44,069 bases of DNA. Source: a virus. A program made the translations under genes and the position numbers. The stretch is taken from positions 1 through 44,069 of IMG/VR virus record IMGVR_UViG_3300032053_000155, one strand, 5' to 3'. The notes beneath the pieces are model-generated. The model saw only the letters and a program-made list of their open reading frames with translations. It was not told the DNA's origin and searched no databases. Below are positions 1-44,069 of this stretch, in pieces (the first letter of the stretch is position 1; each line of letters starts with the position of its first letter).

Positions 1-183
1 CACACACTCTAAATCCATTACCTCTGCCCTTGCCTGCCGATCCTCTCTATCCACGTTTTCTATCTTGGCGCGTGCGTCGAGGAGATCAAGGAGTGCCATA
101 TGGTGCGGACCTCCCCGCCCCAAAGAGTTCTCGCAAAGCCGAATCCGCAGGCGTATGTCCGTGTTGCTCACTCTCTCACTCAT
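1..183 (-). CDS. hypothetical protein, 3' end outside window
   Basis: This open frame starts with ATG at 183 and runs without a stop to base 1, so its 3' end is missing. Two in-frame ATGs are adjacent (186 and 183). The second is preferred because the AAGGAGG ribosome site is too close to the first. The 61 visible residues contain the stretch DLLDARAKIENVDREDRQAR, which is charged and helical. It resembles the start of the gene at the right edge of the window (DLLDARRERDEARKAEHR). Function unknown. Confidence 0.6.
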   Translation of the reverse strand, partial: MSERVSNTDIRLRIRLCENSLGRGGPHHMALLDLLDARAKIENVDREDRQARAEVMDLECV

Positions 184-593
184 CATCCCTCCTTTACGCT
201 GTCCCGTGTGCTCTGTGCGAGCACCCGCGCAGTCTCAGCGAGCACGTCGAGCACGCTTTGGCGCAACGACGCACGTTTCGCTTCGAGCTTGACGCGCGCG
301 CCAAGGCGTTCGCCCTCGCGCTCTAGCTCGACGATGCGCTCGCGTAGGTCCTGCTCGACGTCGAATTGCTTCTCGATAACGATTGTGCATGGAAAACTGG
401 CGCCCACAGGGTCAAGGCCGTTGTCGAAGAGCAACACGAGCACAGGCTCGCGTGCAGAATCGAGGCAGTCGAGGTGCGCGTGCTTGAGTAGCCAGCGCTC
501 GTCAATTCCCTGCTTCATGCGCAGGTGGCCAATTTCTCCGCCTGTCGTGAGCCAGAGTTTGATTAGTTCCCCTGAGATTCTAACCTCTCGCAT
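183..593 (-). CDS. hypothetical protein with C-terminal coiled coil
   Basis: A 136-residue protein with a strong ribosome site (AAGGAGG, then GATC before ATG). The first 85 residues look globular. Residues about 85 to 130 are rich in Glu, Arg and Leu (VELEREGERLG), consistent with a coiled coil. It overlaps the start of the next gene leftwards at its stop codon. I recognise no family. The position at the distal end of the early operon suggests an accessory early gene. Confidence 0.7.
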   Translation of the reverse strand: MREVRISGELIKLWLTTGGEIGHLRMKQGIDERWLLKHAHLDCLDSAREPVLVLLFDNGLDPVGASFPCTIVIEKQFDVEQDLRERIVELEREGERLGARVKLEAKRASLRQSVLDVLAETARVLAQSTRDSVKEG

Positions 594-602
594 GATCCCT
601 CC

Positions 603-698
603 TTAGTACATCTTCGAGTGCGCGAGTTTACAACCAAGCCACGCACCCACGAGCGCGATTCCGGCGCCCAGCAAGAACGAAACAAGGTCAATCTTCAT
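603..698 (-). CDS. 31-residue single-pass membrane protein
   Basis: Starts MKIDLVSFLLGAGIALVG with a good ribosome site (AGGAGG, six bases before ATG) and ends at a TAA just before the ribosome site of the next gene. Residues about 4 to 22 form one hydrophobic helix, followed by a short basic tail (KLAHSKMY). It overlaps the end of the preceding 39-residue membrane protein by 11 bases. The ribosome site and fit into the operon support a real gene. No function can be assigned. Confidence 0.6.
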   Translation of the reverse strand: MKIDLVSFLLGAGIALVGAWLGCKLAHSKMY

Positions 699-807
699 AG
701 AGCCTCCTGTTGTATCTGCTCGCAAGCGCCAGCCCTATGAGCGCGACGATGATAAAGAAGACCCAGAGGCCGACTGCAAGCAAAAAGCCGCGCCAGAAGT
801 CGCTCAT
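688..807 (-). CDS. 39-residue membrane protein
   Basis: Begins MSDFWRGFLLAVGLWVF at an ATGA junction with the upstream gene and ends RYNRRLYED. A single hydrophobic segment covers residues about 8 to 30, with a basic then acidic cytoplasm-type tail. No strong ribosome site is seen, so translation is probably coupled to the upstream gene. It is one of three very small membrane proteins in the left part of the window (others at 603 to 698 and 2728 to 2868). Function unknown. Confidence 0.6.
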   Translation of the reverse strand: MSDFWRGFLLAVGLWVFFIIVALIGLALASRYNRRLYED

Positions 808-1058
808 GTTTTTTTCGCTTTCTTCGCTTTGTGTGTTGCTGTCTGCTGCTCGACAAAGCTCGCTATCTGTCGCAGACAAGCCTGCTCGAAGACAGCATAG
901 AACGATGGTGAGAGGACGTAGCACCGCCAAGCCGTCCACCACATGACATAGCCGAGCGATGTTTTCTTGCCTGCTTTCTCGCGCACGTTCCAGAGCTTTG
1001 TGCGCCTGTGTGGGTCGCCTTTTACTTCGACAAACTTTATGAACTCGTCTGCTTGCAT
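804..1058 (-). CDS. hypothetical protein, basic C-terminus
   Basis: An 84-residue protein with a strong ribosome site (GGGGAGGTGAATC then ATG). It is rich in aromatics in the middle (GYVMWWTAWRCYVLSPSFYA) and ends in a lysine-rich tail (THKAKKAKKT). The middle could be a short amphipathic or membrane-associated helix. It is translationally coupled to the 39-residue membrane protein that follows. I do not recognise the family. Confidence 0.7.
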   Translation of the reverse strand: MQADEFIKFVEVKGDPHRRTKLWNVREKAGKKTSLGYVMWWTAWRCYVLSPSFYAVFEQACLRQIASFVEQQTATHKAKKAKKT

Positions 1059-1061
1059 GAT

Positions 1062-1382
1062 TCACCTCCCGGGGAAGCATGCCGTGAGGTCGCGCTGTAG
1101 ACTCTCGATGACCTCCTGCGCCTTGTTAAGCTCTATGTTGACGCTTTGCTGCAACTCTCTGACGGCCGTTTCTGTGTCATTGAGTCTGTCCTCGAGCCGT
1201 TTATTCTCTATCAGCAAAACGTTACGCTCTTGCTCTGCTGTTTCTTGCGCTTGTCGAGCAGCGACGCATTCATGCTCTGCTGCAAGCGCGCGAGCGATAG
1301 CGTCCTCGTATTGTTGCCAAAGCGGTGCGGCGGGCTCGACTTTGAATCCCAGCAGCAGCAGTAGTCGCTCGTGTAGTTTCAT
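1062..1382 (-). CDS. coiled-coil protein
   Basis: A 106-residue protein. The start at 1382 is chosen because its ATG overlaps the stop of the upstream gene (ATGA) and gives MKLHERLLLLLGF. After a hydrophobic N-terminus, residues about 30 to 100 are a long heptad-rich helix (NKRLEDRLNDTETAVRELQQ). The layout, a short hydrophobic N-terminus then a coiled coil, resembles a spanin-like or membrane-tethered protein. There is no clear signal or lipobox. Function unknown. Confidence 0.7.
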   Translation of the reverse strand: MKLHERLLLLLGFKVEPAAPLWQQYEDAIARALAAEHECVAARQAQETAEQERNVLLIENKRLEDRLNDTETAVRELQQSVNIELNKAQEVIESLQRDLTACFPGR

Positions 1383-1957
1383 GGCACTGCAATCAGCCAC
1401 ACGGGCACGAGCGCCGTGACGCTTGCGAGATTAAGCCAGACGTCTCGCCCCTCGCAACCGTGCTCGTGTAGCTTCACCCACCCGGATGGGAGGATGTCAC
1501 TGACGCGCCATGGGCATGTCCCCGGGACCTGCGGAATCATGAAGTAGCGCCCCACCTCGATAAAGCTGGGAATGCACGCGCTCCCGCATTCAGGTCCAGG
1601 TGTCGGCGTCGGCCTTTCTTTACAGCACGTTATGCAATCGCTCGTGCGACCGAGGCCAGCATAGCCCTCTGGGCAAGAGTCAGTATTGACGCATAGGTCG
1701 CCGCCCCTGTCTGTGCAGCGCGTGGGCTGTGTCGGCGTCACGGTCGGCGTGTGCGTCGGGGTAGAGGTCATGGTGGGTGTAGGCGTCGGCGTCGCAGGCA
1801 ACGTCGGCGTAGGAGTTGGCGTTTTCGTGCAGACTTTCGTCGGTGTGCGTGTCGGTGTCGTTATACATTGTGGAGTTGTCTCGCCCATTGCCGCGAGCGC
1901 TGCGAGCATGAGCACGGCGAGAATTGCGAACACGAGCCACCATTTCGTCTGCTTCAT
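1379..1957 (-). CDS. exported Thr-Pro-rich cysteine-containing protein
   Basis: A 192-residue protein. The start at 1957 is supported by GGGAGGACAAA before ATG and an ATGA overlap with the upstream gene. Residues 1 to 27 are a signal peptide or membrane anchor (MKQTKWWLVFAILAVLMLAA). A long Thr-Pro linker follows (TPTPTPTLPATPTPTPTMTS), then a Cys-rich domain (CTDRGGDLCVNTDSCPEGY, CITCCKE) and a second TP linker before the C-terminal domain. Such linkers suggest exposure outside the host cell, perhaps as a superinfection or surface-modifying factor (inference). The exported protein at 16100 to 17689 has a similar design. Confidence 0.75.
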   Translation of the reverse strand: MKQTKWWLVFAILAVLMLAALAAMGETTPQCITTPTRTPTKVCTKTPTPTPTLPATPTPTPTMTSTPTHTPTVTPTQPTRCTDRGGDLCVNTDSCPEGYAGLGRTSDCITCCKERPTPTPGPECGSACIPSFIEVGRYFMIPQVPGTCPWRVSDILPSGWVKLHEHGCEGRDVWLNLASVTALVPVWLIAVP

Positions 1958-2463
1958 TTTGTCCTCCCTTTCTCTTCTGTTTCGTTCACCGCGCGGGGCT
2001 CGAGGAACGGGTAGATGCCCGTCTTGCCCCCATGCCGCCAGACAAGTTTCAAGACGTGGCCCGGGGGATAGCGGCGCGCGTCGCTCGTCAAGTCTTGCAG
2101 GATGACGTCGAGTCTCACGCTGACAAACTTCGAGGGCCAGCGCTTGAGTATGAACTGTGGGAAGAAACGCTCGCGCACGCCCTGCCACCAGGTTGCTGGC
2201 CATGCAAACTCGCCCAGCTTGGTCGACCAGAACGAGAGCGACAACTCAAGCACGAGCGCTTCTGCTGCGCTGTTATACGCGATGCGACCGTCCGCCGCTT
2301 CGAGCAGCGCAAGAGGAATCTGTCGCTGCGCATGCACGCGCAGCACTTGCAGCGCTAACTCTTTCTTCTCTTGCGTACCCTCGGGGGCGTTCGTGTGTTC
2401 GACTTCGTCGGGCTTCGAGTGGTGGCGGTGCAGTCTTGGCATCATGTTTCCTCTGTGCGTCAT
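1954..2463 (-). CDS. hypothetical protein with FILKRWP motif
   Basis: A 169-residue protein with a strong ribosome site (GAGGAGGAAAC then ATG). It starts MTHRGNMMPRLHRHHSKPDE and has a Trp-rich segment, GEFAWPATWWQGVRERFFPQ, followed by FILKRWPSKF. The last part closely resembles RLFYPEFLKRWPLAI in the large exported protein at 16100 to 17689, so the two may share a domain. It has no signal peptide, but it is coupled to an exported protein downstream. Function unknown. Confidence 0.7.
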   Translation of the reverse strand: MTHRGNMMPRLHRHHSKPDEVEHTNAPEGTQEKKELALQVLRVHAQRQIPLALLEAADGRIAYNSAAEALVLELSLSFWSTKLGEFAWPATWWQGVRERFFPQFILKRWPSKFVSVRLDVILQDLTSDARRYPPGHVLKLVWRHGGKTGIYPFLEPRAVNETEEKGRTK

Positions 2464-2476
2464 GTTTCCTCCTCTC

Positions 2477-2734
2477 TCACTTCTGACTTAGGTAGAAAGG
2501 CGCCTCGAGCCATGCCCAGCCGCAGGATGGACACTCTGCACATATAGAAACCGAAGCGCCCATTTGCTCAACTGCTGGCCAGCTACAGACGAAGCAACCG
2601 ATCCTTCGCCGCGGTTGCGGGGGTACAGCAGCGACTCCGGTAGCCCGCGCGAAGGGATGACCACACATTGGACATTGCTTCACTGCATTGAACGCATATA
2701 CACTCACCGTGTCAAGACCTATCACTTCTAGCAT
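2477..2734 (-). CDS. double zinc-ribbon-like protein
   Basis: An 85-residue protein. The start at 2734 (MLEVIGLDTV) has the ribosome site AAAGGAAAAGAA, and its ATG overlaps the TAG stop of the upstream small membrane gene. It has CPMC at residues about 21 to 24, CFVC near 47, and CAECPSCGWAW near 68, enough for one or two zinc sites. It is probably a small nucleic-acid- or protein-binding ribbon, one of several Cys-rich small proteins in the early region. Confidence 0.7.
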   Translation of the reverse strand: MLEVIGLDTVSVYAFNAVKQCPMCGHPFARATGVAAVPPQPRRRIGCFVCSWPAVEQMGASVSICAECPSCGWAWLEAPFYLSQK

Positions 2735-2868
2735 TTCTTTTCCTTTCTTTCCCACTCGACACTTCTCAGCGTCACCGCGATGTTGAGCCAGAGCAGCGCG
2801 AGGACTAAGATCGTGCAACCTAGCTCTGCTTCACCTAGGATGATCTTGACCCATTCGTAGGTGCTCAT
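2728..2868 (-). CDS. 46-residue single-pass membrane protein
   Basis: Starts MSTYEWVKIILGEAELGCTI at an ATGA overlap with the VRR-NUC gene and ends WERKEKKC with a TAG that overlaps the next start. Residues about 18 to 34 (CTILVLALLWLNIAVTL) form one membrane helix, followed by a basic tail. The tight coupling on both sides supports a real gene. No function can be assigned. Confidence 0.65.
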   Translation of the reverse strand: MSTYEWVKIILGEAELGCTILVLALLWLNIAVTLRSVEWERKEKKC

Positions 2869-3302
2869 AGCTTCGTCCTTTTCGCGAGCAGCGGACCCGC
2901 CCGGCGTAGTGCATCAGCAGGTGTCAGTGAAGCGGCGGCCAAAACTCTGCGCTCGTATGCTTCCGCGATTTGCTCGCCGAGGTTTACAAAACCTCGCTGG
3001 CTCCCTAGGGCGATGTCGAGCAACGACAATAGACACGCGCAATCGTCAGCACTCGTGACTACCACGGCAACGCACCCTGCGTCCCGCCATTGTCTGATTC
3101 TGTGCTGCTGGAGGAGGGTCGGGTCTTGCCCTTTCTTTTTGACTTCGAGCTTGAGTGCGAAACTGCGGTAGACGGCGTCAATGTCGGGCTCGCCGGTTGT
3201 ACCATAGGCGGTACCGTGCCTCTTGACTGCTCTGCAGCGGTTTCTGCTGTTGAGGTAGATGAGACAGGCGGTAACGATTGCTTTTTCTCTTTGCTTGGGC
3301 AT
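2865..3302 (-). CDS. VRR-NUC domain nuclease
   Basis: A 145-residue protein of the VRR-NUC family, a PD-(D/E)XK-type nuclease fold common in phage replication modules. The catalytic signature is visible as GEPDID followed by LKLEVKKKGQ, then QQHRIRQWRDAGCVAVVV. This is the family order of acidic residue, ExK and a QxxxxxxW helix. The start MPKQREK has AGAGG upstream; an alternative ATG lies at 3338. It sits right after the UvrD-like helicase and probably processes replication or recombination intermediates (inference). Confidence 0.85.
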   Translation of the reverse strand: MPKQREKAIVTACLIYLNSRNRCRAVKRHGTAYGTTGEPDIDAVYRSFALKLEVKKKGQDPTLLQQHRIRQWRDAGCVAVVVTSADDCACLLSLLDIALGSQRGFVNLGEQIAEAYERRVLAAASLTPADALRRAGPLLAKRTKL

Positions 3303-3463
3303 AGGGCCTCTTCTACTTTCTTCGCTATGAAGCGACACGCCGCGAGGTCGTTTCTGCTCGTGGCTTTGTTAAACGTAGACTCTAGCTGAGTGGGTATTTG
3401 CTTGTCGTGCTTTGCTTCAAGCGCGAGAAGTGAGCGAATCAAGACGCGAATTTCTGACTGCAT
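3059..3463 (-). CDS. hypothetical protein overlapping the nuclease gene
   Basis: A 134-codon frame that starts one base after the helicase stop (MQSEIRVLIRSLLALEAKHD). The first 54 residues lie outside other genes and look like a real helical protein. The last 80 residues overlap the VRR-NUC gene in another frame and are low complexity (Ser, Thr, Pro, Lys). The N-terminal part is probably genuine. The long overlap may be a true overlapping gene or a read-through tail. It could instead be joined to the nuclease by a frameshift near the A-run at about 3290. Confidence 0.5.
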   Translation of the reverse strand: MQSEIRVLIRSLLALEAKHDKQIPTQLESTFNKATSRNDLAACRFIAKKVEEALCPSKEKKQSLPPVSSTSTAETAAEQSRGTVPPMVQPASPTLTPSTAVSHSSSKSKRKGKTRPSSSSTESDNGGTQGALPW

Positions 3464-3464
3464 G

Positions 3465-5096
3465 TCACACCCCCCATGCTACGGCGCACCCATAGCTCCT
3501 GGTAAGCAGTACGAGCTTCTCCTTTGCGCGCGTCATGCCGACATAGAATGTACGCAACACAGCATCGCGCGCTTCTGCTGTCGAGAAATTGTACTCGTTG
3601 TCAGCAGCCAAGCTCGTGTCGGGCGCGAGATAGACGACGTCTACTTCACCTCCTTTGACGCTGTGAATCGTGCCAACGACCAACTTAGGCTGTTCAATGA
3701 GCGCAGAGGCGCCGAAACGCTGCAGCACTGTCGCAGGGTAGGCGAACGCGCGTTGTTTCTTAGAGAGCAAGCGCTCAAGGTAGTACGGGACATCCCCATC
3801 AAGTGCGCGCAGTAGGAACTCCTCAGGCAACAACTTCGCAAGCTCTGCGAAATCCGCTGTTGTCGTTTCGTGCTTTTTGTCGTGCAACGCTTTCTTCGTG
3901 CCTCGCTCGCCTAAATGCTCAGCGGCAATTGGGTCTATGAAGTGCGCGACGTCTTGCCACGTCCATGAGTGTGCGTGCTCGCCTAGTCGCGAACTATCAG
4001 GGCGAATGTATGCGAGCAAACGCTCTGCTGCTGATGTTGAGTTTGAGCGTCGCAGCAGCGGGTTCCAGTCTGCACGTTTCGTGCGGTAGTGATTGCAGAA
4101 AGGAATGCCTAAGCAACGAAGCTCTTCGATAAACGGGGCGAGCATGTAGCCGCACGACGCGAGCACCATGATTCGCTTACCACGCGCAAGGTCGTTCTCG
4201 ATGGCATCGAGCAATCGAGCGTCTGCTGAGTCGCCGCTGCGCAGTTTCGCTGCTGAGAACTCGACACTGCCTTCTTCGTCACGCGCTGCATACTCTTTCT
4301 GCTGTCTGTAACTGATTTGGTGTACCCAGCGCTCGGTGTAGTTCTGTATTGCGCGCGGGAGACGGTAGCTCTGCTTGAGAGTAATAATCTGCTCAATGGG
4401 CAGTTCAGGCTTCAAGAATGCCTCGGGAGTCGCGCCTCTGAATCCGTAAATAGCCTGGTCGTCGTCACCTGCAATAACTACGCGCTCTGTCTGCGCGCCC
4501 CATTGGCGAAGTAGTTTCAGTTCCAGCGCGGTGCTGTCTTGCACCTCGTCCATGAATATAACCTCTGGGTCATTGGGCGCCGCGCCAAAGTCGTTGAGTG
4601 CCCGCTGTATCATATCGGTGAAGTCTACTGTTGCCGTCTTGTCTTTCCAGTCCTCCCACTTCTGCGCAAACTCGCGCACAGGATACGGCCAGAATTCGGC
4701 AGGGATGACGCGCGCGCGCAACGAGTCGAGTTTCTGCAGAAGGTCGTCGCCTCTCGATTCTATCGCACGCTCTGAGCCCAGGTCGTCGGGGTCGAAGCTG
4801 TCGCCCTTGATTGCGAAGTCGGGGAACACCTTATTGAATTCGTCAAGGGTTTCGCCGACAAGTTTGGGCCTGCCCAGGGCGTGATAGCAGACCTTGTGCA
4901 TAGTGCCAACATGCTCATCAGGCACCGGAAGCTCGCGCCCTGCTATCTCAACTGCACCTGCCTTGGTGAAGCTCATGACTAGCAGTTTCGTCGGGTCACG
5001 TTTCAGCGCTGCGCGCTTTATCTCATTTGAGAGTTTGCGCGTCTTGCCCGTGCCCGGGGGGCCAAAAATTCGATATTCAATGCTTGCGCTTGTCAT
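3465..5096 (-). CDS. UvrD/Rep-like superfamily 1 DNA helicase
   Basis: A 543-residue ATP-dependent helicase. The start at 5096 (MTSASIEYRIFG) has an AGAGGT ribosome site and overlaps the end of the primase gene. Motifs in order are Walker A GPPGTGKT (residues 12 to 19), motif II DEVQD (183 to 187), motif III VIAGDDDQAIYGFRGA, the motif V region VGTIHSVKGGEVDVV, and motif VI FYVGMTRAKEKLVLL. All core SF1A motifs are present, so it should be active. At 543 residues it is shorter than UvrD or Rep (about 700). It probably unwinds DNA ahead of the host polymerase, together with the adjacent primase. Confidence 0.9.
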   Translation of the reverse strand: MTSASIEYRIFGPPGTGKTRKLSNEIKRAALKRDPTKLLVMSFTKAGAVEIAGRELPVPDEHVGTMHKVCYHALGRPKLVGETLDEFNKVFPDFAIKGDSFDPDDLGSERAIESRGDDLLQKLDSLRARVIPAEFWPYPVREFAQKWEDWKDKTATVDFTDMIQRALNDFGAAPNDPEVIFMDEVQDSTALELKLLRQWGAQTERVVIAGDDDQAIYGFRGATPEAFLKPELPIEQIITLKQSYRLPRAIQNYTERWVHQISYRQQKEYAARDEEGSVEFSAAKLRSGDSADARLLDAIENDLARGKRIMVLASCGYMLAPFIEELRCLGIPFCNHYRTKRADWNPLLRRSNSTSAAERLLAYIRPDSSRLGEHAHSWTWQDVAHFIDPIAAEHLGERGTKKALHDKKHETTTADFAELAKLLPEEFLLRALDGDVPYYLERLLSKKQRAFAYPATVLQRFGASALIEQPKLVVGTIHSVKGGEVDVVYLAPDTSLAADNEYNFSTAEARDAVLRTFYVGMTRAKEKLVLLTRSYGCAVAWGV

Positions 5097-6708
5097 GCAA
5101 TACCTCTTTCGCTGAGAGGATAGTGGTAACGCGCCAGCAACTTCGCGACGTCCTGCCCTGCGTCGCGAGTGTGAGCATGACTGTCTGAGGGTTGATCCCG
5201 AGTAGCGACATAGCTCGGCTGAAACGGCGATTTGTGAGGTCGCCAAGTCGCTTGCTCTTGTACCACTCGCGAAAATGCGAACCCACCAGAAATGTCTCGC
5301 CCTCTCTGACGAATGGGTGTTCCCCGTCTGGGTCGTGTCCTTCAGGAGTGACAGAGACGCTGAGTAGGTACTGCGCGATAGCTTCGCGAATCTCGCCGTG
5401 CTCTGTCATATCGTCAGGGAGCGTCGTCGTCTCGCAGACATCGAGCATGCCCTGCACAAGCTTCTCAAAATCTGCATTCTTTAGCATGGGCATTACGACC
5501 TTAGTGCTCGATGCTATGAGTGCCCGAACATGCTTTTGCGAGAGGAGTTGCTCTGCTGACCCTATGTAAATGCGCTCCCTATTTACTAGCTCGAATGAGA
5601 ATTCTGCCTCCTCGTTGGGTCGTGCAGTCATGATAACACGCGCGAGTGGTAACTTCGTCGCTCGACGCAGCCCTGCGAGTTTGTCTTCGGGGGTCGCGTC
5701 TTCTTTTGCTGCCGCTGTCACTGCGACTGCTGTCTGCGCTTGCTTACGCGCTGTTGCTATCGTTGTGCGGTAGTAGTCTGGGCGCTTCAAGCCCTCGTTG
5801 TGCTTGCGCCTGTAACTTACAAGGAGGTCGCAGATATCCTGATTGGACCAGCCTGCAAGCGCGACAATGTCGGCAAGTGCCATGTCCCATTCAGAAGCGC
5901 TCCACTTAGCAGATCGCCCGCCGAGTTTTCGGTTCCAGACCTTCTTTGCTTTCGGGTCGTTCTCTAACAACGCTTCTAGTTTCGTTGCTTCAATACCCGC
6001 CTCTTTATTGAAGACAATGTCGCCCGCTGTCTCCGTCTGCTTCTCTTCAACAGCGGGCGCATATTCGAGCAGTTCTGACGGGTTCACTGCTAACCCGTCA
6101 CCTACGAGCGCGACAACGGGCTTTGCCTTCGTAACCGGTTCACCTTTGTGATTCAATGTCTCGACAACCCGCAAGACGCGGGCGAGGTCAGCAACGCTGT
6201 CAACGCTGACCCCGCATGCGTTCGCTTGCTGCTGAATGAAGGTCTGCCATGTTTTCACGACGCGCATTGCGTATCCTCTATCCTCTGCACTCGTGATAAT
6301 GATAGGCTCGCGGAACCGCCAGTAGGCATGAAGGCCATGCCCTGTATCAATAATGAGGCTGGGCTGTTTCGGGAGAGTGCGTAGGAAGGCGAGCGCATCC
6401 TCTTTCGTTGCAAAATAGGTCTTGCCTGTTGCTCCTCCTTTCTGTTCGCCCGTGTCAAGGTCAATCCACGCAGCGGGCAGCACTGCAACATTCTCTGCTG
6501 TCCCGCGACCTGTCTTTGCACGCTCTGCTTGCAGGCCGACAGAGAAATAAACGTCGTGCGTCTTCGCGAGCTTGACTGCCTCAAACGCCGCAGCGTCTCG
6601 CTCGCCAGGCAATTTATACCAGCGTGAGGCCCTATCGGGCATCGTCCATAGGACGAGCCAACCTTCTGCCGACTCGTAGAGCGTTTCAAGAAATTCGCGA
6701 GCAGTCAT
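5077..6708 (-). CDS. primase-polymerase (archaeo-eukaryotic primase superfamily)
   Basis: A 543-residue protein with ribosome site GCAGGAGAATTC before ATG. The N-terminal half shows prim-pol signatures: WIDLD (residues 81 to 85, the metal-binding DxD), DTGHGLHAYW (121 to 130, the sxH-type motif), and DLARVLRVVETLNHK (174 to 188), typical of RepB-like phage primases. The C-terminal half is mostly helical with a charged linker, without a visible Walker A, so unlike many phage primases it is not fused to a D5 helicase. The separate UvrD-like gene downstream may supply the helicase. It likely makes primers at replication start. Confidence 0.8.
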   Translation of the reverse strand: MTAREFLETLYESAEGWLVLWTMPDRASRWYKLPGERDAAAFEAVKLAKTHDVYFSVGLQAERAKTGRGTAENVAVLPAAWIDLDTGEQKGGATGKTYFATKEDALAFLRTLPKQPSLIIDTGHGLHAYWRFREPIIITSAEDRGYAMRVVKTWQTFIQQQANACGVSVDSVADLARVLRVVETLNHKGEPVTKAKPVVALVGDGLAVNPSELLEYAPAVEEKQTETAGDIVFNKEAGIEATKLEALLENDPKAKKVWNRKLGGRSAKWSASEWDMALADIVALAGWSNQDICDLLVSYRRKHNEGLKRPDYYRTTIATARKQAQTAVAVTAAAKEDATPEDKLAGLRRATKLPLARVIMTARPNEEAEFSFELVNRERIYIGSAEQLLSQKHVRALIASSTKVVMPMLKNADFEKLVQGMLDVCETTTLPDDMTEHGEIREAIAQYLLSVSVTPEGHDPDGEHPFVREGETFLVGSHFREWYKSKRLGDLTNRRFSRAMSLLGINPQTVMLTLATQGRTSRSCWRVTTILSAKEVLHDKRKH

Positions 6709-6722
6709 GAATTCTCCTGCTC

Positions 6723-7481
6723 TTACTCGTTGACGTCACCTCTCTCGGCACGAAGCTGAGTCAATGCGGGAAGCAGCGCATCGCGGTATCCACGCACTCG
6801 CGCCGTCGTCTCTGCATCGAGCAACCCTGCAGGGCGCGCAATGATGCGGGAGTAAACGATACCGTCCGCGCTCTTCGTCTTCTCAAGCGTGAGTACCGTC
6901 TCGACTGACCAGTAGGGTCTGGCCTTGCTCGTCAGGCCGACGAGGTACTGACGCACCGCCTTCAAACTTGATGGCGGGACGACGATGCAGGTGGGAAGCA
7001 GTGAGTCTGCTTCGAGTACAAAGAGGAGCTTCATTGCTCTGCATGCTTGCGCGCGACCCTTTGTTTTCTGGCCCGGGATAACCTTGCTTCCGAATCCAGC
7101 GAGTGGGCAATCTGCGCACAACCCGCCTGGGTTGCCATGACCATTCTCACCATCGTCGCTTGCGCACTGCGGAGGTTCACTGCCTCCTGCGAATGCTTTG
7201 GCCCAGTACACTCTGACGTCACGTTGCTCAACGATCACACCTTGTATCTCTGACGCGCTGACTGTGCCTTGCTCCAAGTCGGGCTTATCCCATGCAAGCC
7301 CGCCCCCCGCTGGAACACGAATGCGCGCCAAGTCTGATGCCCTCAGGCCGCCCGACCCGACGTTCTCACGCACTGCGTCTGCGACTGTGAGACCGTCTGT
7401 TGCAGGGCGCAGCGCAAGATAACTCGGCTGTGTTTTTGTGATTGCGGCGCTTGTCTTCTGGGTTGTTCTTTCGCGAGTCAT
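6723..7481 (-). CDS. unknown replication-region protein with Cys cluster
   Basis: A 252-residue protein. The start at 7481 (MTRERTTQKT) has ribosome site GGGAGGATTC. The central part has a likely metal site: PPQCASDD, then GGLCADCPLAGFGS and AQACRAMK. The C-terminal half is beta-rich (YWSVETVLTLEKTK). Its position directly before the primase, and proteins of this general look in other phages, suggest a single-strand DNA-binding or replication accessory role. That is inference; I cannot name the family. Confidence 0.65.
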   Translation of the reverse strand: MTRERTTQKTSAAITKTQPSYLALRPATDGLTVADAVRENVGSGGLRASDLARIRVPAGGGLAWDKPDLEQGTVSASEIQGVIVEQRDVRVYWAKAFAGGSEPPQCASDDGENGHGNPGGLCADCPLAGFGSKVIPGQKTKGRAQACRAMKLLFVLEADSLLPTCIVVPPSSLKAVRQYLVGLTSKARPYWSVETVLTLEKTKSADGIVYSRIIARPAGLLDAETTARVRGYRDALLPALTQLRAERGDVNE

Positions 7482-7510
7482 GAATCCTCCCATTTTCCAG
7501 ACCAAATAGA

Positions 7511-7538
7511 ACGCACGCTGCTAAAGTGCAGCGTGCGT
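7511..7538 (-). terminator. perfect 11-bp stem hairpin, possible weak terminator
   Basis: The two arms at 7511 to 7521 and 7528 to 7538 are perfect inverted repeats with a 6-base loop. On the minus strand the hairpin is followed by TCTATTTGG, only a poor T-run, and it lies between two same-direction genes. It may be a partial terminator, an attenuator or an mRNA-stabilising stem. Confidence 0.55.
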
Positions 7539-7562
7539 GAAAACTGACGCAGAGCCACGCTT

Positions 7563-7895
7563 CTACTTCGGTAACTCTGTCAGGGCATCCAAGCCCTCGG
7601 CGGCGCGGACTTTGTTCAAGCGGACGAGCATCGTCGCCTTCTGGTTGGCGATACGCTCTTCCTTCTTGACGCTGGTACCGGTCGCGCGGTCGACGCTCGC
7701 GATGAGGCGCTCGACACGACCGGTGACAGCAGTAAAGCCCTTCGGCGTCATGATGCGCCCAGCCTTCTCGAAGCTCTCCAGCTTCTCGTTCACTTCGTCA
7801 AGCTGCTTGACGAAGTAGCCGATGTCCTGCTTGGGTGTTGCTATCAGCATAGGCTTGGGTTTCGGGGTTGCCTTCTTTGTTCCCTTGCTCGGCAT
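7563..7895 (-). CDS. hypothetical protein, lysine-rich N-terminus
   Basis: A 110-residue protein with a good ribosome site (GGAGGAACGAAA then ATG). It begins with a basic Lys-Pro-Thr tail (MPSKGTKKATPKPKP) and continues with predicted helices (DIGYFVKQLDEVNEKLESFE). The basic tail suggests nucleic-acid contact, but no domain is recognised. A strong hairpin follows its stop codon. Confidence 0.65.
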   Translation of the reverse strand: MPSKGTKKATPKPKPMLIATPKQDIGYFVKQLDEVNEKLESFEKAGRIMTPKGFTAVTGRVERLIASVDRATGTSVKKEERIANQKATMLVRLNKVRAAEGLDALTELPK

Positions 7896-7921
7896 TTTCG
7901 TTCCTCCATTTCATGCTGCGT

Positions 7922-8323
7922 TCACTGCGCCTTGCGTACTCTGACACTGAACTTCTCTGCAACTGTGATTGCCTCGGCCAGTCCCTCCGGTACTGGCGGG
8001 TCTCCCGCTTTGTCGCGTTCACGCACGAAAGCAGAGAGCCCTTGAACGTTAAGCTGCTCGCGGCAAAACTCGGCCAGTCCATGCGCCTTGAGTGCTTCGA
8101 CTGCCCGAATCGTGTTCCCGTCTCTTGCGCCGGCCCAGAGCATGCGCTGTACCCAGAGCGTGCGCCCTTCGAGTGTGATTTTGTCCACCCCCGCTGCTGT
8201 GAACTGGGCTAGGAGCTTTATTTCCAGGTCTGCGAGCTTCTTCTTAATATCTTCTGTTGCATCTTCGAGTGAGTGTTTCTGTTCGTAGAGTTGAATGTAG
8301 CGTTGCAGGTCAGCGTTGCGCAT
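7922..8323 (-). CDS. hypothetical helical protein
   Basis: A 133-residue protein. The start at 8323 (MRNADLQRYIQLYEQKHSLE) follows AAGGGGGCGACA and overlaps the end of the ribbon-helix-helix gene by 14 bases. Residues 1 to 40 look like a coiled coil (DATEDIKKKLADLEIKLLAQ). A small beta region follows (DKITLEGRTLWVQRML), and then helices. It is second in the operon from the 8.5-kb promoter, beside replication genes. Family not recognised. Confidence 0.65.
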   Translation of the reverse strand: MRNADLQRYIQLYEQKHSLEDATEDIKKKLADLEIKLLAQFTAAGVDKITLEGRTLWVQRMLWAGARDGNTIRAVEALKAHGLAEFCREQLNVQGLSAFVRERDKAGDPPVPEGLAEAITVAEKFSVRVRKAQ

Positions 8324-8507
8324 TGTCGCCCCCTTCAACCTCGACCTCATCTTCGACGTATTTTTCGAGCAGGCGGATTATGACGCGACGAATCGAATCG
8401 TCCTGCAGCGCTGCTTTTGCCTTCACGTTACGCAAAAGCAACGGTGGCAAACTGAGGTGGTAAACAGCACGCTTCGTTTCTTGTCTGCTCTGCTGAGCGC
8501 TCGGCAT
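8310..8507 (-). CDS. small ribbon-helix-helix-like DNA-binding protein
   Basis: A 65-residue protein, MPSAQQSRQETKRAVYHLSL, then PPLLLRNVKAKAALQDDSIR and RVIIRLLEKYVEDE. A short strand followed by two helices is the ribbon-helix-helix layout (CopG/Arc type) of phage regulators. The start has no Shine-Dalgarno, and the -10 box lies only six bases upstream, so the mRNA may be leaderless. It is the first gene after the 8.5-kb promoter and may regulate that promoter through the palindrome inside it (inference). Confidence 0.65.
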   Translation of the reverse strand: MPSAQQSRQETKRAVYHLSLPPLLLRNVKAKAALQDDSIRRVIIRLLEKYVEDEVEVEGGDNAQR

Positions 8508-8513
8508 GCGACT

Positions 8514-8542
8514 ATTGTAACATCGCTTGTCAAGTGTCAAGC
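8514..8542 (-). promoter_or_regulatory. sigma70-like promoter with overlapping palindrome
   Basis: On the minus strand there is TTGACA (8540 to 8535) and TACAAT (8519 to 8514), with a short 15-base spacer. A second TTGACA sits seven bases inside the first. The segment 8525 to 8542 is an imperfect palindrome (GCTTG...CAAGC), a plausible operator. Transcription would start near 8507, at or next to the ATG of the ribbon-helix-helix gene. Confidence 0.6.
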
Positions 8543-8890
8543 TCGACGTCGTCCGAGCCTCTAAGCGCAGTCGTCGGTCGGGGGCCGGAGCGCTACGCCT
8601 GAGCGCTGGTGCAGCGCAAGCTGCGTCGCAGAAGCGAGCGAGAGTGCTCGTACTAACAACATGCTCGACCCGTCTTGAACCCTTCCAGAGCGTTGGAAAG
8701 TGCCCTATAACCCGTGCAGATACAAGCACTTGCGAGCCCGTGAAACCCGTCCAGAAGTGCTTTGGATTCAATGGGTTACGCGCCGCTTGCGCTAGGAGCT
8801 TTCGAGCTTGAGCGCTCGACTTAGACATCGCGACCGTATCCTGCGCTGCTCTCAACGCATCCTGGCGCGCGCAGCGCTGCTCCAGAGGGG
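8543..8890. other. intergenic region with iteron-like direct repeats
   Basis: About 350 bases without a convincing gene. On the minus strand a frame stays open through it, but it lacks a good ribosome site. It holds three imperfect 11-base direct repeats (AACCC, then KTSCAG, on the plus strand) at 8678 to 8688, 8709 to 8719 and 8744 to 8754, spaced 31 and 35 bases. They could be iterons of a replication origin or regulator sites. A small ORF from 8828 (MSKSSAQARKLLAQAARNPL) cannot be excluded. Confidence 0.4.
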
Positions 8891-10534
8891 TTAGCGAGCA
8901 CACTTGCGCATCCTTGCGAGCACGTTTTCGACAGCGTCGCGCTTCTCTTCAAGCGCTTCGAGCACTGCCTCATCCACGCTCTTGCTTGCAATCAAGTGAA
9001 CGTAGACAACTGGCCGCGTCTGGCCTGGGCGATGTACGCGCGCGCATGCTTGCTCATATTCACCGAGCGAGTACCCCGTAGAATAGAAGATGCAGTAATG
9101 CGCGCGACTCATGTCAACACCCACACCCCCCGCTTGAATCTGGACAGCAAGCACGTCTGCCTCGCCCCGTTTCCAAAGTGCGAGGTCGTTTCGTCTTCCG
9201 CTTAGTTCTGCGACGCGGCGAGACTGGGCGCCTGCTTCGCGTCGAATGTTTTCGAGGTCACGAATGAAACGTGCGAACACAACAACAGGCTCGTTTGTCG
9301 CGAGGTCTTCGAGCACGTCTGCAAGTAATATTGCTTTTGCGTTTTCTCCCAAGGCGACTTCCTGGCCATCTTCTGTGCGCACAAAGCCTCCCGTCACCTG
9401 CTGCAAGCGCAGCAGCTTAACGAGAACGTTTGCTGCTGTAACTGTACCCTCTTGCACTTCTGCTATGAGTTGCGTTTCTAGGTCGCTATACACTCTGCGT
9501 GCCTCTGTTGACAACTTGCAGCGTCGCAGCAAATGCTGTACGGGCGGGAGGTCGAGCACTTCTTTACCCACTCTAAATGCGAGTGTGTCAATCTTCTCTG
9601 CAAGTTCGTCTTGATTGACGAAGCCTAAAAGCTGGTGATTCCCGTAACCTCCCATAATGGCGTAACGCATGCGAAAGCGCACGAATGAAGTACCGAAGAC
9701 GCCGGGGTCTAGGAAACGAAATTGCGCATAAATATCGAGTGGTGAATGCGGCATCGGCGTCCCTGTTAAGCACAGCCTGCGCGCCGCATGCTCGCGCAAT
9801 CGGTTCAAGTAGAGCGAGAAACGACCAGAGGGCGCCTTCCCTCTGTGACTCTCGTCAACGACAATAAGGTCCCACTCAAGCGAGCACGCAAAATGACCGA
9901 AGGGCTCGCGCCATACCGCCTCGTGATTCGTCACAATGACAAGACTTTCATGCGTCACGCGGGCGCGCTCTAGTGCGCGCTGCGCCTGTTTCTGTCTTTT
10001 CGTGACGCTCCCATCCGACCCCCTGAGCGTGACGACGGTAGGAGTGGGGCCGGGGTGGTGCTTTTCAAACTGCTCCTCCCATACGTCGAGCACGCTGACT
10101 GGGCAAACGATAAGCACGCGACGAAGCTGCAGCGCTGCAACGAGCCAGACAACGACCGCTGATTTGCCCGTGCCCATATCAAGCGCGAGCATTGCTGTCT
10201 TCAAGTCATGGGCCCACCAGAAAGCCTGTGTCTGGTGATGCCAGGGTACAAGCTTTGCAGCGGGGACGGGCGCGAGGTGTTTCGCCGTCTTGTGGTGCTG
10301 TGCTGCGCGCATCGTCTGCGCTTGCATCGAAAGAATGTAGACCGCCTTTTCATGCACTGCATTAGGAAGAACTCTAAGCAGAGCAACAGCGACCAGCGGT
10401 GTCCCCGGGAAGAGCCATGCGCGCTGCTCGCGCGACCAACGTCCTCCGGGAACGCTACGCAGCAAGTCTGCTTGCTCGAAGAGCGTTTCACTCACGCGAA
10501 TGCGCCCGCCTTCGGTGAGCGCAATCCTAGCCAC
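8891..10534 (-). CDS. SF2/SNF2-like DNA helicase or translocase
   Basis: A 547-residue protein starting at GTG with a strong ribosome site (GAGGAGGTGAAGC). Residues 1 to 90 form an N-terminal domain. They are followed by a Q-like region VPWHHQTQAFWWA, Walker A DMGTGKS (119 to 125), motif Ia IVCPVSVLDVW, motif II DESH (227 to 230), motif III LTGTPMPHSPLD, motif V ADVLAVQIQAGGVGVDMS and motif VI YEQACARVHRPGQTRPV. These are SNF2/HARP-type motifs. Such proteins act in phage DNA replication or recombination. It is the last gene of the 14.8-kb operon. Confidence 0.88.
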   Translation of the reverse strand: MARIALTEGGRIRVSETLFEQADLLRSVPGGRWSREQRAWLFPGTPLVAVALLRVLPNAVHEKAVYILSMQAQTMRAAQHHKTAKHLAPVPAAKLVPWHHQTQAFWWAHDLKTAMLALDMGTGKSAVVVWLVAALQLRRVLIVCPVSVLDVWEEQFEKHHPGPTPTVVTLRGSDGSVTKRQKQAQRALERARVTHESLVIVTNHEAVWREPFGHFACSLEWDLIVVDESHRGKAPSGRFSLYLNRLREHAARRLCLTGTPMPHSPLDIYAQFRFLDPGVFGTSFVRFRMRYAIMGGYGNHQLLGFVNQDELAEKIDTLAFRVGKEVLDLPPVQHLLRRCKLSTEARRVYSDLETQLIAEVQEGTVTAANVLVKLLRLQQVTGGFVRTEDGQEVALGENAKAILLADVLEDLATNEPVVVFARFIRDLENIRREAGAQSRRVAELSGRRNDLALWKRGEADVLAVQIQAGGVGVDMSRAHYCIFYSTGYSLGEYEQACARVHRPGQTRPVVYVHLIASKSVDEAVLEALEEKRDAVENVLARMRKCAR

Positions 10535-10868
10535 GCTTCACCTCCTCGGGGTACGCTGTCCGCTTGCGCTTGCACCAAACGATGGGATTCGATCCTTGTA
10601 TCTCGCTTTGCTCGCGCTCACCAAAGACGAGCCCGAAGTCTTCGAGCTTGCGCAGAACTCGCTGCGCCGTGCGTTCTGTGACGTGCGCGCGTTGTGCAAG
10701 CGCCTTGGCGGTGATGACCCTCTTCTCTGCTATTAGGTCAAGCGCGAGCATTGCTGACCTGAGTTGTGCAAGCGCCTTGGCGGTGATGACCCTCTTCTCT
10801 GCTATTAGGTCAAGCGCGAGCATTGCTGACCTGAGCAGGCTGCGTTTGTTCGCTTTTTGTTTCTTCAT
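10527..10868 (-). CDS. winged-helix regulator with internal tandem duplication
   Basis: A 113-residue protein with ribosome site GGGAGGTTGC. The segment ALAQRAHVTERTAQRVLRKL, followed by EDFGLVFG, is a winged helix-turn-helix (IclR/MarR-like layout), so it likely binds DNA. A 24-residue block starting LRSAMLALDLIAEK is present twice in tandem, encoded by an exact 72-bp duplication. Without the extra copy the protein would be about 89 residues, a usual size for a single winged helix. The start overlaps nothing upstream; its end overlaps the helicase start. Confidence 0.75.
   Translation of the reverse strand: MKKQKANKRSLLRSAMLALDLIAEKRVITAKALAQLRSAMLALDLIAEKRVITAKALAQRAHVTERTAQRVLRKLEDFGLVFGEREQSEIQGSNPIVWCKRKRTAYPEEVKRG
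10692..10835. repeat. perfect 72-bp tandem duplication
   Basis: Bases 10692 to 10763 and 10764 to 10835 are identical over 72 bases. The duplication is in frame with the winged-helix gene and adds 24 residues to the helix before the recognition helix. Exact identity implies a very recent event or an assembly artefact. Confidence 0.9.
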
Positions 10869-10877
10869 GCAACCTCC

Positions 10878-11330
10878 CTAGTTCTGCCTTTTTCTCTCTT
10901 GCGCGTCGAAAAACTCAATCACGAGCGAGTAGGCATGTGTGAGCGCAGCCGCGATAGCTTCGACCTGCGTATAGACAAGCTGCGCGGTCTCGATCCCTAC
11001 TTTACGCGCGACACAGGCAAGCAGTGCGTGAAGGACCCCGGCTGTACCTTCGTCGGTCTCATGCGCTTCCGCCATCATGACAGAGTAGCGCAAGAGGTGA
11101 TTATTTTGACGAAGGACACTGCCCAATGCAGCGCCAACTGCATTCGCTATGACGATGGTGGTAAATTCGTCTTGCTTCGAGAATCGCTCGGGAGCAGACG
11201 CACGCATCCTTTGCCAAAAGTCGTGCGCACGTCCACTCTCTACGTCAGCGAAGAGACGAGCAACCGCTTTCTCTGACGCATGAGACGCGATGTAGGTCAT
11301 GACTTGGTCGACTATGTTTTTGTCTGTCAT
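10878..11330 (-). CDS. hypothetical protein
   Basis: A 150-residue, mostly helical protein with ribosome site AGGGAGCAA before ATG; it overlaps the upstream gene by four bases. It begins MTDKNIVDQVMTYIASHASE and contains TTIVIANAVGAALGSVLRQN. It has no metal motif and no membrane helix. It resembles no family I can name. It belongs to the early operon between the DUF932-like gene and the winged-helix regulator. Confidence 0.65.
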   Translation of the reverse strand: MTDKNIVDQVMTYIASHASEKAVARLFADVESGRAHDFWQRMRASAPERFSKQDEFTTIVIANAVGAALGSVLRQNNHLLRYSVMMAEAHETDEGTAGVLHALLACVARKVGIETAQLVYTQVEAIAAALTHAYSLVIEFFDAQERKRQN

Positions 11331-11584
11331 TTGCTCCCTCGTTTCGCGTGCTCGCGTTGCTCGAAGCGCTCATAGATTGTGCGCTTCTCTGTTTTGCCAG
11401 CTTTTGTGTGCTTGAATTCGGCGCGCAGTAACAAGCTCACTTCGTTATAGAGCGCGTCTGCGCTGCAGTCGAGCCCATGCGCGAAGTCAACGCAGATAGA
11501 CTGCACGTCTGCAGGCCAGAGGTCGAGGACAAGGAGCGCACATTCTCTGATGGCGAGCATGCTGGGTTCTTTCTGCTCTGACAT
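11327..11584 (-). CDS. hypothetical protein
   Basis: An 85-residue protein with a strong ribosome site (TAGGAGGCAAA then ATG). The N-terminal 55 residues are helical with alternating hydrophobics (LAIRECALLVLDLWPADVQS). The C-terminus is basic (RFEQREHAKRGSK). It is coupled to the next gene by an ATGA overlap. Function unknown. Confidence 0.65.
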   Translation of the reverse strand: MSEQKEPSMLAIRECALLVLDLWPADVQSICVDFAHGLDCSADALYNEVSLLLRAEFKHTKAGKTEKRTIYERFEQREHAKRGSK

Positions 11585-11592
11585 TTTGCCTC

Positions 11593-11886
11593 CTACTTTG
11601 GACCTATACTCGGAGTTATCGTACCTAGGATGTATCGGTCGACGCGCGAATCTTTCACAATGTCTGAGGCCTTTGTTAACTGCGAAAGGTACGAAAGCAC
11701 TTCGTCGCAGGTGAAGGCGTCACCCTTGAAGACCTGCAGCAGGTCGCCGGTTCCGAGTATCGCATTGACAATATACTCGCCCCTGCCTTGGTAGGCGGCT
11801 GTCATTGGCGTTGCATCAATATAGAATGCACAGACGCGCCCGATATTGAGAAGTTCCCCAGTCTGAGTCCGGATCCAATTTAGCAT
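11593..11886 (-). CDS. hypothetical protein
   Basis: A 97-residue protein. The start at 11886 (MLNWIRTQTGELLNIGRVCA) follows GGGAGGGACAAGGCC. It seems to be a small alpha/beta protein (FYIDATPMTAAYQGRGEYIV). The KOW-like or Sm-like start (QTGELLNIGRV) is reminiscent of short beta-barrel phage proteins, but no family is recognised. It directly follows the DUF932-like gene. Confidence 0.6.
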   Translation of the reverse strand: MLNWIRTQTGELLNIGRVCAFYIDATPMTAAYQGRGEYIVNAILGTGDLLQVFKGDAFTCDEVLSYLSQLTKASDIVKDSRVDRYILGTITPSIGPK

Positions 11887-11962
11887 GGCCTTGTCCCTCC
11901 CTTCGTGCCCTGCCGCAGCAGAGCACGAAGCGAGGGGCGCCCTTGCGAGCGCCCCGCGCTGA

Positions 11963-13039
11963 CTATGCAGCAGCTTCACTGACCTCCTTCCACTCGCTAT
12001 CGCTCAGCGTCAGCACGCGACCGCCCAGCGTTTCAAGCTCTGTCGCGCGGTCGTAGCTTGTCACTTCGTCTGCGCCCGCGTACTGCGTAACAGCGTTGAG
12101 CAGCCCGTAGCGCGAGAGGTCCTTTCCTTGAATGAGCAGACGCAGCACGCTTGTCTGTTCGCCCTCACTAAGCGCGAGCTTGTTACCGAGCACTTCGACG
12201 GCCTTGAGCGGGTTGCCTACGATAAGCTCGCCCGCCGCCTTGCGCATGCGCTCGACCATCCTGTCGAAGGTCGCAACATCGTTGAGCACGCTTTGCAGCA
12301 CGTCGCGCAGCTTGAGCCAGAAGGCTCTGTCGTCAGCGCGTAGCGTCTCATCACGGTACATGCTTTCGAGCGCACCCTCTTCTTCGACTTGCTTTCCAAC
12401 GTGGTATTTCTTGCTGCTGTAGTCGGGCACAACCATCCCGTTCAAGCAGACGAGGCGCTCGATTAGCGCCTGAATGCTCGTCGAGCCCGACCCTACCTCA
12501 CTGTTGGAAATGATGGCGCCCGCACGCACTGGGTCCCCGCGCTTCACTTCGCCCGTGAGCCTGTCTGTGACGACCTTGATGTAGAGCCTACGCTCTGTTA
12601 TCTCTGCCGACTCGAAGAGCAACCCAGGGGTGCCCATGAGGACAGGGAGCAGCACTTCTGAAAGCTCGAAGTTGTCGCGACGGTGGTAGCGGTCGCTGAG
12701 AAAACTGCGCGCTGCACCGTCGAGCGTGCGCACCATGCGCCTCTCGTTCGCGTGGTGCAATCGCTCTGTGACGTGACGCGCCCACTCGTCAGGCTGCTCC
12801 TCGAGCAAGCGGTCGTAGTACACCGATGGGACCTTGAGGCGCGTCGCTATCTGATCGTGAGCGATGGGCCGGATGGCGAAGTCGCCATGCCCTTCGATTG
12901 CGAGACGCGCCTCGCGACCGTTTGACGGGCTCGCGACAGTCACACTCAGAGCGCCCGTACCAACGACGAAGTCCTGCTTTGTCTTCGCCTGGCGTTCTAT
13001 CTCTGTCGCCAGTTCTACAAGGGATTTTCCTTGCTTCAT
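11963..13039 (-). CDS. DUF932-like protein
   Basis: A 358-residue protein. The start at 13039 (MKQGKSLVELATEIERQAKT) has AAGGAGGAACGT upstream; a longer frame to 13102 lacks this. The core (YYDRLLEEQPDEWARHV, FLSDRYHRRDNFELSEVLLP, LYIKVVTDRLTGEVKRGDP, AGAIISNSEVGSGSTSIQAL) fits the DUF932 family, widespread in phages and plasmids and of unknown function. Members often sit in early regions near recombination genes, as here. Confidence 0.8.
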   Translation of the reverse strand: MKQGKSLVELATEIERQAKTKQDFVVGTGALSVTVASPSNGREARLAIEGHGDFAIRPIAHDQIATRLKVPSVYYDRLLEEQPDEWARHVTERLHHANERRMVRTLDGAARSFLSDRYHRRDNFELSEVLLPVLMGTPGLLFESAEITERRLYIKVVTDRLTGEVKRGDPVRAGAIISNSEVGSGSTSIQALIERLVCLNGMVVPDYSSKKYHVGKQVEEEGALESMYRDETLRADDRAFWLKLRDVLQSVLNDVATFDRMVERMRKAAGELIVGNPLKAVEVLGNKLALSEGEQTSVLRLLIQGKDLSRYGLLNAVTQYAGADEVTSYDRATELETLGGRVLTLSDSEWKEVSEAAA

Positions 13040-13055
13040 ACGTTCCTCCTTGGGC

Positions 13056-13253
13056 TCATTTCTCGCCCGTTGCGTCTGCTTCAATCGTTTCGGGCTCGTC
13101 ATTAGTTAAGACGTGGACGAGCAATGACCCCTCTTCTGTGCGCGCGCATTGTGCGCACAGATAGACAGTCTCGCCCATAAGCCCGGGAAAGCGCAGCGAA
13201 GCGCTGCGAACGCAGCGCTCGCCTGGAACAGCAGCAAACATGCAGCGGGGCAT
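13056..13253 (-). CDS. small zinc-ribbon-like protein
   Basis: A 65-residue protein with ribosome site GGGAGGCGACTAGC. It has MPRCMFAAVPGERCVRSASL and later YLCAQCARTEEG, so four cysteines could bind one zinc. The acidic C-terminus (NDEPETIEADATGEK) is unlike a DNA-binding tail. One of several Cys-rich small proteins encoded between 13 and 14.8 kb. Function unknown. Confidence 0.65.
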   Translation of the reverse strand: MPRCMFAAVPGERCVRSASLRFPGLMGETVYLCAQCARTEEGSLLVHVLTNDEPETIEADATGEK

Positions 13254-13254
13254 G

Positions 13255-13500
13255 CTAGTCGCCTCCCTTCGGTTTTGCGTCGCGTTCGGCGATGAGGTGC
13301 TGAATCATTTCACCGCGCAGGTCGCATTCGTGCCCTAGACGCCTCACCTCCTCAGCAGTAGCAGCGACGTCACGAGCAAGTGCATCGAAGCTCTCGTGTG
13401 CAGTCGCGAGCTTTGCCTTCGTTTCGGCTAGCTCGCGCTCGACGTCTTCGACACGTTGCATCCAATACAAACCTTGGCTTGTCAATGCTTCCCCGCTCAT
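13255..13500 (-). CDS. coiled-coil protein
   Basis: An 81-residue protein with a strong ribosome site (AAGGAGGAACATC then ATG). Residues about 15 to 70 form a long heptad helix (MQRVEDVERELAETKAKLAT) followed by a polar tail. It is coupled to the upstream metalloprotein gene by an ATGA overlap. Function unknown. Confidence 0.65.
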   Translation of the reverse strand: MSGEALTSQGLYWMQRVEDVERELAETKAKLATAHESFDALARDVAATAEEVRRLGHECDLRGEMIQHLIAERDAKPKGGD

Positions 13501-13964
13501 GATGTTCCTCCTTCATGAATCTTGCGCTCGCGCTTCCACCAATTCGCTATTGCGCGATACTCTGTGTCCCACGGGTAGTCGGCGGGGTCCCCGTAGAAGA
13601 GGCGAGCACACGCAAGTAGACAGTTCTTGAAACTCGCACCGTGCGACGAGTCCCCGTTTTCGTAGCCCGCTAGGCAATCGCCTTCCTTTCTGCGTCTCTC
13701 GACTTCGACTCTGTGCAAGTGATGCGCGACTTCGTGAATGACTAGCCAGCGTTTTGCGTCTGGCGAGATGCGAACCTCGTGCCGCGATTTGGAGTACCAT
13801 CCCATCGAACAGCCCATGCGCTGAAACTTTAGACGAGGTGGTCTGATCTTGAGCGCGTGACAGAGCCAGCGCACGACGTCGCGCACGTTCTCTTCTCCGT
13901 GACAGCGGACATTGCGCTCTAACGCGCTGCCCAATACCGAACGAACATAGCCGGGGTAACTCAT
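13497..13964 (-). CDS. SprT-like zinc metalloprotein
   Basis: A 155-residue protein. The start at 13964 (MSYPGYVRSVLGS) overlaps the previous stop (TTATGA) and has GAGGGGCAGTT upstream. It has the zincin signature VIHEVAHHLH (HExxH at residues 77 to 81), with a downstream histidine in SSHGASFKNCLLAC (109) suited as third ligand. The layout resembles SprT or WSS1-type proteases, which cut DNA-bound proteins, and similar small phage metallopeptidases. The substrate is unknown. Confidence 0.75.
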   Translation of the reverse strand: MSYPGYVRSVLGSALERNVRCHGEENVRDVVRWLCHALKIRPPRLKFQRMGCSMGWYSKSRHEVRISPDAKRWLVIHEVAHHLHRVEVERRRKEGDCLAGYENGDSSHGASFKNCLLACARLFYGDPADYPWDTEYRAIANWWKRERKIHEGGTS

Positions 13965-14287
13965 AACTGCCCCTCGCAGGCGCAGACGTCGCGCAGCGCG
14001 CCCCGCGCGATAAGTCTGCTGACGACATTGCTGCTGCAACAGAGCGCACGCTTCACGCGCTCAAAGCCACAGACGGGGCAGTAATCTTCGAGCGTCTGCG
14101 CAGCTACGCTCCCGATGCTCTTCGCGAGCGCACGACACTCTGCGCACAGTTCATGCTTACGCTGACGTTGCTCTTCTCTCGTGTTCACTGCGTCGAAGGT
14201 CATGCCGCACGAAGAGCAGCAGACGTACCAAACGGCGTCTGCTGTCCTGCGGCGCGCTCTCTGCTGCTGTTTCTCGCGCTGCGTCAT
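13961..14287 (-). CDS. multi-zinc-ribbon protein
   Basis: A 108-residue protein. The start at 14287 (MTQREKQQQRARRRTADAVW) has GGGAGGGACACC upstream. It carries VCCSSCGMTF, then ELCAECRA, then YCPVCGFE, CCSSN and a final VCACEG. That is enough cysteines for two or three zinc sites. A strongly basic N-terminus suggests nucleic-acid binding. It is adjacent to two other Cys-rich or basic small proteins, all following the 14.8-kb promoter. Confidence 0.65.
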   Translation of the reverse strand: MTQREKQQQRARRRTADAVWYVCCSSCGMTFDAVNTREEQRQRKHELCAECRALAKSIGSVAAQTLEDYCPVCGFERVKRALCCSSNVVSRLIARGALRDVCACEGQL

Positions 14288-14327
14288 GGTGTCCCTCCCC
14301 TGTTCTCCTCTTAGCGTTCGGTGCGAG

Positions 14328-14504
14328 CTAGACGCGCTTGAGGCGATTACCGTCCATAACCCAGCGGACAAAACCCCACTGGTCGAGAATCTGAGCCCAG
14401 GAGTAGCGTCGAGCAGCGCCCTTTGCTTCTGAGAGAGTAGTAAAACATCGGTCCTGCCCATTGGCGATCACCCTGAAGTGGGTCATTTTAAATTTTGTGG
14501 TCAC
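14328..14504 (-). CDS. 58-residue hypothetical protein
   Basis: The likely start is GTG at 14504, which overlaps the previous stop (GTGA) and has GGGAGGGACACC upstream. The sequence begins MTTKFKMTHFRVIANGQDRC and ends WVMDGNRLKRV. It seems to be a small alpha/beta protein with a helix in the middle (LSEAKGAARRYSWAQILDQW). No family recognised. Confidence 0.6.
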   Translation of the reverse strand: MTTKFKMTHFRVIANGQDRCFTTLSEAKGAARRYSWAQILDQWGFVRWVMDGNRLKRV

Positions 14505-14764
14505 GGTGTCCCTCCCTTTCTGTCGTCTTCGTTGAGTGCAATGCGCGACGCACGCTCTGCGTCGCACGGGTGCCATACTTCGTCACGTTTGCGAGGGCTC
14601 GAGGCGAGAGCTTCGATGCGTTCGCATGCTGACGCGCAGAATGGGCACGTCTCGTGTGCTGCTCCATCCTCGAGGCAGCAGACGAGCCCACAGCGCGCGT
14701 TCAAGCAGTGCAGCAGCACTCGCTGCTCTGCTTGTTTCGTCGCTGCTTGCTCTGTGTGCTTCAT
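14501..14764 (-). CDS. small zinc-ribbon-like protein
   Basis: An 87-residue protein, the first gene after the 14.8-kb promoter, with a weak GAGAGAG ribosome site. It contains LHCLNARCGLVCCLEDG and HETCPFCASACERI, a pattern like a two-site zinc ribbon. The C-terminus is charged. It may be an early regulator or host-takeover protein (inference from position only). Confidence 0.6.
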   Translation of the reverse strand: MKHTEQAATKQAEQRVLLHCLNARCGLVCCLEDGAAHETCPFCASACERIEALASSPRKRDEVWHPCDAERASRIALNEDDRKGGTP

Positions 14765-14793
14765 GCTTTGCTCTCTCGTCTAACGGCACCATT

Positions 14794-14822
14794 ATTAGAC
14801 GACACTAGATGTCGTATGTCAA
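14794..14822 (-). promoter_or_regulatory. sigma70-like promoter with palindromic operator
   Basis: On the minus strand TTGACA (14822 to 14817) and TCTAAT (14799 to 14794) are separated by exactly 17 bases. The spacer holds an inverted repeat with arms ACGACA and TGTCGT (14799 to 14815). This is the best promoter in the window and should drive the operon from 14764 to 8891. The palindrome is a likely repressor site. Confidence 0.75.
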
Positions 14823-14934
14823 GCCTGACTTATCTCTAGCATTCAGAAGCTTTAGAATGTCGAACTCTAGGGAGACGTTTTCTCAGGATGCGCGATCGCG
14901 ACTGCTGAGACAAGTCTCTGCGACGAATTGCAGA

Positions 14935-14991
14935 GAAAGAAAAACGCCCGCCCCTCGTGTCAGGCCATGCGCGAACGCGAGGGACGAGCGT
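14935..14991 (-). terminator. Rho-independent terminator after the lysis genes
   Basis: Arms at 14944 to 14957 and 14978 to 14991 can pair over 14 bp (two G-U) with a 20-base loop. On the minus strand they are followed by TTTTTCTTTC. It lies after the outer spanin gene and before the 14.8-kb promoter, so it ends the late transcript and insulates the early operon. Confidence 0.75.
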
Positions 14992-15028
14992 GCCCGCGCG
15001 AGAGGAGGAACGAAACTCGCGCGAACGT

Positions 15029-15307
15029 TTAATGCGGTGTTGCTAGCGAGGCAAGCAGGCTCTCTAACTTTTGAGAGTAACCGTCGAGGAGCACGAGCGC
15101 GGTGATTCGCTTCGCTGCACACTCTGCGTCACTGTCAATAGGCATGCAGTCTACGATTGCCGGGCGCTCTGGGAGTTTCACGGGCGGACAAACTGCTCGC
15201 TCAATGATGACTTCTTTCGGCAATTTCTGCGGGCACATTGAGCAACACCCGGCCGTCAGCGCTGCGAGTATTGTTGCACAAACAAGGAAAACTGAGCGCG
15301 CTCCCAT
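15029..15307 (-). CDS. outer-membrane spanin subunit (Rz1-like lipoprotein)
   Basis: A 92-residue protein. The start at 15307 (MGARSVFLVCATILAALTAG) is preceded by GGAGGTCATGCA. The signal peptide ends in the lipobox LTAGC, so the mature protein would be lipidated at Cys and placed in the outer membrane. It contains Pro-rich stretches (PPVKLPERPA), typical of Rz1. It starts inside the preceding inner spanin gene in another frame. It should join with the Rz-like protein to fuse the membranes at lysis, which implies a Gram-negative host. Confidence 0.75.
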   Translation of the reverse strand: MGARSVFLVCATILAALTAGCCSMCPQKLPKEVIIERAVCPPVKLPERPAIVDCMPIDSDAECAAKRITALVLLDGYSQKLESLLASLATPH

Positions 15308-15618
15308 TGCATGACCTCCACACAAGGCGCAGTCGGTGCGGGCTGCGTCTCAACGACTGTTCGGACACGCTCGATTGTGCGTGTCTCGATAACCGGCTGT
15401 CTGGCCTCTGCGACCTTTACGCGCTCGCGAAGCTCTTTCGCGAATCTGTCCGCCTCACGCGCTGCTGTGTTCTGGTGCTCAATTGCTTGCGTGAGCACAG
15501 CAGCGCGCAACTCACATGCTGCGAGCTTCGCTGAGAGTCTCCAGCCATTGACGACCCACCCAACGGTGAAGAGCCCGGCGACTATCGCGATTGCTGCTGC
15601 GAGCCTGAGGTAGCTCAT
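15256..15618 (-). CDS. inner-membrane spanin subunit (Rz-like)
   Basis: A 120-residue protein beginning MSYLRLAAAIAIVAGLFTVG, with one N-terminal membrane helix (residues about 5 to 24). A long periplasmic coiled coil follows (READRFAKELRERVKVAEAR). That is the i-spanin architecture. It overlaps the holin-like gene upstream by four bases and the Rz1-like gene downstream by about 52 bases. Confidence 0.75.
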   Translation of the reverse strand: MSYLRLAAAIAIVAGLFTVGWVVNGWRLSAKLAACELRAAVLTQAIEHQNTAAREADRFAKELRERVKVAEARQPVIETRTIERVRTVVETQPAPTAPCVEVMQWERAQFSLFVQQYSQR

Positions 15619-15965
15619 GGCACCTTCCCGTTGCGCGCTGCTGACGACTGCACGTTCCAGACTTGGGTGAAGAGTGTCGCCGGGACCTTGCTACCACCAG
15701 CAATCGTCAGCGCTGTCAGGTAGGTGCCCAGCTTATGCGTATCTGGGTGCGAAAGCACTGCACCGAAAACGTCGAGTCCCCATGTTTTGCAGACAGCGAA
15801 TGAGACGATGACCGCGAGCAGTTCCTTTATGCCCTTCCCTTGCAGCCTTTCAACAAAGAGTTTCTGCTCGAAAACGATTGCTAGGGCGCGCTCAAGCAGG
15901 ATAGCAATGACGCAGACTTGCGCGAGTGCTGCGAAGACTGCATCCCATGACAGGGCGGGTGTCAT
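15615..15965 (-). CDS. multi-pass membrane protein, candidate holin
   Basis: A 116-residue protein with three hydrophobic segments: residues about 10 to 31 (FAALAQVCVIAILLERALAI), 46 to 66 (LLAVIVSFAVCKTWGLDVFG) and 78 to 92 (LGTYLTALTIAGG). It is placed between a 42-residue membrane protein and the spanins, so a holin role is likely. No specific holin family is recognised, and the first short protein could be the holin instead. Confidence 0.65.
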   Translation of the reverse strand: MTPALSWDAVFAALAQVCVIAILLERALAIVFEQKLFVERLQGKGIKELLAVIVSFAVCKTWGLDVFGAVLSHPDTHKLGTYLTALTIAGGSKVPATLFTQVWNVQSSAARNGKVP

Positions 15966-16090
15966 GTTTTCCGCCTGAGCTTGGTGTAAATCGCAGAGAG
16001 GATGGCGGCGATGCGCGGGTTCGCGACAGTGACGAAACCCCCCGTCAGCACGCCAGCAACGAACAGAATGAGAACGCCAATTGTGCTCAT
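15962..16090 (-). CDS. 42-residue single-pass membrane protein
   Basis: Starts MSTIGVLILFVAGVLTGGFV with a strong ribosome site (AGGAGGAACAT then ATG) and ends KLRRKT; its TGA overlaps the next ATG. Residues about 3 to 22 form one membrane helix, followed by a basic tail. It belongs to the lysis cassette and may be a small holin, antiholin or accessory protein. Confidence 0.7.
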   Translation of the reverse strand: MSTIGVLILFVAGVLTGGFVTVANPRIAAILSAIYTKLRRKT

Positions 16091-16099
16091 ATGTTCCTC

Positions 16100-17689
16100 C
16101 TACTTAACCCACAGCACGGGTTTCTGACCCCACGACGCAGGCACCTTCGCGCTTGCGAAGCGCACGTCTGCGCCGATATGCTCACCCGTCTCTGGCCCTT
16201 TGCCAAGAGGTGCGAGCGTACAGAGTAAGTGTAAGGGCTGCACTGCAGCCCCTCCGCTCTTATGCTCGAATCCACAGCCCCATAACGCCTTTCCTGCGGG
16301 CGCTTGAATCACGAGACCCGTCTCTGACCATGAGCGCCCTTGGTCGAGCGAACGCATGACAAGCACCTTCGTCGAAGAGCCCGAGGGGTACCATTGCGCG
16401 TGAGCAGTCATGCTCAGCGCTGATGCTCTCACGCCTGCTGCTGACGCGCTGGCCGTTGTCTCGACGTCTATTGTTGAGAGCAGCGAGCCGTCAACGTCAA
16501 TCGCGATGGGAGAGAGAGGCACAGGTAGCACACCTAGCGACGTCGTCTGAGTATAGAGCGCGACATGGTATGCGCTGGGCCATGCGTAGCGCTCAAGCGC
16601 GAACTGCCCCGCCGTGGGCCCGTCGAGCTTGAGCGTCATGCAGTAGAGATAGCGAATCCCGTCGAGGTCAAGAATCGCGAGAGGCCAGCGCTTTAAGAAC
16701 TCGGGATAGAAGAGTCTCCCGACATTCTGGGTCCATGTAAAGAAACGCTCAGTCAATGACTGCACGCCGAAGCCCCACGTCAGCGATGCTGTGCCCGATT
16801 TTACGAGCGCAGGAAGCGCAGCACGCCTTGTGGCCTCGCCCGCGACTACCCATTTGTAGCTATCAGAGCGCGCGACCTGGGGTGCAGTGATCTCCCATAG
16901 CTCGTTGCTGTCACGATAGGTGCACACCCACTCGCGAAAGATAGGCGGTGTCTGCATGTAGTCAATGCTGAAAAGACACTCACCAATACCGTCCCCGATT
17001 CCTGGGCAGCATACGCCCCCATTTCCCCACACGACTCCATCGAGCATCGTCAGTGCCATGACGTAGGTATAACCTAAGTCGCGTGATTTTAGGAATTCGC
17101 CGACAGTGTAGACGGCGGGCGTGGGAGTGGGGGTCGGTGTTCCAGGGCGCGGCGTGGGCGTCGCAATCGGTACGGGTGTGACGCTTGCGGGTGGACACGT
17201 CGAGATTACCTGCCCGAAGCAGATGTCCCCAGCCTTATAGGGAGCACAATTCGTCCCACCATTCCAGCACCATTGGTCGGCTGCGACAGCGGGCGTGGGC
17301 GTCGCGCACGATGTCACCTGCTCGAAACCTTCTGGGCACGTCGAGCCAAAAACCGACACGCTGCAGGCCCCTGTTGTCTTGTCTCTGCAGTAAACCGTCG
17401 CCTCTGCTGCTGCAGAGACGAGCAGTAGCACGAGCGCTGCTGTCATTTTCCGTAACGCTAGCTTGAGCATTCGTTCCTCCTTCGCTGCTTTATTGCTGCG
17501 GCGTTTGCATCCCACTGTCGCGAGCACCGCTGCGCGGCATGACGACGTGCAGTGCGTGACTTTCTTGACGAGAACTCCGTCAAAATCTCTAACATACTGA
17601 AAGCGCCCCCCACATAGGAAGCGCTCTCTCTCTTCGTTCCACTGCGCCCCGCAATAGGGGCAGCGTTTCTTTTTCGCTTCGTGTCTCAC
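16100..17689 (-). CDS. exported Thr-Pro-rich protein with Asp-box, zinc-ribbon N-terminal extension
   Basis: The frame is open for 529 codons from a GTG at 17689 that overlaps the endolysin stop (GTGA). The first 70 residues have a zinc-ribbon look (RCPYCGAQW, CTSSCR). A second start at 17470 has a far stronger ribosome site (AAGGAGGAACGA) and gives MLKLALRKMTAALVLLLVSA, a clear signal peptide; this 456-residue form is probably the main product. Then come a Cys-rich region, a linker (PTPRPGTPTPTPTP), and a large domain with RLFYPEFLKRWP. SLDQGRSW matches the sialidase-type Asp-box. It may bind or cut surface glycans (inference). Confidence 0.7.
   Translation of the reverse strand: MRHEAKKKRCPYCGAQWNEERERFLCGGRFQYVRDFDGVLVKKVTHCTSSCRAAVLATVGCKRRSNKAAKEERMLKLALRKMTAALVLLLVSAAAEATVYCRDKTTGACSVSVFGSTCPEGFEQVTSCATPTPAVAADQWCWNGGTNCAPYKAGDICFGQVISTCPPASVTPVPIATPTPRPGTPTPTPTPAVYTVGEFLKSRDLGYTYVMALTMLDGVVWGNGGVCCPGIGDGIGECLFSIDYMQTPPIFREWVCTYRDSNELWEITAPQVARSDSYKWVVAGEATRRAALPALVKSGTASLTWGFGVQSLTERFFTWTQNVGRLFYPEFLKRWPLAILDLDGIRYLYCMTLKLDGPTAGQFALERYAWPSAYHVALYTQTTSLGVLPVPLSPIAIDVDGSLLSTIDVETTASASAAGVRASALSMTAHAQWYPSGSSTKVLVMRSLDQGRSWSETGLVIQAPAGKALWGCGFEHKSGGAAVQPLHLLCTLAPLGKGPETGEHIGADVRFASAKVPASWGQKPVLWVK
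17471..17487 (-). promoter_or_regulatory. strong internal ribosome binding site
   Basis: On the minus strand, GCGAAGGAGGAACGA precedes the ATG at 17470, inside the open frame that begins at 17689. It is as good as the sites of most phage genes here and decides the start of the exported form. Confidence 0.7.
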
Positions 17690-18141
17690 GCGGTCACTTG
17701 CTCACCAAGCGCGCGCTCGTATTCGTCGAGTATCGCGCGCGCGTCCTCGAAGTTGAGCCCTTCACGGACCTGCCAGTGAGGACAGTCTCGTTTGCGGCCG
17801 GGCCAGAGACCGCCCCACTCGATTCCCTGCCGCTGCGCCTCTTCAATGAGGACGGCCCAAAGCGGGTCAGAGGGCGCACATTCCCAAAGGGGTTTTCCAC
17901 CGACAAGCGGAACAGCATCCCACGCTCGACGATACTGGTGCCATGACTGCCAGCCCTTCGCAAACGTGACTATACGACCAACGCTCGTTCGCCCCTGCGC
18001 GAAGAGGATGTCTTGCTCTTGCGCGCTTCTGTGCGTGCAATAAATGAGTGGGTCAACTCCTCGCACCTCACAGGCCGCGTGCCATGCCTCTGCACGTTCC
18101 CGTACCTCGGGAAGCAACTCTTCAAGAGAACGTGATGCCAT
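17686..18141 (-). CDS. endolysin, M15-like peptidase (L-alanyl-D-glutamate type)
   Basis: A 151-residue protein. Metal ligands are seen in SWHQYRRAWD (His68 and Asp75) and CPHWQ (His122), the pattern of M15/VanY-type peptidases that cut peptidoglycan cross-peptides. The usual Gly in SxHxxGxAxD is Arg71 here, a minor deviation. There is no signal peptide, so release through a holin is expected. The start is close after the upstream membrane/coiled-coil gene, and the end overlaps the exported protein gene. Confidence 0.8.
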   Translation of the reverse strand: MASRSLEELLPEVRERAEAWHAACEVRGVDPLIYCTHRSAQEQDILFAQGRTSVGRIVTFAKGWQSWHQYRRAWDAVPLVGGKPLWECAPSDPLWAVLIEEAQRQGIEWGGLWPGRKRDCPHWQVREGLNFEDARAILDEYERALGEQVTA

Positions 18142-18144
18142 GAT

Positions 18145-18525
18145 CTAGCCTCCGCTCTTTACTCGAATGAGCGCAGTTTGTAGGTCAGCGACGACCTTGC
18201 GTGTCTCGCGCAGGTCTTCGCGAAGCTGCACTATGTCTGACCGTACCGCGCCAAGATTCTGCTCGTCAGAGTGCTGCATTTCTCTCCGTAGCTGATTATG
18301 CTCCAACGCCAGTTTGTCAATGAATGGCTGAACCGTCTCTTGCGCGATGGGAGGAACGATTTTGTGCGCTGTCGCATAAACTCCTGTCGCTGCGCTAAGG
18401 AACATTCCGACAAGCAGCGCGACAGCCGAGAATACGACCCAGACGATTTTGATGTCGAAGACGAGCCGAGACTCAGGACGTCCTCCCTCGCATTGCGCAG
18501 TGTAGCGTGCAACTTTCGGGCCCAT
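18145..18525 (-). CDS. membrane protein with C-terminal coiled coil
   Basis: A 126-residue protein. The start at 18525 (MGPKVARYT) is chosen because GGAGGGG lies eight bases upstream; an earlier ATG at 18540 is part of that site. Residues about 24 to 48 are one membrane helix (IKIVWVVFSAVALLVGMFLS). The rest is a soluble helix (SDIVQLREDLRETRKVVADL). Its place between the tail hub and the endolysin suggests a lysis helper or a holin-associated protein. Confidence 0.65.
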   Translation of the reverse strand: MGPKVARYTAQCEGGRPESRLVFDIKIVWVVFSAVALLVGMFLSAATGVYATAHKIVPPIAQETVQPFIDKLALEHNQLRREMQHSDEQNLGAVRSDIVQLREDLRETRKVVADLQTALIRVKSGG

Positions 18526-18539
18526 TGACGTCCCCTCCA

Positions 18540-20300
18540 TTAACTGGCTGTCGTTGTCGCAATGATTGCTTGTGGTACATACGGCGTCAAAACGAAGTCC
18601 GTAGAATCGTATTCAACAAGTGACAGCGTGAAGGTCCCGTCTGCATTATCTTCTATCGCGTTAACGAGGACCGTCTTCGTCCCCGTGAAGAGGCGCGACA
18701 ATAGAATGAGGTAGTCACCCGCTGCTATTACTAGGCCGTGTTGCGCAACTCTGCATGACGCGCGCCATGTCCTGCGCGCGCGTTTGAGCCACGTCACCAG
18801 CAAGCGATAAAGTTGACCGCCAGCCGGTGTCGCTATACTCACGCGCAACTCTTTCGGCTGCTCGCTGCCGTTGAGAATCGTCGAGTGCTGGTACTTTACT
18901 TCTTTGCGCGTCCAGTCGTCAACGTCATAGTACGTTCCAACGGCGACGTTTGGAATCTCCGAGTCGTCATGCGAGCATACCAACGAGCCCTCGAGGATGG
19001 GAACACTGGGTGAGTCTGCAGGATCATCGCTCGCGGTCCCAGCATTCGCTGCACTGCCGTCAAGACTAACTCGGTATTTCCCATCATACCACACGAATCG
19101 CCCGTGACAAGTCCGCAGCAGCGTCGCAGCGATAGATTCGAGAAGCTGCCTGTCGAGTACCGTTAGCATTGCTTCGTATGTTCTCTCGAAACGCGCGACT
19201 TGGAAGTAGTGGTCATAATTGACGTCCGTCCAAACGCCCGTAATTTTCGCTTGTGCCTTCCCATTCGCATAGAGATTCGTTAGCGAATTCAAATGCCACT
19301 TATAAGTGGTGTTGCTCGCAGCAGGGAAGACGAGGTAGTAGGTTGCGCCCGCAGTGAAATAATTACCAAGGAATTGCGTCTCAACGATGTAATCACCTGC
19401 AACAACCGTACCATATATGGGCATGAACCCGCCAACGTTGGCGCCATCCGGCGTTGCCCTTATGTAGAAGACGGGGCTCAAATCACCACCCACTGGAATA
19501 TTCACCTTGCAATGTACTATGACATCATGAGCCGGCATAACGAATGATTGCAGTCTGTCATAGTCGCCTAAACCAACGGAAGTATTTGACGACGTCTGCT
19601 GCTCGGCCTGGACGCTCGTGTAGTCAATCAAACTACTGCATGCCGCGCTCGCAGCATTGAACGAGCCCGTACCGCTCGCATACGCGATTGACGCTTCAAG
19701 AACGCCACACCCATAGTCAGCAGACATGAGCGCGTCAAGGAGATGATCCGTCGGGTAGGATGAATATAGCTTGTTTCCGGGTGTCGAAGGATCGGGGCAA
19801 AGCATACCGCGTCCCTGCACTTCGACGCGCGGAATTCCCCCTCGTATGTCGGCAGTCGCAAGCGTCAACTGAATCGCGACGTATGCGTAACCAGGATGCG
19901 TCCAGTTTACAATCGTCGCATTGCTGATATTCGTCACCGCTGTCTGTGTTAAGCTTCCTGTCCTCACTTGACATGTTGCCCAGGCGGGTGTAGTCGGGTA
20001 GACCTCTTCGTTGTCGACCCAGACTTTCTCTATTGCTGCAATCTCACCCTCACCTATTAGCGCAATGACCTCCATTTTTCCACTAACGATGTCTGCATGC
20101 ACAAGAGAGAAGCATGATCGGAAGCGCCCGTAGTTTATTGGGCAGCAGCGGCCTTCTGCCGTGTCTGTAAATTCTAAATTGACTTGACGAGTCATCGGCT
20201 CTCCAACGCCCGGGATCGTGTCTGCATAACGAGTCGGAGGAGGCGGAGGAGGTGGTATTATGTCACCTACCCGGTGCAGCTTCCTTCTTACAATAGGCAT
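18540..20300 (-). CDS. tail hub / tip protein with inserted beta-sandwich domain
   Basis: A 586-residue protein. The N-terminus has a seven-proline run (residues 16 to 22). The body (GKMEVIALIGEGEIAAIEKV, VWVDNEEVYP, IPRVEVQGRGM) and the segment LLRTCHGRFVWYDGKYRVSL are typical of phage central hub proteins (tip attachment or J-like core). Residues about 228 to 368 interrupt this with a beta-rich, low-charge stretch (VGLGDYDRLQSFVMPAHDV, FTAGATYYLVFPAAS) like an adhesin or carbohydrate-binding sandwich. The last two hub-type genes are adjacent. It probably forms the tail tip and contacts the host surface. Confidence 0.75.
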   Translation of the reverse strand: MPIVRRKLHRVGDIIPPPPPPPTRYADTIPGVGEPMTRQVNLEFTDTAEGRCCPINYGRFRSCFSLVHADIVSGKMEVIALIGEGEIAAIEKVWVDNEEVYPTTPAWATCQVRTGSLTQTAVTNISNATIVNWTHPGYAYVAIQLTLATADIRGGIPRVEVQGRGMLCPDPSTPGNKLYSSYPTDHLLDALMSADYGCGVLEASIAYASGTGSFNAASAACSSLIDYTSVQAEQQTSSNTSVGLGDYDRLQSFVMPAHDVIVHCKVNIPVGGDLSPVFYIRATPDGANVGGFMPIYGTVVAGDYIVETQFLGNYFTAGATYYLVFPAASNTTYKWHLNSLTNLYANGKAQAKITGVWTDVNYDHYFQVARFERTYEAMLTVLDRQLLESIAATLLRTCHGRFVWYDGKYRVSLDGSAANAGTASDDPADSPSVPILEGSLVCSHDDSEIPNVAVGTYYDVDDWTRKEVKYQHSTILNGSEQPKELRVSIATPAGGQLYRLLVTWLKRARRTWRASCRVAQHGLVIAAGDYLILLSRLFTGTKTVLVNAIEDNADGTFTLSLVEYDSTDFVLTPYVPQAIIATTTAS

Positions 20301-20301
20301 A

Positions 20302-22173
20302 CTAATCCGCCCGCTTCAAGCGCTTTGGGGGGCCGCCCCCGGGCGCAACATAGAATTCTGCAAATGGGTTGTAAGGAGCAGCAGGAGGAACGTAGGTCCC
20401 TGCTACTTCTGACGTCGCAGGCTGTGGTGTTGTCACAGTATAAGAGAACTTCTGCCCAATCTGCGGCATGCTAGGCCAGCCTCCATACCTCAGGATATTG
20501 CCGTAGGCAATGCAAGTTACCATTGTGCGGTCACACGTCAAAATGTTACCAGTCCCCGCGAGAGAGGAATCGAATGCGTACTTTCCGAGCGTGTGCGCCG
20601 TGAGTGAAAGGGCGGTTGCGCTGGCGTAGTCGGCCGCGATATCCGTCCCACTGCGCGCGTTGTCCTCTATGCGCAGGTCGTCAATAAATCCGTCAAGCTG
20701 GAGCGTCCCGTCCGCCTTGCTCCCGAGATAAACGAGGGTGCCGGCGGCCAGACCAGGCGCCGTCCCGCTTGTACCCTCTGAGGAGCCATTGCGGTAGATC
20801 GTTACCCCCGCGGCAGCCCACGTCACCGCGACGTGGTAGAGCGTGTCAACAATCAGTGCGTTCGTTCCCGTTATCGTGACCTCGCTCGACCCCGTGCCAA
20901 AGACGCATTCCAATTTCCCGTCCGTGCGCACGTAGAACTTGAGGCCGTAGTTTGTCGCTCCGTTGGCGTCTAGGATGTACTGTTGATTCGTGCCGGGCGC
21001 TCGCAAGAGTTTTATCCACGCCTCGAATGTCCCGACAGCATTGCTAACCGCGGCTTGCGGGATCGTCAGCGTCTCCGCGTTGCGCGTGCCCGCACCAATG
21101 TGCCAGGAAGTCGCGTACGCTTTCTGCTCGATCTGGAGACAGTCTAGATAGAACGTGTGCGCTCCTGAGGTCCAGTTATAGGCCAGCAGCGCGACCTTGG
21201 CGGTCGTCGCGGGCGCGACCATCGCGACGTTCACGGTCTGCCACGTCGCATCGCACGTGAGTTCGACGTACGAGCCGCTGATGAAAACGGTACCGGAGGT
21301 GTAGAATCCGACGTACAGCCGTACGAGCTTTGTGTTCTCGCCCTTGATCCGCGCCCGCACTGCGTAGGGCAGGCCTACTGTCGCGGCAGGCATCGTGCTC
21401 GTGTACGCCCCGTTCCCTAGGGCCGCGCACGTGACCTTGAGGGATGCCGCGCCCTCGTATTTCTGCCCAGTATCCCGCGCGATCGTGGCGCCACCAATGA
21501 CGGCGAAGCCAGTCGTGTCGGTCTCAACGCCTGACTGATTCGCACTCAACAGGTTCGTCGTCCCCTCCTCAACCGTGATCCCGTTGGAGTATTTCGCCGC
21601 CTCGTAGCGCGGAAGCCCGCTGGCGACGCTGGTGCCATCCTGCTTGTAGGCGGTCGTGGCACGGGTGAGCACAGCCGTGTACGCGCCAAGAAAGCTGCAG
21701 CGCGTACCCTTGAAAACATGCGAGCAGAGACGCGAGACAATGCGCCCCACCATCCCTGCTGATATTGCTAGCCTGAGTTTCCCAGTCAGCGTCGCGCCAT
21801 CAGACCCATACTTGACGGCCGTCACGATCCCCGAAAAGAGCATTACAGGATCAAGTTGCGCACCCGCTGCGGACCAATGTACCTCATAAACGACAAGTGT
21901 TACACCCAACAGAGTACCCGCTGCGTCTGCTTCGCTAACTAGGTTGTCCGCATTCGAGACGCGCAGCGACCCGCCTGGGAGACCACCAACAGTGAATGAG
22001 CCCGGGTCAAGAACATCTTCCGTGTAGGTATCACCGCCAATGACAAGGGACCCTGGCCCCTGGCAAAGACGAATCGGCGTCGGTGTCCCAATCGCGACCG
22101 CATGACGCGCTCGATACTGCGCAGCGATAGCGACAGTCGAGACACCAGTCGGAAGCGTCGCACCGCGCGTCAT
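20302..22173 (-). CDS. tail tip protein (DUF2163/lambda L-like) with inserted LamG-like region
   Basis: A 623-residue protein. The N-terminal 165 residues (LDPVMLFSGIVTAVKYGSDG, RLCSHVFKGTRCSF) and the C-terminal 80 (LTCDRTMVTCIAYGNILRYG, then GWPSMP) together form a DUF2163-type tail tip domain. The four cysteines at 150, 159, 547 and 554 match the metal or Fe-S ligands known for this kind of protein. Residues about 165 to 545 are an insertion. It holds a CBM-like part (YEGAASLKVTCAALG) and a LamG/concanavalin-like part (GTFEAWIKLLRAPGT, YHVAVTWAAAGVTIYRNGSS). Codon choice in the insertion looks more GC-rich than in the flanks. Confidence 0.75.
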   Translation of the reverse strand: MTRGATLPTGVSTVAIAAQYRARHAVAIGTPTPIRLCQGPGSLVIGGDTYTEDVLDPGSFTVGGLPGGSLRVSNADNLVSEADAAGTLLGVTLVVYEVHWSAAGAQLDPVMLFSGIVTAVKYGSDGATLTGKLRLAISAGMVGRIVSRLCSHVFKGTRCSFLGAYTAVLTRATTAYKQDGTSVASGLPRYEAAKYSNGITVEEGTTNLLSANQSGVETDTTGFAVIGGATIARDTGQKYEGAASLKVTCAALGNGAYTSTMPAATVGLPYAVRARIKGENTKLVRLYVGFYTSGTVFISGSYVELTCDATWQTVNVAMVAPATTAKVALLAYNWTSGAHTFYLDCLQIEQKAYATSWHIGAGTRNAETLTIPQAAVSNAVGTFEAWIKLLRAPGTNQQYILDANGATNYGLKFYVRTDGKLECVFGTGSSEVTITGTNALIVDTLYHVAVTWAAAGVTIYRNGSSEGTSGTAPGLAAGTLVYLGSKADGTLQLDGFIDDLRIEDNARSGTDIAADYASATALSLTAHTLGKYAFDSSLAGTGNILTCDRTMVTCIAYGNILRYGGWPSMPQIGQKFSYTVTTPQPATSEVAGTYVPPAAPYNPFAEFYVAPGGGPPKRLKRAD

Positions 22174-22757
22174 GCTTCCTCCCCTTCGAGTGTGATTGCA
22201 AACTCAGAACGTTGGTAGCTAATTGTGCGAATCGAGACATCAGACGCCATGCGTCCTATAAGCAGACGCCGGCCGAGGAAGCTAATCGTCACAGCCTTAC
22301 CGTTCGCAGGCGCGTTGCCTGCTGTAAAGTGAATGCGCTCGCGTTTCAAGCTGTCTCCCCCATCATAGTCGAGGTTATAGTGAGTCACGCGCGTCTTCGT
22401 AACGCCGTCAACCTTCACGACCTCGCTATCGGTATAGACCTCGCGCCCTGGAAATGGGAACAGGAGATTCGCACCGTCGCCTGTCCCTGCGCTAACGTCG
22501 TCCCATTGCAGCCACAATGAGCCCGTGTAAAAGTAAACCTCGACGAAACCACCAGCGAGGCCATTGAGCGCAGTCTGAAATGCAGCGAGCACCGTCGGGT
22601 TGCGTGCCCACTGCAGAGCAACGCGCCAGCGTGGGCGCGTTCGCGTTGCCCTGCTCTGCACGATATTGCCCGCATCGTCGGTGTAACGTCGAAGCTGCCA
22701 GAGTGCAGCCTCGTCGACCCCGTAATCTGGTGCTGAGTAATCGAAAAGTGCAGTCAT
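22170..22757 (-). CDS. DUF2460-like distal tail protein
   Basis: A 195-residue protein. The start at 22757 (MTALFDYSAPDYGVDEAALW) has AGGTGG upstream. The segment GTGDGANLLFPFPGREVYTD, then VDGVTKTRVTHYNLDYDGGD and IHFTAGNAPANGKAVTISFL, matches the beta-rich core of DUF2460 proteins. These sit between tape measure and hub in many siphophages and gene transfer agents. It probably caps the tail tube and links it to the tip. Confidence 0.7.
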   Translation of the reverse strand: MTALFDYSAPDYGVDEAALWQLRRYTDDAGNIVQSRATRTRPRWRVALQWARNPTVLAAFQTALNGLAGGFVEVYFYTGSLWLQWDDVSAGTGDGANLLFPFPGREVYTDSEVVKVDGVTKTRVTHYNLDYDGGDSLKRERIHFTAGNAPANGKAVTISFLGRRLLIGRMASDVSIRTISYQRSEFAITLEGEEA

Positions 22758-22758
22758 A

Positions 22759-25700
22759 CTAACCCCACCTTTGCATGGACCCGGCCTTCGCTTCAAGACC
22801 AGCAAGTCGCGCAGTCACCCCTGCAACGGCGACATTAAACCCCTCAAGAATATCGGCGCCCTCGCCAAGTTTTAGATTCAAGCCCTCACGCAACGACGTC
22901 TCATCCTGCAGTTTTGCCATCAGGCCATCCCGCAGCGACGTCTCTGACGTCAGTGCTGTAGTTATCCCGGTAAGTGCTGCTTGCAGCGCGTCATTCTGCG
23001 CCTTAATTTCGTCCTGCCAACCTTTAAGCAGGTCCTCTGTTATCGTCTGTGCTTGCTTCAAGAACTGCTCGACCCATTCTTGCGAACCGGGAACTGCTTC
23101 GCCGAATGGTGTCTGCTGACCAGTGCCGTATATCCCCGGGAGATTCAATTTCCAAAGCGCCTGCCCGTACTGTATGAGTTGCTGCGTAATTTCCTGAATC
23201 ATCTCCGGGCCGGTCGCTCCCTGCAGTTGCGCGCGTAACTCTTCCATCTTGCGCATATAGAACGCGCCCAACGATTCGGGACCGCCCGTCCCGGCCCGCT
23301 GCTCCTCGAGGCCGGCGAAGGTGGCTTCGTATGTCTTTGACAGCGTAATCTGCATTTGCGCAAGTTGGCCGAGGTATTGCAGGTTAGCTTCATACTGCGC
23401 CTCTGCGAGGTCCGCTATCTGATTTGCACGCATAACCTGCTCTTCGCTCGTGAGCGAACTCAAACCCTCAGAGAGTCGCTGAATCTCTGTAAGGCTTTCG
23501 TCTGCCATTTGCTTCCAGGTGTCCCTGACAGATTGCGTTAATTCTGTACGCAGGTCGTCAAGCGATTTGCCCAGGTCCTTGTGCAAATTCTGAAGGCGGA
23601 GAAGAACGGTGACATACTCCTTCAGCGCCAGGAGCGTCTTATCGAAGTCACCGGTAGAAAACTTGGTCATCTCCTCCGTAATGCGCCCAACCGAGACTCC
23701 GACCGACGCAAGGCCAAGTTCCAGTGCAGGCCTGAACGCCTCAAACACGGCACGCGGAACGGTGCCGGATATAAAGGCTTGAATCGCGCTTTGGAGGTTC
23801 TTTGACTTCTCATTGAAGGCAAGTGTAATGTCAGGCATCTCCCCGACCGCCTGGCCTAGGGCATGGAGAATGTCTCGGAAGGCAAAAGCGGTCGTGCGGT
23901 AACGATCGGTAATCTCCTGCGCCACCTGTCTCTCAGCTTCCTTGCTCACACCGCCCGTAATCTCGGTGACATAACCGAGACCCCCGCGCAGACCCATCTG
24001 CGCACTCTCTTTACTCGGACCTTTCGAGCCTAGGTAGGCGAGCGCAGCCCCGACCACCGCGCCGATAATTGTGCCCCACACCGGGAACGCGGAACCTGCC
24101 GCAGCACCCGATGCTGCACCCGCACCCACTCCGGCGGCCGCCCCCATGCCCCCGCCCATCATGAAGCCCATCCCTGCGCCCGACATTGCACCACCGATAG
24201 TCGCAAGACCACGGTTCGCTTGTGCTGTTCCAAGCTGACCGAGTATCCCGCCGATCATTGACGCAGCACCCGCCCAGTTAAACTGCCCGGGTTTGTTTGG
24301 TCCCTCGCCCGTTGTGCCAGGTGTCCACAGCCCCGTAGCTTTGCCGATGTCTGCAATAGAACCCCCCGCAAAGAGCGTTTGCATTGCATTGCCGAGTGCC
24401 TGCGAGAACATGCCAACAAAGCCCGCTGTCAGCGCACCCCATGCACTCTTTAAGTCTCCGCTCTCGAAGAGCGCAAGTAGACCATCCTTGAATGCGTCTG
24501 CGAACTCTTTCGAGAACGCAGGGGCGGCTTCTGCGATGCCTTCTTTCATGCCACTAACGATCCCACCTTGTACGCCTTCGTCTACCTTCGTACCTATGCT
24601 CTGCTGCAACGCAAGCCCGAGTCCAGATGCTTCGACGGCGGGCGCGATACCTGCGAACGAAGCGGGGAGCTCCGCATTGAGCCCCGTGCCGAGATTTACC
24701 GCAAGCATCTTGCCTAGACCAGTGAAGCGGTCAGAGAGTTGAGTTGTAAACTCTGCTTGCATTGCCCAGTCAGGCTTGAAGAGCAGCGACGCCGTCGCCT
24801 GCCACGACTTGCCTACCTCTTGAAGTTGCTTTGACAATTTCTGATAGGCAGTCTCCATGCGCTTTATCTGCTCTTCATGTTTCTTCTTTATCTCGATTGC
24901 CTTCTCTTCCGCTTGCTGCGCTTCGACGAATGCTCCCGTTGCTTGCTTATAAATTTCAAGCGACGTCATCCCCATGCCAGGGAGGCCGGTCTTGCCGAGC
25001 ATTTGCTCGATTGATTGCATGGCAGACGGAACAACCGGACCAGGAAGTTCTAGCTGTTCCTCGCTCAGGCCACGTCGAGTTACATAGCTTTTCTTGAATG
25101 CTTCCCAGATACCCTGTCCCGCCCCTATTGTTTCAAAGAATGTATTCCAGGCAGCGCGCATGCGGTTCGTATTGTCTGTTAGGTCTATTACCGCATCGTT
25201 CGTCTCTGAGAGCGCCTCTTTTGTCGCACCAAGGGTCATCCCACCCCACGTTTCCTTCAACTCATTCAACGAAGCCGTAAGACGGTCCCATGCACCCTGA
25301 GTCGTCGCACCAATCCTGGCTGCCGCGCCACCGTAGCTCGATTCAACACGCTCGAGGATTAACGCCATAGCGGTCAGGGTATCGCCCGACTCGCTGACCA
25401 CCTTGATTTGTTCCTTCTGTTGCTGCGTAAAGACAACCCCGGCGCGCGTGAGTGCAGTCAGACCGCTCGACGGATTCTCCATCGCGCGACCGAGTTTCGT
25501 GACCCAGTCGGGCAGGTCACCACCACGCACGGCAGCAAGGTCTGCAGCACTCTTGAGCATGCGCTCAAGCGCCGGCCCAGTAACATTGTGATAAGTGAGC
25601 GCGAGCGCCTCTGCTTCTTTCACTTCCTCACGATGTCTCCCCGTAAGTGCAGCTAGACTCTCTGCCATTGCGTGTAACTGTACGATGGTCGCGCCTGACG

Positions 25701-26211
25701 CGCCTTTAGTTGCTGTCCACGTCGCTAGCAACTTCGCACTTGCAACTTCGTCCCCCATCGCCGCTCTCGTGACATCGAGCCAACCCTTACCAACCGCCGC
25801 AAACACAGTACCGACAACTGCTAGCTGCGCAGCAAGCTTCAAGTAGGTCCCATGTAGAACATCAATGGCGCTTCCATGCTCGACAGTCTGCGTTGTCGTT
25901 TGTGTTTGTTTCTGATTCAGCGCGTCGAGCGCCGCCTTATACCGGTCGATTGCCTGGGTACCCTCTCCAAACTTCCCAACGACAAGCGCATCCTTCAGTA
26001 GTCGTTGCTGGTCTGTGAGCTTTTCTGTCGCAACGCGGGCTGGCTCAAGCTTGTTAATGAGCGCAGTCATGTCCTTCTCTTGCTTCGAGAGTTTCGCGCC
26101 AGCCTGCTCTGACGCCTCACCAAACTCCTTCATATCTTGCTTGAGCTTGACAAGCGTCTCCTGACCAGTCTTCGCATCAATGACTATCTGGAAGAGCGCC
26201 TTCGCCGCCAT
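22759..26211 (-). CDS. tape measure protein
   Basis: A 1150-residue protein, the longest in the window, in the standard place between tail chaperones and tip genes. The N-terminus is helical (LVKLKQDMKEFGEASEQAGA). A Gly/Ala-rich hydrophobic middle region (GMGFMMGGGMGAAAGVGAGA, WGTIIGAVVGAALAYLGS) fits a membrane-active tape segment. The C-terminus repeats LKQxETSLRDGL-like motifs. By length it predicts a tail of roughly 170 nm by the usual 1.5 angstrom per residue rule. No lysozyme or peptidase motif was recognised. Confidence 0.9.
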   Translation of the reverse strand: MAAKALFQIVIDAKTGQETLVKLKQDMKEFGEASEQAGAKLSKQEKDMTALINKLEPARVATEKLTDQQRLLKDALVVGKFGEGTQAIDRYKAALDALNQKQTQTTTQTVEHGSAIDVLHGTYLKLAAQLAVVGTVFAAVGKGWLDVTRAAMGDEVASAKLLATWTATKGASGATIVQLHAMAESLAALTGRHREEVKEAEALALTYHNVTGPALERMLKSAADLAAVRGGDLPDWVTKLGRAMENPSSGLTALTRAGVVFTQQQKEQIKVVSESGDTLTAMALILERVESSYGGAAARIGATTQGAWDRLTASLNELKETWGGMTLGATKEALSETNDAVIDLTDNTNRMRAAWNTFFETIGAGQGIWEAFKKSYVTRRGLSEEQLELPGPVVPSAMQSIEQMLGKTGLPGMGMTSLEIYKQATGAFVEAQQAEEKAIEIKKKHEEQIKRMETAYQKLSKQLQEVGKSWQATASLLFKPDWAMQAEFTTQLSDRFTGLGKMLAVNLGTGLNAELPASFAGIAPAVEASGLGLALQQSIGTKVDEGVQGGIVSGMKEGIAEAAPAFSKEFADAFKDGLLALFESGDLKSAWGALTAGFVGMFSQALGNAMQTLFAGGSIADIGKATGLWTPGTTGEGPNKPGQFNWAGAASMIGGILGQLGTAQANRGLATIGGAMSGAGMGFMMGGGMGAAAGVGAGAASGAAAGSAFPVWGTIIGAVVGAALAYLGSKGPSKESAQMGLRGGLGYVTEITGGVSKEAERQVAQEITDRYRTTAFAFRDILHALGQAVGEMPDITLAFNEKSKNLQSAIQAFISGTVPRAVFEAFRPALELGLASVGVSVGRITEEMTKFSTGDFDKTLLALKEYVTVLLRLQNLHKDLGKSLDDLRTELTQSVRDTWKQMADESLTEIQRLSEGLSSLTSEEQVMRANQIADLAEAQYEANLQYLGQLAQMQITLSKTYEATFAGLEEQRAGTGGPESLGAFYMRKMEELRAQLQGATGPEMIQEITQQLIQYGQALWKLNLPGIYGTGQQTPFGEAVPGSQEWVEQFLKQAQTITEDLLKGWQDEIKAQNDALQAALTGITTALTSETSLRDGLMAKLQDETSLREGLNLKLGEGADILEGFNVAVAGVTARLAGLEAKAGSMQRWG

Positions 26212-26212
26212 A

Positions 26213-26608
26213 TCATCCCTCTAGCAATCCGCGACCCTTGGGTCGCGCCGTATCGGCATCAGAGAAGTCGCGCCCGCACTTCGAGCAAAGCTTTACCTTT
26301 CGCGTCTCGTCTACGCACTCAGGACAGAGCTTAAAGCGCACAAGCTCCCCCTCGACTATCTGCAACCCACGCATTAACTCTACAGGGATGCAGTCCTGGT
26401 CGTCATCCCAGAATCCGCTTGACTTCAAAACTACCGCTGCTGACGCATAGTCGAGCCCTATCACGCCCCCCATCGCAGAGGTGCGCACTTGACTTTCAAC
26501 AAGGGCCCATGCCGTGAGGACATTCACGCACCAGAACGGCAGCTTTTCTATGTCGTCTGAATCAAGGGAGCCGACGAATAGCGCGCGCGCCGCCCCCCTT
26601 AGGCTTCC
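26213..26608 (-). CDS. tail assembly chaperone, GT (frameshift) part
   Basis: This frame has no credible start: the only early codon is a GTG at 26527 with no ribosome site. Yet it codes plausibly upstream of it (LFVGSLDSDDIEKLPFWCVN) and is open up to 26629. It lies in the -1 frame relative to the upstream chaperone gene, whose stop is at 26599. A -1 shift at the G-run 26607 to 26611 would make a 273-residue fusion. Its C-terminus has a zinc ribbon (LCPECVDETRKVKLCSKCGR), unusual for this family. It should assist tape measure assembly. Confidence 0.7.
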   Translation of the reverse strand, partial: GSLRGAARALFVGSLDSDDIEKLPFWCVNVLTAWALVESQVRTSAMGGVIGLDYASAAVVLKSSGFWDDDQDCIPVELMRGLQIVEGELVRFKLCPECVDETRKVKLCSKCGRDFSDADTARPKGRGLLEG

Positions 26609-27033
26609 CCCTCGTCTTGCTCCACCTTCTTAACGAGCGCCGCTGCAGCGTTGAGCAGAATGTTAAAGTATTCGTACTCAGCGGAGAACTTCGCTAGCAC
26701 GCCCTCGCTGAAAGGAACTTCCTTCCCAGTATCAGTCACAAGGCCGGACCAACCCTGCACGACCTCTTTCAGCACTGCGAAGCGGATGTCCCTGTCGGCG
26801 AGAGACGGGCCGGGATTACCCTTGCATTTGTGACACGCGAGTAGCCGCTTGTCACCAGGAAAGAACCCCACCCCGCCGCACGCTGGACACATTCTGAACT
26901 GTTTCTGCCAGCGCTCTCGGTCTGACTGGCGAATCGGAACGAGTGTGAACTTGCAGCCGAATTCCGGCACCTCGACCTCGATGGGTTCGGCTGAGTCGGT
27001 GAGAAATAAATCGGTTAGGATGCGCTTAGTCAT
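26599..27033 (-). CDS. tail assembly chaperone, G part, with zinc ribbon
   Basis: A 144-residue protein. The start at 27033 (MTKRILTDLFLTDSAEPIEV) has GGAGGAACGA upstream. The fold context (between tail tube and tape measure) and the C-terminal helices (LAKFSAEYEYFNILLNAAAA) fit a lambda G-like chaperone. Residues about 48 to 72 add a zinc ribbon, MCPACGGVGFFPGDKR then ACHKCKG. Near the end the run GGGGGAA (26611 to 26605) is a candidate slippery site for making the longer GT form. Confidence 0.75.
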   Translation of the reverse strand: MTKRILTDLFLTDSAEPIEVEVPEFGCKFTLVPIRQSDRERWQKQFRMCPACGGVGFFPGDKRLLACHKCKGNPGPSLADRDIRFAVLKEVVQGWSGLVTDTGKEVPFSEGVLAKFSAEYEYFNILLNAAAALVKKVEQDEGEA

Positions 27034-27220
27034 TCGTTCCTCCAAGCCTGGGTCCCAGCCCAGGATGCACGGCTCGTATATGACGCATAAACGCGAGCCA
27101 GGCATTCATTTCGCGCGCCCAGTGGTCCTCTATCCTCAGAGGTGCTCTGTTGCGCTCGAAGTTGTCGAGCAGTCGCGCGCACTCGCTGCAGTTTCTCTCT
27201 CCCCATTCACGCACACTCAC
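27026..27220 (-). CDS. 64-residue hypothetical protein
   Basis: Starts at GTG (27220), which overlaps the TAG stop of the tail tube gene. It ends eight bases into the chaperone gene, spanning the GGAGGAACGAATG site of that gene. The sequence begins MSVREWGERNCSECARLLDN and is helical with several Trp and His. It has one CxxC and no other metal motif. Position suggests a small tail assembly factor; the family is unknown. Confidence 0.55.
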   Translation of the reverse strand: MSVREWGERNCSECARLLDNFERNRAPLRIEDHWAREMNAWLAFMRHIRAVHPGLGPRLGGTND

Positions 27221-28227
27221 TAGCCAACCGTAAAGATCGCAGGGTAGTCCGCCGTAGCGTTGCGCAGTTCAACCTTGATGGGCGCGTCTGCGTCATTGCC
27301 GTAGTACGCCTTAAACCCGATGGTGAGTTTGCGCGCACCACGACCGCCGATTCCCGGTGCGGCGCCGAGGAAATACTGCACCTCGTCGGCGTAAATCTTC
27401 ATGTCGTGATTTACGTCCTCAGTGAAGAAGTCAAGTTCTATCTTGTTCTCTGCTGCGGCGAGACCCGCGCTCGTCATGCAAAGCTCTCGCATGGCGTCTG
27501 CGTCGTCCCAGATAGCGGTGACTTCCCCGCTGATTGTGAACCCGCCAAAACTGACATAGGCGGGATAGCGCAGCCCGTCGAGAACGTGCTCAACCGCAAC
27601 CTCTCTGCGAATGTTGAACGCGACGCGCTGTGCGTATGCAGACGCAGTCCCATTGATTTTACAGATTGTCGGGAAGAGGTTATAGCGCTGCGTCGTGTAC
27701 AACGAAGGCGCAGCGTCAACGCTCGTGCCGTTCTTGAGGTCGGGCGGGCCGGCGATGCAACCAATGAGGTCAACCTGTGCGGTTGCTTTCGCGGGCGTCT
27801 TCTCTGCCGTGAGATTCAGCCCACGCACTGCACAACCCGGGATGACGTCGAAAAGGGGAACACCGTTGTTCCCAAGTTCGATCCCGAATGAAACGGGGTC
27901 CGTCGCGCCCACCTTGAACGTGTGCGTATACGGGTCACCTACACCGGCCTTCCCATAACTGCTCAGTAGGACATACCACCACAGCCCGATGCCAACGTGG
28001 TCGAATGGGACGGTTACAGTTCCTTCTGCGCGCAACACGCCACGGCCGGGCTCTCCCGGCACCGGCGAGCCCGTAATTTCGTTGACGTCTGCCGGCGTAT
28101 CCTCGAAGAGGTCAAAGCCCCGGTCGTACAGAGGCATGACGTGCAACTTCTCAATAGGAGAAGTACCGCGCACTGTTTCTTTGTAGATTCCAACCTGTTC
28201 ATAGCTTGACTGCTTTGGACCTGCCAT
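27220..28227 (-). CDS. major tail (tube) protein
   Basis: A 335-residue protein with a strong ribosome site (GAGGAGGGTTGAA). It begins MAGPKQSSYEQVGIYKETVR and contains PLYDRGFDLFEDTPADVNEI and VPFDHVGIGLWWYVLLSSYG. The even alternation of beta strands and the place before the chaperones fit a tail tube protein of siphophages. Its 335 residues are longer than lambda V (about 250), possibly with an extra decorating Ig-like domain at the C-terminus. Confidence 0.8.
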   Translation of the reverse strand: MAGPKQSSYEQVGIYKETVRGTSPIEKLHVMPLYDRGFDLFEDTPADVNEITGSPVPGEPGRGVLRAEGTVTVPFDHVGIGLWWYVLLSSYGKAGVGDPYTHTFKVGATDPVSFGIELGNNGVPLFDVIPGCAVRGLNLTAEKTPAKATAQVDLIGCIAGPPDLKNGTSVDAAPSLYTTQRYNLFPTICKINGTASAYAQRVAFNIRREVAVEHVLDGLRYPAYVSFGGFTISGEVTAIWDDADAMRELCMTSAGLAAAENKIELDFFTEDVNHDMKIYADEVQYFLGAAPGIGGRGARKLTIGFKAYYGNDADAPIKVELRNATADYPAIFTVG

Positions 28228-28228
28228 T

Positions 28229-28459
28229 TCAACCCTCCTCGCTCAGCGCGCGAGTCGCGCGCTTTGTCGTCTTCTGCTGCTCAACGGGCTCGATGTCTGC
28301 GTACTTCGCGAGCCCGTCAGGCCCCGCCTGAACTTCTGTTAGCTCTACTTCGACGGGGACCCCTTTCTTCAACTTGAGAACTCGCATGATACCGAGCGAG
28401 AACTCTCGCTCTTCTCCTTCTCCTACCGCTTCATGCAGCGTAACTCTGTATCTCGGCAT
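28229..28459 (-). CDS. hypothetical protein in tail operon
   Basis: A 76-residue protein with a strong ribosome site (TAAGGAGGGAGC then ATG). It starts MPRYRVTLHEAVGEGEEREF, has a beta-rich N-terminal half and ends in a basic tail (QQKTTKRATRALSEEG). It sits between the tail terminator-like and tail tube genes. The N-terminal strand pattern suggests a small structural or tail-completion role. No family recognised. Confidence 0.6.
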   Translation of the reverse strand: MPRYRVTLHEAVGEGEEREFSLGIMRVLKLKKGVPVEVELTEVQAGPDGLAKYADIEPVEQQKTTKRATRALSEEG

Positions 28460-28468
28460 GCTCCCTCC

Positions 28469-28894
28469 TTATTCGTAGCGCCCGTGCGAGACCACGAGCG
28501 AATAGACACGACCAAGAGACGCTATCCCTTCAAAGCGCGCTGTGACTGCGTTGACGACGTCGCACTCTACCGCCGGCCGCCAGCCCGCTGCAGGGCACAA
28601 CGCATAGAGCATGGCAAGCACGATGTCATCCCAAATATCGAGAGACGTCGCGCTACTTGCGCCCGGTATGAGCACCTCGATTCGCCATGTCCACCTTGCC
28701 TCTTGGTGCACCGCACCTAGCTCCTCGCTCGGTTGAAAGTCAATGTCGTCACAATAGACGTCAATGGCGACATTTCCCGGCGGGAGATTCGGTAGCGCAG
28801 TCGGCGCAGGGTCTTCGATGATGTAAGCAGCGGGAACAGCGCCCTTGATTTTCTCAACTATCGCATCCCTGATTGCCTTGTGTCTGTTACTCAT
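28469..28894 (-). CDS. tail terminator-like protein
   Basis: A 141-residue protein, MSNRHKAIRDAIVEKIKGAV, then AIDVYCDDIDFQPSEELGAV, ARWTWRIEVLIPGASS and VECDVVNAVTARFEGIASLG. The N-terminal helix followed by an alpha/beta core fits the tail-terminator (lambda U-like) fold. Position between the gp10-like and tail tube genes agrees. ATG overlaps the previous stop (ATGA). Assignment is by position and fold pattern. Confidence 0.6.
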   Translation of the reverse strand: MSNRHKAIRDAIVEKIKGAVPAAYIIEDPAPTALPNLPPGNVAIDVYCDDIDFQPSEELGAVHQEARWTWRIEVLIPGASSATSLDIWDDIVLAMLYALCPAAGWRPAVECDVVNAVTARFEGIASLGRVYSLVVSHGRYE

Positions 28895-29442
28895 CCTGCC
28901 CCCATGATGCGCAGATTGCGTCCTTTGTCTTCCGCAAACCTGACAAGGCGCTCCATTTCGTTCGCTGCAATCCCTATGAATCTGCGCGCAGGCATTGAGA
29001 CGGCCCCGCCCTTCGGCGCGCGCACGTCACCTTTGTCAAGCAGTCTGCTCTTACGCAATCTGTATTTCGCAGACCTCGACGTCCCTTTGATTCCGTAAGC
29101 GTGAATATTCGCAAGCTTCACAGACATACCAGGGAGAACTCCTACCGATGCAACCGCTCCAAACTCCGTCTGCTTGAAGTCACCCCGTATGTCCCCAATA
29201 AGCTGTCCACTCAGTTTCAGCAACCCTCTCCAGCCTTTGCGCGCCGCTGTACCCTTTGCTGCTAATGCCCAAGGTTCTCCATAGTACGGCGTGACCTCTT
29301 CGACGAACGAGCGCAACGTCTCGCTGACGAGTGTACGCGAAGCTTCACGCGCAACCTGCGCCGTGACGTCTAAAATGCCACGCTCGAACTCCTCGATAAG
29401 CTCGAAAGCGAGGGGCGAGCGCTCTATGATTTGCCAGGACAT
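28891..29442 (-). CDS. HK97 gp10-like head-closure / neck protein
   Basis: A 183-residue protein, MSWQIIERSPLAFELIEEFE, with EASRTLVSETLRSFVEEVTP, then GEPWALAAKGTAARKGWRGL and FIGIAANEMERLVRFAEDKG. The helix-rich start, the basic centre, and the C-terminal helix fit the HK97-gp10 family of head-tail joining proteins. It overlaps the connector gene (TAATG) and the tail terminator-like gene (ATGA). Confidence 0.65.
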   Translation of the reverse strand: MSWQIIERSPLAFELIEEFERGILDVTAQVAREASRTLVSETLRSFVEEVTPYYGEPWALAAKGTAARKGWRGLLKLSGQLIGDIRGDFKQTEFGAVASVGVLPGMSVKLANIHAYGIKGTSRSAKYRLRKSRLLDKGDVRAPKGGAVSMPARRFIGIAANEMERLVRFAEDKGRNLRIMGAG

Positions 29443-30077
29443 TAGTCTTGTCTCCTCACGCGCAGATGGTCAACGCGCTCGAAGATTTTCGCCACCTCGT
29501 CGGGCACTGGTGTATTTCCGCCCGTCTGTCTGTTGGTGACGAATCCCGCGCCTCTGTTGGTATAGTAGAACATGACGAGCGCCTTGATTGCTACGCGACA
29601 CTCCGCGGGAATGTCGCTCCCGTCTGGGCCATAGCCTGCAGTGAAGTCAATTTGCAGCGCTGCAGAATCCCTGAGTGTCGTGTTGAGCCACAGCATTCCG
29701 TACTTCAAGAACACACGCCCCGTCTCCGTTGAAGGCAAGACAGTGTAGACAGTCGCCGGGTCAACAACCGTCGCCGTGTCGAGGTAATCTGTCGCAGTGA
29801 TTGACTGCACAGAGACCAGCGGAGGTCTGGGCAGCACAATCTCATCCTCGATGTCTACAGCGTCGAGCAGATAACGCCACGTCGAAGTCAAGAGCACCCT
29901 GCCGAGGTAGTTCTCGACCATCTCCCGCGCGTCTGCTATCAGACCTTCGAGCAAGCCCGAGTCAGGAATTGCGAGCGTACCGTCAACGTCTGAGACAGAC
30001 GCGCCGGTCCAAATGTCGAGGTCTTCTACCTCAACAGCTTCGACTGCTGGCTGCGTCAACCGGGTCACTTGTCGCAT
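29442..30077 (-). CDS. head-tail connector (gp6-like) protein
   Basis: A 211-residue protein with ribosome site GGGAGTATGAA before ATG. The segment LIADAREMVENYLGRVLLTS, then WRYLLDAVDIEDEIVLPRPP and VSVQSITATDYLDTATVVDP, fits gp6-like head-tail connectors, which form the ring under the portal. The C-terminal part (DFTAGYGPDGSDIPAECRVA, IKALVMFYYTNR) is also typical. A GC-rich hairpin lies just upstream. Confidence 0.75.
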   Translation of the reverse strand: MRQVTRLTQPAVEAVEVEDLDIWTGASVSDVDGTLAIPDSGLLEGLIADAREMVENYLGRVLLTSTWRYLLDAVDIEDEIVLPRPPLVSVQSITATDYLDTATVVDPATVYTVLPSTETGRVFLKYGMLWLNTTLRDSAALQIDFTAGYGPDGSDIPAECRVAIKALVMFYYTNRGAGFVTNRQTGGNTPVPDEVAKIFERVDHLRVRRQD

Positions 30078-30093
30078 TTCATACTCCCGACAT

Positions 30094-30115
30094 GGGGGGA
30101 GCTTGCGCTCCCCCC
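30094..30115. other. 9-bp GC-rich hairpin between structural genes
   Basis: A perfect stem with a 4-base loop lies between the lectin-like structural gene and the connector gene. On the minus strand it has no T-run after it. It may lower read-through, or protect the 3' end of the abundant upstream mRNA. Confidence 0.6.
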
Positions 30116-30135
30116 GTTTCGTCGAGCATTAACTG

Positions 30136-30954
30136 CTAGCGGATCTGCACCACCTTGATGTAGTCAACGAGCAGCGTCTTCGTGACCGCCTCGCCAGTCT
30201 TCACCCCGAAAATGGGGGCAAGCGCCTGCGCACTCGGGAACGTCGCAGCGCTTGTCGTCGCCACGGTTGCGACTGCAGTCCTGTCAATGTAGAAGGTCAC
30301 GGTGCTGGCCCCGTCGAAGACGAATCCGAAACGGTGGTAGTCGTCAGCGTTCACGGCCTGCGCCAGAACCGCCTGCTGAGCTTGCCCCGCCTTCTTCCAA
30401 ACGACGTCCCAAGCAGTAGGCGACGCCGTCAAGATATGGAAGCCGATGAGGTCCTTGTCAGCGAGAATTGCATCGTCGTTGGTCATAAAGTCGGCAGCGG
30501 CACAGCCCTCCTCTGCCATCCCAATGAACCACCCGGCGTCTGCGTGCTGCCCGGCCTTCGCATAGCACTCGAACCAGAGTGGCTTCGCTCCGGCGTCGGT
30601 GATAATGAACGGCGCATGAAGCGCGCCCGAGCCAAGCTGCAGGTAGAATTCGTCGTTGTCCGTGTTGCCGCACTCCATTGACAACACGCCACCCGCGACC
30701 TTTGGGTAGATAGTCGTCTTATGGTCGCCTGATGCGGCGAAGGTCGTAGGAATCCCAGTCGTGTCGTCGACCGATGCCGCGACGAAGTCCTCGAAATAGC
30801 GAATCGCGACCGCAGGGTCGAGCGCTGCGAGTTGCGGGCACGTCTCCCAAATGCTCGTGCCCTTTGTTGGTGAGTAGCCATTGTCGCGATAGGCGCCATT
30901 ACGGCCAGCGTTCGCGAGGTTGGCCCAGTCAAAACGTGTACGCATTCCAGCCAT
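30136..30954 (-). CDS. lectin-like (concanavalin fold) structural protein
   Basis: A 272-residue protein with ribosome site GGGAGACGACA. The first 55 residues lead into a beta-rich domain (VLSMECGNTDNDEFYLQLGS, PLWFECYAKAGQ, DAGWFIGMAEEG, YHRFGFVFDGASTVTFYIDR). The order of strands and the 'FYIDRTAVATV' ending are characteristic of concanavalin-like lectin/glucanase folds. It follows the major capsid and one small structural gene, so it is probably a head decoration protein that may bind glycans. Confidence 0.65.
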   Translation of the reverse strand: MAGMRTRFDWANLANAGRNGAYRDNGYSPTKGTSIWETCPQLAALDPAVAIRYFEDFVAASVDDTTGIPTTFAASGDHKTTIYPKVAGGVLSMECGNTDNDEFYLQLGSGALHAPFIITDAGAKPLWFECYAKAGQHADAGWFIGMAEEGCAAADFMTNDDAILADKDLIGFHILTASPTAWDVVWKKAGQAQQAVLAQAVNADDYHRFGFVFDGASTVTFYIDRTAVATVATTSAATFPSAQALAPIFGVKTGEAVTKTLLVDYIKVVQIR

Positions 30955-30970
30955 TGTCGTCTCCCTATCA

Positions 30971-30997
30971 GCGGGCGCAGCGTCGTGCCGCGCCCGC
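30971..30997. other. 8-bp GC-rich hairpin between structural genes
   Basis: Arms GCGGGCGC and GCGCCCGC, separated by 11 bases, lie in the gap between the 168-residue structural gene and the lectin-like gene. There is no T-run on either side. Similar hairpins follow the major capsid gene and the lectin-like gene. Confidence 0.6.
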
Positions 30998-31024
30998 CTC
31001 AGTCACACAGAGCCTCAAGGGCGG

Positions 31025-31531
31025 TTAGTCAGCAAGCGGGTTCGCGCGGCCGTGAACCGGGCCCGTATACTTCGGCTGGCTGAGAATGTACAGCGCGCAG
31101 CCAAGCTGCGCATTCGCACCGATGTCCGCGACGTTGAACTGCACGCAATCGAAGCCGTTGTTGACGTCGAGCATTGTATCGTCAATCTCTATGACGTAAA
31201 TGCCCGAAAGCTCAGCAGACGTCGCGTCGGTGTAGTGCTCGTCGGCGGCTTGCGTTGCTTCGTCGAAGTGCGTCACCGCTGTCAGGTCGAGCCCCTGCTT
31301 GTAAAACACAGAGGTGATGCCATTCAGGTCCTTGGTATCGGTCCCTGCGACGACTGTCGCTTGCTTTAGCTCGAAGATCGGGTCATCACCTGCCGTGCCA
31401 ATGCTCTTGAAAAACACGATGGTCAGGTGGTGCCAATCCTTCATGCTAATGAAGTCGCCTGCGTTCGCGCCAGTCTTCAAATCGACCGGAACGAATGCAG
31501 AGCAAATGTCATGCCTGTCTAGGAAGTTCAT
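31025..31531 (-). CDS. structural protein, candidate head decoration
   Basis: A 168-residue protein with a strong ribosome site (AAGGAGAGGAAC then ATG). It begins MNFLDRHDICSAFVPVDLKT, with beta-rich text such as HLTIVFFKSIGTAGDDPIFE, IYVIEIDDTMLDVNNGFDCV and GCALYILSQPKYTGPVHG. It directly follows the major capsid gene, the usual place for a decoration or capsid-stabilising protein. No named family is recognised. Confidence 0.65.
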   Translation of the reverse strand: MNFLDRHDICSAFVPVDLKTGANAGDFISMKDWHHLTIVFFKSIGTAGDDPIFELKQATVVAGTDTKDLNGITSVFYKQGLDLTAVTHFDEATQAADEHYTDATSAELSGIYVIEIDDTMLDVNNGFDCVQFNVADIGANAQLGCALYILSQPKYTGPVHGRANPLAD

Positions 31532-31578
31532 GTTCCTCTCCTTGTCTTTCTTGCTGCTGTCTCTCTCCTGCTCTCAGC

Positions 31579-31598
31579 GCGCGCGTGTTTACGCGCGC
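31579..31598. other. GC-rich hairpin spanning the major capsid stop codon
   Basis: Arms GCGCGCGT and ACGCGCGC (8 bp, 4-base loop) enclose the TAA of the major capsid gene. There is no following T-run on the minus strand. The stem could slow decay of the capsid mRNA. Confidence 0.5.
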
Positions 31599-32881
31599 TC
31601 GGCGAGCGTGACGAACGGTGACTGCGTCTTCGTGCCCCCCTTGTACGGGGCAAGGACAGTGTCCCACCAGGGACGCCCGTCAACGCGATAGACGAAGCGG
31701 AAAACCGTCTCGTCATAAATGAAGTTGACGTGAATGCTCGACGCACTCTGAATGCCACCCTTTGTCGCTAGGATGTATTCAGAGAGGTCGCAGAGGATGA
31801 TGTCGCCCTTGTCGCCGAGCGTTGAGTTGTGCTCCGTCGGGATGATGGGGCGGCCGAAGAGCGTCGAGTAGGGCTGGCCAGAAATGCCGCCCGGAGGCAT
31901 GAAAATGGGCGACCCACCAGTCCCGACCGTTATCCCCATCGTGTAAAGCTCGGGGAACGTGTCCTGATTGACGAGCCAGACCGCAGCCGTCTGATTCGGC
32001 GCACGAAGACGCGACCACATTTTGACGATGTTCTCGACGACGATGGTATCTGCCGCCTGGCCCGTCTCCTTTGTCACCACGACAGTCGCGGCGCTCGCAA
32101 GAATCCCGAGGGGTTCGCCCGCTCCCGTCCCATTGATGATTGCATCAGCGACCATGAAGTCGAATTCCGCTGCGAATGCCTGGCGCGCGACTGACTCAAG
32201 GGCAGCCGTATCCTCGAGCAGTTCGTCTGTTGCGTAGAAGAGTCCCGCCATCTTCTTGAGCTTGAAATTGACGAGACGGAACTTCGGTTTGGTCGCTAAC
32301 TTCGTACCCGCTTCGTCGAGCCAGTAACCCTGCACTCCACCGAAACGCGAACCTGTAGCGCGGCTCGGGTCGTCAATCGCCTTCAACGCCAGCGCATTGG
32401 ACCCAGCCGAAATGGTAAGCGGGGTGCACTTGCTGATGATGGGCGACGCCTCGAATGCGCGCTGCATGAGGGCGTTTGATTCGTCAGTGCCGACTAGGAA
32501 GCCACCCTCTGCTCCCACCTTCTCCCCTGCACCCGTTGCAACGCGATACTCTGCGATGCGCGGGTCAGGTGAATGCCCAGGTGTTGAAGTACGAGCGACT
32601 GCCTGAAGGAACTCGCCGAATGAAAGCACGTTCGGGTCACTCACGCGCTGCCTGCCGGCCGTCTCTGCCGGTTTGCCCTGTGGCTGCAGCAGCGCGCGCT
32701 CTTCTGTCTCCTGCTCGTCAAGCACCTTCAGTATGTCCGTGATGGCGCGGATTTCCACCTTCGCCGCTTCAAGTTGCTTGCGCTGCTCTTCTGTCAGCGT
32801 CGTTTCAACGCTGTCGAGCAGCTTGCGGTTCTGGTCTACCAGCGCTGCACGCCTTGCTAGTAACTTCTCTCTCTTGTCCAT
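31589..32881 (-). CDS. major capsid protein (HK97 fold)
   Basis: A 430-residue protein with ribosome site AAAGGATAGGGAC. Residues 1 to about 70 are a coiled-coil scaffold-like delta domain (RKLLDSVETTLTEEQRKQLE), which the protease should remove near residue 100. The remainder has the HK97 capsid pattern: VGTDESNALMQRAFEASPII (N-arm), YWLDEAGTKLATKPKFRLVN, LKKMAGLFYATDELLEDTAA (spine helix), DAIINGTGAGEPLGILAS, and the C-terminal VNFIYDETVFRFVYRVDGRP. It forms the icosahedral shell. Confidence 0.9.
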   Translation of the reverse strand: MDKREKLLARRAALVDQNRKLLDSVETTLTEEQRKQLEAAKVEIRAITDILKVLDEQETEERALLQPQGKPAETAGRQRVSDPNVLSFGEFLQAVARTSTPGHSPDPRIAEYRVATGAGEKVGAEGGFLVGTDESNALMQRAFEASPIISKCTPLTISAGSNALALKAIDDPSRATGSRFGGVQGYWLDEAGTKLATKPKFRLVNFKLKKMAGLFYATDELLEDTAALESVARQAFAAEFDFMVADAIINGTGAGEPLGILASAATVVVTKETGQAADTIVVENIVKMWSRLRAPNQTAAVWLVNQDTFPELYTMGITVGTGGSPIFMPPGGISGQPYSTLFGRPIIPTEHNSTLGDKGDIILCDLSEYILATKGGIQSASSIHVNFIYDETVFRFVYRVDGRPWWDTVLAPYKGGTKTQSPFVTLAERA

Positions 32882-32904
32882 GTCCCTATCCTTTCTGTCA
32901 GTAT

Positions 32905-33927
32905 TTATGTTACTTGCTCTTCCAGGTCAAGAATTTGAAGCTCTACCTCTTTGCGAGCGTCAAAGCTCGGCACCTGCTCGGGCCTATGCTCGCCGTCCGT
33001 CTCGTCAACGCCAGGCTCCTGCCCGACCGCTGCGTCGCGAACGTGCTTCTCCCATACAGCCTCAGCAGTGCGCAGACCAATCTCTGTCTGCTCGTATGCA
33101 GGAAATGTCACGGGCGAAACATCGAAGAGGTCCACCTCCTTGACGTGTCGCAGCGACTTCTCTCCCTGTTTCTCATCCCACTGTTCTACCGTTGCCATGA
33201 AAGAAAAACTCATCTGGTCGACGTCTCTCCGTTCAATGAGCGTAAGAGCATCGCGACCATCCTGCGTATCTGGAGGCGTGAAACGTACACGCAACCCGTG
33301 GTCGTCTTCCTCGAGGCTGAGCGTGTCATTCTTGGTGCGCCCGAGCACCTTGTCGGTATTGTGATTCCAGAGAGCGCGCACGTCTTGCTTCTCTCGAATC
33401 GCGCGAGCAAAGGCACCTGGCTCTATGATCTCGCGGAACCAGAAAACATCGGCTTCGACATTGAAGACTGCTGCGTAGCCCTCAACCTCTGTCGCGCTGC
33501 CCTCCTTGTATACGGTTCGAAGCTCGGCGACAATGAAGCGCTCTTCGCGCCCATCAAAACGCGACTTCAATTCGGGAGGTTCTCTATCGGCATCCTTCAA
33601 GTGCCCTGCAAGATGCGACCAGACACCCTTGCGGTCTGCATCAGGAATCGTTGTGCCCCCGCGCCCGCCGTTGAGCACTGCGATGCCCGCAACGCATGCT
33701 GTGAGATTCGCCGCACCGATTACTCCGTCTGCACTCACCTCGTGGTGAATGAACTTGTACGCTTCCTTGGTCGTCTCATCCTTATCAGGGTCTTGCCATG
33801 CGAACGCCTTACGATAGTAGGACGCTGAGGCACCCAGGTTAAGCTTCGCTTTCGCTGCAGGTCCATCCCATGAAGCATCAGACGTGTCCGTATGGTGGAC
33901 TGCGATAGCTTTACGATGCTCTGCCAT
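32905..33927 (-). CDS. HK97-type prohead protease with N-terminal extra domain
   Basis: A 340-residue protein with a strong ribosome site (TAGGAGGTAGCA). Residues about 128 to 300 match the prohead protease family: TEVEGYAAVFNVEADVFWFR, EIIEPGAFARAI, ALWNHNTDKVLGRT (catalytic His), RRDVDQMSFSFMATVE (catalytic Ser) and VSPVTFPAYEQTEIGLR. Residues 1 to about 118 are an additional domain (HHTDTSDASWDGPAAKAKLN, YYRKAFAWQDP, HHEVSADGVIGAANL). It is found fused or free in some phage proteases; its role is unknown. The enzyme should mature the capsid. Confidence 0.85.
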   Translation of the reverse strand: MAEHRKAIAVHHTDTSDASWDGPAAKAKLNLGASASYYRKAFAWQDPDKDETTKEAYKFIHHEVSADGVIGAANLTACVAGIAVLNGGRGGTTIPDADRKGVWSHLAGHLKDADREPPELKSRFDGREERFIVAELRTVYKEGSATEVEGYAAVFNVEADVFWFREIIEPGAFARAIREKQDVRALWNHNTDKVLGRTKNDTLSLEEDDHGLRVRFTPPDTQDGRDALTLIERRDVDQMSFSFMATVEQWDEKQGEKSLRHVKEVDLFDVSPVTFPAYEQTEIGLRTAEAVWEKHVRDAAVGQEPGVDETDGEHRPEQVPSFDARKEVELQILDLEEQVT

Positions 33928-33936
33928 TGCTACCTC

Positions 33937-34755
33937 CTATGCTGCTTTTCTGTTGAATCCGTTGACCGCATTTGCGAAGAGGTCGTCGTCAATATCAAAG
34001 AGCGCGCGCGAAGGTCTCGCGACAACCCGACCAACGGCTTTCAGTGTCGCTTTGCTTGCAATGCAGTCTGAGCTTCCGAGTATCAGGGTGAAAACCTCGC
34101 CAGCAGAGATGAGGTGAGCTTTACTCGCAACGAGAGACGAGTCACCAAGGATAGCTCGCTGATACCCGACCCAACCGCCCGCCCAGGGCGCGAGATACGG
34201 CTCTTCCTCAGCTTCTAGCACCAGGCCGGATACTGAGATTCGCGCGAACTCTGCAACGAGAAATGACTGCCCCTCGAAAACTTCCGCTCCTACTGTACCG
34301 ACCGCTGCGACTTCCGCTTGCTGCGCAGTCAGCACTGCGGCCCCTGCGAACACCTCAGCGCCGACCACTGCGACTGCCGCCTGCTGCGCAGTCAGCACTG
34401 CGGCCCCTGCGAACACCTCAGCGCCGGCCACTGCGACTGCCGCCTGCTGCGCAGTCAACGCTGCGGCCCCTGCGAACACCTCAGCGCCGACCACTGCGAC
34501 TGCCGCCTGCTGCGCAGTCAACGCTGCGGCCCCTGCGAACACCTCAGCGCCGGCCGCTGCGACTGCCGCTTGCTGCGCAGTCAGCACAGACGAAGCTACG
34601 AATGTCTCTGCGCCTTGCGCTGCGACTTCTGCAGCTTGCGCAATGAGAGTTGCAGTTCCCGTAATATCCGACGTTCCCCCGCGCAGGACGGTCGGATCGG
34701 ACGCCTTTACGTCATTCGGACTAGGCTCGCCGGGATAGGCAAAGAGGTCTGTCAC
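33937..34755 (-). CDS. Ala-rich repeat structural protein
   Basis: A 272-residue protein starting at GTG (34755), overlapping the previous stop (GTGA). Residues about 30 to 155 contain at least six copies of a 21-residue unit like GAEVFAGAAALTAQQAAVAV. The unit is encoded by near-identical 63-bp repeats. The unique C-terminal half has IRISVSG-like strands and a run YQRAILGDSSLVASKAHLIS. The repeated helices could form a fibre or spacer on the head. Neighbouring genes are structural. Confidence 0.65.
   Translation of the reverse strand: MTDLFAYPGEPSPNDVKASDPTVLRGGTSDITGTATLIAQAAEVAAQGAETFVASSVLTAQQAAVAAAGAEVFAGAAALTAQQAAVAVVGAEVFAGAAALTAQQAAVAVAGAEVFAGAAVLTAQQAAVAVVGAEVFAGAAVLTAQQAEVAAVGTVGAEVFEGQSFLVAEFARISVSGLVLEAEEEPYLAPWAGGWVGYQRAILGDSSLVASKAHLISAGEVFTLILGSSDCIASKATLKAVGRVVARPSRALFDIDDDLFANAVNGFNRKAA
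34318..34590. repeat. 63-bp near-identical tandem repeats
   Basis: Units begin at 34318, 34381, 34444, 34507 and 34570, each 63 bases, in frame with the Ala-rich protein. Four copies are complete and differ at only a few positions. The fifth is partial and diverges. The alternation of variants between copies hints at expansion in two-unit steps. Confidence 0.9.
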
Positions 34756-35096
34756 GCTGCCACCCCCGCGAGCGTCTTGAGCGTCGCACCCGTTTTATCC
34801 GGAGCGCCCACCTTGTAATCCACGACCCAGTACGGGTCGGTCAGATTCACATTAAACGAATACACGCCATTGGCGTCTGAAATGGTCGTGTCTGTCAACA
34901 CTGGCACTCCGGTCGCCATGTTGAAAAGGTAAACAGTGAATCCTGCGACCGCAGCGCCAGTTTCGTCCTTGGTGATTCCACTCAGAACAAACCTTGAGGT
35001 CGGCAATGGGAGCAGCCACGAAAGCGAGGGACCCACCCCGAGCATTCGTCTTCCCTTGTTTCTGACCTCGGCGAATCTGAATAGAATCGGCTGCAT
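34752..35096 (-). CDS. structural protein with carboxypeptidase-regulatory-like domain
   Basis: A 114-residue protein. The start at 35096 (MQPILFRFAEVRNKGRRMLG) overlaps the stop of the upstream gene (TAATG). Residues about 36 to 105 (RFVLSGITKDETGAAVAGFT, VYLFNMATGVPVLTDTTISD, ANGVYSFNVNLTDPYWVV) are an Ig-like, CarboxypepD_reg-like beta fold, often used in phage surface decorations. It is one of a run of small structural genes between portal and protease. Confidence 0.65.
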   Translation of the reverse strand: MQPILFRFAEVRNKGRRMLGVGPSLSWLLPLPTSRFVLSGITKDETGAAVAGFTVYLFNMATGVPVLTDTTISDANGVYSFNVNLTDPYWVVDYKVGAPDKTGATLKTLAGVAA

Positions 35097-35656
35097 TAGT
35101 TCATTGCCACCACTTCCATGTCGTGCACCTGCATCGTCTCTGCTGTGCTGCCCGACCGTAGGAATTGCACGCTGATGATAAGCGCTGCAGTCAGGTCGCA
35201 CGCACCCGAAACAGCGGGAGTGGCCGCCGGGAGCAGGATGGGCTGCGACGCAGCAGCGATTAGTCCGACGTTGAAGTTCGCCTCCCCGGTGCAGAAAAGC
35301 GTTCCCGTTGAGCCGAGACTGCGGCAGTGGACGAAAATCTGCATCCACCAGGCCAGGTTCGTCCCAGAAGCCACGAGCGCGACCGGCGTCCCTGTCATGA
35401 GCAGAACACCGTTGGCGTCTGCGCCAGTGCCGTAGAGGACATTGAAGCTCCCATTGCCGGGCGTGAGGCCGGTCGTCATCCTCCCAAACAACCGAATACG
35501 CACCTTCTTCCCGATCCTGGAGAAATACTGACCTCCAAGCACTGGGAACGCCGACGCCGTGTAGAGCGCCTTGGCCGTTGCCGCCAAGGTGACGGCTCCT
35601 TGGTCCGATGCAATGAACGGTTCGCGAAGATCGTTGTAGAACAGTCCGTCAGCCAT
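35096..35656 (-). CDS. beta-rich structural protein
   Basis: A 186-residue protein with ribosome site AAAGGATACTAGC. The text (KKVRIRLFGRMTTGLTPGNG, FNVLYGTGADANGVLLMTGT, WWMQIFVHCRSLGSTGTLFC) reads as an all-beta jelly-roll-like domain, and similar proteins occur beside capsid genes of siphophages. It may be a head fibre or decoration protein. No family name can be given. Confidence 0.6.
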   Translation of the reverse strand: MADGLFYNDLREPFIASDQGAVTLAATAKALYTASAFPVLGGQYFSRIGKKVRIRLFGRMTTGLTPGNGSFNVLYGTGADANGVLLMTGTPVALVASGTNLAWWMQIFVHCRSLGSTGTLFCTGEANFNVGLIAAASQPILLPAATPAVSGACDLTAALIISVQFLRSGSTAETMQVHDMEVVAMN

Positions 35657-35657
35657 G

Positions 35658-36065
35658 CTAGTATCCTTTCGGCCAGGTAAACGTCATACCCGTGACGCTG
35701 ACTTTCGCATGCTGAGAAATGGCGACACTGTTAAGGTTCAGGTCGCACCCCGAAGTCCCGACAGTCCCATCCCATAGCACGGTAGTCCCGTCGCTCTTCA
35801 ACGCCCTAAACCATGCGGCAACTCCAGTATTATCCGCATCCGTGTCGTCTACGATTGCGCCCGCTGTCGCGACACCAGAGATTGCTCCTACGAACGCAGT
35901 CGCAGCGAAGCGAAGCTCTGCAAGCAACGTAGCACCTGGAGCATCTTGAGGAGTGGTGGGCTGCGTACCGTTATAGATTCGGATGTAGCCCGTATTCGCA
36001 AGCGCACAAATTGCGTCTACGCCGGCGTTTGCACCCACGATTGAGAGATTCAAGTCGCTTGCCAT
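35658..36065 (-). CDS. small structural protein
   Basis: A 135-residue protein starting at an ATG that overlaps the portal stop (TAATG). It starts MASDLNLSIVGANAGVDAIC and includes ALANTGYIRIYNGTQPTTPQ and LLAELRFAATAFVGAISGVA. The strand pattern and the phrase YIRIYNGTQP are common in small phage virion proteins near portal genes. Function unknown. Confidence 0.6.
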   Translation of the reverse strand: MASDLNLSIVGANAGVDAICALANTGYIRIYNGTQPTTPQDAPGATLLAELRFAATAFVGAISGVATAGAIVDDTDADNTGVAAWFRALKSDGTTVLWDGTVGTSGCDLNLNSVAISQHAKVSVTGMTFTWPKGY

Positions 36066-37819
36066 TAGGAACTCGCCTCCTCTTCTGTCTCAGTCTTCCC
36101 GATTATCTGCCCATCATCGTCGAGCAGATACTTCGTCACCCTTGTACGCAACTTCTGCTCAACCTCAACCTTTCCTGTCGTGACATTCACCACGATAGCG
36201 CCGGGTTCTAGTCGCACTGGCGTCTTCTGCTTGTCCTCAGCACTCACGTCTGATTGCACTGCTCTATGCGCAGCATCGCGTGCAAGAGCGTCGAGCGCTG
36301 AGCCGCTGAGCACTGAACGCAACTCATCCTCTCCCCACGCACCAGGCTGCTCTCCAAGCGCGCGCATCGCCTCATCGAGTGGGTCTAGTTGCTCGTGCGC
36401 ATACTGCATACACTCTGCGAGCCAGACTTCAAGAGTGCGCTTTTTCTTTATCACGAGCGCATGGTCTTGACGCGCGCGCCTAAGCGCACGCTCCCATGCT
36501 GCAACGTAGGCCGCTTCAAGCGCGCGCGCCGCCTTGGGTTCTTGCGGAGGTAGAGGTGCAGGGACAGGAGTGAGCGCTGGGACTGCGCTTCCCGTCGCTG
36601 AATAGTTGACGGGCATCCAGTAATCCTTCCCATGCTCGTCTTCGCGCGGGTTCAAGTTCTCAAGGTCGCGCCATTCGTCAGCGCTAATGATACCGTTGCG
36701 CCGCCAAATGTCGAGCGCCTCGCTGCGCGTCTTGATGTCCCCACGCAACAGACCCGCGAGAACATGCTCGACGAAGAGCCCGCGTTTCTGCTCTTCGTTC
36801 GTGAAGAGCGACGCATTGCAACGAGCTTCCCAGAGCCGCAGATAAGCGCTCAGCGTGAACGTGTGGAAGCCAAGCGTCTGTTGCTCGATTCCCGTACCCC
36901 ATGACGTTGACTTCTCCGTGTCACCCACCATGTGTGGGGGCACGCCGAAGAGGAGCGCGATGTCGCCGCGCGTGAGCTTCATTGTCTCTAACGTCTGCGC
37001 ATCGTGCTGAGAAATACCGAGCGTTGTCGCGAACTCAAGCCCCTCTTCGAGTATCGCGATGCTGCCTGACTTCTCTGCCCCGCCGTGCGACTTGTTCCAC
37101 CGCTTCGTAAATCTGTCGAAGGCATCGTCAGAAAGAACCTTCGGCGACTTCAAGACAACGCCGAGTCGAGCATTGTTCCTGTAAAAGAACCCTTGGTGCT
37201 TATCGAGCAGCAAGCTCAGCCCAACGGTGTTCGCACCCATCGTGATCGTAGAGTAGCCCATGATGCCATCGTTGCCCACATTGCGCAGGTGTAGAATATC
37301 CTTCTGTTGGAAAGGCCGCTTCTCACCGTTGCGCTGCGCGTATAGATAGCGAAGCTCTCTACCATCTGGCGCTAACCACACCTCAACCTTATCGGGATTC
37401 AACGGCCATAACTCTGCCACCTCTCCCCGACCATTGCGTATTATTTGCGAGTAGTGATTCCCACGCAGGCACAAGTGCGCTGTCGCAGCCATACGATATT
37501 CTGGAGCAGTCATGATTGGGTTGGGCTTATCGTGCAGCACCCCATAGACTGCAGACTCTTTCGCCTCTTCCTTGCCCTTGGGTTTGAGCCCTTTGTAGAC
37601 TTTCAAGGGCAAACATGCAACAGCAGACGCTATCAGCGAGACACAACGAAAAACAACGACGTGCCGCAGAGCACTTTCTGCCGTCACGACGAAACCTGCA
37701 GAGCTTGGCGTCCCTCCCATGGCTGCGAGGTCAAGCAAGTTGTCTAGGTCTTTGAGCGAGAAACCGAGAGCGCCCCTGCGTTCTCTCACGCCACTAACAA
37801 ACCGGGAGAGCCAGTTCAT
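36065..37819 (-). CDS. portal protein (HK97 family)
   Basis: A 584-residue protein coupled to a small membrane gene by an ATGA overlap. Family text includes ESALRHVVVFRCVSLIASAV, LPLKVYKGLKPKGKEEAK, MAATAHLCLRGNHYSQIIRN, DKVEVWLAPDGRELRYLYAQ, ILHLRNVGNDGIMGYSTITM and LLFGVPPHMVGDTEKSTSWG. The C-terminal 180 residues are helical with long charged stretches, as in other phage portals. It forms the DNA entry ring and contacts the terminase. Confidence 0.9.
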   Translation of the reverse strand: MNWLSRFVSGVRERRGALGFSLKDLDNLLDLAAMGGTPSSAGFVVTAESALRHVVVFRCVSLIASAVACLPLKVYKGLKPKGKEEAKESAVYGVLHDKPNPIMTAPEYRMAATAHLCLRGNHYSQIIRNGRGEVAELWPLNPDKVEVWLAPDGRELRYLYAQRNGEKRPFQQKDILHLRNVGNDGIMGYSTITMGANTVGLSLLLDKHQGFFYRNNARLGVVLKSPKVLSDDAFDRFTKRWNKSHGGAEKSGSIAILEEGLEFATTLGISQHDAQTLETMKLTRGDIALLFGVPPHMVGDTEKSTSWGTGIEQQTLGFHTFTLSAYLRLWEARCNASLFTNEEQKRGLFVEHVLAGLLRGDIKTRSEALDIWRRNGIISADEWRDLENLNPREDEHGKDYWMPVNYSATGSAVPALTPVPAPLPPQEPKAARALEAAYVAAWERALRRARQDHALVIKKKRTLEVWLAECMQYAHEQLDPLDEAMRALGEQPGAWGEDELRSVLSGSALDALARDAAHRAVQSDVSAEDKQKTPVRLEPGAIVVNVTTGKVEVEQKLRTRVTKYLLDDDGQIIGKTETEEEASS

Positions 37820-37956
37820 GTTGTTATCCTCGCGCCTGCAAAGATAAGCATACCGCTAACACAGAGGATGGCCGCCTTGAGTAAATCTGAAGGGATCCAG
37901 ATACCGATTGCGAGCAGGACGACCGCTGCGCAGACGAAACGGTCCCGCCGTCTCAT
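37816..37956 (-). CDS. 46-residue membrane protein between terminase and portal
   Basis: MRRRDRFVCAAVVLLAIGIW, with two hydrophobic segments (about residues 9 to 22 and 27 to 41). Both ends show ATGA overlaps: with the terminase stop at 37953 and with the portal start at 37819. Its precise fit between two essential genes supports a real gene. No function known. Confidence 0.65.
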   Translation of the reverse strand: MRRRDRFVCAAVVLLAIGIWIPSDLLKAAILCVSGMLIFAGARITT

Positions 37957-39680
37957 TCGACCATCCTTAGCTCGCGCGTCTCATAGATAGAGCGCCCACC
38001 CCCAACCCAGTCAGGGGCGTCTAAATGCCTGCGCAGCGCCATGAGGATTGCTATGACGCCGTCAATCTTGTTGTGCTCCGTCTCTTTGTTAGGGTAGACG
38101 TTGTCCTTCTTATCGTAGTGACAGACAACGTTGCTGACCATCCAGGCGAGCATGGGGTTCCCGTCGTGCTTGAACTTTCCCGAGAGCACGATTGCCTCTA
38201 ACTGCTTCATGGGCTCTGAGAAGTTCTTGACCGTGGCGCCGACTTGCACCATAGGGAGGCCGCGCTCTGTCATGCGCTGCGAGAACTGCGTTGCCTGGAA
38301 CGGATCGAAGGGAATCTCCATGATGGTGACCTGCGTCGCTAACTCGAGGAGCTCGTCTTCAATCACATTGAAGTCAACAACGTCGCCCTCTGTGACGTGG
38401 ACAAAATCCTGACGAGCCCAGCCAACATATTGCGAGTTAGGAGACGACTCAACAGCGACCTCAGGAAGGTAGAAACGAACGAACGCAACGAGCGTCCCGT
38501 CCTCTTCTGCGAAGAGCGATGCCCGAGCAACGACGTCACGTTTCGTTGCTAAGTCGAATGCAACAAGCGCTGGCCTCCCCGCGTAGTCTTCGATGCGAAG
38601 CGACTCGTCAGCGCAGCGATTCCATGCCCGCATGTCCATCCAGGAGCTATCAGCGCTTACCCAGACGTTCATATGCTTGACGAGGAAATTATTCACGAGC
38701 GAGGGCGTCTGCTCGGCCTGTCTGCATTTGCGCTCTAGATCATCCTCATAGACGCTGACGTTTAGGTTAGGATTCGCCTTCTTCCAGACACTCCTGTCCT
38801 GCCACTCATCCCCATCGTCGAGTGTAAAGATGATTCCCCACCAGGTTTCGTCCCTGAAAATCCCTTCGAGCAGCTTGCAAGTATAAGAGCGCTTCTCAAA
38901 GCAGATTCCCGCACGGTCGATTCCCGCAGTGGTGATATAGATAATGAGAGGTTGCGCGCGCGAGCTTGTCGCCGTCTCTAGCACGTCAACAACCTCGCGC
39001 GTCGAATGCGCGTGCAACTCGTCAACGACAGCGCACGATGGTGACTTGCCTTCAAGCGAGTCTGCTTCCGAAGAAAGAGGCTCACACTTACTGTCACCCC
39101 TGCCCGTCAGCGCATGCGCACCGACTTTGATATGCAGGTCTTCGCGAAACTTACTCTCACTGAGCGCCATCTGGCGCGCGATTCCCCACACGATCTTGGC
39201 TTGGTCGCGCGTCGTTGCTGCGCTGTAACATTCAGCGCCCGCCTCATTGTCGAGTGCAAGCATGAGCAGCAACATCGCCGCAGCAAGGGTGCTCTTCGCG
39301 TTCTTGCGCGCCATATCAATGTAGACAGTTCTGAAACGACGCAGGCGGGTCTTCTTATGAACCCAGCCGAAGACATTGACGATGATGAGCGCTTGGAAGT
39401 CCTCGAGCTTCAAGTGCTCGCGACGTCGCGCCCATTCGCCCTTAACGTGCGGCAAATGCTCGACTGCCCAGCAGAATTTGTGCGCGACCGCTTCGTCTAG
39501 CTCATAAACGAATCGCTTCGACTTCGCGCGATTCAAATCCTCGAGGAAGCGCTCGCATGCGAGCTTCACCCATTTGCATGCAATCTCTTCACCAGAGACA
39601 ACTCTCTCTGCGTAACGAATAGCAGCGAGGACGTACTGCGAGCGCTCGTGCTCTGCTAGGATTGCGCTAGACTGCCCCAT
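37953..39680 (-). CDS. terminase large subunit
   Basis: A 575-residue DNA-packaging ATPase/nuclease of the Terminase_1 (HK97-like) type. The Walker-A-like motif is MARKNAKST (near residue 130), Walker B is CAVVDELHAH, and the nuclease domain has VAFDLATKRDV and a C-terminal NKIDGVIAILMAL. The start ATG at 39680 lies directly after AGGAGG, which is closer than usual, and it overlaps the small subunit gene by 25 bases. It cuts and pumps DNA into the prohead through the portal. Confidence 0.9.
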   Translation of the reverse strand: MGQSSAILAEHERSQYVLAAIRYAERVVSGEEIACKWVKLACERFLEDLNRAKSKRFVYELDEAVAHKFCWAVEHLPHVKGEWARRREHLKLEDFQALIIVNVFGWVHKKTRLRRFRTVYIDMARKNAKSTLAAAMLLLMLALDNEAGAECYSAATTRDQAKIVWGIARQMALSESKFREDLHIKVGAHALTGRGDSKCEPLSSEADSLEGKSPSCAVVDELHAHSTREVVDVLETATSSRAQPLIIYITTAGIDRAGICFEKRSYTCKLLEGIFRDETWWGIIFTLDDGDEWQDRSVWKKANPNLNVSVYEDDLERKCRQAEQTPSLVNNFLVKHMNVWVSADSSWMDMRAWNRCADESLRIEDYAGRPALVAFDLATKRDVVARASLFAEEDGTLVAFVRFYLPEVAVESSPNSQYVGWARQDFVHVTEGDVVDFNVIEDELLELATQVTIMEIPFDPFQATQFSQRMTERGLPMVQVGATVKNFSEPMKQLEAIVLSGKFKHDGNPMLAWMVSNVVCHYDKKDNVYPNKETEHNKIDGVIAILMALRRHLDAPDWVGGGRSIYETRELRMVE

Positions 39681-40132
39681 CCTCCTGCTTTCTTCGCTTG
39701 CTTCGCTTTGTCAACGACCACCTTACTGCGCGATGCGGGGGTCAGCCCAAGCTCATTCATGCAGTGCCGAAGCTCTTTCGACCATTCAAGCGCCGCCTTG
39801 CATCCGACGGACATTTGCGCATGAGGCATTCCAAGTTTATTGACAAAAACTTGGACAAACCCATCCTTGGTCAGGCGCTCCTGCGCCTCAAGGTAGTGCG
39901 CCCATGCGTTACAGTACGCAGCGACAGTGCGCTCGTCTGTCGTCATAAGCACACCCGACTTCGCTAGCAAAGGGACGACGTGTAGCCACTCCTCACGCGC
40001 AACCCCCGTCAGGTATTCCGGCGGTGGTGTGTCTTCGCAAAGCTCTTCATGCTGAGGCTCAGCATCGGGCAGTTTCTGCCCGGAAGGATTTCCGGTAAGA
40101 ATTCGCAGCGCAGTAGGTGTTCTCTTGCGCAT
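39656..40132 (-). CDS. terminase small subunit (P27 family)
   Basis: A 158-residue protein, MRKRTPTALRILTGNPSGQK, with LPDAEPQHEELCEDTPPPEY, LTGVAREEWLHVVPLLAKSG, TVAAYCNAWAHYLEAQERLT and LRHCMNELGLTPASRSKVVV. These match the P27 terminase small subunit family, which recognises the packaging site. Its ribosome site is weak. An HNH endonuclease lies just upstream, as in many HK97-like phages. Confidence 0.85.
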   Translation of the reverse strand: MRKRTPTALRILTGNPSGQKLPDAEPQHEELCEDTPPPEYLTGVAREEWLHVVPLLAKSGVLMTTDERTVAAYCNAWAHYLEAQERLTKDGFVQVFVNKLGMPHAQMSVGCKAALEWSKELRHCMNELGLTPASRSKVVVDKAKQAKKAGGWGSLAQS

Positions 40133-40269
40133 GTACTGGAAACCCTTTCTTTGCAGCCCTTAGAAGTAAATCAACGACGCGAGAGACAATGCAAATGTTC
40201 GCTGTGGAGCAGGTAAGTCCAAACTTTCGCCCGGCCTATCGGGTTCGCATCGCGCGTTACGTTCTTGCA
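40133..40269. other. short gap between HNH and terminase genes
   Basis: A 137-base gap. A possible 37-codon minus-strand ORF (MMQERNARCEPDRPGESLDL) overlaps the HNH stop by an ATGA junction and ends at 40160, but it has no ribosome site. A packaging (cos) site is often near this point in such phages; nothing definite can be seen. Confidence 0.3.
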
Positions 40270-40662
40270 TCATGCAATCTTAACTGCACGCTCAATAGGC
40301 AACGTGCGCTGCAGCCTCGTCTTCGCATTGTGGCACGCATGACAGAACGACTGCAGATTCGATTCGTCGAGCAGTTCTCCTTGTGGTAGTGGGATGATAT
40401 GGTCGACAACGTCCGCAAACTTCTCCTTGCCTTGCTTGAGACACGATGCGCACAACGGGTGTGCTGCTATGTAGCTCGCCCGCACCTTTTGCCAGAGCGC
40501 GAGTCTGTGCGGGTCGCTAGTCGCACGCTCTGGGTTGTCGGCATTGTAGCGTCTGTCCTTCTGTGCTCGCACAATGGGCAAGCATTCGAGACAATATCCC
40601 TCTCTGCCGCGTACGAGTCGCGTCCTGCAACGCGAGCATGGTCGAGGGGCACCGAGTGGCAT
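40270..40662 (-). CDS. HNH homing-type endonuclease
   Basis: A 130-residue protein with two CxxC pairs at the N-terminus (CSRC, CLEC) and the HNH core CASC (71 to 74), VVDHIIPLPQGELLDESNLQ (85 to 104) and CHACHNAKT. This zinc-braced HNH is the type found next to terminase genes in many phages, where it assists DNA packaging or cos cleavage. The ribosome site is weak. A 10-bp palindrome GCGTTAACGC lies just upstream. Confidence 0.85.
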   Translation of the reverse strand: MPLGAPRPCSRCRTRLVRGREGYCLECLPIVRAQKDRRYNADNPERATSDPHRLALWQKVRASYIAAHPLCASCLKQGKEKFADVVDHIIPLPQGELLDESNLQSFCHACHNAKTRLQRTLPIERAVKIA

Positions 40663-40730
40663 ATAGCACTAAGGCCAGCGCGTTAACGCTGACCTCTGAC
40701 AGCACCGCACAAGTCAAGAGCAAGGTAGAG

Positions 40731-41441
40731 CTATCTTGCACAGTTGTCAAGCGGGGCATTGCTCCCATCCCCTAGGGGCTCGAAAAGCTCAGCGTTGAGC
40801 GCTAGCTCGCGTGCAGCAGTGCAGCAGACAGGATCTATGTCTATGCCTACTGCGTCGAGTCCGTATGCGTTCGCAATCCCAAGCACAGTCCCTCTCCCGC
40901 AGAATGGGTCGAGCACAATCTGAGTCTTCACTTTGCGCTTTATGTAGTCGAGTGCAATCTCGACAGCAGAGAACGTCATGCCGTTTGCATACAGTCTCGT
41001 CCCTGGCGCCAGCACGTCTACTGTCGCTTGTCCTGCTTTAAGCGTCTTGCTAAAGCAGAAGAGGTGAGAGAACGCAGGCCTGTAGAGAGACACAGTTCCC
41101 ACCGCTTGACGCAGCGCAATCTTATGGAAGACCTTCTTGTATCCCTCGGTGTAAAATTCAAGGGAGATGGTGTAGACCTTATCTAAGAGAACACCTGCCG
41201 TGCGTCTGTCTGTCTGATAGAAGATGCAGCAGCCATCATCTGCTGTCAGCAACGCAAGCAGTCGCGCTGCTCTTTCTAGCCAGCCAAAGTAAGTGAGCGC
41301 GTGAAGTTTGTATCGCGTTTGCTTGAGCACGACCTCATCCATGTCTGGTAGGCTCGTTATGATTGCGCGCCATTTTACGCCACATTTGATTTGCTCTGCC
41401 ATCCAGGGCAGACTGTTGGCGCAGATAACTTCGCGGTTCAT
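40731..41441 (-). CDS. SAM-dependent DNA methyltransferase with unusual motif IV
   Basis: A 236-residue protein. The start at 41441 (MNREVICANSLPWMAEQIKC) overlaps the previous stop (ATGA) and has GGAAGGGAGAAGATT upstream. Motif I LDPFCGRGTVLG (177 to 188) and the following GIDIDP are intact. Motif IV is read as TSLPD (29 to 33) instead of [DNS]PPY, so the catalytic site is altered. Motif IV precedes motif I, the order of beta-class enzymes. It is probably an N6-adenine or N4-cytosine methylase or a degenerate relative. Confidence 0.75.
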   Translation of the reverse strand: MNREVICANSLPWMAEQIKCGVKWRAIITSLPDMDEVVLKQTRYKLHALTYFGWLERAARLLALLTADDGCCIFYQTDRRTAGVLLDKVYTISLEFYTEGYKKVFHKIALRQAVGTVSLYRPAFSHLFCFSKTLKAGQATVDVLAPGTRLYANGMTFSAVEIALDYIKRKVKTQIVLDPFCGRGTVLGIANAYGLDAVGIDIDPVCCTAARELALNAELFEPLGDGSNAPLDNCAR

Positions 41442-41899
41442 AATCTTCTCCCTTCCGCCCATGCCTTGAAGCTCTCGTCTTGCATACACGCGCTCAGTTC
41501 ACACACGAGTAGCGTCCATTGCAGCTTGAAAAGTTCTTTGCTCCTGATGAGAGCCGCAAGGGTAGAACACGCCTTCGGGTTAAACATCGTGAGCTTCGCA
41601 AACATGAAGACGCGCGCATCGTGCTCACGCGCAAAGTCTAGAAGTTGCTTGCGCGTCAGTTCTCGTGGTAAGTTGAGCATCCAGTCTTCTGCTGCATTAA
41701 GCCAGAGAACTTGCTCGACAGAGGGACAGCGTGCGAGTTTCTGTGCAACAGTCAAGACCGCTCCTGAATCTGCGCTCGCTCCTGCACCTAGACCAAGGCG
41801 CCCTAGTTGACTTCGCGCAGAGGGAAGTGCTCGTGCGTACTTATGTAGAATTTTCCAGACAAACCCATCAGCAATCAAGACGACGTGCTTCTCGCTCAC
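41438..41899 (-). CDS. hypothetical protein between methyltransferases
   Basis: The start is GTG at 41899, because CAGGAGGTGCCT precedes it with correct spacing; an ATG at 41923 lies within an inverted-repeat arm and has no ribosome site. The 153-residue protein begins MSEKHVVLIADGFVWKILHK and has VEQVLWLNAAEDWMLNLPRE and ARVFMFAKLTMFNPKACSTL. It reads as an alpha/beta protein. It is coupled to the downstream methyltransferase, so it may work with it. No family is recognised. Confidence 0.65.
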   Translation of the reverse strand: MSEKHVVLIADGFVWKILHKYARALPSARSQLGRLGLGAGASADSGAVLTVAQKLARCPSVEQVLWLNAAEDWMLNLPRELTRKQLLDFAREHDARVFMFAKLTMFNPKACSTLAALIRSKELFKLQWTLLVCELSACMQDESFKAWAEGRRL

Positions 41900-42248
41900 A
41901 GGCACCTCCTGCTCTGCGCGCATATGTATAGGGGTTGGAATTTTGTACCTCGCTACTACGACGAAAAACTGCCGCGCACTTGCGCGTGATTGTTCTTTTA
42001 CATATCTGCATAAGTATAAGTCTCATGTTCTCAGGAGTTAGCTTTTTTTCATTGAGGTTAGCTCTCTCTGCATAGCAACTGCATAGAAACTGAGGACCTG
42101 TAACTCGTGTCATGTCTTTCTCTTCATAGTAGCATAGCATGATAGCAGCTTTTTCGTTGTACCTCGTGGGTACAAAATTCCAGCCCCTATACATAATGCT
42201 GCTATGCGCTCGACGTCTCTCGACCAGCGGAGTCTGACCCTCTTTCAT
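41868..42248 (-). CDS. hypothetical ORF spanning the inverted-repeat element
   Basis: A 126-codon frame starting at an ATGA overlap with the methyltransferase, with GAGGAAAAAAGC upstream. It runs through the whole inverted-repeat element and into the next gene. Some parts look protein-like (RYNEKAAIMLCYYEEKDMTR, NLNEKKLTPENMRLILMQIC). Several Cys pairs are present. It is either a real small protein whose gene carries the repeat, or an accidental open frame made by an inserted element. Confidence 0.4.
   Translation of the reverse strand: MKEGQTPLVERRRAHSSIMYRGWNFVPTRYNEKAAIMLCYYEEKDMTRVTGPQFLCSCYAERANLNEKKLTPENMRLILMQICKRTITRKCAAVFRRSSEVQNSNPYTYARRAGGACEREARRLDC
41923..42195. mobile_element. 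273-bp AT-richer element with 27-bp terminal inverted repeats
   Basis: The arms at 41923 to 41949 and 42169 to 42195 are inverted repeats of 27 bases with one mismatch (TATGTATAGGGG, then Y, then TGGAATTTTGTACC). Both outer ends are TA, as expected for a TA-target transposon or MITE. The inside is visibly richer in A and T than its neighbours and has extra short repeats such as TATGCAG and AGCTAAC. No transposase is encoded. Confidence 0.6.
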
Positions 42249-43273
42249 GCTTTTTTCCTCAGGATGAGAAAGTCTTCGACAGTTTCTCCTCCGTGCTCTA
42301 GCGGGCGTCCTATTCTGTAGTCATAGAGGTGCTGCATGATTATGTTCTTGTTATCACCCATTCCGAGCACGAACTTTATATGGTGGGTCAGGTCGTGCTT
42401 TGCGTTCCCGACGTTAATGACGAATGGGGCGTTGGGCTTGAGATGCGCGAGCGTGTTCTCTATGAGTGGGCGCAGAAATCCCTTGCGCCATTCTGGAAAA
42501 GTTGTGAATCGCCGAAATGACTGCGTCGGCTCGTCTGAATAGTTCTCTGTGTCGAAGTACGGGGGCGAAGTCAGCGCAACGTCGAAGAGCTTGTCCCCTA
42601 GCTCAACATCCTCGAAGGGTTCGCAAACGAGCTTCACGCGCTCGCTTACTTTCAGAAATTCCGCGAGCTTCTGCACGCCTGCTGCTGTCTTCGTCGCTGG
42701 GTCTACGCCCGTGTATGTCCCCTTGATTCCGGTTGCTGCCCAGCCTATCAGACGGCCTCCCCAACCATGACAGGGGTCGAGCACGTCATAAGGCTCTGAT
42801 TTGCAGAACTCTCGATAGATGTCGCGCGCGAAGCTGGGCTTGAATTCGTCTGCGCTCGTTAGACCGCCGAAGCCGTAACCGCACATGCTCGCCCACATAC
42901 CCGGGTGGAAGTCGCCCCCGTTTCTGTAGCGCGCGAAGTGCAGCGCCATGATGCGTCGCACTTTCGGCTTGCTCAATCCCTCCCACCAGCTTGCGGGCGA
43001 GCCCTTCGTTGTCGAGATACGATGCGGGTTAAAGAGCGCGCTTATCCAGTAGCCTTCGTTCCCACCCGCCCCCGCGCAGAGTGCGTTGAACTGCGCCATT
43101 GCCATTGCAGGGGTGATGCGCGCAGCGACCACGTCTTCGAGCGACGCAAAGTGCGGCCAGTGCTCGAGGATTGCTTTGACGACCTCCTCTTCTTTGAAGT
43201 AGTCTGTGCGTTTCTCTTTTGCTTTCGTTTCTTCGTCTGGCTCATCAAAGAGCGATAGCTGCTCAGTCGTCAT
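42245..43273 (-). CDS. SAM-dependent DNA methyltransferase
   Basis: A 342-residue protein with a strong ribosome site (GAGGAGGGAGC). Motif I is LDPCHGWGGR (165 to 174) and motif IV TSPPYF (235 to 240), so it should methylate the amino group of A or C. Residues 30 to 160 may hold the target-recognition domain. Near the N-terminus it has QLSLF (5 to 9), the consensus of bacterial beta-clamp-binding peptides, so it may be recruited to the host clamp. It has no cognate restriction enzyme here and probably protects phage DNA. Confidence 0.85.
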   Translation of the reverse strand: MTTEQLSLFDEPDEETKAKEKRTDYFKEEEVVKAILEHWPHFASLEDVVAARITPAMAMAQFNALCAGAGGNEGYWISALFNPHRISTTKGSPASWWEGLSKPKVRRIMALHFARYRNGGDFHPGMWASMCGYGFGGLTSADEFKPSFARDIYREFCKSEPYDVLDPCHGWGGRLIGWAATGIKGTYTGVDPATKTAAGVQKLAEFLKVSERVKLVCEPFEDVELGDKLFDVALTSPPYFDTENYSDEPTQSFRRFTTFPEWRKGFLRPLIENTLAHLKPNAPFVINVGNAKHDLTHHIKFVLGMGDNKNIIMQHLYDYRIGRPLEHGGETVEDFLILRKKA

Positions 43274-43518
43274 GCTCCCTCCTCAAAGAGCCCTAGCTGC
43301 TTGCCCGCGTGCTTCGAGATTCGCTTCTGCTTGGGAGGTTCCATGTACAGCAGCCGGTACTTGTCGACCGATTCTTCTAGTTCTTGTCTGCATGCGTGCG
43401 CGACTCGCTCTGCTTCGTCTATCGTATCGAAACTACCGAGGTACTTGCCGCCTGCGCGCGCGCAGAAACGCAAGCCGCTATGATAGACGCCGCGCGGGAG
43501 TTTCGCTCGCTCGGGCAT
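43270..43518 (-). CDS. AP2-like DNA-binding protein with C-terminal clamp-like motif
   Basis: An 82-residue protein. The start at 43518 (MPERAKLPRGVYHSGLRFCA) overlaps the previous stop (TAATG) and has GAGGAGG upstream. Residues 9 to 45 (RGVYHSGLRF, YLGSFDTIDEAERVA) have the AP2 signature of three strands and a helix, common in phage HNH-associated and regulatory proteins. Residues 74 to 78 are QLGLF, similar to sliding-clamp-binding motifs. It is coupled to the methyltransferase by an ATGA overlap. Confidence 0.7.
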   Translation of the reverse strand: MPERAKLPRGVYHSGLRFCARAGGKYLGSFDTIDEAERVAHACRQELEESVDKYRLLYMEPPKQKRISKHAGKQLGLFEEGA

Positions 43519-43799
43519 TAGTCCTCCTCGTCTGTTCCAAAGCGTGGGTAGAACCTCTCGACCTTTTTTGTGCATGGCTCATCTCGCTCGCGCGGTTCTG
43601 GCCACGGAGGAACGTACGAGGATAGCGGACGCGGCGGCGGCTTCTCTCTCGGCCAGCGTCGAAGCTGCGGGTCGAATTGTTTCATGCTCAGCATGTAGCG
43701 TAACCAGAGCACGCCTGCGACCAACAGTATTAGCAGGCATGACGTGCAGAGAACAAGAACATAGACAACAATGACCTTTAATGTTGGGTCGTCGAACAT
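43518..43799 (-). CDS. single-pass membrane protein with Pro-rich tail
   Basis: A 93-residue protein, MFDDPTLKVIVVYVLVLCTS. Residues about 8 to 34 are one membrane helix (VIVVYVLVLCTSCLLILLVA). A Pro- and Arg-rich tail follows (REKPPPRPLSSYVPPWPEPR). It overlaps the start of the AP2-like gene. Its topology suggests a membrane-anchored factor; the function is unknown. Confidence 0.65.
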   Translation of the reverse strand: MFDDPTLKVIVVYVLVLCTSCLLILLVAGVLWLRYMLSMKQFDPQLRRWPREKPPPRPLSSYVPPWPEPRERDEPCTKKVERFYPRFGTDEED

Positions 43800-44069
43800 T
43801 AGCGCTCCTCCTTCTCCTTCACGGCAGCACGAGCAGCCACGCTCACGCTTCGGCTCACACTTCTAGGCATTCCTAGCCGCCCTGCGTAACTGAGATTAAT
43901 CTCGCACCAGAGCAGCGCCTTGCGATAACGATGCTCTGCCTTCCTTGCCTCATCCCGCTCTCGGCGTGCGTCGAGGAGATCACGCCGGAGTTGCACGTTC
44001 TCTCCGCAAATCGTTTCCATGCGGGCAAAAGCATCCGGCCCAAGTGCCCATCGGAAGAATCGAGCCAGG
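43799..44069 (-). CDS. partial coiled-coil protein, 5' end outside window
   Basis: The frame is open to the right edge, so the first residues are missing. A start at 44020 (METICG) is possible but has no ribosome site, and the codons before it read as protein (LARFFRWALGPDAFAR). The visible part is charged and helical (VQLRRDLLDARRERDEARKA). It shares a 19-base exact match (43964 to 43982) with the gene at the left edge (70 to 88). Function unknown. Confidence 0.55.
   Translation of the reverse strand, partial: LARFFRWALGPDAFARMETICGENVQLRRDLLDARRERDEARKAEHRYRKALLWCEINLSYAGRLGMPRSVSRSVSVAARAAVKEKEER

Follow-up and report, generated by a model that had tools for sequence, protein, structure and literature searches.

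A predicted tail-tip hub protein of a metagenome-derived virus with a carbohydrate-binding type cassette between the two cysteine pairs of a putative Fe-S site

The hub protein of RcGTA (gp13, Rcc01696; PDB 6tba/6teh) has an ion-binding domain made of two segments (residues 143-167 and 250-263) that are separated by an oligosaccharide-binding domain (residues 168-249), and four cysteines of this protein coordinate an Fe-S cluster (PMC7296036). The R4C hub (8gtc) has the layout of RcGTA, with a sugar-binding-like domain between the pairs and an Fe-S cluster coordinated by four cysteines, and its authors already proposed that the oligosaccharide-binding domain had been gained horizontally (PMC10276861). 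In lambda gpL (8iyk_L), Cys173/182 and Cys205/212 surround an Fe-S cluster, the iron-binding domain is located on the outer surface, and the functions of the gpL-type cluster remain to be characterised (PMC10721106). An analogous arrangement is found in the evolved Dit proteins of lactococcal phages, conserved ring proteins of the tail tip that carry an inserted carbohydrate-binding module; genetic evidence shows that such inserts alter adsorption to exopolysaccharide hosts (PMC10688798).

The window analysed here is an IMG/VR viral record of 44,069 bases, in which a single uninterrupted ORF encodes a 623-residue protein of the hub type (Table 1). The gene order (tape measure, 211-residue protein, hub, 586-residue Phage-tail_3 partner) places the hub between the tape measure and distal tail side and a gpJ/megatron-like gene, as expected for the RcGTA-type DUF2163 family, and the order of distal tail, hub and megatron-like genes is the same in RcGTA and R4C. 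By contrast, the NlpC/P60 gene that lies between hub and partner in RcGTA and R4C is absent here. No significant family match was found in Pfam or PHROG for the 211-residue protein. The downstream partner, for which tblastn found no phage relative, is short for the megatron/gpJ type and possibly carries an extra module at approximately residues 230-365, where no GC3 step is seen.

Table 1. Positions of the hub gene, its parts and its neighbours in the window.
Feature	Position	Strand	Basis or remark
Tape measure gene	22759-26211	minus	PF06791 4.1e-8
211-aa probable distal tail protein gene, upstream	22170-22805	minus	only by position between tape measure and hub
Hub gene, 623 aa, RcGTA gp13/DUF2163 type with cassette insert	20302-22173	minus	ORF, phrog_778, PF09931/PF09356
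N-terminal attachment (HDI) domain, residues 1-149	21727-22173	minus	PF09931 and fold matches
First cysteine pair, C150-x8-C159	21697-21726	minus	invariant in aligned hubs; spacing of lambda gpL Cys173/182
Inserted cassette, residues 167-538	20560-21675	minus	end-to-end alignment with stand-alone THSA-485A protein; GC3
Cassette leader, residues 167-207, TRATTAYKQDGT...PRYE...VEEGTTNLL	21553-21675	minus	common to THSA-485A and Clostridia phage-like L025 protein
CBM4/16-like beta-sandwich, approximately residues 208-352	21118-21552	minus	Foldseek to CBM4, CBM16
LamG/concanavalin-like domain, residues 368-513	20635-21072	minus	PF13385 7.2e-23
Second cysteine pair, C547-x6-C554	20512-20535	minus	PF09356 53-78, phrog_778 240-265; spacing of lambda Cys205/212
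586-aa Phage-tail_3 (gpJ/megatron-like partner), downstream	18540-20300	minus	PF13550 6.5e-4; phrog_5616 1.3e-8

Judged by profile matches, both flanks of the insert fall within the DUF2163 hub family of the RcGTA type (phrog_778, PF09931 and PF09356). With the full protein, phrog_778 (tail assembly protein) is matched at 2.5e-10, the match being split over two stretches; taken alone, residues 43-160 match positions 38-160 (E 0.0026) and the last 78 residues of the protein match positions 240-265 (E 3.2e-4), so that the flank matches are collinear on the profile and positions 160-240 are absent. Residues 42-160 alone match PF09931 (hub attachment domain), also collinearly, at E 3.7e-4 and 21.1 bits, which is below the cut-off of 26, and PF09356 (BR0599) is matched at 4.2e-4 and 21.0 bits (cut-off 22.9). 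By hhalign, the second-pair region scored E 1.3e-4 and the N-terminal domain alone scored weakly (E 0.0084, probability 5%). The nine best PDB matches of a low-confidence model of the N-terminal domain (pLDDT 52) are all siphophage tail-tip hubs, including DT57C and T5 pb3, JBD30, lambda gpL, T1 and Chi, in a test that is partly dependent because hub sequences made up the alignment behind the model. Similarly, it is mostly through relatives in the N-domain alignment that its profile picks up the hubs of RcGTA (1.4e-43) and R4C (2.6e-29) by sequence. These matches bear out the assignment to the DUF2163/gpL-like tail-tip proteins made in a preliminary description of this DNA, whose cysteine positions, domain text and coordinates were all correct.

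The hub core is very divergent in sequence, including from RcGTA and R4C. The joined flanks gave no phage match by tblastn at E 0.1, the whole protein gave no relatives among the viral contigs searched, and a whole-protein search of phages returned insert-only matches. Searches with the partner gene, the distal tail gene, the joined flanks and the cassette returned no relatives, so that no close relative lacking the insert was found; a search with the tape measure led to one distant contig, which ends before the hub, and no hub was found in phages with a related terminase (51%), where the contigs are fragments. The preliminary description had proposed looking for the same core with another insert or none: other inserts do occur in hubs of the family, as described below, and a close insert-free relative was not found.

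The protein contains nine cysteines (37, 150, 159, 249, 307, 345, 423, 547 and 554), four of which (C150, C159, C547 and C554) are the same in all 15 hubs of an alignment (this one and 14 others) and are kept in relatives both with and without long inserts. When nine cysteines were placed at random, the combination of a C-x8-C near 150 and a C-x6-C near 547 occurred in 10 of 200,000 placements. Fragment alignments, in which attachment domains were wrongly placed over the LamG domain, were discarded. An AlphaFold2 model of the whole protein, built with 14 related hubs, is poor (pLDDT 35), so that the geometry of the cysteines rests on homology. Lambda gpL has the HDI fold and the C-x8-C...C-x6-C spacing in common with this protein, and its [4Fe-4S] cluster has a predicted counterpart here, whereas its pairs are only 22 residues apart and hold no insert. 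Given the lambda spacing, the invariance and the solved relatives, the natural reading is that C150/C159 and C547/C554 would together hold one Fe-S cluster, and the earlier suggestion that the two pairs fit a single metal or Fe-S site agrees with homology to the solved hubs.

The cassette between the pairs is probably a module of the carbohydrate-binding type, as supported by its profile matches and by its modelled fold. Laminin_G_3 (PF13385) scores 81.8 bits against a gathering cut-off of 27.6. The preceding CBM half (approximately residues 208-352) has no Pfam match of its own; it is the best-predicted part of the poor model (pLDDT approximately 50-62), in which Foldseek relates it to CBM4 and CBM16 structures, and its counterpart in phage THSA-485A matches CBM_4_9 at 3e-5 (24.8 bits, cut-off 25.9). 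This counterpart lies in Tsac_2847, a stand-alone phage CBM_4_9 and LamG protein that aligns to the cassette from end to end with 27% identity and is not fused to a hub. The insert also matches phrog_701 and phrog_8510. The preliminary description had placed CBM-like and LamG-like text in an insert of some 380 residues at about 165 to 545, and both the domains and, to within a few residues, the bounds are upheld by these comparisons.

The cassette differs from its flanks in codon use, as had been noticed in the preliminary description: GC3 rises from 0.56 in the flanks to 0.77 in the insert. The best GC3 change points are codons 141 and 540 (0 of 100 permutations were as strong), the contrast between insert and flank at fourfold sites has a P of 2e-6, and GC3 stays at or below 0.714 in every 381-codon stretch of the rest of the window. 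Across 45 further hubs with inserts, the GC3 of the insert minus that of the flanks averages -0.03 and reaches +0.10 at most, so that the step of +0.21 points to a recent gain, which would be its simplest cause, GC3 being able to vary for other reasons too. The LamG part shares 48% identity with a segment of a 1,433-residue protein on a Clostridia contig (L025) that resembles phage structural DNA, and this protein holds a RATTAYKQDGT-like leader approximately 440 residues upstream of its own LamG; separate searches with the cassette gave nothing further. The horizontal domain gain proposed earlier is supported by the GC3 step and by the presence of the same cassette in unrelated phage proteins.

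On the other hand, the splitting of a metal site by such a module, which the preliminary description regarded as unusual, has precedents in RcGTA, in R4C and in many phages with 150-540 residues at this point, several of them with LamG; other phages place such modules at the same spot, and the layout is not unique. The pairs are 387 residues apart in the 623-residue hub and 84 to 544 residues apart in hubs of viral contigs, with spacings of 84-88 (OB only), 152-155, 264-265, 280, 303, 325-340, 440, 515 and 536-544 among the best 80 of 211, a survey that was seeded with long-insert hubs, includes many near-duplicates and shows the range rather than the frequency. As here, the hubs of RcXuper, RpAliso, DSS3P8, DSS3_MAL1, vB_RpoS-V10 and MD18 (Gp84_N, Laminin_G_3 and BR0599) carry LamG between the pairs, as scanned against Pfam in RcXuper (3e-18), DSS3P8 and MD18 (about 3e-19), and as indicated for RpAliso, DSS3_MAL1 and vB_RpoS-V10 by tblastn matches to the RcXuper hub over its entire length (47-49% identity). 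LamG also lies between the pairs in two further viral contigs (L026 and L029). Unlike the hub described here, these RcXuper-type hubs show no GC3 step, have a longer insert (about 490-510 residues) and keep the full BR0599 region, with the OB half, beside the second pair. Other modules occur as well: F5/8C is matched weakly in the Lacusarx hub and is the annotation of a hub from an Erythrobacter phage. The Karma hub has 339 residues between the pairs and is the counterpart of phiCbK gp97 (541 residues), of the same hub family; gp97 has been detected in virions (PMC3556154), and long inserts are therefore compatible with assembly. Hubs with LamG from roseophages and from a Rhodobacter phage (L020:3474-5600, L107:1501-3561 and L108:1501-3567) are labelled minor tail protein, GTA FAD/FMN-containing dehydrogenase or hypothetical protein, and the dehydrogenase name looks wrong for such a hub.

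What sets this hub apart from RcGTA and R4C, with their 82-residue OB domain, is a 372-residue CBM and LamG cassette and no detectable OB domain. The first 50 positions of PF09356 correspond to the second half of the OB domain of approximately 80 residues, and all other hubs scanned against Pfam keep the whole profile; here the match is limited to positions 52/53-78 of 80 and the OB half is undetectable. Only seven residues separate C159 from the start of the cassette and eight separate its end from C547. Because the cassette fills the loop to this extent and only the end of PF09356 is matched, the OB domain was apparently swapped out and not just decorated, and in terms of sequence the cassette seems to replace it. 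Alternatively, an OB domain could be present in a diverged form, or the protein could descend from a hub of the lambda kind, whose 22-residue loop is bare. The complete swap of the usual small domain nevertheless looks like a new feature of this hub.

Our overall reading, to which we give a probability of roughly 0.8, is that this protein is a hub of the RcGTA gp13/lambda gpL type with one Fe-S cluster, the loop of which carries a recently acquired, glycan-binding CBM and LamG cassette. Residues 1-149 would dock on the distal tail ring, and the two cysteine pairs, by homology, would jointly hold the cluster. The loop between them would project outward, at the place where relatives carry a small OB-like oligosaccharide-binding domain, and would here hold a mobile cassette acquired not long ago from a structural gene of another phage or prophage. 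By analogy with the proposals for the RcGTA and R4C hub domains, the CBM4/16-like and LamG folds of the cassette suggest that it binds glycans; most likely it would act as a receptor binder for a host surface glycan such as capsule, LPS or cell wall. Such binding may provide an extra, weak and reversible attachment, while other tip proteins would make the committed contact.

This reading has to be weighed against explanations that change one of its parts. It is rather improbable that the insert is a structural spacer or a virion decoration that binds no sugar: phage virion proteins often have folds of the LamG type or CBM-like folds, as the PHROG matches of the insert illustrate, and binding has seldom been tested, but the cassette sits at the tail tip, at the same site as the oligosaccharide-binding-like domains of the solved hubs, and the Dit inserts change adsorption to exopolysaccharide hosts (PMC10688798), even if Dit is another protein and has no metal site. 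It is also unlikely that the flanks form a hub in which the four cysteines hold another metal or disulfides instead of a cluster, such a dispensable site tolerating the insert. Hubs without cysteines or clusters exist, as in LSH1 (PMC13243795), JBD30 has a putative metal site that is not a proven Fe-S cluster (PMC11445458), and the full-protein model is too poor to judge the cysteine geometry; against this, all four cysteines are retained with the lambda spacing, whether or not the hub has a long insert. An assembly chimera of two phages, which could be suspected in a single metagenome-derived record with an insert of deviating GC3 and without a second copy in searches with the whole protein or the cassette, is very improbable, because both junctions are in frame within one uninterrupted ORF, lie no more than eight residues from the cysteine pairs and occur at the exact site of the inserts in other phages.

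If the protein is a hub with a cluster and an acquired cassette, it joins a series in which the pairs are 22 to more than 540 residues apart and enclose nothing, an OB domain, an F5/8C-like domain or LamG. This series suggests that the cluster staples the base of the loop, so that bulky adhesion modules may be exchanged with the tail ring undisturbed. A more general and decidedly tentative idea is that the space between the pairs serves as a docking site for exchangeable adhesion modules, that the native OB domain of this phage would have been wholly swapped for the mobile CBM and LamG cassette, and that the Fe-S site acts as a hinge or clamp that admits foreign domains. Hub inserts are likely to be overlooked determinants of host recognition in phages of Alphaproteobacteria and of uncultured hosts.

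Several other genes of the window, all on the minus strand, have distinctive products. Two proteins (16100-17689, for which no family match was found, and 1379-2203) have many cysteines and linkers of the Pro/Thr-rich PTPTPTP type. A 272-residue protein without a Pfam match, encoded in the region of the head genes (33937-34755), contains near-perfect repeats of approximately 22 residues (AxxGAEVFAGAAxLTAQQAAVA). Another protein of 272 residues, encoded near the head genes (30136-30954; GC3 0.74), has a weak Laminin_G_3 match (1.5e-4) and is perhaps a second lectin-like virion protein.
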